The notes beneath the pieces were generated by a model. The model did not search any database. It was not told the origin of the DNA and saw nothing but the letters and a program-made list of their open reading frames with translations. From NCBI GenBank assembly GCA_003130875.1, contig QEXY01000168.1, positions 1 to 39,691 of the forward strand: 39,691 bases of DNA. Reading direction: 5' to 3'. The DNA is from Ardenticatenia bacterium (lineage in GTDB: Bacteria > Chloroflexota > Anaerolineae > 4572-78 > NAK82). This document shows positions 1 through 39,691 of this stretch, in pieces (the stretch's first letter is position 1; the number at the start of each line of letters is the position of its first letter). The position numbers were made by a program, and so were the translations under genes.

Positions 1-99
1 CGCGCCCTGGAAACTGACGGCGCTCGTAAGTATCTGGCCGGCCGCACACCGAGCAAGATCGTCTACGTGCCTGGTCGGCTGGTGAGCATTGTTGTATAA
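1..99 (+). CDS. leuS: Leucyl-tRNA synthetase, C-terminal end (partial)
   Basis: The window opens inside a reading frame that runs from base 1 to a TAA at 97-99. The 32 visible residues include KYLAGRTPSKI and end VYVPGRLVSIVV, which matches the extreme C-terminus of bacterial leucyl-tRNA synthetases (consensus K-x-IYVPGKLVNIVV). That tail belongs to the C-terminal domain that contacts the tRNA-Leu elbow. The rest of this cytoplasmic enzyme lies upstream of the window. The call rests on a short but distinctive tail. Confidence 0.85.
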   Translation, partial: RALETDGARKYLAGRTPSKIVYVPGRLVSIVV

Positions 100-160
100 G
101 TGTATCGTGTGAAGCAGGATCTCTTCTAAAACCTGTAGTGCTATAAGGAGGCACCCGCGC

Positions 161-2056
161 ATGCCTCGCAGGGTTTCCAGCCTGGTCAGGGCTTTGATCT
201 TCGCACTTCTGCTCGCTCTGCTCATCACCACGGTCACCGTCGCTGAAGCTACCTTTCAGGAAGTGCCACCCCTTGAGGAAATTGAACTCTTTGAGAAAGA
301 CACCGGCAGCGAGGTCATCTTGAGAGAGAACCAGGTACTGGTCCTCCATCTGGAAGCCAAGCCCTCTACTGGTTATGAGTGGGTCCCAACCGATTTTGAT
401 GCCAGTGTCCTGGCGCAGGACTCGGTGGGCACGCCGCAATACGAGGGACTCTCGGAACGCCTGGGCGCACCGGCGCGCCAGCTCATACGCTTCTATTGTA
501 CTGGCGCCGGGCGCAGTGCCCTGTCCCTGGCCTACTGGCGGCCCTGGCAACGGAACATTCCCCCACGCAAGGTGTTTTCAGCCACAGTAGAATGCCTTGC
601 TCCTCTTCGTCCCGATCTCGTCCCTGCACCAACAAGCCCGCCGTCACCTTTGCCTCAGGAGACGCCCGAACTCGGTATCGGGGCTCTTTCCTTGCCTTCA
701 CATTTCAACTGGTGCGAGACATACACCTGTCCCTCGATTCGAGATCAGGACGAGTGCGGCGCCTGTTGGGCCTTTGGTACGGTAGGCGTCTTGGAAATAG
801 CGATCCGCATTAAGGATGGCGTATTAAGAGACTTGTCCGAACAATATCTGCTTTCCTGCAACACAGACGACTGGGGTTGTAATGGAGGGCGATGGGCGCA
901 TGATTACCACTGGTGGAAAATGGGTCGCAATCAAACCGCAGCAGGCGCAGTGTATGAAAGCGATTTTCCCTATCGGGGTTGGGAGGTGCCATGCACCACC
1001 GCCTACGCACACCACGAGAAGATAAGCGATTGGTCCTATGTGACCGGTGCCGAGGAGGCAATCCCAACCAATTCCGCGCTCAAGCAGGCCATCTATGCCT
1101 ACGGGCCGGTGGCGGCGACGGTGTGCGCTGGAAGCGCATTTCGCAACTACAGTGGGGGTATATTCGGCACCGATGAGTCAGGGACTTGCACACAGTATCC
1201 TGTCAACCATGGCGTCGTTCTGACCGGCTGGGACGATGGACTGGGGATATGGTATTTGCGCAACTCGTGGGGTACAGGATGGGGAGAGAACGGCTGGATG
1301 CGCATCCGCTACGGAACTTCGCGGATCGGTTATAATGCCACCTACATCGCGTATAGTAGTTCACCACCTCCTACCGCTGTGCCCACTACCCCGCCACCCA
1401 CGCCATCTGTAAGGCATGTCTACCTGCCGGTGGTCTCCAGGGCGCCCCTACCGCTGCTGAACGGGAACTTCGAGCAGGGGCGAACGGCATGGTATGAATA
1501 TTCCTCGCACGGCTGGCAGCTGATTGTGCCAAGGTCAGCACTCCCGGGCGACGTCTCTCCTCACAGCGGTAACTGGGCGGTCTGGCTGGGTGGAGATTAC
1601 AATGAGATCTCGTTCATCCGCCAGCAAGTGACCATACCAACGGGTAACCACTATCTGCACTACTGGCATTGGATCGCCTCCAAGGATGCTTGCGGTTATG
1701 ACTTCGGCAGGGTCATCATTAACAACACGGTGGTCGATGTGTACAATCTATGTACCAGCCGGAACACCAATGGCTGGGTACGCCACATCGTTAATCTCAG
1801 CAGTTATGCCGGTCAGACCGTTTTCTTGCAAATTCGTGCCGAGACGGATGGCTCGCTCAATAGCAACTTGTTCGTGGACGATGTCTCCTTCCAGAGCTGG
1901 GGTGCAGCCGGCACGGAGGAGGTGATGCCATTCGGAGAGACTGTATCAGCCGAGAGCGCGGCAAAGTCAGAGGCGTCAGGGATGATGCGTGCGGCCGGTG
2001 TAGCCCCGGACCAGCCGCGACTACTTCCAACACCTTCCTCGAGCGAAAAACATTAG
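161..2056 (+). CDS. Secreted papain-family cysteine protease with N-terminal chagasin-like inhibitor domain and C-terminal jelly-roll-like domain
   Basis: This 631-residue protein starts at an ATG 9 bases after AAGGAGG (145-151) and has a signal peptide (about 1-29). Residues about 42-146 resemble the I42 chagasin family of cysteine-protease inhibitors: KPSTGYEW at 67-74 matches the NPTTGY loop and RPW at 127-129 the third binding loop. After a Pro-rich linker, residues about 170-395 form a C1A papain domain with oxyanion Gln196, nucleophile Cys202 (in CGACWAF), His350 (in VNHGV) and Asn368 (in RNSWG). A second PT linker leads to about 170 residues (NGNFEQG onward, ending in FVDDVSF) that look like a beta-sandwich carbohydrate- or protein-binding domain. 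It is probably an exported protease. The family's usual helical propeptide is absent, so the inhibitor domain may hold the enzyme latent; that is inference. Confidence 0.9.
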   Translation: MPRRVSSLVRALIFALLLALLITTVTVAEATFQEVPPLEEIELFEKDTGSEVILRENQVLVLHLEAKPSTGYEWVPTDFDASVLAQDSVGTPQYEGLSERLGAPARQLIRFYCTGAGRSALSLAYWRPWQRNIPPRKVFSATVECLAPLRPDLVPAPTSPPSPLPQETPELGIGALSLPSHFNWCETYTCPSIRDQDECGACWAFGTVGVLEIAIRIKDGVLRDLSEQYLLSCNTDDWGCNGGRWAHDYHWWKMGRNQTAAGAVYESDFPYRGWEVPCTTAYAHHEKISDWSYVTGAEEAIPTNSALKQAIYAYGPVAATVCAGSAFRNYSGGIFGTDESGTCTQYPVNHGVVLTGWDDGLGIWYLRNSWGTGWGENGWMRIRYGTSRIGYNATYIAYSSSPPPTAVPTTPPPTPSVRHVYLPVVSRAPLPLLNGNFEQGRTAWYEYSSHGWQLIVPRSALPGDVSPHSGNWAVWLGGDYNEISFIRQQVTIPTGNHYLHYWHWIASKDACGYDFGRVIINNTVVDVYNLCTSRNTNGWVRHIVNLSSYAGQTVFLQIRAETDGSLNSNLFVDDVSFQSWGAAGTEEVMPFGETVSAESAAKSEASGMMRAAGVAPDQPRLLPTPSSSEKH

Positions 2057-2068
2057 TGAGGTGCTACA

Positions 2069-2629
2069 ATGTCCGACCGCTATTTGGTCATCGTGAATGG
2101 CAGTCCACGCAAGCAAGGCAACTGCGCTGTGTTGGTCGAGCGCGCTGCTGTCGGTGCTCAGGCCGGCGGCGCTCAAGTGGAGATTTTCCGCTTGGCTGAT
2201 CTGAACATCCACCCCTGTGACGCCTGCGACAGCTGCCAGGAGACTGGTATATGTGTCTTGCAGGATGATATGCAAGCACTCTATGGGCCACTGCGCCGGG
2301 CAGATGCTATTCTTATCGCCAGCCCGATCTATTGGTTCAGCGTTTCGGCGCAGACCAAGCTGTTTATTGACCGTTGCTACGCTCTGCAGGGCACGGCGGG
2401 CAATGCCCTGGACGGCAAGCGCTTCGGTGTCATGCTCACTTACGGCGACGTAGATCCCTACACCTCAGGGGCCATCAATGCCATCCGCATGTTCCAGGAC
2501 ATGCTGCGCTATCTGGAAGCTGAGCTGGTTGGGCTGGTGTACGGCAGTGCCAACGACCCTGGAGCGATCCGCAGCCGGCCGGAGGTGCTAAGGGAGGCAT
2601 ATGAGCTGGGGCAGCGCTTGGCCAGTTGA
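2069..2629 (+). CDS. Flavodoxin-fold NAD(P)H reductase of the iron-sulfur flavoprotein type
   Basis: This 186-residue cytoplasmic protein has the FMN-binding P-loop GSPRKQGN (11-18) and the flavodoxin-fold segment SPIYWFSVSAQTK typical of the NADPH-dependent FMN reductase family. Four cysteines at 50, 53, 56 and 62 (C-x2-C-x2-C-x5-C) match the compact cysteine motif that binds a [4Fe-4S] cluster in archaeal and bacterial iron-sulfur flavoproteins. Such proteins pass electrons between ferredoxin-like donors and small oxidants such as O2, H2O2 or quinones. The gene begins 12 bases after the protease gene, with GAGGTG just upstream, so the two may be co-transcribed although their functions do not obviously connect. 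The family is secure; the physiological substrate is unknown. Confidence 0.85.
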   Translation: MSDRYLVIVNGSPRKQGNCAVLVERAAVGAQAGGAQVEIFRLADLNIHPCDACDSCQETGICVLQDDMQALYGPLRRADAILIASPIYWFSVSAQTKLFIDRCYALQGTAGNALDGKRFGVMLTYGDVDPYTSGAINAIRMFQDMLRYLEAELVGLVYGSANDPGAIRSRPEVLREAYELGQRLAS

Positions 2630-3019
2630 TGCTTCATGCTTCCCTACGTGCTTCTACCGCGGAAGACGCCGGGGTGAGGAGTGCCACTTTACAAATAGCC
2701 ATGCTCGCTCGCGCAGCCAGCGGTGCAACTGTGCCTCATGCCTCGGAAGAGCGGTTCAATACCTAATTTAGGAACCCAGCCGCGGCAAGCTGTGCAAGGT
2801 GCCGTCTCCGAGCAACTGGCAGATAGATGATTGGGCGGCAAAGCGGCGCGGTGAGACCAACATTCGCGTACGTCGCAGCTGACAAGTCTGGTGCACGCCT
2901 CTTCACCTATTCTGACGCCCTCGATGTTCCACTCTTGCACTCACTAATGGCACGAGCGACATTTCGATGGTAAAATGGATCTCTGTTGAAAGATTCTTAT
3001 GCAACCAGGAGTGTGGCGT
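2630..3019. other. Intergenic region, no gene seen
   Basis: About 390 bases separate the flavoprotein gene from the ROK gene. Open frames here have no recognisable protein features or ribosome-binding sites. A TAAAAT at 2971-2976 could be a -10 box for the downstream gene, but no convincing -35 box lies at the right distance. Nothing else is recognised. Confidence 0.5.
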
Positions 3020-4417
3020 ATGCGTGAAGCTCTGCGATTGATCCCACCCCGTTTTCGCCCTCCTCTAGACGATGGATTCCGTCCTGCCGTGTTGGCCAAT
3101 CACGCCTTTCGTCGCGAGGTGGCTAATTCCGGTGCGGGCGTGCCATTGGTGCTGGGATTGGAGCGTGGCGAGGGCAATCTCTCGCGTTTCGAGACGGTTG
3201 TCTTTCCAGAAGGGCATCCCCGCGCTGAAGCCAACCTGATGTATGCTGAGCGCCTGGTCAAGTTTTTGCTCTGGCAACGCGGCGGCTGGAAAGTATACGT
3301 AGGTGGCCCGGCCAGCATCGGCGCCTTCATCCGACAAACCTACAGCCCAGAGGGCGAACGTGCCTTCGACGCGCGAGTGATGGGCGAAGACATCTACGAC
3401 CGACCTTTCACTGTTGTCTCATGTGCTCCCGAAGAGGTGCCTCCCGAGAAGGAAAGCGAACGACCATTGGGGCGCCATCTGGACGGTTACCGCATCGGTT
3501 TCGACCTGGGCGCTTCTGACCTGAAGGTCTCTGCAGTGGTGAACGGAGAGGCGATTTTCAGCCACGAGATCGTCTGGGAACCGCGCAAACAGAGCGACCC
3601 GGAATATCATTATCGCCATATTATGGACGCGCTGAAACTAGCCGCTTCCAAGATGCCACGTGTGGATGCAATCGGTGGCAGCGCTGCCGGCGTCTATGTC
3701 AACAACCGGGTGCGCATCGCTTCGCTCTTCCGTGGTGTGCCGCGCGAGCGTTACCACGAGGTGCGTGACCTCTTCCTGCGCATCCGTCAGGAACTGGGTG
3801 TGCCATTGGAGATCGTCAACGACGGCGAGGTCACCGCGTTGGCTGGTTCGATGTCGTTGGAAGACAACGCTGTGTTGGGCATCGCGTTGGGCTCGAGCCA
3901 GGCGGGCGGTTATGTAACACCGCAGGGTAACATCACCGACTGGCTGAATGAGCTCGCCTTCGTTCCGGTGGATTACAGCCCCACAGCGCCAGTGGACGAG
4001 TGGTCGGGTGATCGTGGCTGTGGCGCACAATACTTCTCGCAGCAGTGCGTCTTTCGATTGGCGCCGCTGGCCGGCGTGCACATCCCTGAAGGTGTGCCGG
4101 ACGCGGAAAAGTTGAAGGCGGCACAGGAACAGTTGGAGGCCGGTCATCCTGGCGCCGAGCAGATCTGGCGGACGATGGGTGTCTATATGGGTTATGCCAT
4201 TGCCCATTATGCCGACTTTTACATCCTGAAACATGTACTGATCTTGGGGCGTTGTACCTCCGGCTCGGGTGGTCCACTCATCCTGGAAGAAGCGCAACGC
4301 GTGTTAAAGGGCGAGTTCCCCGAGCTGGCGGAGCGCATTCACATTCAGCTGCCGGATGAGAAGAGCCGGCGTGTCGGGCAGTCCATTGCAGCTGCCAGCT
4401 TGCCGGCCATTGGGTAG
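3020..4417 (+). CDS. ROK-family sugar kinase-like protein with extra N-terminal domain
   Basis: The frame is open from an ATG at 2999, but the ATG at 3020 is preferred because AGGAG (3007-3011) lies 8 bases before it; this gives 465 residues. From about residue 155 it is an ASKHA/ROK-type protein: GFDLGASDLK is the phosphate-1 loop, then VNDGEVTALAG and LGIALGSSQAGGYV. The first 150 residues are an additional domain I do not recognise. The usual ROK zinc motif (CxCGxxGC) is replaced by a segment with GDRGCGAQYF. Classical ROK proteins are sugar kinases or repressors; there is no helix-turn-helix here, so a kinase or a sugar-sensing partner is more likely. The next gene starts 4 bases after the stop, so the two are almost certainly translated together. 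Confidence 0.8.
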   Translation: MREALRLIPPRFRPPLDDGFRPAVLANHAFRREVANSGAGVPLVLGLERGEGNLSRFETVVFPEGHPRAEANLMYAERLVKFLLWQRGGWKVYVGGPASIGAFIRQTYSPEGERAFDARVMGEDIYDRPFTVVSCAPEEVPPEKESERPLGRHLDGYRIGFDLGASDLKVSAVVNGEAIFSHEIVWEPRKQSDPEYHYRHIMDALKLAASKMPRVDAIGGSAAGVYVNNRVRIASLFRGVPRERYHEVRDLFLRIRQELGVPLEIVNDGEVTALAGSMSLEDNAVLGIALGSSQAGGYVTPQGNITDWLNELAFVPVDYSPTAPVDEWSGDRGCGAQYFSQQCVFRLAPLAGVHIPEGVPDAEKLKAAQEQLEAGHPGAEQIWRTMGVYMGYAIAHYADFYILKHVLILGRCTSGSGGPLILEEAQRVLKGEFPELAERIHIQLPDEKSRRVGQSIAAASLPAIG

Positions 4418-4421
4418 GACG

Positions 4422-4682
4422 ATGTTGACCCGTTTGTTGGAGGAGTTGGAAGCAGCGCAACAACCGCTCACATTGCAGGAGTTGAGCGCACGTCTGGGCG
4501 TTGACCCCGCCGCATTGGAAGGGATGCTCCAGACATTACTGCGTATAGGTAAGCTGCGTGACGACCGCGAGGCAGCGGTGGAAGCTTGTACGTTGCGCTG
4601 CGCTAGTTGCGATCAGATGTCCGAGTGCGCGTTGCTGGCCCGCCTGCCGCGCACCTACTCGCTGGTGCGCAAGAAAAGCTGA
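4422..4682 (+). CDS. FeoC-like winged-helix protein with four cysteines
   Basis: This is an 86-residue protein starting at the ATG 4 bases after the ROK stop, with GGTAGGA overlapping that stop. Residues 1-50 form a small winged helix (TLQELSARLGVDPAALEGML, then LLRIGKL). Cysteines at 56, 60, 63 and 69 follow on the wing. The pattern C-x3-C-x2-C-x5-C closely resembles FeoC of enterobacterial ferrous iron transporters, where these cysteines bind an oxygen-sensitive Fe-S cluster. No feoA or feoB is in the window, so here the protein is more likely an Fe-S or redox-responsive regulator or adaptor for the ROK protein. An upstream in-frame ATG at 4356 lies inside the ROK gene and is not favoured. 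Confidence 0.8.
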   Translation: MLTRLLEELEAAQQPLTLQELSARLGVDPAALEGMLQTLLRIGKLRDDREAAVEACTLRCASCDQMSECALLARLPRTYSLVRKKS

Positions 4683-4724
4683 AGCGGTTCCGCCGGCACT
4701 GTTGGGTATGAGAGGAGATCGAGC

Positions 4725-5597
4725 ATGGCAAACCCAACAGATGTTCGCGATCCATCCTTGTATCGAGCGATCATGGCACGCCGTTCCGTGCGCCGATACG
4801 ACGCACAACCTCTGGACGAGGCGACGTTGGAACAGGTGCTTGCGCTCGCTGAGGACGTCCAGTCGCTCGTGCCTGCGAACCGATTCACCGTGCGCCTGCG
4901 CAGCGATGTGGTGCGGCAGGATTTGGTAACCCTGTTGGGCGCCTATGGACGCCTGATCACTCCACCGCATGCACTTGTGCCCTATCTCCAGGGTACGGTG
5001 CATCCGCTGACCGATTTAGGATATCGTGTTGAGCAGGTCGTGGTGCGGTTGACCGCACTGGGCATCGCCACCTGTTACATCGGCACGTTGCCGCACGAAG
5101 AGCAGGCACGCAACTTGCTGGAACTTCCAGCGGATGCGCGCATCGGAGCTCTGGTGGTCTTCGGACGGGCAGCGGAGACCGCAGGAGGGCGTGCATTGGA
5201 CGGTCTGGTACGCTCGATGGTCGGCCGTACCAAACCTCCCGTGGTGGAGCGTTTTTTCTTTCTAGAGCGCGTCGATCATCCGGCGCAGCCACCCACGCAG
5301 CTGCGTCCTCTGATCGAGGCAGCCATACGGGCGCCTTCGGCTTGTAATGTGCAGCCATGGCGTTTCCTCTGGCATGACAATTGCCTGACCCTCTTCGTCC
5401 TGCGTCACAATCCGCGTTACGGTCCAGGAGCCGCACAGCAGTACAACCTCTACGACGGCGGCATCGTGATGGCAAACATCACCTTGGCTATGGAAGCGTT
5501 AGGTATGTATGGCCGCTGGCAGTTGCTTTACGACGATGTTGTTGTACCCCCTTATCCACCCGCATGGCTGCCGCTTGCCCAGTTGATACTGGCATGA
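4725..5597 (+). CDS. Nitroreductase-family protein (TM1586-type)
   Basis: This 290-residue protein starts at an ATG about 6 bases after GAGAGGAG. The opening YRAIMARRSVRRYD is the classic FMN-contact start of nitroreductases. A second related half begins at about residue 190 (LRPLIEAAIRAPSACNVQPW), so the chain is an internally duplicated single-chain form like the Thermotoga TM1586 family, with two nitroreductase half-domains instead of a homodimer. These enzymes use FMN and NAD(P)H to reduce nitro compounds, quinones or other small electron acceptors in the cytoplasm. It lies 42 bases after the FeoC-like gene and may belong to the same transcript, which would link the Fe-S-type regulator to redox metabolism. 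The natural substrate cannot be told from sequence. Confidence 0.85.
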   Translation: MANPTDVRDPSLYRAIMARRSVRRYDAQPLDEATLEQVLALAEDVQSLVPANRFTVRLRSDVVRQDLVTLLGAYGRLITPPHALVPYLQGTVHPLTDLGYRVEQVVVRLTALGIATCYIGTLPHEEQARNLLELPADARIGALVVFGRAAETAGGRALDGLVRSMVGRTKPPVVERFFFLERVDHPAQPPTQLRPLIEAAIRAPSACNVQPWRFLWHDNCLTLFVLRHNPRYGPGAAQQYNLYDGGIVMANITLAMEALGMYGRWQLLYDDVVVPPYPPAWLPLAQLILA

Positions 5598-5706
5598 TAT
5601 GGGTTGTGCATACGCGGTCGCGAACAAGGATGCGTGAGAAGTGGGAAGCCTGTGACACTGGGTAGTGTGGCTTGAGGATTCGGATGTGGATGTCAGTACG
5701 ACAAAG

Positions 5707-7302
5707 ATGAGAAAGATTGTCCTCCTCCTGGTCTTCATTCCCTCCGTGCTCCTGACAATGCTGCTCGGTTGCCAGAGATCGTCCATACCGGTGATCGTTC
5801 AAGCGGATGGCAATCGCCAGCAGGTCCTCCTTCCGGGCGGCACAGTGCGAGATGCGTTAGCGGCAGCGGGTATCACCCTGGGAGCGCTGGACCGGGTACA
5901 ACCGGATCTGTACGTTGAAGTCACACCTGGTATGGTGATCCACGTCACGCGTGTGGAGGAACGGTATGAGACCGAACGGGTTACGGTGCCTTATGTGCGC
6001 AAAGTGATTGTCAACGAAGCGTTGCCTACCGGCGAGACACGACTGATCCAGCTGGGGATGAACGGCGAAGACGAGGTCACTTATCGCGTGGTATTGGAGG
6101 ACGGAAAGGTGGTTGAACGCATCCGCGTCAGCCAAGCGCAAATCAAACCGCCTCAAGACGAGATTGTGGCGGTCGGAGCGACACACAGCTTGCGCGCAGT
6201 GCCCCTGGAAGGCACGATTGCGTTTTTGTCAGCGGGCAACGCCTGGGTGATGCGCGGGAACAGCGCGGCACGCCGGCCTCTCACCACAGAAGGAGACCTG
6301 GATGGGCGCGTGTTTGAACTTTCGCCGGATGGCCGTTGGTTGCTCTACACGCGTCGTCTGGAGGGGGACATCGAGACGCCCCTGAATCAATTGTGGATGG
6401 TCAAGACCACCGTCGTGGGAGAATCGCCCATCTCGCTGCCGGTGCGGGGTGTGCTCTATGCACAGTGGTCACCAGATGGGAAGCAGATCGCTTACAGCAC
6501 AGCAGAGCGTACTACGAGCCCTCCTGGCTGGCGTGCGAACAATGATCTATGGGTCGGAAAGGCCGATGCACGCGCCATTGCCCGTGCTACTCAGGTGATC
6601 ACAGCCAATCTCGGCGGTGTCTACGGTTGGTGGGGGGATAAATTTGCCTGGTCACCGGAGGGCAAAGCATTCGCCTACGCGCGGGCCGATCAGGTGGGCG
6701 TCTACGATGTGCTCAGCGGAACAATCACTGTGTTACGCGATTTTGCCCCTTATAACACATACAGCGAGTGGGTGTGGATTCCCGACTTGAGCTGGTCGCC
6801 AGATGGGCGTTTTCTCGCTGCCGTTGTTCACGGTGAGCCACTGGCAAACGAAGACGCTCAAGACAGCCCTCTATTCGATCTGTGGCTATTTGCCACCGAT
6901 GGGTCGCTGCAAGTGCGCGTAGCGGAGCGGGTGGGCATGTGGAGTGCGCCTAGCTGGGGGCGTTACGGTCTGTTACACGGTGAGGCAGTCGACGCATTGC
7001 ACTCCATGGACAGCCGGTATACTTTGATCCTGCGTGACCACGATGGCAGCAACCCACGCCGGCTGTTCCCCCAAGGGGAAGGAACTGGGGTATTGCCGCC
7101 TCCTGAAGTCGCTTGGTCGCCATCGGGGGAGACATTTGTCTTTGTGTATAATGGCAACCTCTATCTGGGCAACATCCGCGGGGGGATACCCCAACAGCTC
7201 ACGTCCACCGGCCAGATAAGCCGGCCACGCTGGGCTGCGGATGAGCATTCTGGAGAGAATGCTGAGAAGATGTCGTCCCCTCCCGGCAATTCTTTACGAT
7301 AG
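5707..7302 (+). CDS. Lipoprotein with DUF348 and G5 domains and a TolB-like beta-propeller
   Basis: The frame opens with a GTG at 5665, but the ATG at 5707 gives a perfect lipoprotein signal: MRKIVLLL, then the lipobox LLGC with Cys22. This yields 531 residues. Residues about 27-75 (VQADGNRQQVLLPGGTV) are a DUF348 ubiquitin-like repeat. Residues about 80-155 (ETERVTVPY to VVERIRV) are a G5 domain, a fold often bound to cell-wall sugars. The rest carries PD40/TolB-type propeller blades, seen as repeats of WSPDGK, WSPEGK, WSPDGR and WSPSGE followed by aromatic strands. It is predicted to sit on the outer face of the membrane and may bind peptidoglycan or polysaccharide. No strong Shine-Dalgarno precedes either start. 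It is the first of five envelope genes in a row. Confidence 0.85.
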   Translation: MRKIVLLLVFIPSVLLTMLLGCQRSSIPVIVQADGNRQQVLLPGGTVRDALAAAGITLGALDRVQPDLYVEVTPGMVIHVTRVEERYETERVTVPYVRKVIVNEALPTGETRLIQLGMNGEDEVTYRVVLEDGKVVERIRVSQAQIKPPQDEIVAVGATHSLRAVPLEGTIAFLSAGNAWVMRGNSAARRPLTTEGDLDGRVFELSPDGRWLLYTRRLEGDIETPLNQLWMVKTTVVGESPISLPVRGVLYAQWSPDGKQIAYSTAERTTSPPGWRANNDLWVGKADARAIARATQVITANLGGVYGWWGDKFAWSPEGKAFAYARADQVGVYDVLSGTITVLRDFAPYNTYSEWVWIPDLSWSPDGRFLAAVVHGEPLANEDAQDSPLFDLWLFATDGSLQVRVAERVGMWSAPSWGRYGLLHGEAVDALHSMDSRYTLILRDHDGSNPRRLFPQGEGTGVLPPPEVAWSPSGETFVFVYNGNLYLGNIRGGIPQQLTSTGQISRPRWAADEHSGENAEKMSSPPGNSLR

Positions 7303-7310
7303 CACTTGAT

Positions 7311-7339
7311 TTGTATCTGCCCGCATAGCAGCCTATAAT
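7311..7339 (+). promoter_or_regulatory. Predicted sigma-70-type promoter for the ppiC-like gene
   Basis: TTGTAT at 7311-7316 and a perfect TATAAT at 7334-7339 are separated by 17 bases. Transcription would start near 7346, 34 bases before the ATG at 7380 and about 112 before the alternative ATT at 7458. Confidence 0.7.
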
Positions 7340-7379
7340 GGCTTTACCGCAATAAATAGTAAAGTGTGAGACGTTACAG

Positions 7380-8558
7380 ATGAGAACTCCACGACGGTTG
7401 CTCGGATTACTACCACCCTGGGGGGCACCGCAGAAATTATCATGGGGGGAGCAAAACATTTTCCACACCGCTAAACGCTACGTTGCCGTGACAACCACTC
7501 CGCCGGTGATTGCAGCTGGGTTGCTCTTGCTGGTTGCTTGTGGCGGCGTAGGGGGAGAAAGCGGGCCATCGGCTGTGGTTCCAGCGGCTGGACAATCCAG
7601 CACGCCGCCACCTGCACTCGAGACCACTGCTCTTCCCCCAGCTTCGGTTATCCCATCGGACACCGTGTCGGTTTCCCAATCAGTGTTTTCGCCCGTAACC
7701 ACTATAAGTCCTCCGGCGAATCCATCGCCGTCTTTAGCGCCATCGGAGACCAGCTTCTCTCAGGATGGGAGACCCTTGATCGCACGTGTGAACGGGCAGC
7801 CGATCTATCTGGATGTTTACCAGAAACAGGTGGAACAGACCGAAAAAGCACTCGTAGAGCAAGGTATTATGGCTCAAGGAGAGATTGGCGAAGCACAACG
7901 GGCGCAGCTGCGTGCCAATGTGCTGCAGGGATTGATCGATCAAGTGCTCATCGAGCAAGCCGCGGCTGAAATGGGCGTCACGGTGACTGATGAAGAGCTC
8001 GAGCAATCTTTGCACAGTGTGATGGGTGAGGATGTAGTCTCGCTTGAGCAATGGCTGCGCATAAACAATATGACGGAAGAGGAGCTGCGCACGATGCAGC
8101 GTGCCCAGCTGCTGGCCAGCAAGGTGGTCGCTATGGTCTCGGCAACGGTGCCCACAGTTGCCGAGCAGGTACATGCCCGGCATATCTTCACAGTGGACCG
8201 TGCCAAAGGGGAGGCTCTGTTAGAACGTTTGCAGAAGGGGGAGAACTTCGCCGCGCTGGCACAGCAAGAATCCGAAGACGTCAGCACAGCAGCCAACGGA
8301 GGCGATCTAGGGTGGTTTCCGCGCGATGTGGCCTTGATGCCTCCAGTGGTGGTGCAAACGGCGTTCGCTTTATCTGTCGGTGAGATCTCCCCGTTGGTGC
8401 AAAGCGAAGCGGGCTACCATATCATCAAAGTGGAAGCTCGAGAAAATGAGCGTCCGCTGACTCCTGAGATGCTGTTATATGCGCAACAAAGTGCTTTTCA
8501 GGCATGGTTGGCAGAGCGACGTGCCCAGGCGGTCATTGAACACTACCCGTCCCAGTAG
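7380..8558 (+). CDS. PpiC/SurA-type peptidyl-prolyl isomerase lipoprotein (PrsA-like foldase)
   Basis: The full frame is 392 residues. A SurA-like N-terminal helical domain (LIARVNGQPIYLDVY, then LRANVLQGLIDQVLIEQAA) is followed by a parvulin domain (VHARHIFTV, GGDLGWFP, SEAGYHIIKVE). These exported chaperones catalyse proline isomerisation and help secreted proteins fold, which fits a neighbourhood of exported proteins. The lipobox LVAC puts the modified Cys at residue 54 if translation starts at 7380, unusually far in. An ATT at 7458 sits 6 bases after GGGGGGAG and would place that Cys at residue 28, a normal signal length. I keep the ATG but regard ATT as a serious alternative. A Ser/Pro/Thr-rich linker joins signal and chaperone domain. 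Confidence 0.9.
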   Translation: MRTPRRLLGLLPPWGAPQKLSWGEQNIFHTAKRYVAVTTTPPVIAAGLLLLVACGGVGGESGPSAVVPAAGQSSTPPPALETTALPPASVIPSDTVSVSQSVFSPVTTISPPANPSPSLAPSETSFSQDGRPLIARVNGQPIYLDVYQKQVEQTEKALVEQGIMAQGEIGEAQRAQLRANVLQGLIDQVLIEQAAAEMGVTVTDEELEQSLHSVMGEDVVSLEQWLRINNMTEEELRTMQRAQLLASKVVAMVSATVPTVAEQVHARHIFTVDRAKGEALLERLQKGENFAALAQQESEDVSTAANGGDLGWFPRDVALMPPVVVQTAFALSVGEISPLVQSEAGYHIIKVEARENERPLTPEMLLYAQQSAFQAWLAERRAQAVIEHYPSQ

Positions 8559-8565
8559 CCGATCG

Positions 8566-9879
8566 ATGCGCGGATGGGGGGTGGCATTGCTGTTTGCCCT
8601 GGCTGGGGTGTTGATTGCCGTGGGGGTCGTCGCACTCATCCTCTACTTCTCAACACGCCCGCAACCCTTTCAAGTGCCCTTGTGGCGCGATCCGCAGAGC
8701 TTGGTGGACTACACCAAGATCGATCCGGCGTTGGCCGTGGCGGGCCTGGGGGGAGTGGCAGACAAAGATCTGGTGGCCCAGGCTCTTACAGAGGGAAGGC
8801 TGGACACGGCTTTCGCGATTCTGGTGTTCAGCCCCTCGATTGATGACCGGGAAAGCGCAGGCGATTTTCTGTTGCTAGCCGACCGCTATCGCAAGGACGG
8901 CAGGAACGAATCCGCAGTTCACAGTTATCGCCTGGCCGGAACCATCGCCACCTTGAGCCCAGATCTGCCGGACACGGTACGCGCGGATACCTTTATCTTA
9001 GCAGGCGAAGGCCTGGCGACACTAGGTGAATATGGGCTGGCTCAGCTCTACCTGGATCAAGCGTACAATGTGGCAACCGCGAGCGCGTATCTGCAGCCTG
9101 CTACACGACGCAGCCTGTTTCAGCGACTGCATAAAGGCTACCAGATGATCGGTGATCGAGAACGTGCGCGCGTCAGCTTGGAGTCCAGTGCTCAAACGTT
9201 CGCACCGGTCACGGTGCCCGAGCTACCACCAGTGCTGCCGGTTGCCGATCCGCCTCCCTTGCCATTGGAGGTGCAACAGGCAGAGGCGCAGCGTTGGTCT
9301 GCCGCACAAAATCTGGTCGAGCAGTTGATTGTGCGCGGTGGGCGTGCCCCACAGCAGTTGGTGAGCGCCTTGGCCAGTGCGTTAATCGCCGAGGATCGTG
9401 CCAGGTTGCCCTACTACGACGCGCAGATCGCCTCGGCAGTGCAGCTTTCAGCCCAGATCAGCATTGTGCAGGCCCGTATCAACTGGCTGGCCATTAAGTA
9501 TCGTATTGCGCGACAGGGATACGGCCTCAGCCTGGTGCCCGAGTGGGAAGCGCAGGCGGAGATGATCCGCGCTGACCTGACCAAGTCCTATGAGCTGCTG
9601 TTCGCGCTTTACGCCGATCTGATCGTGGCGATGCCGGATGCGGATCAAATCGAGCGAGCGACGGAAGAGATATTGCGTCGCGAAATCCTTGCTGGAACGT
9701 TAGGCCGTTATCCCAATTATCCCGCCCAGCAGCGCATCGCGCAACTGCAACAGGCTACTGCGCAGCTGATCCAATCGCGGCCGCGCGACAAAATGCGAGT
9801 GGCTGTGCTACCCTATGCAGGTGTCGATTCTTTTGTGTTGGTGGATGACACCAGTTTTCTGGCCATTATGCACGACTGA
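8566..9879 (+). CDS. Membrane-anchored helical-repeat (TPR-like) protein, unknown function
   Basis: The ATG at 8566, 7 bases after the ppiC-like stop, is chosen because the frame upstream lies within that gene; this gives 437 residues. No clear Shine-Dalgarno is visible, suggesting translational coupling. Residues about 5-28 form one hydrophobic helix (VALLFALAGVLIAVGVVALI), so the protein is anchored with its bulk outside. The rest is alpha-helical with degenerate tetratricopeptide-like pairs, for example FLLLADRYRKDGRNESAVHSYRLAG and GEGLATLGEYGLAQLYLDQA, then a proline-rich break (about 208-230) and a second helical half. I do not recognise a named family. Given its place beside a foldase and surface proteins, a scaffolding role in the envelope is a reasonable guess only. 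Confidence 0.75.
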   Translation: MRGWGVALLFALAGVLIAVGVVALILYFSTRPQPFQVPLWRDPQSLVDYTKIDPALAVAGLGGVADKDLVAQALTEGRLDTAFAILVFSPSIDDRESAGDFLLLADRYRKDGRNESAVHSYRLAGTIATLSPDLPDTVRADTFILAGEGLATLGEYGLAQLYLDQAYNVATASAYLQPATRRSLFQRLHKGYQMIGDRERARVSLESSAQTFAPVTVPELPPVLPVADPPPLPLEVQQAEAQRWSAAQNLVEQLIVRGGRAPQQLVSALASALIAEDRARLPYYDAQIASAVQLSAQISIVQARINWLAIKYRIARQGYGLSLVPEWEAQAEMIRADLTKSYELLFALYADLIVAMPDADQIERATEEILRREILAGTLGRYPNYPAQQRIAQLQQATAQLIQSRPRDKMRVAVLPYAGVDSFVLVDDTSFLAIMHD

Positions 9880-9937
9880 CCAAGCGATGGATGGGTTCTT
9901 TTGCGCAAGGATCTCCTGACCAAGAGGAGGGTGTGCG

Positions 9938-10678
9938 ATGCCTGGACAAGGGAAAGAGCGCTTCACAACCGTGTTTATCTTTTTAGTAGCCGTGATGATC
10001 ATAACCACGTTGTTGATCTACGGCATCCTGTTTGTGACCTATACGCCGGAACGGCCGCTCGTCTTGGGGCTGAACGTTGCGCAACCACCCCCTCCTCCAA
10101 CCCCCACCTTCACTCCAGAGGAGATCCCCACGTATCCCCCGACATGGACACCTGTCCCTACTCCCACGCCGCTGCCGACCAGCACTCCCACAGCCACCGG
10201 CACACCCACACCCACACGCACGCCCACCCATACACGCACGCCGTTGGCTACGTATACGTCCACACCCACTGAGACGGGCACACCCACTGAAACTCCCACT
10301 ATTACCGCCACACCGACACTGGTGCCTTTCTATGTCGCTGAGTTCAAGAACTACCAGAACTGCTATGACATCGGTATGAAAGGGTACGTCTTTGACGCCA
10401 ACGGCATCCCGCTGGAAGGTGTTGTAGTCGAATATGGCGAGGACAACATCAGCACATTCCGCACTACTACCGATGTTGATGGAGAATTTGCTGTTCCCCT
10501 GATCTTGGGAGGAAAGGACAAGGAGAACGCCAAACGCCCACATACCTGGTTCGTGCGACTATATCAGGATGGGGTGCAGGCATCTGAAACATTTAAGTGG
10601 AAGTCGGATACTATTGAGGACTGTGATAAATCGAACTCTGTGCAGGTCAAAGAAGTTATCTTCCGTCGGCGTTACTAG
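9938..10678 (+). CDS. Membrane-anchored Pro/Thr-stalk protein with small beta-sandwich domain
   Basis: This 246-residue protein starts at an ATG preceded by AAGAGGAGGG. One transmembrane helix lies near the N-terminus ([20 protein letters not shown], about residues 11-30). Residues about 50-128 form a stalk of [16 protein letters not shown] and TPTETPT, typical of Chloroflexota exported proteins and probably extended and glycosylated. The C-terminal 115 residues contain [18 protein letters not shown] and [13 protein letters not shown], the pattern of CarboxypepD_reg/Cna-B-like beta-sandwich domains used as spacers or ligand-binding units. The gene overlaps the start of the next one, so the two are tightly coupled. 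No enzymatic motif is seen. Confidence 0.8.
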
Positions 10679-12548
10679 CGCCCTGCTGTTCCTTGTCTGT
10701 ATCTGTTCTTTAGTGCCGGTGTCAGACACCCCTCCCGTCCTCGCTCAGGAAGGGCCTCTCGTGTTGGCCTTTTACTATGCCTGGTACGACGAAAACACTT
10801 GGACATCAGGCACTACCGCTGATACCCCTTTACAGCTCTATCGCTCGAGCGACATGGCCACCATCGAGCGCCATGTGAGCCAGGCACAGGCAGCCGGTAT
10901 TGATGCCTTAGTTCAGTCATGGTATGGACCTCAAGAAGCCTATAACCAGACGGAGACTAACTTTCGCGTTCTGCTGGATGTGGCAGCAAGTAAAGGGTTT
11001 CACGCGGCTGTCGCATTCGAGACCAACGGCCCCTTTTTCCCGGATCAAGCCTCGGTGGTGGAAGCGCTGCGTTATCTTCTGAGTGTACACGTTCAACACC
11101 CGGCCTATCTACGCTATCGGGGAAGACCGGTGATTTTCTTTTGGCGCCAGCAGCGTTTTCGTGTGGAGACCTGGGAGACTATACGTGCAGAAGTCGATCC
11201 GGACCGCACTAGCATATGGATCGCCGAGGGCACCGATTTGAGCTTTCAACGCGTGTTCGATGGGCACTATCTTTATTCGGTTGCATGGTCATCTAATGTA
11301 GCACACACGTTGCAAGACTGGGGGCGGCGCGTGCGGCGTTATGCCCAGGACCATGGCGCGCACCGGTTTTGGGTGGCAACTGTCATGCCGGGCTATGATG
11401 ACACACGGAGTGGCCGTACCGCAGCTTTCGCCGTAGGTCGGCGCAACGGCGACTATTATCGTGCTACCTGGTCAGCGGCCATTGCCAGCCGGCCAGACTG
11501 GGTGGTGATCACCAGCTTCAACGAGTGGGTGGAAGGCACGATGATCGAACCGAGTGCCCGCTATGGCGACCTGTATCTCAACCTGACGCGCGAGCTAAGT
11601 GCCCAGTTCAAGGGATCAAATGTCGTGGAAACATCTCCGCCGGAGCTGGGGGCAGCCACTCGAGAGACATCGGTGCCGCCTCCCACAGCCACCGCTGGGG
11701 CCATAGAGGATGGCCCTTATGTGCGTGCCAAGGAAACCGTGCGCATTCGCAGCGGGCCGGATATCACCTATCCGCGTATTGGACGTCTGACACAAGGCGA
11801 ACAGGCGAAAGTGCTGGCTCGCAACCGTGCGGGCACTTGGTGGCAGATCAAGGTGCCACACCGCGACGCCCTGGGGTGGGTGAATGCTACGTTTGTGGAA
11901 TTGCTGGGAGATGCCAGTGGGTTGCCCATCGTCGAGCTGCCTACCACCACACCACAGGCGATCATCGAAGTCAGCACCACGACCCCGACAGCCATCCGTT
12001 ATGTTGTCACAAGCACAGCTACGCGCACACCCCAGTGGATCAAGTCCCCAACGGCTGAAACTATCGCAGCGGTTGCTACGCGCACACCCACCGCGACGGT
12101 CACCCACAATACTCCCTTGCCACTCACACCGCACTACACACAGTCTGCGCCGCTGCAACCAGTGGCTCGGACACCCACCGTCACAATACCCCCTTTCATC
12201 ACGCCACGGAGTGTATCCACAGGCACCCCATCTCTTGATCCGGCAAATGCCGCAAATACCACTTTGACGCCTCAGCCTCTTGCGGAAAGACCATCGTCCG
12301 TGGTGACGGTGCTGCCTTCTGAGGAAGCCGTATCCCCTCTTTCCTCAGCTGTTTCGACTTCTGAGGGAAGCAGTTCTGCCGGAACAATGACGGTGAGACA
12401 GCCAGCTAGGATGATCGTCGGGGATGTCCCATCGCTGCTGTGGATTGGAAGCGTCGCTTTGGTGACGGCGCTCGCGCTGCTGACGGCGTTGTTCGTCCGG
12501 ATGTATCCTCAGAGACCCCATCCGGAGAACGACCGCGAAGCGCATTAG
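10623..12548 (+). CDS. Secreted GH99-like glycoside hydrolase with SH3b domain, PT stalk and C-terminal membrane anchor
   Basis: The start is uncertain. A GTG at 10623, close after TTGAGGA, gives a good signal peptide ending near VLAQ; an ATG at 10569 lies deeper in the previous gene. From GTG it is 641 residues. Residues about 48-345 match the GH99/GH71-like endo-mannosidase fold: [10 protein letters not shown] at the start, [15 protein letters not shown] near residue 300. The two glutamates of NEWxEGT correspond to the catalytic region of GH99 enzymes, which cleave alpha-mannosides. An SH3b domain ([15 protein letters not shown] to [10 protein letters not shown]) spans about 365-432. A 150-residue Thr/Pro stalk and a transmembrane helix ([20 protein letters not shown]) with a charged tail follow, so the enzyme is tethered at the cell surface. 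Substrate is unproven. Confidence 0.82.
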
Positions 12549-13357
12549 TAGCGCCGTACCAGTGCACGGTAGGTAGTGGGTTGGCGCAGCTGGAAGAGCT
12601 GGTATTCCTCGCGCACGCGGCGCACTTCGTCCAGATCGAGTGTCGCGATCGCGTAGCCTTCTGCCGTATCGTCCATGGCGGTGAGCGTTTCGGCACGCGC
12701 GCCCACGATCATGCTCTGCCCGGCGAAGATGTAGCTGGGTTCCTGGCCAATACGATTGGCCGCTGCGATGAAGATGGAGTTTTCGAAAGCGCGTGTCGGC
12801 ACCATAGCACGCCACTCTGGGCCGAAAGGCCTTTCCCAGCAGGCACACAAGCAGATGATCTCCGCGCCATCCAGAGCCAATGAACGGGCTACCTCAGGGA
12901 AGGCCAAATCCCAGCCAAGCATAATGCCTACCATTCCGAAGGCAGCTTCCAGTACAGGGTAGCGGAATCCCGGACGGAAAGCCATATGCTCCTCACCCCG
13001 TAGGTGCACTTTGCGGTAGTCGCCGATCACCTCCCCGTTTGGGCCGATCATCACTGCAGCATTATACAGGATGCTTTCCACCTTTTCTTTAATTGGCAAG
13101 CCGAATACGATGTGCGTGCCATATCCGGCTGCCTGCTGAGCGAGCAGACTGATCGTGTGGCCGGGTATCTTCTCGGCCAGATCGGTGAAGCGGACACCAC
13201 ACTCAAAACCGGTGGTGGCAAGCTCCGGGAACACAATTAAATCGATGGGCCGTTCGCGGCAGATGGTATCGATAAACTCGCTCATCCGCTTGAGGTTGTC
13301 ACTGACCTGGCATGGCGCACTCTGCATTTGGACGACTGCCACGGTGATCTGACGCAT
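12545..13357 (-). CDS. Carbon-nitrogen hydrolase (nitrilase) family protein lacking the catalytic cysteine
   Basis: This 270-residue protein starts at an ATG 7 bases after AGGGG (13365-13369). The fold is clearly nitrilase superfamily: Glu45 in VFPELATTGFE and Lys116 in YRKVHL are the usual general base and lysine, and WDLAFPE follows the usual nucleophile position. The conserved ICYDxxFPE motif reads LGWDLAFPE, so position 148, normally Cys, is Gly (codon GGC at 12914-12916). A Cys-to-Gly change needs one base. Neighbouring Cys residues in ICLCACWE lie about 20 residues later and are not in the known site. It may be a binding or regulatory pseudoenzyme. It converges on the GH99-like gene with a 4-base overlap of the two stop regions. 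Confidence 0.9.
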   Translation of the reverse strand: MRQITVAVVQMQSAPCQVSDNLKRMSEFIDTICRERPIDLIVFPELATTGFECGVRFTDLAEKIPGHTISLLAQQAAGYGTHIVFGLPIKEKVESILYNAAVMIGPNGEVIGDYRKVHLRGEEHMAFRPGFRYPVLEAAFGMVGIMLGWDLAFPEVARSLALDGAEIICLCACWERPFGPEWRAMVPTRAFENSIFIAAANRIGQEPSYIFAGQSMIVGARAETLTAMDDTAEGYAIATLDLDEVRRVREEYQLFQLRQPTTYRALVRRY

Positions 13358-13391
13358 TGTATCACCCCTGTGAGATTAGAACATTTGTGTT

Positions 13392-13420
13392 ATGATACGC
13401 GAGATCGTGTAAAAGGACAA
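13392..13420 (-). promoter_or_regulatory. Predicted promoter of the nitrilase-like gene
   Basis: On the - strand TTGTCC (13415-13420) and TATCAT (13392-13397) are 17 bases apart. Transcription would start near 13385, giving a leader of about 28 bases that contains the Shine-Dalgarno AGGGG. Confidence 0.65.
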
Positions 13421-13460
13421 AATCGCCACACCATAACCGGAAGAGATCACTGTCTTCCGA

Positions 13461-13486
13461 GTTCGTAAGGCGAGCATATTACGAAC
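13461..13486. repeat. Perfect 8-bp inverted repeat with 10-base loop
   Basis: GTTCGTAA (13461-13468) and TTACGAAC (13479-13486) are exact reverse complements. The site lies 15 bases after the herA stop and 41 bases upstream of the nitrilase-like gene's -35 box. No T-run follows on either strand, so a protein-binding operator is at least as likely as a terminator. Confidence 0.6.
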
Positions 13487-13501
13487 AGAGGTGTGGAGTA
13501 A

Positions 13502-15166
13502 TCACTTGTACATCCGGTTGCGGATTTGTGGATCCAGCGGTAACGCCGATTCACGTTCGCGGCGGGTGCGCTCAGTTTGCGAGAGATACTCTCGCCAACG
13601 TTTTGGCGCATCGGGATCCTCAGCGCCGTGGCGGGTGATACGCTGACGCACACGGCATAACAACGGTGTGTTCACCGCACTGCCGGCGATGATCACCTGT
13701 CCCTTGGACAAGGCCGGCAGCTCTTGCAACAGGTCTCGCCCCACCGATTCGACGCTCTCCGCGATGCGCGCCTGATCAATCGGGTTAACGATGCGCATGA
13801 TACATTGCGTCATACATTGAGATAGCACATCGCTATCCAGCTTGCCAGGGCGCTGGCTGATCAGTCCCACTGCGACCCCAAATTTGCGCCCCTCGGATAG
13901 GATGGTCTTGAGAATGCCAGTGGTGACCACTTCTGCATTCGCCGGAGCGTAGTTATGCGCCTCTTCGATGAGAACAAAGGCCGGGTAGGGCAGATAAGTA
14001 TCCTCACCCTCTTTCGAACGACCTTTTTCGGTTTCCATCCGTGCTCGCCACAAGCGGCGCAGCAATGTTGCGACGACCAGCTGCTGTTCGCGTTGGTCGA
14101 TCTCATTCAGCGGCAAAACGGTGCATTGCCCCGGCCGAAACAGTTCTACCAAGGACATGTTCTGATAGTCATGAAAGATCTTCGATCCCTGGAACACACT
14201 CTGAACCCGCCATAGCAATGCTCCAGTCGTGGGATCTTCCTCCAGCTCGACATCTGCCTGAGGATCTGTGACGCTGTGCTCCCCGTCTTTGCTGCGCAAC
14301 ATAGTCATGAAGTCGCCCAAGGTCCAGTTATCGCGATATTTATGACGCACGGCATAGTAGGTCTGACCCAAGCGGTAGTGCATCTTCTCCGAGAGGTTGG
14401 GCAGCAAATAACGAAAGTCGCTCAATTCGAGCGAGGAAATTCGCACGCGAATTTCGTCAGGACGGACAATGCGTATCTCAGGCTGATAATCCTCGGTGCA
14501 AAACTCGGGGCGTCCCATTATCTCCCTCAGTGTGCTGTACTCACCGTGCGGGTCAACAATCAATACGCAAGCCTGGTTGTACGGTTTCATCAGCTCCTCG
14601 ATGAGCACTGCAGCCAGATAGCTCTTGCCCGCGCCGGTGCCGGCGATGATAGCCAGATGGGTGCTGGTGATGCTGCGCACGTCTAAATTAACATGCACAG
14701 CGCCGGGATCGCGGCTCAGTAACCAGCCGATGTAAGCAGAGCCGACTTCACCGCTCTGCTTCTTGGAGAGCACCTGTGTCAATAGCGCATCCTCTGCGAT
14801 GTAGATGGGACTGCCGGGTTCGGGCGGCACGCGGGGGTTGACAAAATCACCCAGCTCCGGCTGATAGTAGCCCATCACCACCACGGTCACCTCAGAGAGC
14901 TCGTAGTGTTGTTCTCGGAAGCCCAGCATCGCAGCGATTTCAGCGGGAGGCACGCTGGGATCCGCCATAAAAGTGTCGGGGTAGAGGCGCAATGGGACGC
15001 GCCGCGTGACCCGCCCCAGAATTTGACGCGGTTTGCCTTCCACCTCCATTTCATAATAGACAAACTCTCCCACCTTAACGTGCCGTTCTGGATCGGGCGT
15101 TATAAAGGTGTATTCGTGTGCCGATTCACCAGGACCTTTCGTCGTGCCGATACATTGTCTGTCCAT
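13502..15166 (-). CDS. herA: HerA-family DNA translocase/helicase ATPase
   Basis: This 554-residue protein starts at an ATG 7 bases after GAGG. Residues about 18-60 look like the HAS-barrel that opens HerA proteins (KVGEFVYYEM, ILGRVTRR). The RecA-like motor has Walker A GTGAGKS at 176-182, VDPHGEYSTL shortly after, and a Walker B with catalytic Glu in FVLIEEAHNYAP. SQRPGKLDSDV and IMRIVNPIDQARI are the C-terminal HerA signature segments. HerA forms a hexamer that moves on double-stranded DNA and works with the NurA nuclease in end resection, usually alongside Mre11/Rad50. Here it is the last gene of a nurA, HAS-barrel, herA operon; no mre11 or rad50 is in the window. Confidence 0.92.
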   Translation of the reverse strand: MDRQCIGTTKGPGESAHEYTFITPDPERHVKVGEFVYYEMEVEGKPRQILGRVTRRVPLRLYPDTFMADPSVPPAEIAAMLGFREQHYELSEVTVVVMGYYQPELGDFVNPRVPPEPGSPIYIAEDALLTQVLSKKQSGEVGSAYIGWLLSRDPGAVHVNLDVRSITSTHLAIIAGTGAGKSYLAAVLIEELMKPYNQACVLIVDPHGEYSTLREIMGRPEFCTEDYQPEIRIVRPDEIRVRISSLELSDFRYLLPNLSEKMHYRLGQTYYAVRHKYRDNWTLGDFMTMLRSKDGEHSVTDPQADVELEEDPTTGALLWRVQSVFQGSKIFHDYQNMSLVELFRPGQCTVLPLNEIDQREQQLVVATLLRRLWRARMETEKGRSKEGEDTYLPYPAFVLIEEAHNYAPANAEVVTTGILKTILSEGRKFGVAVGLISQRPGKLDSDVLSQCMTQCIMRIVNPIDQARIAESVESVGRDLLQELPALSKGQVIIAGSAVNTPLLCRVRQRITRHGAEDPDAPKRWREYLSQTERTRRERESALPLDPQIRNRMYK

Positions 15167-15258
15167 CCGATATCCTCGCCGTCAACCGAATCAAACCTTT
15201 AGCTCGATACATCCCACCTCTGAACCAATCAGGCAGAGGGCAGACGATAACTGGTCAT

Positions 15259-15846
15259 CTATCCTGCTGGGGTCACCACTGCCTTCCAGGCGAGATTGCC
15301 GCGCAGGACAGCCAGCTGGCGCTTTTGATCCGGGAACAGCGCGATCAGCTGTTCCACCACTTTGAGCAGCAGGTGAGGCGCAATCACATCCTTCTCCGCC
15401 AACAATCTAGGCATATACGCCAGAGATAGGCGACCACTAGGTGCATGGAAATGACGGATCTCCCCCGGTGACATCGTCTCCACGGCTGCATTCACCGCGG
15501 CCGCCAGCAAGGGTACTCCCTGGTAAATCTCCCCGTCTCGCGTCACCTGTCCGACAGCCAGAATGCTCACCAGCGTGGCTTGCTCGCGCAAATAGTCCGG
15601 CGAGAAAATCTCCAGGTCGCTCGGAGGTGATAAACGGGGTCCCAGATTGCCGAATTCAGGGTTCATCAGGATGGTGTTGTAAATGAGACCCACCAAATAA
15701 CCCGATCCATTGCCAAGCTCAATGCGCACGAAGGTGCCAAAGGCGTAGTCGTGAGGTTGCGGAAGGGTGCTGAACTCTCCCGGATTGTTTATCTGGCACA
15801 CGTAATCCACCTGGCTGTTCGATTTGACGATTTTACCGATTTGCAT
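15259..15846 (-). CDS. Stand-alone HAS-barrel-like protein between nurA and herA
   Basis: The ATG at 15846 is chosen because AGGAG sits 8 bases before it; an in-frame GTG at 15855 lies directly on that Shine-Dalgarno. The protein is 195 residues. Its first 60 residues (IGKIVKSNSQVDYVCQI, then GTFVRIELGNGSGYLVGLIYN) have the strand pattern of the HAS-barrel shared by HerA and F1-ATPase subunits. The remainder is mixed alpha/beta with no motif known to me; there is no Walker motif. It lies 36 bases after nurA and about 92 before herA, all on one strand, so it probably acts with the NurA-HerA machine as an adaptor or loading factor. That role is inferred from position and fold only. Confidence 0.75.
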   Translation of the reverse strand: MQIGKIVKSNSQVDYVCQINNPGEFSTLPQPHDYAFGTFVRIELGNGSGYLVGLIYNTILMNPEFGNLGPRLSPPSDLEIFSPDYLREQATLVSILAVGQVTRDGEIYQGVPLLAAAVNAAVETMSPGEIRHFHAPSGRLSLAYMPRLLAEKDVIAPHLLLKVVEQLIALFPDQKRQLAVLRGNLAWKAVVTPAG

Positions 15847-15882
15847 AGACAGCACTCCTGGATCGTTCTCTGAAAGCCCCCG

Positions 15883-17094
15883 TCACCGGCGGATTGCCTT
15901 ACTGCGCGCCTTGCGCGAGTAGCGCAATAGCAGACCCTCCTTCTGTGCGAATTGTTGAAAAACTGCGTAGAAACGTTGGCGGTCCTCTGCAGATAGGACC
16001 GCCACTGCATCGGCGGTCTCCAGAACATACGGGTAGCCGTTTCCTACCACGCACTCGGCCCGAATCAGGTCGAAAATGTGCTCCAGCCTCGTGTGATCCT
16101 CTAACAACCAGCCCGGAAACTCCACGCGGGCTGGTGGAGCGGTCGCGCTGGTCTTGAGATACGCGAAGGCAATGCGACCTACCTGCGTCTCATAAAGCGG
16201 CAACACTTCGTCATCACGCGCACACCAATATACTTGGCTGCGATCTCCCCAACGCATCAAGGGATGGAGCAACATCCCGTCATTGAGATGGGCAGGCATG
16301 GGCACTCCTGCGACGAGTGACAACATTGTGGTCAAATCGTGTGCGTAGCTGCTGTCCACATAGCCGATGAGAGGCACACCGGTGATTTGCGAGGTGCGCA
16401 GTAAATCCACAATGGCCTCAAGGTAGTCTTGCCGCAGCGGAGGGCTTAGGTGACGTGCAAAGGAGATGGTCAGCGAACCGTCAAAGAAACACAAGGGCTT
16501 GGGATCACAAGTGGCACGTTCCTGCATATACGTGACAATACGTTGGCATTCCCCCTGGAAGCGGCGTAGATTGACCAGGATGCCGGGAAACGTGCTGCTG
16601 CCAAGTGTCTGGTCAGCAGTTTCGGTGATCTCCTCGTATGTTGCCAGCTCGTCCGGCGTCAGCACCTCAAAGAAAAGGTCCTTAACATACGGTCGGGAAG
16701 GGGTATGGGGATTCTCGAACCAGCCGATCTGAATCGCGGCCACGGGGATCGAAAAGTCACGCGATTGCGGAATCTGCGAGCCATCTACGGCGAAAGTCGG
16801 CTGACCATGCAAAACCCGCTTGGCCCATACACGGGCTTCTTCATGGGTGTTCCACCGGGCATCGAAGCGAACTATGACGCTATGCGTCTGATCGTGCTCA
16901 TATGTAGGTAAGGCGCCCGGACGTGCCACCCCGCTTGCTGCTAGACGTGCCTCGATCTCGGCCTGGGTGAGGGAGGCAATATACGCAAGCGTTTCATCAA
17001 ATCTGGCGATATGCTCGCGCACACCCCCCTGATACCGGGAGAAATGTGCCTTTTTTGCCTCAAGGGCGTTGATCACACGGCTACGTACCAACAT
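15883..17094 (-). CDS. nurA: NurA-family 5'-3' nuclease
   Basis: The frame is open from an ATG at 17127, but an extended -10 box at 17140-17148 would put the transcript start almost on that codon, so the ATG at 17094 (403 residues) is preferred. NurA features are visible: FAVDGSQIP (Asp at about residue 104), CFFDGSLTISFA and LIGYVDSSYA, whose Asp residues match the RNase H-like metal-binding acids of NurA. NurA is a Mn-dependent nuclease that docks onto the HerA hexamer and degrades DNA as HerA feeds it. The C-terminal end is basic (RYSRKARSKAIRR), suited to DNA contact. It is the first gene of the operon with the HAS-barrel protein and herA. Confidence 0.88.
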   Translation of the reverse strand: MLVRSRVINALEAKKAHFSRYQGGVREHIARFDETLAYIASLTQAEIEARLAASGVARPGALPTYEHDQTHSVIVRFDARWNTHEEARVWAKRVLHGQPTFAVDGSQIPQSRDFSIPVAAIQIGWFENPHTPSRPYVKDLFFEVLTPDELATYEEITETADQTLGSSTFPGILVNLRRFQGECQRIVTYMQERATCDPKPLCFFDGSLTISFARHLSPPLRQDYLEAIVDLLRTSQITGVPLIGYVDSSYAHDLTTMLSLVAGVPMPAHLNDGMLLHPLMRWGDRSQVYWCARDDEVLPLYETQVGRIAFAYLKTSATAPPARVEFPGWLLEDHTRLEHIFDLIRAECVVGNGYPYVLETADAVAVLSAEDRQRFYAVFQQFAQKEGLLLRYSRKARSKAIRR

Positions 17095-17139
17095 GACATT
17101 CCAAGTAAGACGGAACGCATAACACAAGAATTACAATGT

Positions 17140-17148
17140 AGTATATCA
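17140..17148 (-). promoter_or_regulatory. Extended -10 promoter element of the nurA operon
   Basis: On the - strand the sequence reads TGATATACT, a TGn extension plus TATACT. There is no good -35 box, as is common for extended -10 promoters. It implies a leader of about 40 bases to the ATG at 17094. Confidence 0.5.
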
Positions 17149-17340
17149 CATCGGAAAGGAAAGCATAAACAAATATAGGAGAAGAGATCGACGAACCTGA
17201 TGGAACTTACGCGACCAACGACACCTTTCGAAAGCCGTATCAAGCGGCCCTCCTCGACGTTGTCATCATAGTCCACGCCGTGGGACATCAACAAGGCGCT
17301 GAACCTGCGATGAAAGGGGCAGAGAGGTCACCCGTCATCT

Positions 17341-18123
17341 CTAAGGCACTCCCGCCGTGACTTCCAGCTGACGGATTTCCATCCATTGCTCGCCGTCGAT
17401 CTCCAGCAGTCCCCAACCCAGACGGCCTTGCGGAGTGACCACCATATACTGGTTATCCATCCACATCACAAAGCCCAGAGGACCGCGTGGGGATGGCGCA
17501 TTGCGCAGCACAATTTCGCCATCCACGTAGAAGTGCGTCTGCCTGGGCAGCCATTCCAGGACATAGACATGCCAGTCGGTCATATCCACCGACAGCAATT
17601 TTTCCTGGATCCCCAGAGCGCGTTGAATGACGGGCCATAGCCGCCGATGTACACGCTGGAAGCGCAGCGCTAACACCGCTATGGGAGCATATGGTGCAAG
17701 CGCCAACGCACCTGGGCGCGTTGCATCCAATGTGGCTGCTTTCCATCCATAACCGGATACGCCGAGCGCTAGCTGCATATCCGAGGGAGGTGAAGCATAA
17801 AAGAACCAGATGACGCGCGGCAGCGCCGGCCAACGTGCGCCGGTCATCATAAAAGGATCGTTCCAGAATCCAAAGCCGGCGGTGCCACGCAGCATCCCGG
17901 CTGGATGGGAGAAACGCGCCTGCACTTTCAACCGCAACGGTGGCCGCCAGCGCAGGCGTCGGCGTGGCAGCCCGCGATAGTCATCGATTTGCGCGTTGCT
18001 ATAGCGTCGGGCCTCGGTATCGTGGATGCGAAACAGCAAGGCGGCATCGCGCCGTTCCACAACGCCGTTGCCCACCACATAGGGCTGCCAACTGGATGCT
18101 ATAAGGTCCCGCCCAAGCTCCAT
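17341..18123 (-). CDS. Concanavalin A-like (GH16-type fold) protein without the GH16 catalytic motif
   Basis: This 260-residue protein shows the beta-jelly-roll pattern of family 16 glycosylhydrolases and related lectins: RYSNAQIDDYRG early, GTAGFGFWNDPF in the middle, and the diagnostic WHVYVLEWLPRQTHFYVDGE at about 190-210. The GH16 catalytic signature ExDxxE is not present in the region where it should stand, so hydrolytic activity is doubtful and a sugar-binding role is more likely. No signal peptide is seen, which would keep it in the cytoplasm. Its ATG lies 25 bases inside the end of the altronate dehydratase-like gene, so it is the last gene of that sugar-acid operon. The exact role is unknown. 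Confidence 0.75.
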   Translation of the reverse strand: MELGRDLIASSWQPYVVGNGVVERRDAALLFRIHDTEARRYSNAQIDDYRGLPRRRLRWRPPLRLKVQARFSHPAGMLRGTAGFGFWNDPFMMTGARWPALPRVIWFFYASPPSDMQLALGVSGYGWKAATLDATRPGALALAPYAPIAVLALRFQRVHRRLWPVIQRALGIQEKLLSVDMTDWHVYVLEWLPRQTHFYVDGEIVLRNAPSPRGPLGFVMWMDNQYMVVTPQGRLGWGLLEIDGEQWMEIRQLEVTAGVP

Positions 18124-19658
18124 GGGATGAAAGAAGTCTCTCCAAAGCCCTGCCGCTCGCTCTTGGAGAGCTCCCCAGAGGCGATGCGGATGACCAATGC
18201 CAGAAGATCCTGTGCTGCCTGGGTCATTTCGGTGCCTTCCAAAATCACCCCGGCATTGAAGTCGATGTCATCCGGCATTGCGCGGTAGGTGGTCGAGTTA
18301 GAACACACCTTGATCACCGGTGCCAGACGGCTGCCCAGTCCTGAACCGCGTCCCGTGCTGAAGAGCACAAGGTTGCACCCGCCGGCAATCTGGCCTGTGA
18401 TGGCCACCGGGTCGTAACCGGGAGTGTCCATGAAAACCAGCCCGTGCGCTGTGACCGGCTCGGCATATTCGTAGACGGCCATGAGAGGTGTGCTGCCCCC
18501 CTTGGCGACCGCACCCAGCGACTTCTCATAAATAGTAGTGATGCCACCGGCCTTATTCCCCGGTGTGGGATTGTTGTCCAGCTCCATCCCGAACTGACGG
18601 GTGTGTTCGTCCCACCAACGCACCTTCGCCAGCAACCGCTCACGCACCTCCGCGTTGACGGCCCGCTCCGCCAACAAGTGTTCGGCGCCGTAGATCTCAG
18701 GCGTCTCCGATAACACCACGGTGCCGCCTTGCCGCACGATTTCATCCGCCACCAGGCCCAACAGCGGGTTGGCGGTCACACCTGACCAGCTATCACTGCC
18801 GCCACATTGCAGCGCGACCTTGAGCTCCGATAAAGGCTGTGGAATGTGCTGCGCCGAGTTTACGTAGGGTAACAACTCCTCTGCCTGAGCGATACCTCGC
18901 TGGATTGCATTACGGCTGCCACCGCTTTCCTGGATGATCACGCTGCGGATGCGTGTATCAGCATCGGGGTCTTGCATCAAGTGATAATTCTCCAGGAGAG
19001 CAGTGATCTGATTGCACTCACAACCCAATCCCACCAGCAACACGCCGCCCACGTTGGGATGGCGGATGACGCCGGCCAGCGTACGCTGCAACAGTTGGTA
19101 ATTCGGGCTGTCGATACGCAGCGTGCAACCGGATTGGTGGACCAACGGGATCACACCATCTACGTGTGGCCATGCCCCCAAACGCTCCGAAGTGAAATGA
19201 TGCGCGATGGCGACGGCCACATCCGCCGCGCAGTTCACGGAAGGAATGACCGCCAGATAATTGCGCGTACCCACGCCGCCCCAACGACGCGGATAGCCCA
19301 TAAAGGTGCCGCGCTGTTCCACGGGGAGTGGTCGCACCGGGTGTGGAAAAGTCTCAGCCACCGGGCGTGAGAACTCCTGCAAGTCCAGATTGTGGGTGTG
19401 CACATGGTCACCGGGCCAGATCTCCTGCGTGGCAAATCCAATCACTTGACCGTAACGATGCAATGCGGCGCCTGGAGCAACATATCGCACCGCCAGCTTG
19501 TGCCCTGCCGGCACTTTCTGACGCACCACGAGGGTTGTCACGTTTTCGGCTTCGCCGTCCAACAACAGGACGGTGCCGTCCTCCAACGTCGTCCGCGCGA
19601 TGACAACCTCGTCATCCGGGTGCAAGTGTAGGGCAACCCGATGCAACAGAACGCTCAC
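18099..19658 (-). CDS. Altronate/galactarate dehydratase family protein (UxaA/GarD-like)
   Basis: This 519-residue protein starts at a GTG that overlaps the stop of the upstream SDR gene by 4 bases (GTGA). An N-terminal SAF domain of about 90 residues (ALHLHPDDEVVIA, VPAGHKLAVR) is followed by the large catalytic domain with GVGTRNYLAVIPSVNCAADVA, VGLGCECNQI and ALQCGGSDSWSGVTANPLLG, all conserved in UxaA and GarD. These iron-dependent enzymes dehydrate sugar acids such as D-altronate or D-galactarate to 2-keto-3-deoxy acids. The length is between UxaA (about 495) and GarD (about 523), so the exact sugar acid is open. The adjacent SDR probably makes or uses the same sugar acid. Cytoplasmic. 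Confidence 0.88.
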   Translation of the reverse strand: MSVLLHRVALHLHPDDEVVIARTTLEDGTVLLLDGEAENVTTLVVRQKVPAGHKLAVRYVAPGAALHRYGQVIGFATQEIWPGDHVHTHNLDLQEFSRPVAETFPHPVRPLPVEQRGTFMGYPRRWGGVGTRNYLAVIPSVNCAADVAVAIAHHFTSERLGAWPHVDGVIPLVHQSGCTLRIDSPNYQLLQRTLAGVIRHPNVGGVLLVGLGCECNQITALLENYHLMQDPDADTRIRSVIIQESGGSRNAIQRGIAQAEELLPYVNSAQHIPQPLSELKVALQCGGSDSWSGVTANPLLGLVADEIVRQGGTVVLSETPEIYGAEHLLAERAVNAEVRERLLAKVRWWDEHTRQFGMELDNNPTPGNKAGGITTIYEKSLGAVAKGGSTPLMAVYEYAEPVTAHGLVFMDTPGYDPVAITGQIAGGCNLVLFSTGRGSGLGSRLAPVIKVCSNSTTYRAMPDDIDFNAGVILEGTEMTQAAQDLLALVIRIASGELSKSERQGFGETSFIPWSLGGTL

Positions 19659-20419
19659 CGCATCAGCATCCCGCCGTTTACTTCGATCACTTGGCCGGTG
19701 ACATAGCTGCTCATCCGGTCACTGGCCAGGAACAACACAGCACCAACACACTCCTCAGCGGTGCCAGCGCGCCCCATCGGCACCGATTTGATCAGCGCCT
19801 CCATCATCGTCGGGGGTGTCCAGCGCTCATGGAACGGTGTTAGGATCAGGCCAGGTGACAGGGCATTGACACGAATGTTATATGCTGCCAGTTCCCGAGC
19901 CAACCCACGCGTGAAAGATACCACCGCCCCTTTTGCGGCTGCATAGACGACCGATCCACCACCACCGCCGGTACGTGCGGCGACAGAGGTCACGTTGACG
20001 ATGTTACCATGTCCCTGGCGTTTCATAACGGGGATCACAAGCTTGCACATCTGGAAAATGGAACGCACATTGAGATCCATGATGCGCTCGTAAATCTCAT
20101 CCGGGGTGGCATCCACCGGGTTGCGTTCCACCAGGCCGCCGGCGTTGTTGACCAACACGTCGATGCGCGCGAACTTTTCCAGCACGGTGTCTACCAGGCG
20201 TTGAATGTCATCCAGCTTGGTCACATCTGCCTGGATCAACATCGCCGACCCGTTCGCCGAGGTGATGGTGTCGGCGACTGAGCGCGCCGCTGCCGCACTG
20301 CTGTTATAATGGACAATGACATGGGCGCCCGAGGCACCAAACGCTTTTGCCACGGCAGCGCCGATGCCGGTGCTGGCACCGGTGACCAGTACCGCCTGAC
20401 CGTCAAAGCGAATTTCCAT
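19655..20419 (-). CDS. Short-chain dehydrogenase/reductase (SDR)
   Basis: This 254-residue classical SDR has the NAD(P)-binding motif TGASTGIGAAVA near residue 14, NNAGG, and the catalytic Tyr-x3-Lys in VVYAAAKGAVV with a preceding Ser. Its ATG follows an excellent TAAGGAGGT, spaced 12 bases away. It overlaps the altronate dehydratase-like gene by 4 bases, a sign of coupled translation. SDRs of this type beside UxaA-family enzymes usually oxidise a sugar or interconvert a keto and a hydroxy sugar acid; which one cannot be told here. Cytoplasmic, probably a tetramer like its family. The AI-2E-type gene ends 78 bases upstream on the same strand and may share the transcript. Confidence 0.9.
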   Translation of the reverse strand: MEIRFDGQAVLVTGASTGIGAAVAKAFGASGAHVIVHYNSSAAAARSVADTITSANGSAMLIQADVTKLDDIQRLVDTVLEKFARIDVLVNNAGGLVERNPVDATPDEIYERIMDLNVRSIFQMCKLVIPVMKRQGHGNIVNVTSVAARTGGGGGSVVYAAAKGAVVSFTRGLARELAAYNIRVNALSPGLILTPFHERWTPPTMMEALIKSVPMGRAGTAEECVGAVLFLASDRMSSYVTGQVIEVNGGMLMR

Positions 20420-20497
20420 AGTACAAAAGTTACCTCCTTAGGTGGGTGTGGAATGGATAATCTCGGAAGTCTGCTGTCCTGGTAGGGGGATGTTGCA

Positions 20498-21955
20498 TCA
20501 GGTGCTCGTTCCGCGGCGCACGGAAAGATAGAGATCTGTAGCGGCGCGCACAACCAGTGCATAAACGCGCGGCAGGTGATACCTGAGCATGCACCAGTTC
20601 CATAGCGCTATACGCACCAACCGTGGCCACAGCCAGATCGCCAAGCGCACGGTCTGACGTGCAATTTGCCGTACAACGGGCGAGAGTACGTAAAACACTT
20701 TGATGGAAATATTGACCGTTCTGGCGTATGCGTTCGCAAACCAGGCTTTGTTCATCTGGAAGAGCGATTGACGTTCCAGCTCGGGTGCAGCGACCGACGG
20801 CTCGGGCGGGAAGGGAGGTATATCCAGCAGCTTGCAATAGATATAACGCGCTAGCACGCGTCCGGTGGCCAGGACCGGCGAGGCAATGAGCGCTCCAAAG
20901 ATGCCGGCCACACTGGCACCAATCACTACCGCAGCCATCACCAGGATAGGATGCACCTTGATTGCATGGCCGATGACGCGTGGCACGATGAGGTTGTTTT
21001 CCAGTTGCTGGATGACCCAGTAGAAGAGCGCTACCAAGACGGCGAAGAAAAAGTTTGAGACCGGCAGGACAGTGGATCCATATACCAACGCTATGAGGAC
21101 CGCTGGAATGGCTGCCGTGACAGGCCCAATGGTGGGCAGCACCTCCAAGATACCGGCCAGGATGCCGAGCAACACCGCACCGCGCAATCCCAACGCAGCG
21201 GTGCCCAGCCCTACCGCCGTCCCAATAATCCCACATAGCAACAGCTGGCCGCGTAGATAGGCGATCCACACCTGTCGGATCATCCTGCCCAGCTGGGTCA
21301 TTTCATCACGATAAGTGAGGGGGATCGCCTCGTATATCCATCGGCTGATCCGTGGCATGTCCAGGCTGAGATAAATCGAATAGATCAAGGTGAAGATAAA
21401 TGCCAGGATCGCGGAGAGCACCGTGCTCACAACCGTGGAGGCAAAACCGGTTGCCATCTCCACAGCCGAAGGGAGCGATTCCAGGATGCGTTCAGGGGAA
21501 GGGATGACGCGTGGCGGTACCACCCCGTTCAGCGCTTCTAAGACGGGATCAACAATGGGTGAGAGATCAGCGCTGAAATCCATAAACTGGACAAAGCGGA
21601 TGCTCTCCAGCCATCGACGCAACTCGATGACGATGTGCATCACCAGTCTGGGCAGATCGATGTTCGCCTGACGGATGGCGTCAACGAGCGCCGGAATCCC
21701 CAGCAGGATAATCAAAGCGAGGAGGACAAGCAACGCGATATAGGCGATTGCGACCGCTGCCCAACGCGGGAAGCGGGCAAGTCTACACAGAAAAGTCACG
21801 ATGGGATCCAGCAAGAAGGCAAGGATCGCCGCCAGCACGATAAATGGGATCAAAGAACGTCCGAGGTACAGGACGAGCAGCGCGATCAACACACACGCGA
21901 TCGCGACAATGCGCTTGGTGGAGGGACTCCACTGCGTCAGGTTATACTGAGTCAT
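20498..21955 (-). CDS. AI-2E family transporter (PerM/TqsA-like membrane protein)
   Basis: An in-frame TTG at 22003 lies too close to the predicted promoter, so the ATG at 21955 is chosen, giving 485 residues. Several hydrophobic helices are evident: IVAIACVLIALLVLYLG, FIVLAAILAFLLDPIV and VAIAYIALLVLLALIILLG at the N-terminus, with the family's typical amphipathic middle section and the later GIIGTAVGLGTAALGLRGAVLLG and PTIGPVTAAIPAVLIALVYGS. The family includes TqsA (autoinducer-2 export) and PerM-type proteins, some of which are Na+/H+ antiporters, so the substrate is unknown. The C-terminal 100 residues form an unusually long, basic cytoplasmic tail. It may head the operon that continues with the SDR. 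Confidence 0.88.
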   Translation of the reverse strand: MTQYNLTQWSPSTKRIVAIACVLIALLVLYLGRSLIPFIVLAAILAFLLDPIVTFLCRLARFPRWAAVAIAYIALLVLLALIILLGIPALVDAIRQANIDLPRLVMHIVIELRRWLESIRFVQFMDFSADLSPIVDPVLEALNGVVPPRVIPSPERILESLPSAVEMATGFASTVVSTVLSAILAFIFTLIYSIYLSLDMPRISRWIYEAIPLTYRDEMTQLGRMIRQVWIAYLRGQLLLCGIIGTAVGLGTAALGLRGAVLLGILAGILEVLPTIGPVTAAIPAVLIALVYGSTVLPVSNFFFAVLVALFYWVIQQLENNLIVPRVIGHAIKVHPILVMAAVVIGASVAGIFGALIASPVLATGRVLARYIYCKLLDIPPFPPEPSVAAPELERQSLFQMNKAWFANAYARTVNISIKVFYVLSPVVRQIARQTVRLAIWLWPRLVRIALWNWCMLRYHLPRVYALVVRAATDLYLSVRRGTST

Positions 21956-22005
21956 CGGGCTGCCTATATCGCGCGATAGTAGTTCGGTAGGCTTGGCTTT
22001 CAAAA

Positions 22006-22034
22006 ATTATACTTCGGGCCAGCATGCCGCACAA
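22006..22034 (-). promoter_or_regulatory. Predicted promoter of the AI-2E family gene
   Basis: On the - strand TTGTGC (22029-22034) and a perfect TATAAT (22006-22011) are 17 bases apart. The transcript would start near 21998 with a leader of about 43 bases before the ATG at 21955. Confidence 0.65.
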
Positions 22035-22275
22035 GCAGAAGGAGCACCCGGGGATATTTCAAGATTAGGAGCATGTTGAAAGCAGTGACCCAGAGTCACG
22101 ACGGTTATCCGAACCGTGATCATAAGGGAGCGGTGCGGGGCGACTGGCTGGTCGCCTCTACTGACGTGCGCGGTTCGGTTTGAACTCCACCTCTTCCCAA
22201 AATGAAATGCACTTGAGCATTTGAAGAGCGACCAAAACGAGCACAGCACCATGGGAATCTTGCACTGGTGTAACC
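22035..22275. other. Intergenic region upstream of mreB with several short hairpins
   Basis: No gene is seen in this 240-base stretch between the two divergent promoters. It contains ACGGTT/AACCGT (5-base loop, near 22100-22117), the palindromic repeat at 22133-22161, and AAATGC/GCATTT (near 22205-22222). These could be part of a small RNA or remnants of repeats; no known RNA family is recognised. Confidence 0.4.
22133..22161. repeat. REP-like palindrome, copy 1
   Basis: GT-x-x-GGGGCGAC, a 6-base centre, then GTCGCCTCTAC: an imperfect palindrome of the form GTAGGGGCGAC...GTCGCCCCTAC. A related palindrome lies at 31774-31801. Both are intergenic. Confidence 0.55.
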
Positions 22276-22303
22276 TTGTATCGCACCCGAAATGTGCTAT
22301 AAT
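22276..22303 (+). promoter_or_regulatory. Predicted promoter of mreBCD
   Basis: TTGTAT (22276-22281) and a perfect TATAAT (22298-22303) are 16 bases apart. Transcription would start near 22310, about 77 bases before the mreB start. Confidence 0.65.
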
Positions 22304-22386
22304 GTAAAATATAGAGATGTGCCATCGCTGACAAGGCAGCCTAAAGCGCATTCTGTTTATCGGGAACGAAGGGGAGCGAAACGCGC

Positions 22387-23454
22387 GTGTTTAATCCGTT
22401 TAATGCATTATTAGGCCTTTTCTCAATGGACGTGGGGATTGACCTGGGAACGGCCAATACCCTCGTCCACGTACGCGGGAAGGGCATCGTCATTAATGAG
22501 CCTTCGGTGGTTGCGATCGACCGACGCACCAGACGACCGCTCGCCATCGGGATTGAGGCGAAGGAGATGGTCGGGCGAACGCCAGCCAACGTGGTGGCTA
22601 TTCGCCCTTTGCGCGACGGCGTCATCTCCGAGTTCGAGATCACCGAGGCGATGATCCGTTACTTTATTCGCAAGGTGCACGAACAATCTTTCTTCCCTAT
22701 CCCGCGTCCGCGCGTAGTGATCGGCATTCCCAGCGGGGTGACTCAGGTCGAGAAGCGCGCGGTGCGTGATGCCGCGCTGGCCGCCGGCGCACGAGAGGCC
22801 TATCTGATCGAGGAACCGATGGCTGCAGCAATCGGTTCTAATCTCCCGGTGGCAGAGCCAATAGGGAGTATGGTGATCGATATTGGCGGTGGCACCACAG
22901 AGGTGGCCGTGTTCTCCCTGGAAGGCATCGTGGTCAGCCGTTCCATTCGAGTGGCGGGTGACGAAATGGACGAGGCAATCATCCAGTACGCTCGCCAGAA
23001 GTACAACTTGCTCATTGGCCAGCGTATGGCAGAAAGGGCCAAGATCACCATCGGCTCGGCATATCCCCTCCCTGAAGAACAGACCATCACTCTGCGGGGG
23101 CGTAACCTTGTCACTGGTCTCCCGGAGGCGGTGGAAGTGTCCAGTGTGGAGATCCGCGAAGCTCTGAGTGACGCGGTCTCTACCATCGTGGAAACCGTGC
23201 GCAGCGCATTGGACGAGACACCCCCTGAGTTAATTGCCGATCTTATGGAGAATGGGATCGCTCTCACCGGTGGTGGGGGATTACTACAGGGCCTGGCCGA
23301 ACGTCTGTCAGAGGAGACCAGGATTCGCGTATACGTGGCGGAAGACCCGCTTACATGTGTGGCGCGCGGCGCGGGCATCGTCGTGGAAAATCTGGACAAA
23401 TACAGCCGAGTGCTGGCCAGCCTGGACCGTGTCGGTGGCAACCATCGCGGTTAG
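22387..23454 (+). CDS. mreB: Rod shape-determining actin-like protein MreB
   Basis: This 355-residue protein starts at a GTG about 9 bases after AAGGGGAG. Diagnostic MreB/actin motifs are present: MDVGIDLGTANTLVHVRGKG (phosphate 1), EEPMAAAIGSNLPV, MVIDIGGGTTEVAVFSL (phosphate 2) and ALTGGGGLLQGL (adenosine). A short hydrophobic N-terminus (FNPFNALLGLFS) resembles the membrane-binding amphipathic leader of other MreBs. It forms antiparallel filaments under the cytoplasmic membrane that guide wall synthesis, so the organism is expected to be rod-shaped or filamentous with peptidoglycan. It leads the operon with mreC 98 bases downstream and mreD after that. Confidence 0.96.
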   Translation: MFNPFNALLGLFSMDVGIDLGTANTLVHVRGKGIVINEPSVVAIDRRTRRPLAIGIEAKEMVGRTPANVVAIRPLRDGVISEFEITEAMIRYFIRKVHEQSFFPIPRPRVVIGIPSGVTQVEKRAVRDAALAAGAREAYLIEEPMAAAIGSNLPVAEPIGSMVIDIGGGTTEVAVFSLEGIVVSRSIRVAGDEMDEAIIQYARQKYNLLIGQRMAERAKITIGSAYPLPEEQTITLRGRNLVTGLPEAVEVSSVEIREALSDAVSTIVETVRSALDETPPELIADLMENGIALTGGGGLLQGLAERLSEETRIRVYVAEDPLTCVARGAGIVVENLDKYSRVLASLDRVGGNHRG

Positions 23455-23552
23455 CGGCTGCATTTGTGACGGGCGACCCCAAAGGATCCTCAACATAGAC
23501 CAAGGGCATTGTCAGCCGAACTGTCGCGCGGTCGTTCTGCGGTCTGGAACCC

Positions 23553-24431
23553 ATGCTGAGTAATCCCAGATCCTCCTGGTTATCCTACATCACGATGCTG
23601 GTCATCGTGGTGCTGAGCTTGCTGGCCAGCCACCTGGGCTACGTGCAGCCGCTGCGCGATGTGGCGCGCAATCTCCTCGTACCGTTACAAGTGGTGATGA
23701 GCACCATCAGCCAGGCGATCGAACGCTCCGCCGGGGGTTTGCAGGACGTCCAACAGCTACGCCAACGGGTGGAGTGGTTACAGGCAGAAGTCAACCGGCT
23801 CTCGGTGGAAAACGTTCGCCTTGCCGAGGTGGAACAGGAGAACCGTCGATTGCGGCAGCTGCTAAACTACACACGCAACAACCCCCAGTACGATTACCGT
23901 GCCGCGGCAGTGGTCGGTCAGAAAATCGGGGAGAACCCCAGCAATTTGTTGTTCACCATTTTCATCGACGTGGGGGTACGCGATGGCGTGGCACCCGGCA
24001 TGCCGGTGATCACCGACCGGGGTCTGGTGGGGCGTATCATCCGCGCGGGGCCCAATGTCGCTGAGGTGCTGCTATTGATTGATCCATCCAGCGCCGTGAA
24101 CGCACGCGTGCTGAACTCGCGGGTCGCCGGCATCGTGCGTGGCTCGATAGAGAGTGAGCTGATCATGGAACGCATCCCCCAAGGTGAGAGGATCAGCCCT
24201 GGTGATATCATTGTGACCTCTGGTCTGGGCGGCGCGTTTCCAGATAAGCTGGTTATCGGCCAGGTCGTTGAGGTATCGCATCGAGATGCGGACATGTTTC
24301 AGACAGCGTATGTGCGCCCGGCGGTCGATTTCAGTCGGATCGAAACCGTGCTGGTCATCACCACCTTCAAACCTCTGGAGATAGAGGCTTCACCAGGCTC
24401 TGATATAGAGGGGAGCAACACCAATCCGTAG
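23553..24431 (+). CDS. mreC: Rod shape-determining protein MreC
   Basis: This is a 292-residue membrane protein with one N-terminal transmembrane helix (YITMLVIVVLSLLASHLGY), then a coiled coil (LRQRVEWLQAEVNRLSVENV, continuing to about residue 105), then the beta-rich MreC domain. VVGQKIGENPSNL, GVAPGMPVITDRGLVGRI and VLLLIDPSSAVNARV are typical MreC segments. It dimerises outside the membrane and couples MreB to wall-synthesis enzymes such as PBP2. The last 8 bases of the gene overlap the predicted mreD start. An ATG directly follows the 98-base gap after mreB; no strong Shine-Dalgarno is evident. Confidence is high from motifs and position. Confidence 0.95.
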   Translation: MLSNPRSSWLSYITMLVIVVLSLLASHLGYVQPLRDVARNLLVPLQVVMSTISQAIERSAGGLQDVQQLRQRVEWLQAEVNRLSVENVRLAEVEQENRRLRQLLNYTRNNPQYDYRAAAVVGQKIGENPSNLLFTIFIDVGVRDGVAPGMPVITDRGLVGRIIRAGPNVAEVLLLIDPSSAVNARVLNSRVAGIVRGSIESELIMERIPQGERISPGDIIVTSGLGGAFPDKLVIGQVVEVSHRDADMFQTAYVRPAVDFSRIETVLVITTFKPLEIEASPGSDIEGSNTNP

Positions 24432-24918
24432 CTATCAGATCGCGCTTCTATTCGCGCTCGTTCTGATCGAATCCAGTTGGGGACATCTGCTCAGTATCGG
24501 GAACGTCCACCCCGATCTGGTGCTGTTGGCAGTCATCAGCTGGACAGCACTGCGCGGTGCGACGGAAGGCTGGATCTGGGCCATCATCGGGGGAATCGGA
24601 CTTGATTTGCTTTCCAATACCCCGTTTGGTCTTTCTATCATCTCACTGCTTCTCGTCTGTTTGTTTGTAAGGGTTGCGCACAGTCGTGTGTATGGCACCA
24701 GCTTGGTTCTGCCATTGCTGCTCACCTTCCCGATGAGCGTCGCGTATTATGCACTGTCCATGCTTTTTCTCACTATGGCGGGCTATCCTGTCGATTGGAA
24801 TGCCACCTTGTTGCATATCGCGTTACCTGCTTCATTGCTGAACACGGTGGCTATGCCCGTTCTCTTCCCATTATTGCGCGCAGTGCATCGGCGCACCCTT
24901 CTCCGCGTGTCCATCTAA
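24424..24918 (+). CDS. mreD: Rod shape-determining protein MreD, probable ATC start
   Basis: The conventional start at 24520 (GTG) would remove the first transmembrane helix. Reading upstream in the same frame gives RSYQIALLFALVLIESSWG, a normal MreD beginning, but no ATG, GTG or TTG is present back to a stop at 24406-24408. An ATC at 24424 lies 9 bases after GAGGGGAG (24408-24414 region) and is the best candidate, yielding 164 residues, the usual MreD size. Several helices follow (LVLLAVISWTALRGATEGWI, IIGGIGLDLLSN, SIISLLLVCLFVRVA). MreD is an integral membrane partner of MreC in the elongasome. The expected pbp2 and rodA genes do not follow; a tRNA on the other strand does. Confidence 0.85.
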   Translation: MRSYQIALLFALVLIESSWGHLLSIGNVHPDLVLLAVISWTALRGATEGWIWAIIGGIGLDLLSNTPFGLSIISLLLVCLFVRVAHSRVYGTSLVLPLLLTFPMSVAYYALSMLFLTMAGYPVDWNATLLHIALPASLLNTVAMPVLFPLLRAVHRRTLLRVSI

Positions 24919-24963
24919 AGGAACTGCGCTCTGTATTTCCCAGAAGCTGAGGGAATAAAAAAG

Positions 24964-25035
24964 AGCGGGTAAGGGGATTCGAACCCCTGACATTCACCTT
25001 GGGAAGGTGACGTTCTACCACTGAACTATACCCGC
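24964..25035 (-). tRNA. tRNA-Gly (anticodon CCC)
   Basis: On the - strand the 72-base sequence folds as a cloverleaf. The acceptor stem is GCGGGTA with TACCCGC. The anticodon arm is TCACC-TTCCCAA-GGTGA, with anticodon CCC after the invariant T33. The T arm carries GGTTCGAATCC, and the D arm has AGTTCAGTGGTAGAA. CCA is not encoded. A run of six T follows the 3' end (24957-24962) and may end transcription. Confidence 0.96.
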
Positions 25036-25048
25036 ACTCCTACATGTT

Positions 25049-25077
25049 AGTATAACACAAACTTGTTTTGCACGCAA
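25049..25077 (-). promoter_or_regulatory. Predicted promoter of tRNA-Gly
   Basis: On the - strand TTGCGT (25072-25077) and TATACT (25049-25054) are 17 bases apart, placing the transcript start near the tRNA 5' end. The MITE-like element ends only 13 bases upstream. Confidence 0.65.
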
Positions 25078-25082
25078 ATTCT

Positions 25083-25188
25083 CCAATATCGAGGGTGTTG
25101 AAAAACTCTTTAGTTACCCGCTTTATTGACCCATTTTCCTATGAAAATCTGAGCGGTCAAGGGACTTTTTCAACACCCTCCCAATATC
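25083..25188. mobile_element. MITE-like element with 15-bp terminal inverted repeats and target duplication
   Basis: A 90-bp element (25091-25180) begins GAGGGTGTTGAAAAA and ends with its exact reverse complement TTTTTCAACACCCTC. It is flanked by direct repeats CCAATATC at 25083-25090 and 25181-25188, as expected for an 8-bp target-site duplication (the next two bases GA also match, so 10 bp is possible). Inner inverted segments (TTGACC with GGTCAA, ATTTTC with GAAAAT around CTAT) allow the whole element to fold into a long hairpin. It codes for nothing. It would be moved by a transposase elsewhere in the genome that has the same ends. The element sits just upstream of the tRNA-Gly promoter. 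Confidence 0.8.
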
Positions 25189-25190
25189 GA

Positions 25191-25494
25191 CAGGTGGGTT
25201 GAAAGTTTAGGAGCGAACCGGAACGGCCGCCCCCAGAAATCTTCTGTCACTGCAGAGGGCGCAGAGGTTTTTCCCTGCTCCTTTGTTATCCTCTGCGCTC
25301 TCTGCATGCTTGGCAGTGTTCATTTGCAGCCTGCTCACGTGTGACTTGGGTTGACCCCGCTTCTCCAGAATAGGATGCGCACTGATAGCGCAAGCGCGCA
25401 TTTGGTGGTATCTTATTTTTACAGGACAGGATACGGTGCCGTGTCCGCGATCATAGCACCCAGCCGGATTCAGAACTGGATGGGAGGGGGGACG
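25191..25494. other. Intergenic region, no gene seen apart from a palindromic repeat
   Basis: About 300 bases between the MITE-like element and the cytidylate-kinase-like gene. Only the inverted repeat at 25252-25305 stands out. An upstream in-frame ATG at 25351 for the next gene is not supported by protein features. Confidence 0.5.
25252..25305. repeat. Inverted repeat rich in CTCTGCG
   Basis: GCAGAGGGCGCAGAGG (25252-25267) pairs with CCTCTGCGCTCTCTGC (25290-25305) at 15 of 16 positions, with a 22-base loop; CACTGC/GCAGTG extend it outward. It resembles the CTCTGCG-type intergenic repeats seen in many environmental bacterial genomes. Confidence 0.6.
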
Positions 25495-26127
25495 ATGGCG
25501 GTCATCACAATCTCGCGCCAGCTCGGAAGCGGGGCTGAGCAAGTTGCTAAGTTGCTCTGCCAGATGCTCCATTATGCCTATTTCGACCGAGACATGATGA
25601 GACAAGTCGCTGCAGAGAGCAATCTGCCAGTCGCCGAGCCCATCGACTACACCGAGTATGACTATCGCGTGCAAAATGTGCTGGAACGCATCCTCCAGAT
25701 GCGCCGTCTGGTCGGCCATACTCTCGTGCGATGGCCCAGTGGTCGCAGCGAGATTCGCGAGTTCTACGAGCATGAGAGCATTGAGCTCGTGCGATTCTTG
25801 ATACGCGCCGCATACCGCCGCGGCAACGTGGTCATTGTGGGGCGTGGCGGGCAGGCCATCCTGAAGGATATGCCTGGCGTGCTGCATGTGCGCATCGTGG
25901 CACCGCTCGTGGAACGTGTGCGACGCACCCATCATACCCTGAATATCACACGTGCCGCTGCGGTCACATTGGTCAACGAACGCGACCGTGCTGCGGCAGA
26001 ATATCTGAAGCGCTTCCACGGTATCGTGTGGGATGACCCAACCCTATACCACCTGGTGCTTAATACGGGTAAGTGGAGTGCCATGCGTGCAGCGCAGTTG
26101 ATTGTGGATGCTGTACATCGGTTATGA
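25495..26127 (+). CDS. Cytidylate kinase-like family protein
   Basis: The ATG at 25495 follows GGGAGGGGGG closely and gives 210 residues that begin MAVITISRQLGSG, the usual start of the Cytidylate_kin2 family (P-loop ISRQLGSGAEQVAK). Further family features are FDRDMMRQVA and NVVIVGRGGQAIL, with VRIVAPLVERVRR as the lid and base region. True CMP kinase makes CDP from CMP, but members of this subfamily lack several nucleotide-monophosphate-binding residues and their substrates are mostly unknown. It is cytoplasmic. The ABC ATPase gene starts 19 bases downstream, so both are likely co-transcribed; why these two are paired is not obvious. Confidence 0.85.
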   Translation: MAVITISRQLGSGAEQVAKLLCQMLHYAYFDRDMMRQVAAESNLPVAEPIDYTEYDYRVQNVLERILQMRRLVGHTLVRWPSGRSEIREFYEHESIELVRFLIRAAYRRGNVVIVGRGGQAILKDMPGVLHVRIVAPLVERVRRTHHTLNITRAAAVTLVNERDRAAAEYLKRFHGIVWDDPTLYHLVLNTGKWSAMRAAQLIVDAVHRL

Positions 26128-26146
26128 GGCTGTCTGCGATCCATCG

Positions 26147-27289
26147 ATGACCGCACTCGAAGTGGTGGATATTTGGAAAACGTTCGCCGGCCTATCCGTC
26201 CTGCGTGCAGTGAGCTTTACGGTAAAACAGGGTGAGATTGTATGTCTGTTAGGCCCTTCAGGATGCGGCAAGACCACCTTGTTGCGCATCATCGCCGGTT
26301 TGGAAACCCCGGACCGTGGTCGCATCCTGTTTGAGGGCCGTGATATCGGCCCTGTACCTCCTCATTTACGCAACTTTGGCCTGATGTTTCAAGACTACGC
26401 GTTGTTTCCCCATCGCAACGTATTCGAAAACGTCGCATTTGGGTTGCGAATGCGACGCTCCACCCAACACGATTCGAGCGAGCGCATTGCCCAGCAGGTG
26501 CGTGAGGTGCTCGAACTGGTGGGGTTACGCGACTTTGAGCGGCGTAATGTGCACGAGCTTTCCGGTGGCGAGGCACAGCGTGTAGCATTGGCACGCAGCC
26601 TGGCTCCTCGTCCGCGCCTTCTGATGCTCGACGAGCCCTTGGGCTCGCTTGATCGCATTACCCGTGAACGGCTGATGGTCGAGCTGCGCGATATCCTGAC
26701 CAGCGTGCACGTGACCACGCTCTACGTCACACACGATCAACTCGAGGCGTTCTCTGTTGCGGACCGTGCCATCATAATGAATCTCGGCCAGATCGAACAA
26801 ATCGGCACACCCGAGGAGATCTACCGCCGACCGGCAAGCGAATTCGTGGCCCGTTTCCTAGGTATGACCAATTTGTCCCCTGGTCAAGTTCTGTCAACCG
26901 ATGCGGTGGCGTGTGAGTGGGGTGTGTTGCACTCTGTAGTCGATGGCTTCCGCCCCGGAGATGCGGTGACCGTGCTCATCCGTCCAGAGGCAGCACTTCT
27001 GATGACATCGACAACAGAGGCTTATTCCACCCTGCCGAGACACACCCTGGTGAGCGGTCGGTTGATATCCCGATTGTTTCGTGGCGAACACTATCGTATT
27101 CAGCTACAACCGGCGCAGGGCAAACCGCTCACGTTTCATCTCAGCACAATCGAAGCACTTCACGTGCAACCAGGTGAGCTGGTCACGTTGGCCATCAACC
27201 CTCTCGGCGTCGTGTTGCTGCCTGCCAACGCCCGCCGTGAGAAAGCATCGGTGCAGGCCAACCCATCCTCCCCCGCTTCGCTTTTATAA
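26147..27289 (+). CDS. ABC transporter ATP-binding protein with TOBE domain (PotA/UgpC-like)
   Basis: The ATG at 26147 is chosen because MTALEVVDIWKTF is the normal beginning of this family; 380 residues result. All ATPase motifs are intact: Walker A GPSGCGKTT, Q-loop FQDYALFPH, signature LSGGEAQR, Walker B LLMLDEP and the switch His in VTHDQLEAF. The C-terminal 140 residues form a TOBE/OB-like domain (DAVTVLIRPEAALL, RLISRLFRGEHYRIQL), as in importers of spermidine, sulfate/molybdate, iron or sugars. No permease or binding protein gene is nearby, so the transporter must be completed from elsewhere. The nearby molybdenum-dependent oxidoreductase makes molybdate one idea, but the sequence does not show it. 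It acts at the inner membrane face. Confidence 0.92.
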   Translation: MTALEVVDIWKTFAGLSVLRAVSFTVKQGEIVCLLGPSGCGKTTLLRIIAGLETPDRGRILFEGRDIGPVPPHLRNFGLMFQDYALFPHRNVFENVAFGLRMRRSTQHDSSERIAQQVREVLELVGLRDFERRNVHELSGGEAQRVALARSLAPRPRLLMLDEPLGSLDRITRERLMVELRDILTSVHVTTLYVTHDQLEAFSVADRAIIMNLGQIEQIGTPEEIYRRPASEFVARFLGMTNLSPGQVLSTDAVACEWGVLHSVVDGFRPGDAVTVLIRPEAALLMTSTTEAYSTLPRHTLVSGRLISRLFRGEHYRIQLQPAQGKPLTFHLSTIEALHVQPGELVTLAINPLGVVLLPANARREKASVQANPSSPASLL

Positions 27290-27298
27290 AGAGAAGTA

Positions 27299-27901
27299 TC
27301 ACTTCTCATCCGCGTTCTGTTTTTTCTCACCACCCCATCGCCTCCGTGCCTCTTCAAGGAGGATCTGGCTGGTCTCGCTGTCGATGTTGCACAGGTTGAT
27401 CTCACGTAGTGTGCTATCCGGACGGCTGGAGAGGTGATCATACACCTCTTGCAAGATGATCTCGGCGCAACGCGCTTTGGGAAAACCGAAGATTCCGGAA
27501 GAAATCGCGGGCAGCGACACACTGCTCAGCTGATGGCGCACTGCCATGTCAAGCGCACTGCGCACAGCACTGGCCAGGAGGGCCTCTTCGCCCTGACCAC
27601 CACCATGCCAGACCGGGCCGACGGTGTGAATGACGTAACGACAGGGCAACGCCCCGGCCCCTGTGATGGCCGCGGTTCCGGTGCGCACAGAACCATGTTC
27701 ACGCACCCAGCGATCACTTTCCTCCTGAATGACTTGGCCGCCCTTGCGCACAATAGCACCGGCCACACCACCTCCATGTTGCAAATGTTCATTAGCGGCA
27801 TTGACGATCGCGTCCACCTGTTCCTCGGTCAGGTCACCCTGCACGATGCGAATGACCCGATCCTCACCTACACGCTGTTCGAACAAGATTTCGCGTTTCA
27901 T
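27299..27901 (-). CDS. Macrodomain protein (O-acetyl-ADP-ribose deacetylase-like)
   Basis: This is a 200-residue protein whose first 180 residues are a MacroD-type macrodomain: VQGDLTEEQVDAIVNAAN, then HGGGVAGAI, and PAISSGIFGFP in the ADP-ribose-binding loops. The catalytic Asn and the GGG-V-A motif are present. Family members remove acetyl from O-acetyl-ADP-ribose or ADP-ribose from aspartate or glutamate of modified proteins. The ATG overlaps the stop of the PIG-L gene by 4 bases, so it is translated with that deacetylase and the upstream molybdenum enzyme. A charged, Lys-rich tail ends the chain. It is cytoplasmic. The family is certain; the target in this organism is unknown. Confidence 0.93.
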   Translation of the reverse strand: MKREILFEQRVGEDRVIRIVQGDLTEEQVDAIVNAANEHLQHGGGVAGAIVRKGGQVIQEESDRWVREHGSVRTGTAAITGAGALPCRYVIHTVGPVWHGGGQGEEALLASAVRSALDMAVRHQLSSVSLPAISSGIFGFPKARCAEIILQEVYDHLSSRPDSTLREINLCNIDSETSQILLEEARRRWGGEKKQNADEK

Positions 27902-28791
27902 GGCACCTCCTCCATTCCTTCGAAGAGATCGCGATGCCGTCGCGCGCCGGGCGGGAGTACTTGAATAAAGTGTTCAGAGGCCATCGCGCGCCGGCCCAGA
28001 AACGAAGGCCAGTGCATCGTGCCACCCCCCTGGCTGTGATGGCATGCACTGGCTTGTTGCTTGATCTCCAAATATTTGTCCAGCTGCAGCCGTACATGGA
28101 TTTGCCGATCTGGCACACCCAGACGTGTCAGGTCGATGTCGCTATTGGCGCCGAAACGACGCGGATCCTTGCCGCGCAACCACAACAGTACGGCAAACCA
28201 GCGAATGGTTGACCGTGGCACTACCAGATGATAGAGACGCGCGGGCTGCCAAACATCGTAAGTCTGCGAAGAGGAGCAATAGGTTCCATCACTAGCCAGC
28301 TGGAAGGCGCGGTACACTGCCTGGCTGGTTTTCACGTGATCTGGATGGTTGTAACCGCCGGAAAACTCGTGGGTGATGACGACATGCGGACGGACCTTGC
28401 GGATCACGCGCACCATTTCGGCGACCACCTCGTCCATTGGAGCTTGAAACAAGCTGGCAGGATGAAAATTATCCGGGCTGCCCGGCATGCCGCTGTCACG
28501 ATAATGCAACATCCACAATTGCGCTCCGAGCACACGGCAAGCGCACTCTAGCTCGCGACGTCGCAGCTCCGCCAGGGTGGTCGCACCGCTTGTCTTTAGC
28601 AAGTCAGGGTCATAGGTGCCGCCCGCGCCGTCGGTCACCGTGCACACGTGCACTTCGACCCCGCTGCGCGCATATTTTGCCAACGTCCCTCCTGCTCCAA
28701 AGGACTCATCGTCAGGATGCGCGAAGATACCGAGCAGGCGACGTTGGGCGACGGAGATGGACTTGCCTGTGGAGTCTCTCGCACGACCCAT
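27898..28791 (-). CDS. PIG-L (LmbE)-family N-deacetylase
   Basis: The frame is open from 28887, but the ATG at 28791 is favoured because the upstream part lies within the end of the molybdenum enzyme gene. It gives 297 residues. LLGIFAHPDDESFGAGG carries the His-Pro-Asp-Asp zinc motif, and GGYNHPDHVKTS supplies the second His pair of this Zn-dependent deacetylase family. Members remove acetyl groups from GlcNAc-linked small molecules such as bacillithiol, mycothiol or glycolipid precursors. No dedicated partner glycosyltransferase is in the window, so the substrate is open. The gene starts 25 bases after the molybdenum enzyme and overlaps the macrodomain gene by 4 bases. No strong Shine-Dalgarno is seen. 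Confidence 0.88.
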   Translation of the reverse strand: MGRARDSTGKSISVAQRRLLGIFAHPDDESFGAGGTLAKYARSGVEVHVCTVTDGAGGTYDPDLLKTSGATTLAELRRRELECACRVLGAQLWMLHYRDSGMPGSPDNFHPASLFQAPMDEVVAEMVRVIRKVRPHVVITHEFSGGYNHPDHVKTSQAVYRAFQLASDGTYCSSSQTYDVWQPARLYHLVVPRSTIRWFAVLLWLRGKDPRRFGANSDIDLTRLGVPDRQIHVRLQLDKYLEIKQQASACHHSQGGGTMHWPSFLGRRAMASEHFIQVLPPGARRHRDLFEGMEEVP

Positions 28792-28816
28792 TCGAGCTAC
28801 CGGGGATATCCCACCT

Positions 28817-31603
28817 CTATATTGTACGACAACCTGAGACAATTGCTTCACGTAGAGCATGCGCATCAATGGGTAGGCGAAACGCACGCACGCCTACCGC
28901 GCGATAGACCGCATTGGCAATGGCAGGCGCGGTTGGAATACACGGCAGCTCGCCGGCCCCTTTGGCGCCATATGGCCCGGCGCTGACCGGGTGCTCCACG
29001 ATGATGTTATGGATTACGGGTGTCATAGAAATGTCTGGGATGCGATAGCGTGCCAGTGTGTCACTGCGCACATAGCCATCTTCCACCACAAAACGCTCTG
29101 TCAGCGCGTACCCGATGCCCATCATAATGCCACCTTCGATTTGCCCCTCCACCGTGGTGAGGTTGAGAGCACGCCCGACATCGTGGGCGGCGATGACACG
29201 CCGCACCTGAACGCGTCCGGTCATAGTGTCCACTTCCACCTCCACGGCCTGAGCAGCATAACCGAAAGCGAAGTGACTATCACCTGCCTGGCCCAGTGGC
29301 ACGGTCGGAGGTGCAGTGTAAACATAATCGACGCTTGTGGCCCGCCCCTCGCGGCGTGCCAGTTGCACCACCTCGCCCAGAGATAGAGCAAGCTCACCAT
29401 TTGGTTTGGATAGCATTCCGCCTCGGAAGATCACTGCCTCTGGTGGGATACCCAGATGCTCCGCCGCCGTCAGCGCTAACGCCTGCTTGAGACGCTTTGC
29501 AGCATAACGCACGGCATTGCCGGTGACGAAGGTTTGGCGTGACGCGGTCGTGGCGCCACCATCTAGACACTGGGCCGTGTCACCCGATATCACCGTGACG
29601 CGTTCCGGGGTGATGCCAAATTCCTCGGCCACGATCTGGCTTAACACCGCTACCATGCCCTGGCCGATCTCGGCAGCTCCCACGCGTGCTATCAGAGTGC
29701 CGTCCGGGCATGCTTCGACCGTGGCGCCGGCGGCATCCTCCAGACCATTTCCCAACCCCACGTTCTTATAAGCCAGCGCGAGTCCCCAAGCACGTTTATA
29801 GCGACCCACTTCGAGGCTTTTTGCCGTCTGTTGCTCTTCTGTTGCTTCCAGCGCACGCAACCTCTCTTCGACTTTTTCCAAGCACTCCAGCAATCCCACA
29901 CTCTCGTGCAGACGTTGTCCTGTGATCGTGCTGGCGCCCACGCGCAACGCGTGGCGTCGGCGCAGCTCGGTGGGTGAGATTCCCACTGCCTCGGCGATGA
30001 TGTCCATCTGGGATTCGGCGGCAAAATGCACCTGGGTGACCCCGAAACCGCGAAATGCACCAGCTGGAGGATTGTTGGTATACACTGCATAACAATCGAC
30101 GCGCACATTCGGGATGTCGTAAGGGCCGGCGGCATGGGTAGCAGCGCGGGTCATCACCGGCACACCCAGCGAGGCATAGGCGCCAGTATCCCCGAGAATG
30201 CGGATCTGGTGTGCCAGGATACGACCATCACGCGTCACCCCCGATTTCATTGTGATGATGGTGGCATGCCGCTTGGGATGCACCCGGATAGACTCGGAAC
30301 GGCTGAGCACCATCATCACTGGCCGCTGGGTGACCCACGCCAGCAAAGCGGCATGAATCTGGGTGCAGATGTCCTCTTTGCCGCCAAATGCTCCGCCGGT
30401 GGGCATGTGGACGACGCGCACTTTCTCTTCCGGAATCGCCAGGCTCGCGGCGATCTGCGCTCGGTCGGCAAACGGGATTTGTGAACCCACATATACGGTC
30501 AGGCTGCCATCCTCAGGATGCGGCACTGCCAGCGACGCCTCGGGCTCCAAAAAGGCGTGCTCGCTCATCGGGGTATGATAAGTGTGCTCGATGATCAGAT
30601 CACACTGAGCGAAAGCAACATCGACATCCCCCTTGTTCACCTGGATATGCGCCAATAAGTTGCCATCTGCATGGATGCGCGGGGCATCGGGTTGCAGCGC
30701 TTGCTCGGCGGAGGTCACGACCGGCAGCGGTTCATACTCGACCTCAATCGCTTCCAGGGCAGCACGCGCCTGCTGCGGTGTCTCTGCTGCCACAATGGCA
30801 ATGGCATCTCCTACATAACGCACCTTATCCCATGCCAACACCGGCCAATCCTTCTGCACCAGCCCGTGGCATTTTTCGCCTGGCACATCTGCCGCAGTGA
30901 GCACAGCCGCGACCCCGGGCATCCGCCGTGCACGCTGGACATCCACGCGCAGCAAGCGCGCATGCGGGAAGGCACTGCGCAGTGCAGCTCCATACAACAT
31001 GCCTTCAACGCGGAGGTCGGCGGTGAAGAGTGTACGTCCAGTCACCTTGTCCCAGGCATCCGGACGTACACTGCGCCCCCCTATGACGCTCTCAGATTGT
31101 CCGAGAGACGTTTCGGGCGGAGTATCACCGCGCAACGCACGTGCGGCTGCCTGCACAGCCGCGATAATCTTGACATAGCCGGTGCAACGGCACAGATTGT
31201 GGCGCAGAGCTTTCTTGATCTGCACTTCGTCGGGATCGGGAAAACGGTCGAGCAACGCCTTGGCAGCCATGATCAGCCCAGGTGTGCAGAAGCCACACTG
31301 CACCGCCCCGTGCTCGGCGAAGGCACGCTGCAGAGGATGGAGCTGCCCATCGCGTGCTAGTCCTTCGATGGTCTCAACTTGGCGGCCATGGGCACGCTCC
31401 GCTGGATAGACGCATGCACGTTCGGCGTGGCCATTCACAAGGACAGTGCAGGCGCCACAATGCCCCTGATTGCAACCGTTCTTGGTGCCGGTGAGATGCA
31501 GGCGGTCACGCAACAGCTCCAAAAGCATAGTCTGGTGGCTCACCTGAAAGGAGTGCCAGACACCGTTTATGCACACACGAATTTCTCGTTCGCCTTGACC
31601 CAT
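28817..31603 (-). CDS. Molybdenum-dependent aldehyde oxidoreductase, fused 2Fe-2S and molybdopterin domains (MOP type)
   Basis: This 928-residue xanthine-oxidase-family enzyme starts at an ATG after AGAGGTG. Residues 1-150 hold two [2Fe-2S] domains: Cys44, 49, 52 and 64 in the ferredoxin fold, and Cys103, 106, 138 and 140 in the helical domain. From about residue 170 the large molybdopterin cytosine dinucleotide-binding part follows, with [21 protein letters not shown] and the catalytic Glu885 in GAKGAGELP. The FAD domain of xanthine dehydrogenase is absent, exactly as in the 907-residue aldehyde oxidoreductase of Desulfovibrio gigas. It should hydroxylate aldehydes or a heterocycle with water as oxygen source and pass electrons to a ferredoxin- or flavodoxin-like acceptor. 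No maturation or MCD-synthesis genes lie nearby. Confidence 0.93.
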
Positions 31604-31994
31604 TCTGGCAACACCTCTGGCACTGCATAATGGGCATAACGTGTCTCACGCCGACTGACGGACGCCACCATGGTATCATGCCTTGTGTGCTGCTCAAAGT
31701 CTCATACTGCGCCGCACAAGGGTGCATTTCATCTCGGGAAAGGGTGGGAGTTCAAATCAAGCCACGCGCGTCGGTAAGGACGATCGGTCGGTCGTCCCTA
31801 CACTGTCCTTGGCGGTCGCGGCTCGGACAATCCTCGTAACTCTAGTTCACCGCTTCAACCCGCTCTCAAATTGAAGTGCACTGCCACACAAGATCTACTG
31901 GCAAACCGCTTTATTTGGTGATATGCTATGGGCTCGAAAGCTGCATATCACATCTCAGCCGCCTGATCCACGACGAAGAGGAGGTCAGAATACC
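31604..31994. other. Divergent intergenic region with palindromes, no gene seen
   Basis: About 390 bases separate the leftward molybdenum enzyme from the rightward PfkB-type kinase. It holds the inverted repeat CCTTGTG/CACAAGG (31681-31687 and 31715-31721), the REP-like palindrome at 31774-31801, and GTCC/GGAC around 31805-31830. No convincing -35/-10 pair was found. An in-frame upstream ATG at 31923 for the kinase is rejected in favour of the GTG at 31995. Confidence 0.5.
31774..31801. repeat. REP-like palindrome, copy 2
   Basis: GTAAGGACGA, an 8-base centre, then TCGTCCCTAC: a near-perfect palindrome related to the one at 22133-22161. Confidence 0.55.
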
Positions 31995-33071
31995 GTGCAT
32001 CACCAAGACCGAGCGCGCGAAGGAAGCACCTCTGTGCTGAGCCGTACCCGTCTGAAGGAGATCCTGACGGCAATCCGCGATGTGCGCATTGGCATCGTGG
32101 GCGATTTCACTCTAGATGGTTACTGGTATGTGGACATGATGCGTGCCCAGCTCTCGCGTGAGGCGCCCCTGTATAACCGCCCCGTTGTGCGGGAGACGTA
32201 CTCGGCAGGCGGTTGCGCCAACGTAGCAGTGAATGTGGCCGCGCTGCAACCACGGGAGGCGTGGGCTTTCACCGTGTTGGGTGAGGATTGGCGCGGCCTG
32301 CTGCTGCGTCAAGTGCTGAGCGCCGCCGGTTTGCGTCTGGAAGCGACGCTGACCCATGCAACGAACTGGATGACCCCTTTTTACGGTAAAATGATCCTGA
32401 TGGGCTATGACAATCAGCAAGAGGATGCTCGCGTGGACTTTGTCAACATCCATCCCCTGCCAGATGTCATCCTGGATGCGATGTTGGAACAAATCGTCAG
32501 CCGCCTGTCAAGTCTGGATGCGCTCATCATCGCTGACTACCAACCGGTGGGCGTTGTACCGGAACGGGTGGTGAAAGCACTCAACCAGCTGGCTGAAACC
32601 CATCCTCGGGTGGTCTTCGCTGCGGATTCGCGCGCGAACATCGCCCAATTTGAGAGAATGGTGATCAAACCCAACTCTGTAGAGGCGACCCAGATGTGGT
32701 TTCCCGGGCAACGACCGGACGAGGTGACGGAGCAGCAGCTCGTCGCGGCCGGATTGCGTGCTCAGGCAAATACGGGCCGGCCTGTTTACATCACCTGCGG
32801 GGAACGAGGTGCGTGGTTGTGCGCGGCAGAAGGATACGCCCATATCCCAGCTATGCCAGTTGCGCCGCCCATCGATACAGTGGGTGCTGGCGACACCTTC
32901 CTGGCTGCACTGACCACTGGGCTGGCAGCAGGGGCAAGCCCGTGGGAAGCGGGTTGGTTGGCCTCTTTGGCCGCCGCGGTGACCGTCCGCAAATTGCGCA
33001 CCACCGGCACCGCCACGCCCGAGGAAATCCTGGCAGCATATGATACATATGTGCCAGGATTATCTCGCTGA
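31995..33071 (+). CDS. PfkB-family carbohydrate kinase, RfaE/HldE-like
   Basis: A GTG at 31995 lies 9 bases after a strong GAGGAGGT (31978-31985) and is chosen over the ATG at 31923; it gives 358 residues. The ribokinase-type signatures are present: IGIVGDFTLDGYWYVDM near the N-terminus, YSAGGCANVAVNVAAL, and the catalytic DTVGAGDTF near residue 300. The order GDF...SREAPL...GGCANVAVN is close to the kinase domain of RfaE/HldE, which phosphorylates heptose 7-phosphate, but without the linked nucleotidyltransferase domain and without heptose genes nearby. It may phosphorylate another sugar or sugar phosphate. Its stop lies 52 bases before the FHA gene, so the two may form one transcript. Cytoplasmic. 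Confidence 0.88.
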   Translation: MHHQDRAREGSTSVLSRTRLKEILTAIRDVRIGIVGDFTLDGYWYVDMMRAQLSREAPLYNRPVVRETYSAGGCANVAVNVAALQPREAWAFTVLGEDWRGLLLRQVLSAAGLRLEATLTHATNWMTPFYGKMILMGYDNQQEDARVDFVNIHPLPDVILDAMLEQIVSRLSSLDALIIADYQPVGVVPERVVKALNQLAETHPRVVFAADSRANIAQFERMVIKPNSVEATQMWFPGQRPDEVTEQQLVAAGLRAQANTGRPVYITCGERGAWLCAAEGYAHIPAMPVAPPIDTVGAGDTFLAALTTGLAAGASPWEAGWLASLAAAVTVRKLRTTGTATPEEILAAYDTYVPGLSR

Positions 33072-33123
33072 AAGCTCCGATCACGGAGAATGCACGACGA
33101 CGTGCTGGGTAGGGGGAGCCCAT

Positions 33124-34095
33124 ATGCAACCGAGAATGAAACTGGTGAAACATACCGGTGAGCGAGCAGAGTACCCACTGGACGCCGAGGTGATCCATCT
33201 AGGACGCGAACAGGCACGCACCATCCCGATTGATGATCCGCTGGTCTCACGTCGGCATGCCGAAATCACCTGCGTTTCAAAAGCCCATGGCGCAAATGCC
33301 TGGGTCATCCGCGATCTCGGCTCGGCAAACGGCACCTATGTCAATGATAACCTCCTGACCGCGAGCCATCGCTTACGGGTAGGCGATCGTATCCAATTGG
33401 GCAACACGCTATTCACATATGAGGAGATGGAGAGTGGACAGCGTTTCCGCAACATTATCGCCGTCCTGATCGCTCTATCTACATTAGTAGGAGCACTGGT
33501 AGCCTGGCGGGCCAGCGTCGCAACGGACGATGCGGCAAGTGCTCGCAACGATGGCACCCATGTGTTGATCCGTCTCAGCCACTATCGGAGTGGCATCGAT
33601 GCGAGCTTGTATCAGAATCTTGGCGCGTTCGTCTCTTATCGTCTGCATTTGGGCACGATGGAGCTGCTGGATAGAGCGCTTGCCGATTCCAAAGAGAAAA
33701 CTTATACCTCCTCTCTGGAGGGTGAGCGCCTTTTCCACGCAAATATGGCGCTGGCCGCGCTGGACCTGGTCGATCAAGACTATCTGCATCGTGCCGAGAG
33801 TGCGGCAGAGCAAAGCTTCGAACGCACGCGCTTCACGGAGACGAATCTGGCAGAAGCGACCACCCTGGAAGACCTGGACTACGAAGCCCATTTCCGCGAA
33901 TCGGACCGTGCGTCGCTTATTGCACAACGACTGACCCTCACCGCTGTGCTGCTGAGCTTGTCCATCTTTTTCTACACCGGAGCCACTCTGTCGGAGAGCC
34001 GGCGCAAGTACTTTTTAGCGGCGATGGGAGTGGTGACATTTAGTCTGGGCACTTTAGTGGCGGCGCTGATCGAGCTGGCCGAACGCGCCGGCTAG
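33124..34095 (+). CDS. FHA-domain protein with C-terminal three-helix membrane part
   Basis: The ATG at 33124, 6 bases after GGGGGA, gives 323 residues. Residues about 20-98 are a forkhead-associated domain that binds phosphothreonine peptides: Gly27-Arg28, the S42-R-R-H45 motif, and SANGTYVN (67-74) with the binding-loop Asn residues. One transmembrane helix follows (IIAVLIALSTLVGALVAW, about 111-128), then a helical segment of about 150 residues, then two more helices (LTAVLLSLSIFFYTG and FLAAMGVVTFSLGTLVAALI). The FHA domain should face the cytoplasm. Neither a Ser/Thr kinase nor a phosphatase gene is in the window. The next gene has a similar membrane layout with TPRs in place of the FHA domain. 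I do not recognise a named family for the membrane part. Confidence 0.85.
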   Translation: MQPRMKLVKHTGERAEYPLDAEVIHLGREQARTIPIDDPLVSRRHAEITCVSKAHGANAWVIRDLGSANGTYVNDNLLTASHRLRVGDRIQLGNTLFTYEEMESGQRFRNIIAVLIALSTLVGALVAWRASVATDDAASARNDGTHVLIRLSHYRSGIDASLYQNLGAFVSYRLHLGTMELLDRALADSKEKTYTSSLEGERLFHANMALAALDLVDQDYLHRAESAAEQSFERTRFTETNLAEATTLEDLDYEAHFRESDRASLIAQRLTLTAVLLSLSIFFYTGATLSESRRKYFLAAMGVVTFSLGTLVAALIELAERAG

Positions 34096-34161
34096 GAGTC
34101 GAGGGCGTTGGTGGGTTATCCCATATAGGTCATTCAATACGCGATATGAGGGGTCTAGGCC

Positions 34162-35931
34162 ATGGCAGAAGCGCACGACCCAATCGATGAGGATGCAGCA
34201 CCGACGTGTCATTCCGATGTGAAAAGCCGTGACACTCGCTTCACTTGGAACCTCAACCACCTCATCATCATGCTCACCGCTGGGGTGGCCGTCTTTGCGA
34301 CCATCGTAGCGGCATTACAGACAGACGCCAACATACGTGCCAGCCAGGCCAATCGGGAGGCCCAGGCGCAAGCGCTGCGTACGCTCCAGAGCAATGTAAG
34401 CGATTTGTTTGAAGTCGGATATGACTTGCAAGTGGTCCGTCTATGGTGGTCGCAGCAGCGTCTGGCATTGAGCGCCAAGTTGCTTGCAAGCACAGAGGAG
34501 GATCCAGATCGGTCCGCATGGTATCTTCAAGAGTTACAACGCCTCGCAAGTACTTCCAAACTGCTCACCGACCAAAGCAATCTGTTCACCTCACCCTACT
34601 TCGATGTAGTGACGGGGTTATGGCCGGACTTGAACCGTTACTGGTATGAGCAGGTGGTGGCACCCCAGATGCTGGCCAGCGAGCATCAGTCCGTCCAGAT
34701 GGAACTGGGGCGTGCCTGGGGGCAGAAGGGCAATGCCTATCAGACGATCATCACCTTGGTGGCTGTAACTCTCTTCCTTTATGGGCTCGCTTTGACCGTG
34801 GAACGTTATCTGAAGTGGGGGTTTCTGGCACTGGGCAGTGCTAACCTGAGCTTCATCCTCGTGTGGACGGTGTTGACGGCGATACAGCCCATCCCCCACG
34901 TTGCGCCGCAGGCTCTAGAGGCTTATGTGGCTGGGCACATCAAAGCGATATATGCTCTTCAGGAAGAGATCCAATCCCAACACGGTGTGGCACCTGAGAA
35001 AGCGGATGAAGCCATCGCCTATCTGAGTCGCGCGATTGCGCTGCGACCCGACTATACCGCAGCCTATGTCACGCGCGGCGACGCCTATACCGTCAAGGGA
35101 GAGGCATTGTTGTTCGGCGAGGGCGATGCGACGGTGCGGGATGCCTCGTTCCGCCAGGCGGTGGCCGATTATCGACGCGCCCTGGAGCTCCAGCCCGACA
35201 GCTATCATACCTATTGGAATCTCGGCTGGGCACTCTATCTCCTGGGCGAACCTGAACCGGCGCTCGAAGCGGTCCAGCGGGTCATCGAACTGTCCCCGGT
35301 GAAGCAATTTGGGGCACGTCTGGTGTTGGGCGAGATTCTGATGGGAATGGGCAACCCCCAGGAAGGGTTAGCAGAAATCCGCAGAGCAATTGAGCACGCC
35401 GCAGCACACCCGCTCAGTTCCGACGCATACTATTTCCGTCAGATGATCCGCAATTCGGAACGCCTGCAGGTCGTGCGTCCGCATCCCGGCTTGCCGGAGA
35501 GCACCCTGTTGCTCAAGGAAGCGTTCGTCTCGTTGCAGTACCGCGGCAAGCCTTATCCTGGCAGTACCCGTGCTCAAATCACCCATCTCGCCTTTGGGGT
35601 ACCTATGGTTGAACGTGCCGGCAAAGTGACCCAATATTGGATCAGCGATCACTTTCCCGCGAATACCGAGCAGGTGAACGTGTTGTTTGACTATCAGGAT
35701 ATGGTCGAGGGTGAACAGGTGGTGCTCAAGGTTTACTACAATGGGGTGGAACGACCGTTCTACCACCAGATCCTGACCTGGCATAACGGCGCGAGCGGCC
35801 GCTGTGACTATCTGGCGGTCAGAACACCGGTACAGCACACGCCGTTCGGGCTATTACCCGGACGTTATCGCGTCGAAATTTATGTGGAAGGCAATTTGCG
35901 CGCCTCAGGCGAGTTTATCGTGGAGAGTTGA
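34162..35931 (+). CDS. Membrane protein with TPR domain, partner of the FHA protein
   Basis: This 589-residue protein starts at an ATG 66 bases after the FHA gene; a GAGGGG lies about 9 bases upstream. A hydrophilic start of about 30 residues leads to a transmembrane helix (LIIMLTAGVAVFATIVAAL), a long helical segment, and two helices close together (TIITLVAVTLFLYGLALTVE and FLALGSANLSFILVWTVLTA). This order matches the membrane part of the FHA protein. TPR repeats follow from about residue 275: DEAIAYLSRAIALRPDY, VADYRRALELQPDSYHTYWN and ALEAVQRVIELSP. The last 150 residues are beta-rich, ending in PGRYRVEIYVEGNLRASGEF, like a small Ig-type domain. The pair probably forms one membrane complex. 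Function unknown. Confidence 0.8.
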   Translation: MAEAHDPIDEDAAPTCHSDVKSRDTRFTWNLNHLIIMLTAGVAVFATIVAALQTDANIRASQANREAQAQALRTLQSNVSDLFEVGYDLQVVRLWWSQQRLALSAKLLASTEEDPDRSAWYLQELQRLASTSKLLTDQSNLFTSPYFDVVTGLWPDLNRYWYEQVVAPQMLASEHQSVQMELGRAWGQKGNAYQTIITLVAVTLFLYGLALTVERYLKWGFLALGSANLSFILVWTVLTAIQPIPHVAPQALEAYVAGHIKAIYALQEEIQSQHGVAPEKADEAIAYLSRAIALRPDYTAAYVTRGDAYTVKGEALLFGEGDATVRDASFRQAVADYRRALELQPDSYHTYWNLGWALYLLGEPEPALEAVQRVIELSPVKQFGARLVLGEILMGMGNPQEGLAEIRRAIEHAAAHPLSSDAYYFRQMIRNSERLQVVRPHPGLPESTLLLKEAFVSLQYRGKPYPGSTRAQITHLAFGVPMVERAGKVTQYWISDHFPANTEQVNVLFDYQDMVEGEQVVLKVYYNGVERPFYHQILTWHNGASGRCDYLAVRTPVQHTPFGLLPGRYRVEIYVEGNLRASGEFIVES

Positions 35932-36020
35932 AAGATCGGGGCGCACGTGACAGAACGTCACCTGTCAAGTGAGCGATGTGAGGCATAGCCTTGCCTGCCT
36001 ACGTCTGAACTCTGTTATCC

Positions 36021-36626
36021 TCACATTGAGAGGATGATCAAAATCAAGAAGGGCACAGCTGTGGTGAGTACGATGCCGCTGAACAGAGCGGCAATGGAAT
36101 ACTCCTTGCCGGAGAAGCGCACGATGATCGGCAAGGTGGAGTCCATAGCGGTGGCGCCGCCAGAGGCAATTGGCGCCAATTTGCCGAAAAGACGCACCAG
36201 CAGGGGGGCGAGCACCAACGTAGCGATCTCACGCATGAGATTGGCAAGCAATGCAACCACTCCTAACGTCTCGCCGCGCGTCTGGGTGAGGAGCACGCTA
36301 GAGAGGCTGTAGTAGCCGAACCCGGCACCCACTGCTAACGCATCTCGCAATGGGAGTGTGGGCAACACCGGGGAGACGGCAGCAACGCCGAACAGCGTCC
36401 CGATTATCACCAGCAAAGGCAGCAGCGCCAGACGAAGGTTGTCCCGCTGCCGTATGGTCTGCCAGAGGTGATGATCGCCCCCCACGCTGACACCAACAAA
36501 CAACAGGAGAGCACACAGGAGGTAGAGAGTGTATCGATCCAGCTCCAACGGGGAAGGCAAAGGCGCCAGCCGACCTGTCAGGATGCCCGCTACAAAGCAT
36601 ACCAGAATGATGAGGCTGCTCTTCAT
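36021..36626 (-). CDS. LysO-type lysine exporter, C-terminal part (separate gene)
   Basis: This 201-residue integral membrane protein has many hydrophobic helices. VGAGFGYYSLSSVLLTQTRG, VALLANLMREIATLV and GGATAMDSTLPIIVRFSG are hallmarks of the LysO (YbjE, DUF340) family. E. coli LysO exports lysine and is a single chain of about 300 residues; here the function is split, with the first helices in the 90-residue gene directly upstream. The two genes overlap by 4 bases, so the subunits are made together and probably assemble into one transporter. The arrangement is known in other bacteria. Lysine or thialysine as substrate is by family only. The gene ends convergent with the TPR gene. Confidence 0.88.
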   Translation of the reverse strand: MKSSLIILVCFVAGILTGRLAPLPSPLELDRYTLYLLCALLLFVGVSVGGDHHLWQTIRQRDNLRLALLPLLVIIGTLFGVAAVSPVLPTLPLRDALAVGAGFGYYSLSSVLLTQTRGETLGVVALLANLMREIATLVLAPLLVRLFGKLAPIASGGATAMDSTLPIIVRFSGKEYSIAALFSGIVLTTAVPFLILIILSM

Positions 36627-36895
36627 CGTTTCCTTCTCGTTGACAAGCTGAGCAGCTGGACAGCGGCCACACTGCCGATGATCGCGCCTGATGTCAAAAT
36701 GGCAGCTTGCAATCCCAACGTCCCGAAGTGCGCCAATGCCTCTTGGTTAAGACCCACCGAGAGACCCAACACGAACAAGAGGAACAGGATGCTCACCATT
36801 GCCAGCTGGTCTGCCAGGCGGATCAGCGATGAATGAGCGCGCAGCAGGCGACCCAACAGGATGCCGATGGCGAAGAAAAGCACGATGATCCACAT
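36623..36895 (-). CDS. LysO-type exporter, N-terminal part (separate gene)
   Basis: This 90-residue membrane protein has about three helices: WIIVLFFAIGILLGRLLR, MVSILFLLFVLGLSVGLN and LQAAILTSGAIIGSVAAVQLL. The segment LLFVLGLSVG matches the first half of LysO/YbjE. Its stop overlaps the ATG of the larger partner by 4 bases. It heads the two-gene operon, whose promoter lies at 36934-36962 and is arranged back-to-back with the PfkB-type kinase gene at 36991. Neither half would be expected to transport alone. The short basic tail (STRRKR) fits the positive-inside rule. Confidence 0.82.
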   Translation of the reverse strand: MWIIVLFFAIGILLGRLLRAHSSLIRLADQLAMVSILFLLFVLGLSVGLNQEALAHFGTLGLQAAILTSGAIIGSVAAVQLLSLSTRRKR

Positions 36896-36933
36896 AGTCG
36901 CGATCGAAAGTCCCTTGCGGTAAAATCGGGCAG

Positions 36934-36962
36934 ATTGTAGCGTGAAGCCTCTGCAGAAGCAA
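36934..36962 (-). promoter_or_regulatory. Predicted promoter of the split LysO operon
   Basis: On the - strand TTGCTT (36957-36962) and TACAAT (36934-36939) are 17 bases apart, with the start codon about 32 bases downstream of the predicted transcript start. Confidence 0.6.
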
Positions 36963-36990
36963 AGTGGAACGGAGTGAAAAACAACTCACC

Positions 36991-37920
36991 ATGATCCTAT
37001 GCGTGACATTGAACCCGTTAGTAGATACCTCTTTCTTCGTGGATGAGATGAGGCCAGTGTATCGTACCGAGGTCAAGCACGTCACCCATGTGGCCGGCGG
37101 TAAGGGCACCAATGTCGCCCGCGCGCTCAAGGGCATGGAGCAGCCTGCCCGCGCTTTCACACTGCTGGGGGGATGGTCGGGCCGTCACCATGCCGCGCTG
37201 ATGGAGGCGGATGGCCTAGAGGCTGTCATCGCATGGATCAGCGGCGAAACGCGCGTGTCCATCACGATCGTCGATCAGCATTATGAACAGCGCGGCTATT
37301 TCACGCCACCGCCGGTGCTCACACCTGAGGATCTCGCTGTGGTACGCACCACGTTTGTGCAGGCGCTCGAAGAAGCCACCGCGATGTGCATTTGCGGCAG
37401 CGCTCCAGGGAAAGAAGGCGCCGCGCTGGTGCCGGAATTCCTCCACGCCGCAGCAGCGCGTGGCCTCCCCACTCTGCTGGACACTTACGGTGAGGCATTG
37501 CGCCTGGGCTTGCCCGCCCGACCGACCATCGTCAAAGCGAATCGCAAGGAAGTGGCCGAATATCTGGGCCGCCCGCTGGACACACGCACGGGGCAAATGG
37601 AAGCTCTGGATACGCTATTGCAAGCAGGCGCTCGCTGGGCAGTCATCACCTTGGGCGAGGAAGGCGCCTTGTTCGCCACACAGGAAAAACGCTGGATGGC
37701 GCGACCCCCTCAAGTTCAGGTGGTCAACCCGATGGGTTCGGGAGACGCAATGACAGCTGCTTTGATCAGCGCGCTGCTGCGCGGTTGGCCGCCGGAAGAG
37801 TGTTTCCGCTATGGAATGGCGGCAGCAGTGGCCAACGTCACCTCGTTTGTGCCGTGTGCGCTGTCCGAGAAAGAGATTGCCGCGATGCTGGAGCGCATTA
37901 CGCTCGTGCCAATCCGATGA
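36991..37920 (+). CDS. PfkB-family kinase, 1-phosphofructokinase/tagatose-6-phosphate kinase-like
   Basis: A GTG at 36964 is in frame, but the ATG at 36991 begins MILCVTLNPLVDTSF, the usual start of this subfamily (309 residues). VAGGKGTNVARAL is the first PfkB signature; the second reads NPMGSGDAMTAAL, with the catalytic Asp kept although the usual GAGDS is GSGDA. These enzymes phosphorylate fructose 1-phosphate or tagatose 6-phosphate. No fructose PTS or deoR-type regulator is nearby, so the natural sugar is not certain. A GGAG at 36972 is 15 bases from this ATG, which is long. The gene faces away from the LysO operon and ends about 70 bases before the converging SH3 gene. Cytoplasmic. Confidence 0.87.
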   Translation: MILCVTLNPLVDTSFFVDEMRPVYRTEVKHVTHVAGGKGTNVARALKGMEQPARAFTLLGGWSGRHHAALMEADGLEAVIAWISGETRVSITIVDQHYEQRGYFTPPPVLTPEDLAVVRTTFVQALEEATAMCICGSAPGKEGAALVPEFLHAAAARGLPTLLDTYGEALRLGLPARPTIVKANRKEVAEYLGRPLDTRTGQMEALDTLLQAGARWAVITLGEEGALFATQEKRWMARPPQVQVVNPMGSGDAMTAALISALLRGWPPEECFRYGMAAAVANVTSFVPCALSEKEIAAMLERITLVPIR

Positions 37921-37993
37921 AGCATCTATCTCGGTCGCTAGTCCAACGCGATAATCTCGGCCAGTGCCTTGCTGCGCGTCGCTCTGCCGTGCT

Positions 37994-39364
37994 TTATCTT
38001 TCGATGCGCGGGTTGATCCACACTGCTCCTTTCCCTCCGCCGGGTTCATCTGCCAGCACCCCGATCCAGAGGAAGTTGCTGTCTGCTACCCCGCTCAGAT
38101 CGATGTCGATCGTGCGCAGTGTGCCGTCGCCGGCGCTGTCCGCCACGGCGGCCAATATAGTGGCATTGGGCAGTGCATTGCCCGCGGCGACCACGAAACG
38201 TACATTACCGAGGCCGCCGGCCAGGAATCCTACCTGCGCTCGGAAGCGATCTCCCGTCCGAATAGGTTGAGGCAACCAAAATTGACCCGCAATATCCCCG
38301 TTGGGCGCAGCTCTCGGCCGCGTCTCAAGCACACGCGCGGGCCGGCTGCCATCCTCCAGCTCCGGATTCTCTCGCCAGATGGCATATCCGGCTACCTCGT
38401 CCAGAACACCCCATATCAGTACTGTGCCGCCCAGGTTGCTCGTCCATAGCGCGGAGGGAGCAGCAGCGAGCAAATCCAGGACGGTCTCAGAAGGACCCGG
38501 GGTGACAACAGTGATAATGAGCTGGCGGATCGTTTCGCCGGCAGCATTGTAAGCACGCAGCGTATAAACGGTCGTCTTTTCGGGTGACAGGGTGATGCTG
38601 CCGGGTGCCACCACCCCTTTCTCCTTGCCGTCGTAGCGCAAATAAGCGGCCTCAGCATTCGCCAAATCCCAGTACAGCGTCACTTTTTCGCCGCGGTTGA
38701 TCACATAGCGATCTGCCCAAAAGCTGAAGATGACCGGCGGCTCCAGCTGTGGCGTCGGCGTAGAGGTGGGCGTGAAGGTGGCAGTAGGCGGCGGAGGTGG
38801 AGGCAAAACGACCGGGACATTTTCCACGTTTATCGCGCTGGAATATTGCGGTCTGGCGGATATCCAACCTCGCCCCTCAGGGGATCCGATCGGATAGACG
38901 ATCTGCCACCATAGGGCATCCGGACTGCGTCCGGTCACCTGTGCTGTCTCGCCCTTCAGCAGTGCACCAATACGCGGATATTCGACACCTGGACCGCTGC
39001 GAACGTTCAGGTCGACCAAAGCAGTAACCAGTGGAAGCGCCAGAGTTGGGGTCGGCGTGGCAGTGGGCGTCGCAGTAGGCGTGGCGCTGGGTGTCGGTGT
39101 CACATAAACCGTGTACGTAGGATAAGGTGTATATGTGGGATAAGGTGTATTGGTAGGGTAGGGTGTGTATGTCGGATACGGCGTATAAGTGGGATAAGGC
39201 GTATAGGTCGGGTAGGGCGTGTACGTAGGATAGGACGTCACAGTGAACGTGGGAGAGGGTGTTGTCACCTGGGCTAGAGCCGACATACGTCCATCACCGC
39301 CGAGCAGGCCGATTACTATGATTAAGAACGATACAATCCAGCGCCAGCCGCTTGTCCGATTCAT
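37994..39364 (-). CDS. Secreted protein with Tyr-Pro-Thr repeat stalk, SH3b domain and Ig-like domain
   Basis: The ATG at 39364 follows AAGGAGGGAG; the longer frame from a GTG at 39394 would read through that site. The protein is 456 residues. A signal peptide (about 1-30) is followed by seven near-perfect YPTYTP hexapeptides (about residues 40-84), then TPTATPT. An SH3b domain (LNVRSGPGVEYPRIG to GWISA) is like the one in the GH99-type protein. After PPPPPP and TPTSTPTP come an Ig-like segment (ADRYVINRGEKVTLYWD) and about 150 residues of beta-rich sequence ending VWINPRIER. It is expected outside the cell, with the SH3b domain perhaps binding wall material. No catalytic motif is seen. Family: Chloroflexota-style stalked surface protein; function unknown. 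Confidence 0.85.
   Translation of the reverse strand: MNRTSGWRWIVSFLIIVIGLLGGDGRMSALAQVTTPSPTFTVTSYPTYTPYPTYTPYPTYTPYPTYTPYPTNTPYPTYTPYPTYTVYVTPTPSATPTATPTATPTPTLALPLVTALVDLNVRSGPGVEYPRIGALLKGETAQVTGRSPDALWWQIVYPIGSPEGRGWISARPQYSSAINVENVPVVLPPPPPPTATFTPTSTPTPQLEPPVIFSFWADRYVINRGEKVTLYWDLANAEAAYLRYDGKEKGVVAPGSITLSPEKTTVYTLRAYNAAGETIRQLIITVVTPGPSETVLDLLAAAPSALWTSNLGGTVLIWGVLDEVAGYAIWRENPELEDGSRPARVLETRPRAAPNGDIAGQFWLPQPIRTGDRFRAQVGFLAGGLGNVRFVVAAGNALPNATILAAVADSAGDGTLRTIDIDLSGVADSNFLWIGVLADEPGGGKGAVWINPRIER
39102..39240 (-). repeat. 18-bp coding repeats (YPTYTP)
   Basis: About seven tandem 18-bp units encode YPTYTP, one of them YPTNTP and the last YPTYTV. Synonymous codon differences between units (TAC/TAT, CCC/CCT, ACG/ACA) show the repeat is maintained at protein level. 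Confidence 0.85.
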
Positions 39365-39427
39365 TTGCTCCCTCCTTTTCTCCGTCCGTTCCACATTACT
39401 GCCATTTTCTCAAAATCATCTAAGAAA

Positions 39428-39436
39428 AGTATACCA
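39428..39436 (-). promoter_or_regulatory. Extended -10 promoter element of the stalked SH3 protein
   Basis: On the - strand the sequence reads TGGTATACT (TGn plus TATACT). No good -35 box is present. It lies about 65 bases before the ATG at 39364. Confidence 0.45.
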
Positions 39437-39446
39437 CAAAAGATAG

Positions 39447-39691
39447 TTACCGGATAGCCATTGTTTCCCAATTGCAGGGGCGACTGCAATGGGCCAATAG
39501 ATCGTCAACAGCCTCTGGGTCACAGATGAGGGGCAGATCGGCAGCAATGCCATCCGGCAACACCGGAGGGAAAAGGGAGATCTGCTCGTCGCCGCAATGA
39601 CCCAAACGCTGCGGTACCGCCAGCGGCGGTTGGTTCTCCGCCCCCACCCCCATATGCGGTCGAGTGAGGCGAATCATCCGGGCTGAATGAG
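39447..39691 (-). CDS. Unrecognised protein, C-terminal part (runs off the window)
   Basis: The frame is open on the - strand from the window edge to a TGA-type stop at 39447. The ATG at 39677 may be internal, because no stop lies upstream of it within the window. The visible 80 residues (LTRPHMGVGAENQPPLAVPQ, then HCGDEQISLFPPVLPDGIAADLP and HCSRPCNWETMAIR) contain several Cys and His but match no family I know. Codon use looks like that of the neighbours. It ends about 10 bases before the predicted promoter of the stalked SH3 protein gene, on the same strand. Whether it is a real gene should be judged once the upstream part is seen. Confidence 0.5.
   Translation of the reverse strand, partial: HSARMIRLTRPHMGVGAENQPPLAVPQRLGHCGDEQISLFPPVLPDGIAADLPLICDPEAVDDLLAHCSRPCNWETMAIR

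What the first reader, a model, noticed from the sequence alone, without database searches (positions are those of the whole stretch)
33124..35931. FHA and TPR membrane proteins with matching membrane parts, a possible new signalling pair
Both proteins have one helix after the N-terminal domain, about 150 residues of helix, then two close helices. The last two helices line up by eye: SIFFYTGATLSESRRKYFLA in the FHA protein and TLFLYGLALTVERYLKWGFL in the TPR protein. One carries an FHA phosphothreonine reader, the other TPRs and a C-terminal beta domain. No kinase or phosphatase is nearby, and they follow a PfkB-type sugar kinase gene at short spacing. This looks like a duplicated membrane module given different sensory ends.
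Basis: partly seen in the sequence, partly recalled or inferred. Interest (0 to 1): 0.6.

Follow-up and report, generated by a model that had tools for sequence, protein, structure and literature searches.

The report
Paired membrane proteins with FHA/TPR arms
Two neighbouring genes encode related membrane proteins that have travelled together as a pair through many Chloroflexota bacteria; in this genus one partner has gained a phosphothreonine-reading FHA domain inside the cell, while the other carries protein-binding arms predicted to lie outside, so together they look like a membrane-spanning docking or regulatory unit of unknown trigger.

Summary
A (FHA protein, 33124-34095) and B (TPR protein, 34162-35931) share a membrane module: TM1, ~135 mostly helical residues, TM2-TM3. 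A tree places all A and all B modules in two separate groups, so the duplication is ancient. All 39 loci found with B have A directly upstream; A and B distances correlate at r=0.92 over 57 pairs. AlphaFold2 of the read-through A+B membrane parts gives pLDDT 86.9, pTM 0.79, with no solved structure alike. Charges put the helical domain and B's TPR/Ig-like arm outside and FHA inside. The FHA is not ancestral: 3 of 72 A frames have it, all in this genus; 17 pairs lack both arms. B is distantly similar to DUF4337. The PfkB neighbour is genus-specific. A CASTOR/POLLUX-type channel gene adjoins the pair in 5 genomes, but this genus has none. Best reading: an obligate heteromeric membrane scaffold or receptor, here joined to Thr phosphorylation (seven Ser/Thr kinases elsewhere in the genome). 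Function and FHA ligand remain inferred.

The parts
33124..34095 (+). Protein A (323 aa): cytoplasmic FHA domain plus membrane module
   Evidence: ORF with GGGGGAG upstream of ATG 33124; FHA Pfam E 1.2e-19; A-module profile; low dN (0.08 FHA, 0.18 module; dS saturated) against the same-genus orthologue
33166..33420 (+). FHA domain region (residues ~15-99); pThr-binding signature G27-R28, S42, H45, N69-G70 kept
   Evidence: found only in this genus, 3 of 72 A frames
33421..34092 (+). A membrane module: TM1 (res 110-128), extracytoplasmic helical domain, TM2 (265-283), TM3 (298-316)
34162..35931 (+). Protein B (589 aa): membrane module, then TPRs, then Ig-like beta domain
34237..34917 (+). B membrane module: TM1 (res 34-52), helical domain, TM2 (195-213), TM3 (220-238); homologous to the A module and distantly similar to DUF4337
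   Evidence: hhalign 99% to A, 92% to DUF4337
34960..35440 (+). TPR region of B (residues ~267-426), predicted extracytoplasmic
   Evidence: Pfam TPR hits in 280-430; topology
35449..35928 (+). C-terminal Ig-like beta-sandwich of B, with a leading helix
   Evidence: AF2 pLDDT 90.5, pTM 0.84; Foldseek hits to Ig-like folds
31923..33071 (+). PfkB-family kinase (HldE-N-like) upstream, conserved beside the pair in this genus only
   Evidence: synteny in L043 and L170

Best explanation
A and B are the two subunits of an obligate heteromeric membrane complex built from an anciently duplicated module (N-terminus inside, TM1 continuing as a long helix into an extracytoplasmic helical bundle, TM2, short positive cytoplasmic loop, TM3, C-terminus outside). 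B presents TPR plus Ig-like arms outside to bind protein or envelope partners. In this genus A gained a cytoplasmic FHA domain that most likely docks a threonine-phosphorylated partner, or a Ser/Thr kinase, onto the complex, so that the unit links an outside binding event or assembly state to the cell's Thr-phosphorylation network. Shown by computation: module homology, pairing, co-inheritance, domain make-up, FHA signature residues. Predicted: topology, fold and A-B contact. Inferred: binding partners, direction of signal, and that it signals at all rather than scaffolds.
For: Homology of modules 99%, E 3.9e-19, with controls. Single ancient duplication: A clade 99/98, B clade 96/88. A directly upstream of B in 39 of 39 loci found with B, and in 57 distinct loci overall. 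Mirror-tree r 0.92, best of 2000 permutations 0.14; within the window genus, the two pairs of each genome keep their partners. Read-through A+B model pTM 0.79, pLDDT 86.9, a value that suggests a confident relative placement of the halves. Charge pattern: TM2-TM3 loop K/R 0.21-0.22 against D/E 0.03-0.07, middle domain net -7 to -8. The C-terminal domain also sits behind a TM helix and an S/T/P-rich linker before a TolB-like propeller in another protein of the genome, as expected for an outside domain. FHA keeps G27-R28, S42, H45, N69 and is more conserved than the A module (85% against 74%). Seven Ser/Thr kinases in the genome, one with its own FHA.
Against: No enzymatic or effector domain, no kinase or phosphatase in the neighbourhood, no experiment. 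The fused model has an artificial covalent linker, only nine of its 45 rows are paired, and no PAE was available; stoichiometry is unknown. The mirror-tree correlation also contains shared species history. FHA domains in membrane proteins can lack phosphopeptide binding (EssC, PMC4925161), although here the residues are present. FHA occurs in one genus only, so it is not the core function.
Confidence: 0.55

Rival explanations
1. The A-B pair is primarily an accessory or regulatory complex of ion channels of the CASTOR/POLLUX (RCK-type) family; the FHA version in this genus is a derivative acting on another target.
For: A channel gene adjoins the pair on the same strand in 5 of 58 pair genomes, from different families: channel-A-B with gaps of about 35-280 nt in G509, G600, L047 and L103, and A-B-channel in L100; about 0.03 expected by chance, P about 4e-10 under random placement. 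The channel is commoner in pair genomes (12 of 26) than in others (31 of 270), Fisher P 4e-5.
Against: 24 of 58 pair genomes, including all three of the window genus, show no channel homologue; most pairs with a channel in the genome are not beside it. The Fisher test is not corrected for relatedness.
Confidence: 0.2
2. The pair is a structural envelope scaffold (protein-protein hub outside, FHA only for localisation or assembly), without signalling.
For: No catalytic domain; TPR and Ig-like domains are generic protein-binding parts; pairs with no arms at all exist; no conserved pathway neighbour across most loci.
Against: FHA with intact signature residues and strong sequence conservation suggests a phosphorylation-dependent step.
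Confidence: 0.2
3. The membrane parts only look alike because both are hydrophobic helical hairpins (convergence), and the two genes are neighbours by chance.
For: Pairwise BLASTP E 0.17.
Against: Profile E 3.9e-19 against controls of 1e-3 or worse; three unrelated TM families give at most 1.4%; pair conserved in 57 loci.
Confidence: 0.02

Closest known systems
DUF4337 (PF14235), membrane protein family of unknown function
   Same: N-terminal TM, helical middle, two C-terminal TMs; B profile matches at 92% (E 5e-7, 174 columns) against at most 5% in controls; branches next to B in a tree drawn without a true root
   Different: A matches only weakly (5-70%, short); Pfam matches of single members are few and weak; the seven DUF4337 members fetched are about 190-210 aa without TPR or FHA; whether they pair was not tested; no PF14235 hit in the window genome
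FHA-bearing bacterial membrane machines (T7SSb EssC; T6SS Fha-TssL)
   Same: Cytoplasmic FHA at a membrane complex; in T6SS, FHA binding to a pThr of an inner-membrane subunit controls secretion (PMC3953482)
   Different: No ATPase or secretion parts here; EssC FHA lacks pThr-binding residues (PMC4925161) while this FHA keeps them
CASTOR/POLLUX-type RCK channels (PF06241)
   Same: Gene next to the pair in five other genomes
   Different: Neighbour only, not homologous; absent from the window genus
4HB_MCP chemoreceptor sensor domain (PF12729)
   Same: TM1 - extracytoplasmic helical domain - TM2 layout
   Different: No profile similarity (0.5-0.8%); TM3 instead of HAMP/MCP output

Membership tests
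DUF4337 (PF14235) | Score above Pfam gathering cut-off (27 bits) | tested here: not met
   No PF14235 hit for A or B at E 0.1 (member 1); no hit in the whole genome
DUF4337 (PF14235) | Profile-profile similarity over the full module | tested here: inconclusive
   B 92%, E 5e-7, 174 columns; A 5% forward, 70% over only 22 columns in reverse
FHA domain (PF00498) | Domain match above cut-off | tested here: met
   70.9 bits against 20.7
FHA domain (PF00498) | pThr-binding residues G-R, S, H, N-G | tested here: met
   G27-R28, S42, H45, N69-G70
FHA domain (PF00498) | Binds phosphothreonine peptide | not testable with these tools
   needs binding assay
TPR protein | TPR repeats above cut-off | tested here: met
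   TPR_1 53.6 bits, TPR_2, TPR_8 and others over cut-off
4HB_MCP_1 (PF12729) | Profile similarity of the helical domain | tested here: not met
   0.5-0.8%
SLATT / DUF4231 (PF14015) | Profile similarity of TM hairpin | tested here: not met
   1.0-1.4%
8xMP (PF24838) | Profile similarity | tested here: not met
   1.2%; only single weak member hits
PADLOC defence systems | Model match | tested here: not met
   no hit for P0001 or P0002 at E 0.1

The most novel reading that the evidence does not exclude
A-B is a previously undescribed two-subunit membrane regulator used with different outputs: it acts on CASTOR/POLLUX-type ion channels in several lineages and, in this Ardenticatenia genus, was rewired to Thr phosphorylation by an FHA fusion.
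Probability: 0.2. Interest if true: 0.75.

Novelty: new variant of a known kind. Interest (0 to 1): 0.5.

Why it matters
It defines an unannotated heteropair of membrane proteins (no convincing Pfam or NCBIfam match for the module) that is inherited as a unit over large divergence. It gives DUF4337-like proteins a possible relative with accessory domains and gene context. The recurrent channel neighbour and the genus-specific FHA fusion offer two concrete, testable links to function.

Tried and rejected
Pairwise BLASTP of A and B (no signal). 4HB_MCP, SLATT and 8xMP as parent families. Defence-system models. PDB fold match for the membrane pair: none, best E 0.17; sequence profiles of A and B against PDB: nothing convincing. 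Conserved pathway neighbours: none across most loci, PfkB only in the genus. Literature: no description found for DUF4337 or for an FHA/TPR pair in Chloroflexota. The first fused alignment (A9) split TM1 of several B rows onto A and was replaced by A10. The SAKe (designed Kelch) hit of the beta domain was judged a short chance match.

Full report
Observation. The window is a whole contig (39,691 b) of a Chloroflexota genome of 3.49 Mb. A (33124-34095, 323 aa) carries an FHA domain (Pfam 1.2e-19); B (34162-35931, 589 aa) carries TPRs and a C-terminal beta domain. Each has three hydrophobic stretches in the order TM1 - helical - TM2 - TM3.

Are the membrane parts related? The two single sequences are not significantly similar (E 0.17). 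Reversed or locally shuffled profiles give 1.3-18%, and three unrelated TM families at most 1.4%. The A profile finds B members in whole genomes at E 2e-13. In a maximum-likelihood tree of 122 modules, A (58 rows, 99/98) and B (57 rows, 96/88) are each one group, so the duplication predates the spread of the pair. DUF4337 branches next to B, and B matches it at 92% (E 5e-7, controls at most 5%). A does not match it convincingly, so DUF4337 is a probable distant relative rather than a family to file this under.

Is the pair conserved? An A profile hits 17 of 400 sampled Chloroflexota genomes and about 10% of 298 class members. A scan of 84,980 species genomes with a B motif gave 39 loci, and every one has A directly upstream on the same strand. 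Over 57 pairs the A and B distance matrices correlate at 0.92 (this includes shared species history). The two pairs in each window-genus genome (window with C53; same in G001) keep their own partners. Most hosts are Anaerolineae and other Chloroflexota; two Actinomycetota MAGs, one Bacteroidetes MAG whose proteins sit beside a Chloroflexi one (possible misbinning) and two unnamed bacteria also have it.

Arms. 38 of 57 B proteins have a C-terminal extension of 311 residues or more, and 17 end within three residues of the module. FHA is on 3 of 72 A frames, all three species of the window genus. FHA signature residues are G27-R28, S42, H45, N69-G70. Between two species FHA is 85% identical, the A module 74% (dS saturated, so ratios are not quoted). 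The C-terminal domain models well (pLDDT 90.5, pTM 0.84) and resembles Ig-like beta sandwiches (PA1606, AlkC C-terminus, RhoGDI-like).

Topology. Across 57 A and 57 B modules the TM2-TM3 loop is rich in K/R (0.21-0.22 per residue) and poor in D/E (0.03-0.07), and the middle domain is strongly acidic. By the positive-inside rule FHA is cytoplasmic and the helical domain, TPR and Ig-like arm are outside. The Ig-like domain occurs in another protein of the genome after an N-terminal TM and an S/T/P-rich linker, which agrees.

Structure. A and B are in frame in the window. Reading the stops between them as Gln gave a fused A-module + B-module chain that AlphaFold2 modelled with pLDDT 86.9 and pTM 0.79 (45 rows, nine of them paired). 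TM1 continues as a helix of nearly 100 residues in A and 87 in B. Two well-folded halves of arbitrary placement would be expected to score nearer 0.5, so contact between them is predicted; this last point is my inference, as PAE was not available. No solved structure is similar.

Context. The upstream PfkB-type (HldE-N-like) gene is beside the pair in all three species of the genus, and was not seen beside it elsewhere. Clustering of neighbours found no pathway conserved across most loci. One recurrent neighbour stood out: a CASTOR/POLLUX-type RCK channel (PF06241) in five genomes of different families, four of them channel-A-B with gaps of about 35-280 nt. Random placement would give about 0.03 cases. 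The channel is also commoner in genomes with the pair (12/26 against 31/270, P 4e-5, uncorrected for relatedness). The window genus has no such channel, so it cannot explain this copy. Response regulators directly follow B in two other loci (L051, L093).

Mechanism. The best-supported reading is a heteromeric membrane complex, outside protein-binding arms on B, and here a cytoplasmic pThr reader on A. The genome has seven Ser/Thr kinases, one with its own FHA, so ligands can be made in trans. What it binds, and whether it signals or only scaffolds, is not known.

Novelty. No Pfam model covers the module convincingly, NCBIfam and PADLOC give nothing relevant, and no paper describing it was found in the open library searched. 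It is an unannotated two-subunit family, distantly tied to DUF4337, with a rare FHA fusion.

Noticed in passing
L047, L100, L103, L219, L220: CASTOR/POLLUX-type ion channel gene directly beside the A-B pair on the same strand in five genomes of different families.
   Followed up: partly
L042:7139-9650 (own genome, contig C53): Second A-B pair in the same genome, without FHA.
   Followed up: yes
L142:1417-2736: Ser/Thr kinase of the same genome with a C-terminal FHA domain (Pkinase and FHA both over cut-off), a possible partner in the phosphorylation network.
   Followed up: partly
window 161-2056: Papain-like C1 protease with an N-terminal chagasin (I42) inhibitor domain in the same ORF.
   Followed up: no
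window 13502-17127: HerA-like ATPase (DUF87) and NurA nuclease genes close together on the minus strand.
   Followed up: no
window 36021-36895: The LysO lysine exporter appears to be encoded as two overlapping ORFs of 201 and 90 aa (only the longer one was scanned).
   Followed up: no
L051:8940-9608 and L093:546-1214: Response regulator genes directly downstream of the pair, same strand.
   Followed up: partly
L047, L106, L110: A related small protein, AIM24-like from memory (not tested), encoded just downstream of the pair on the same strand in three loci.
   Followed up: no
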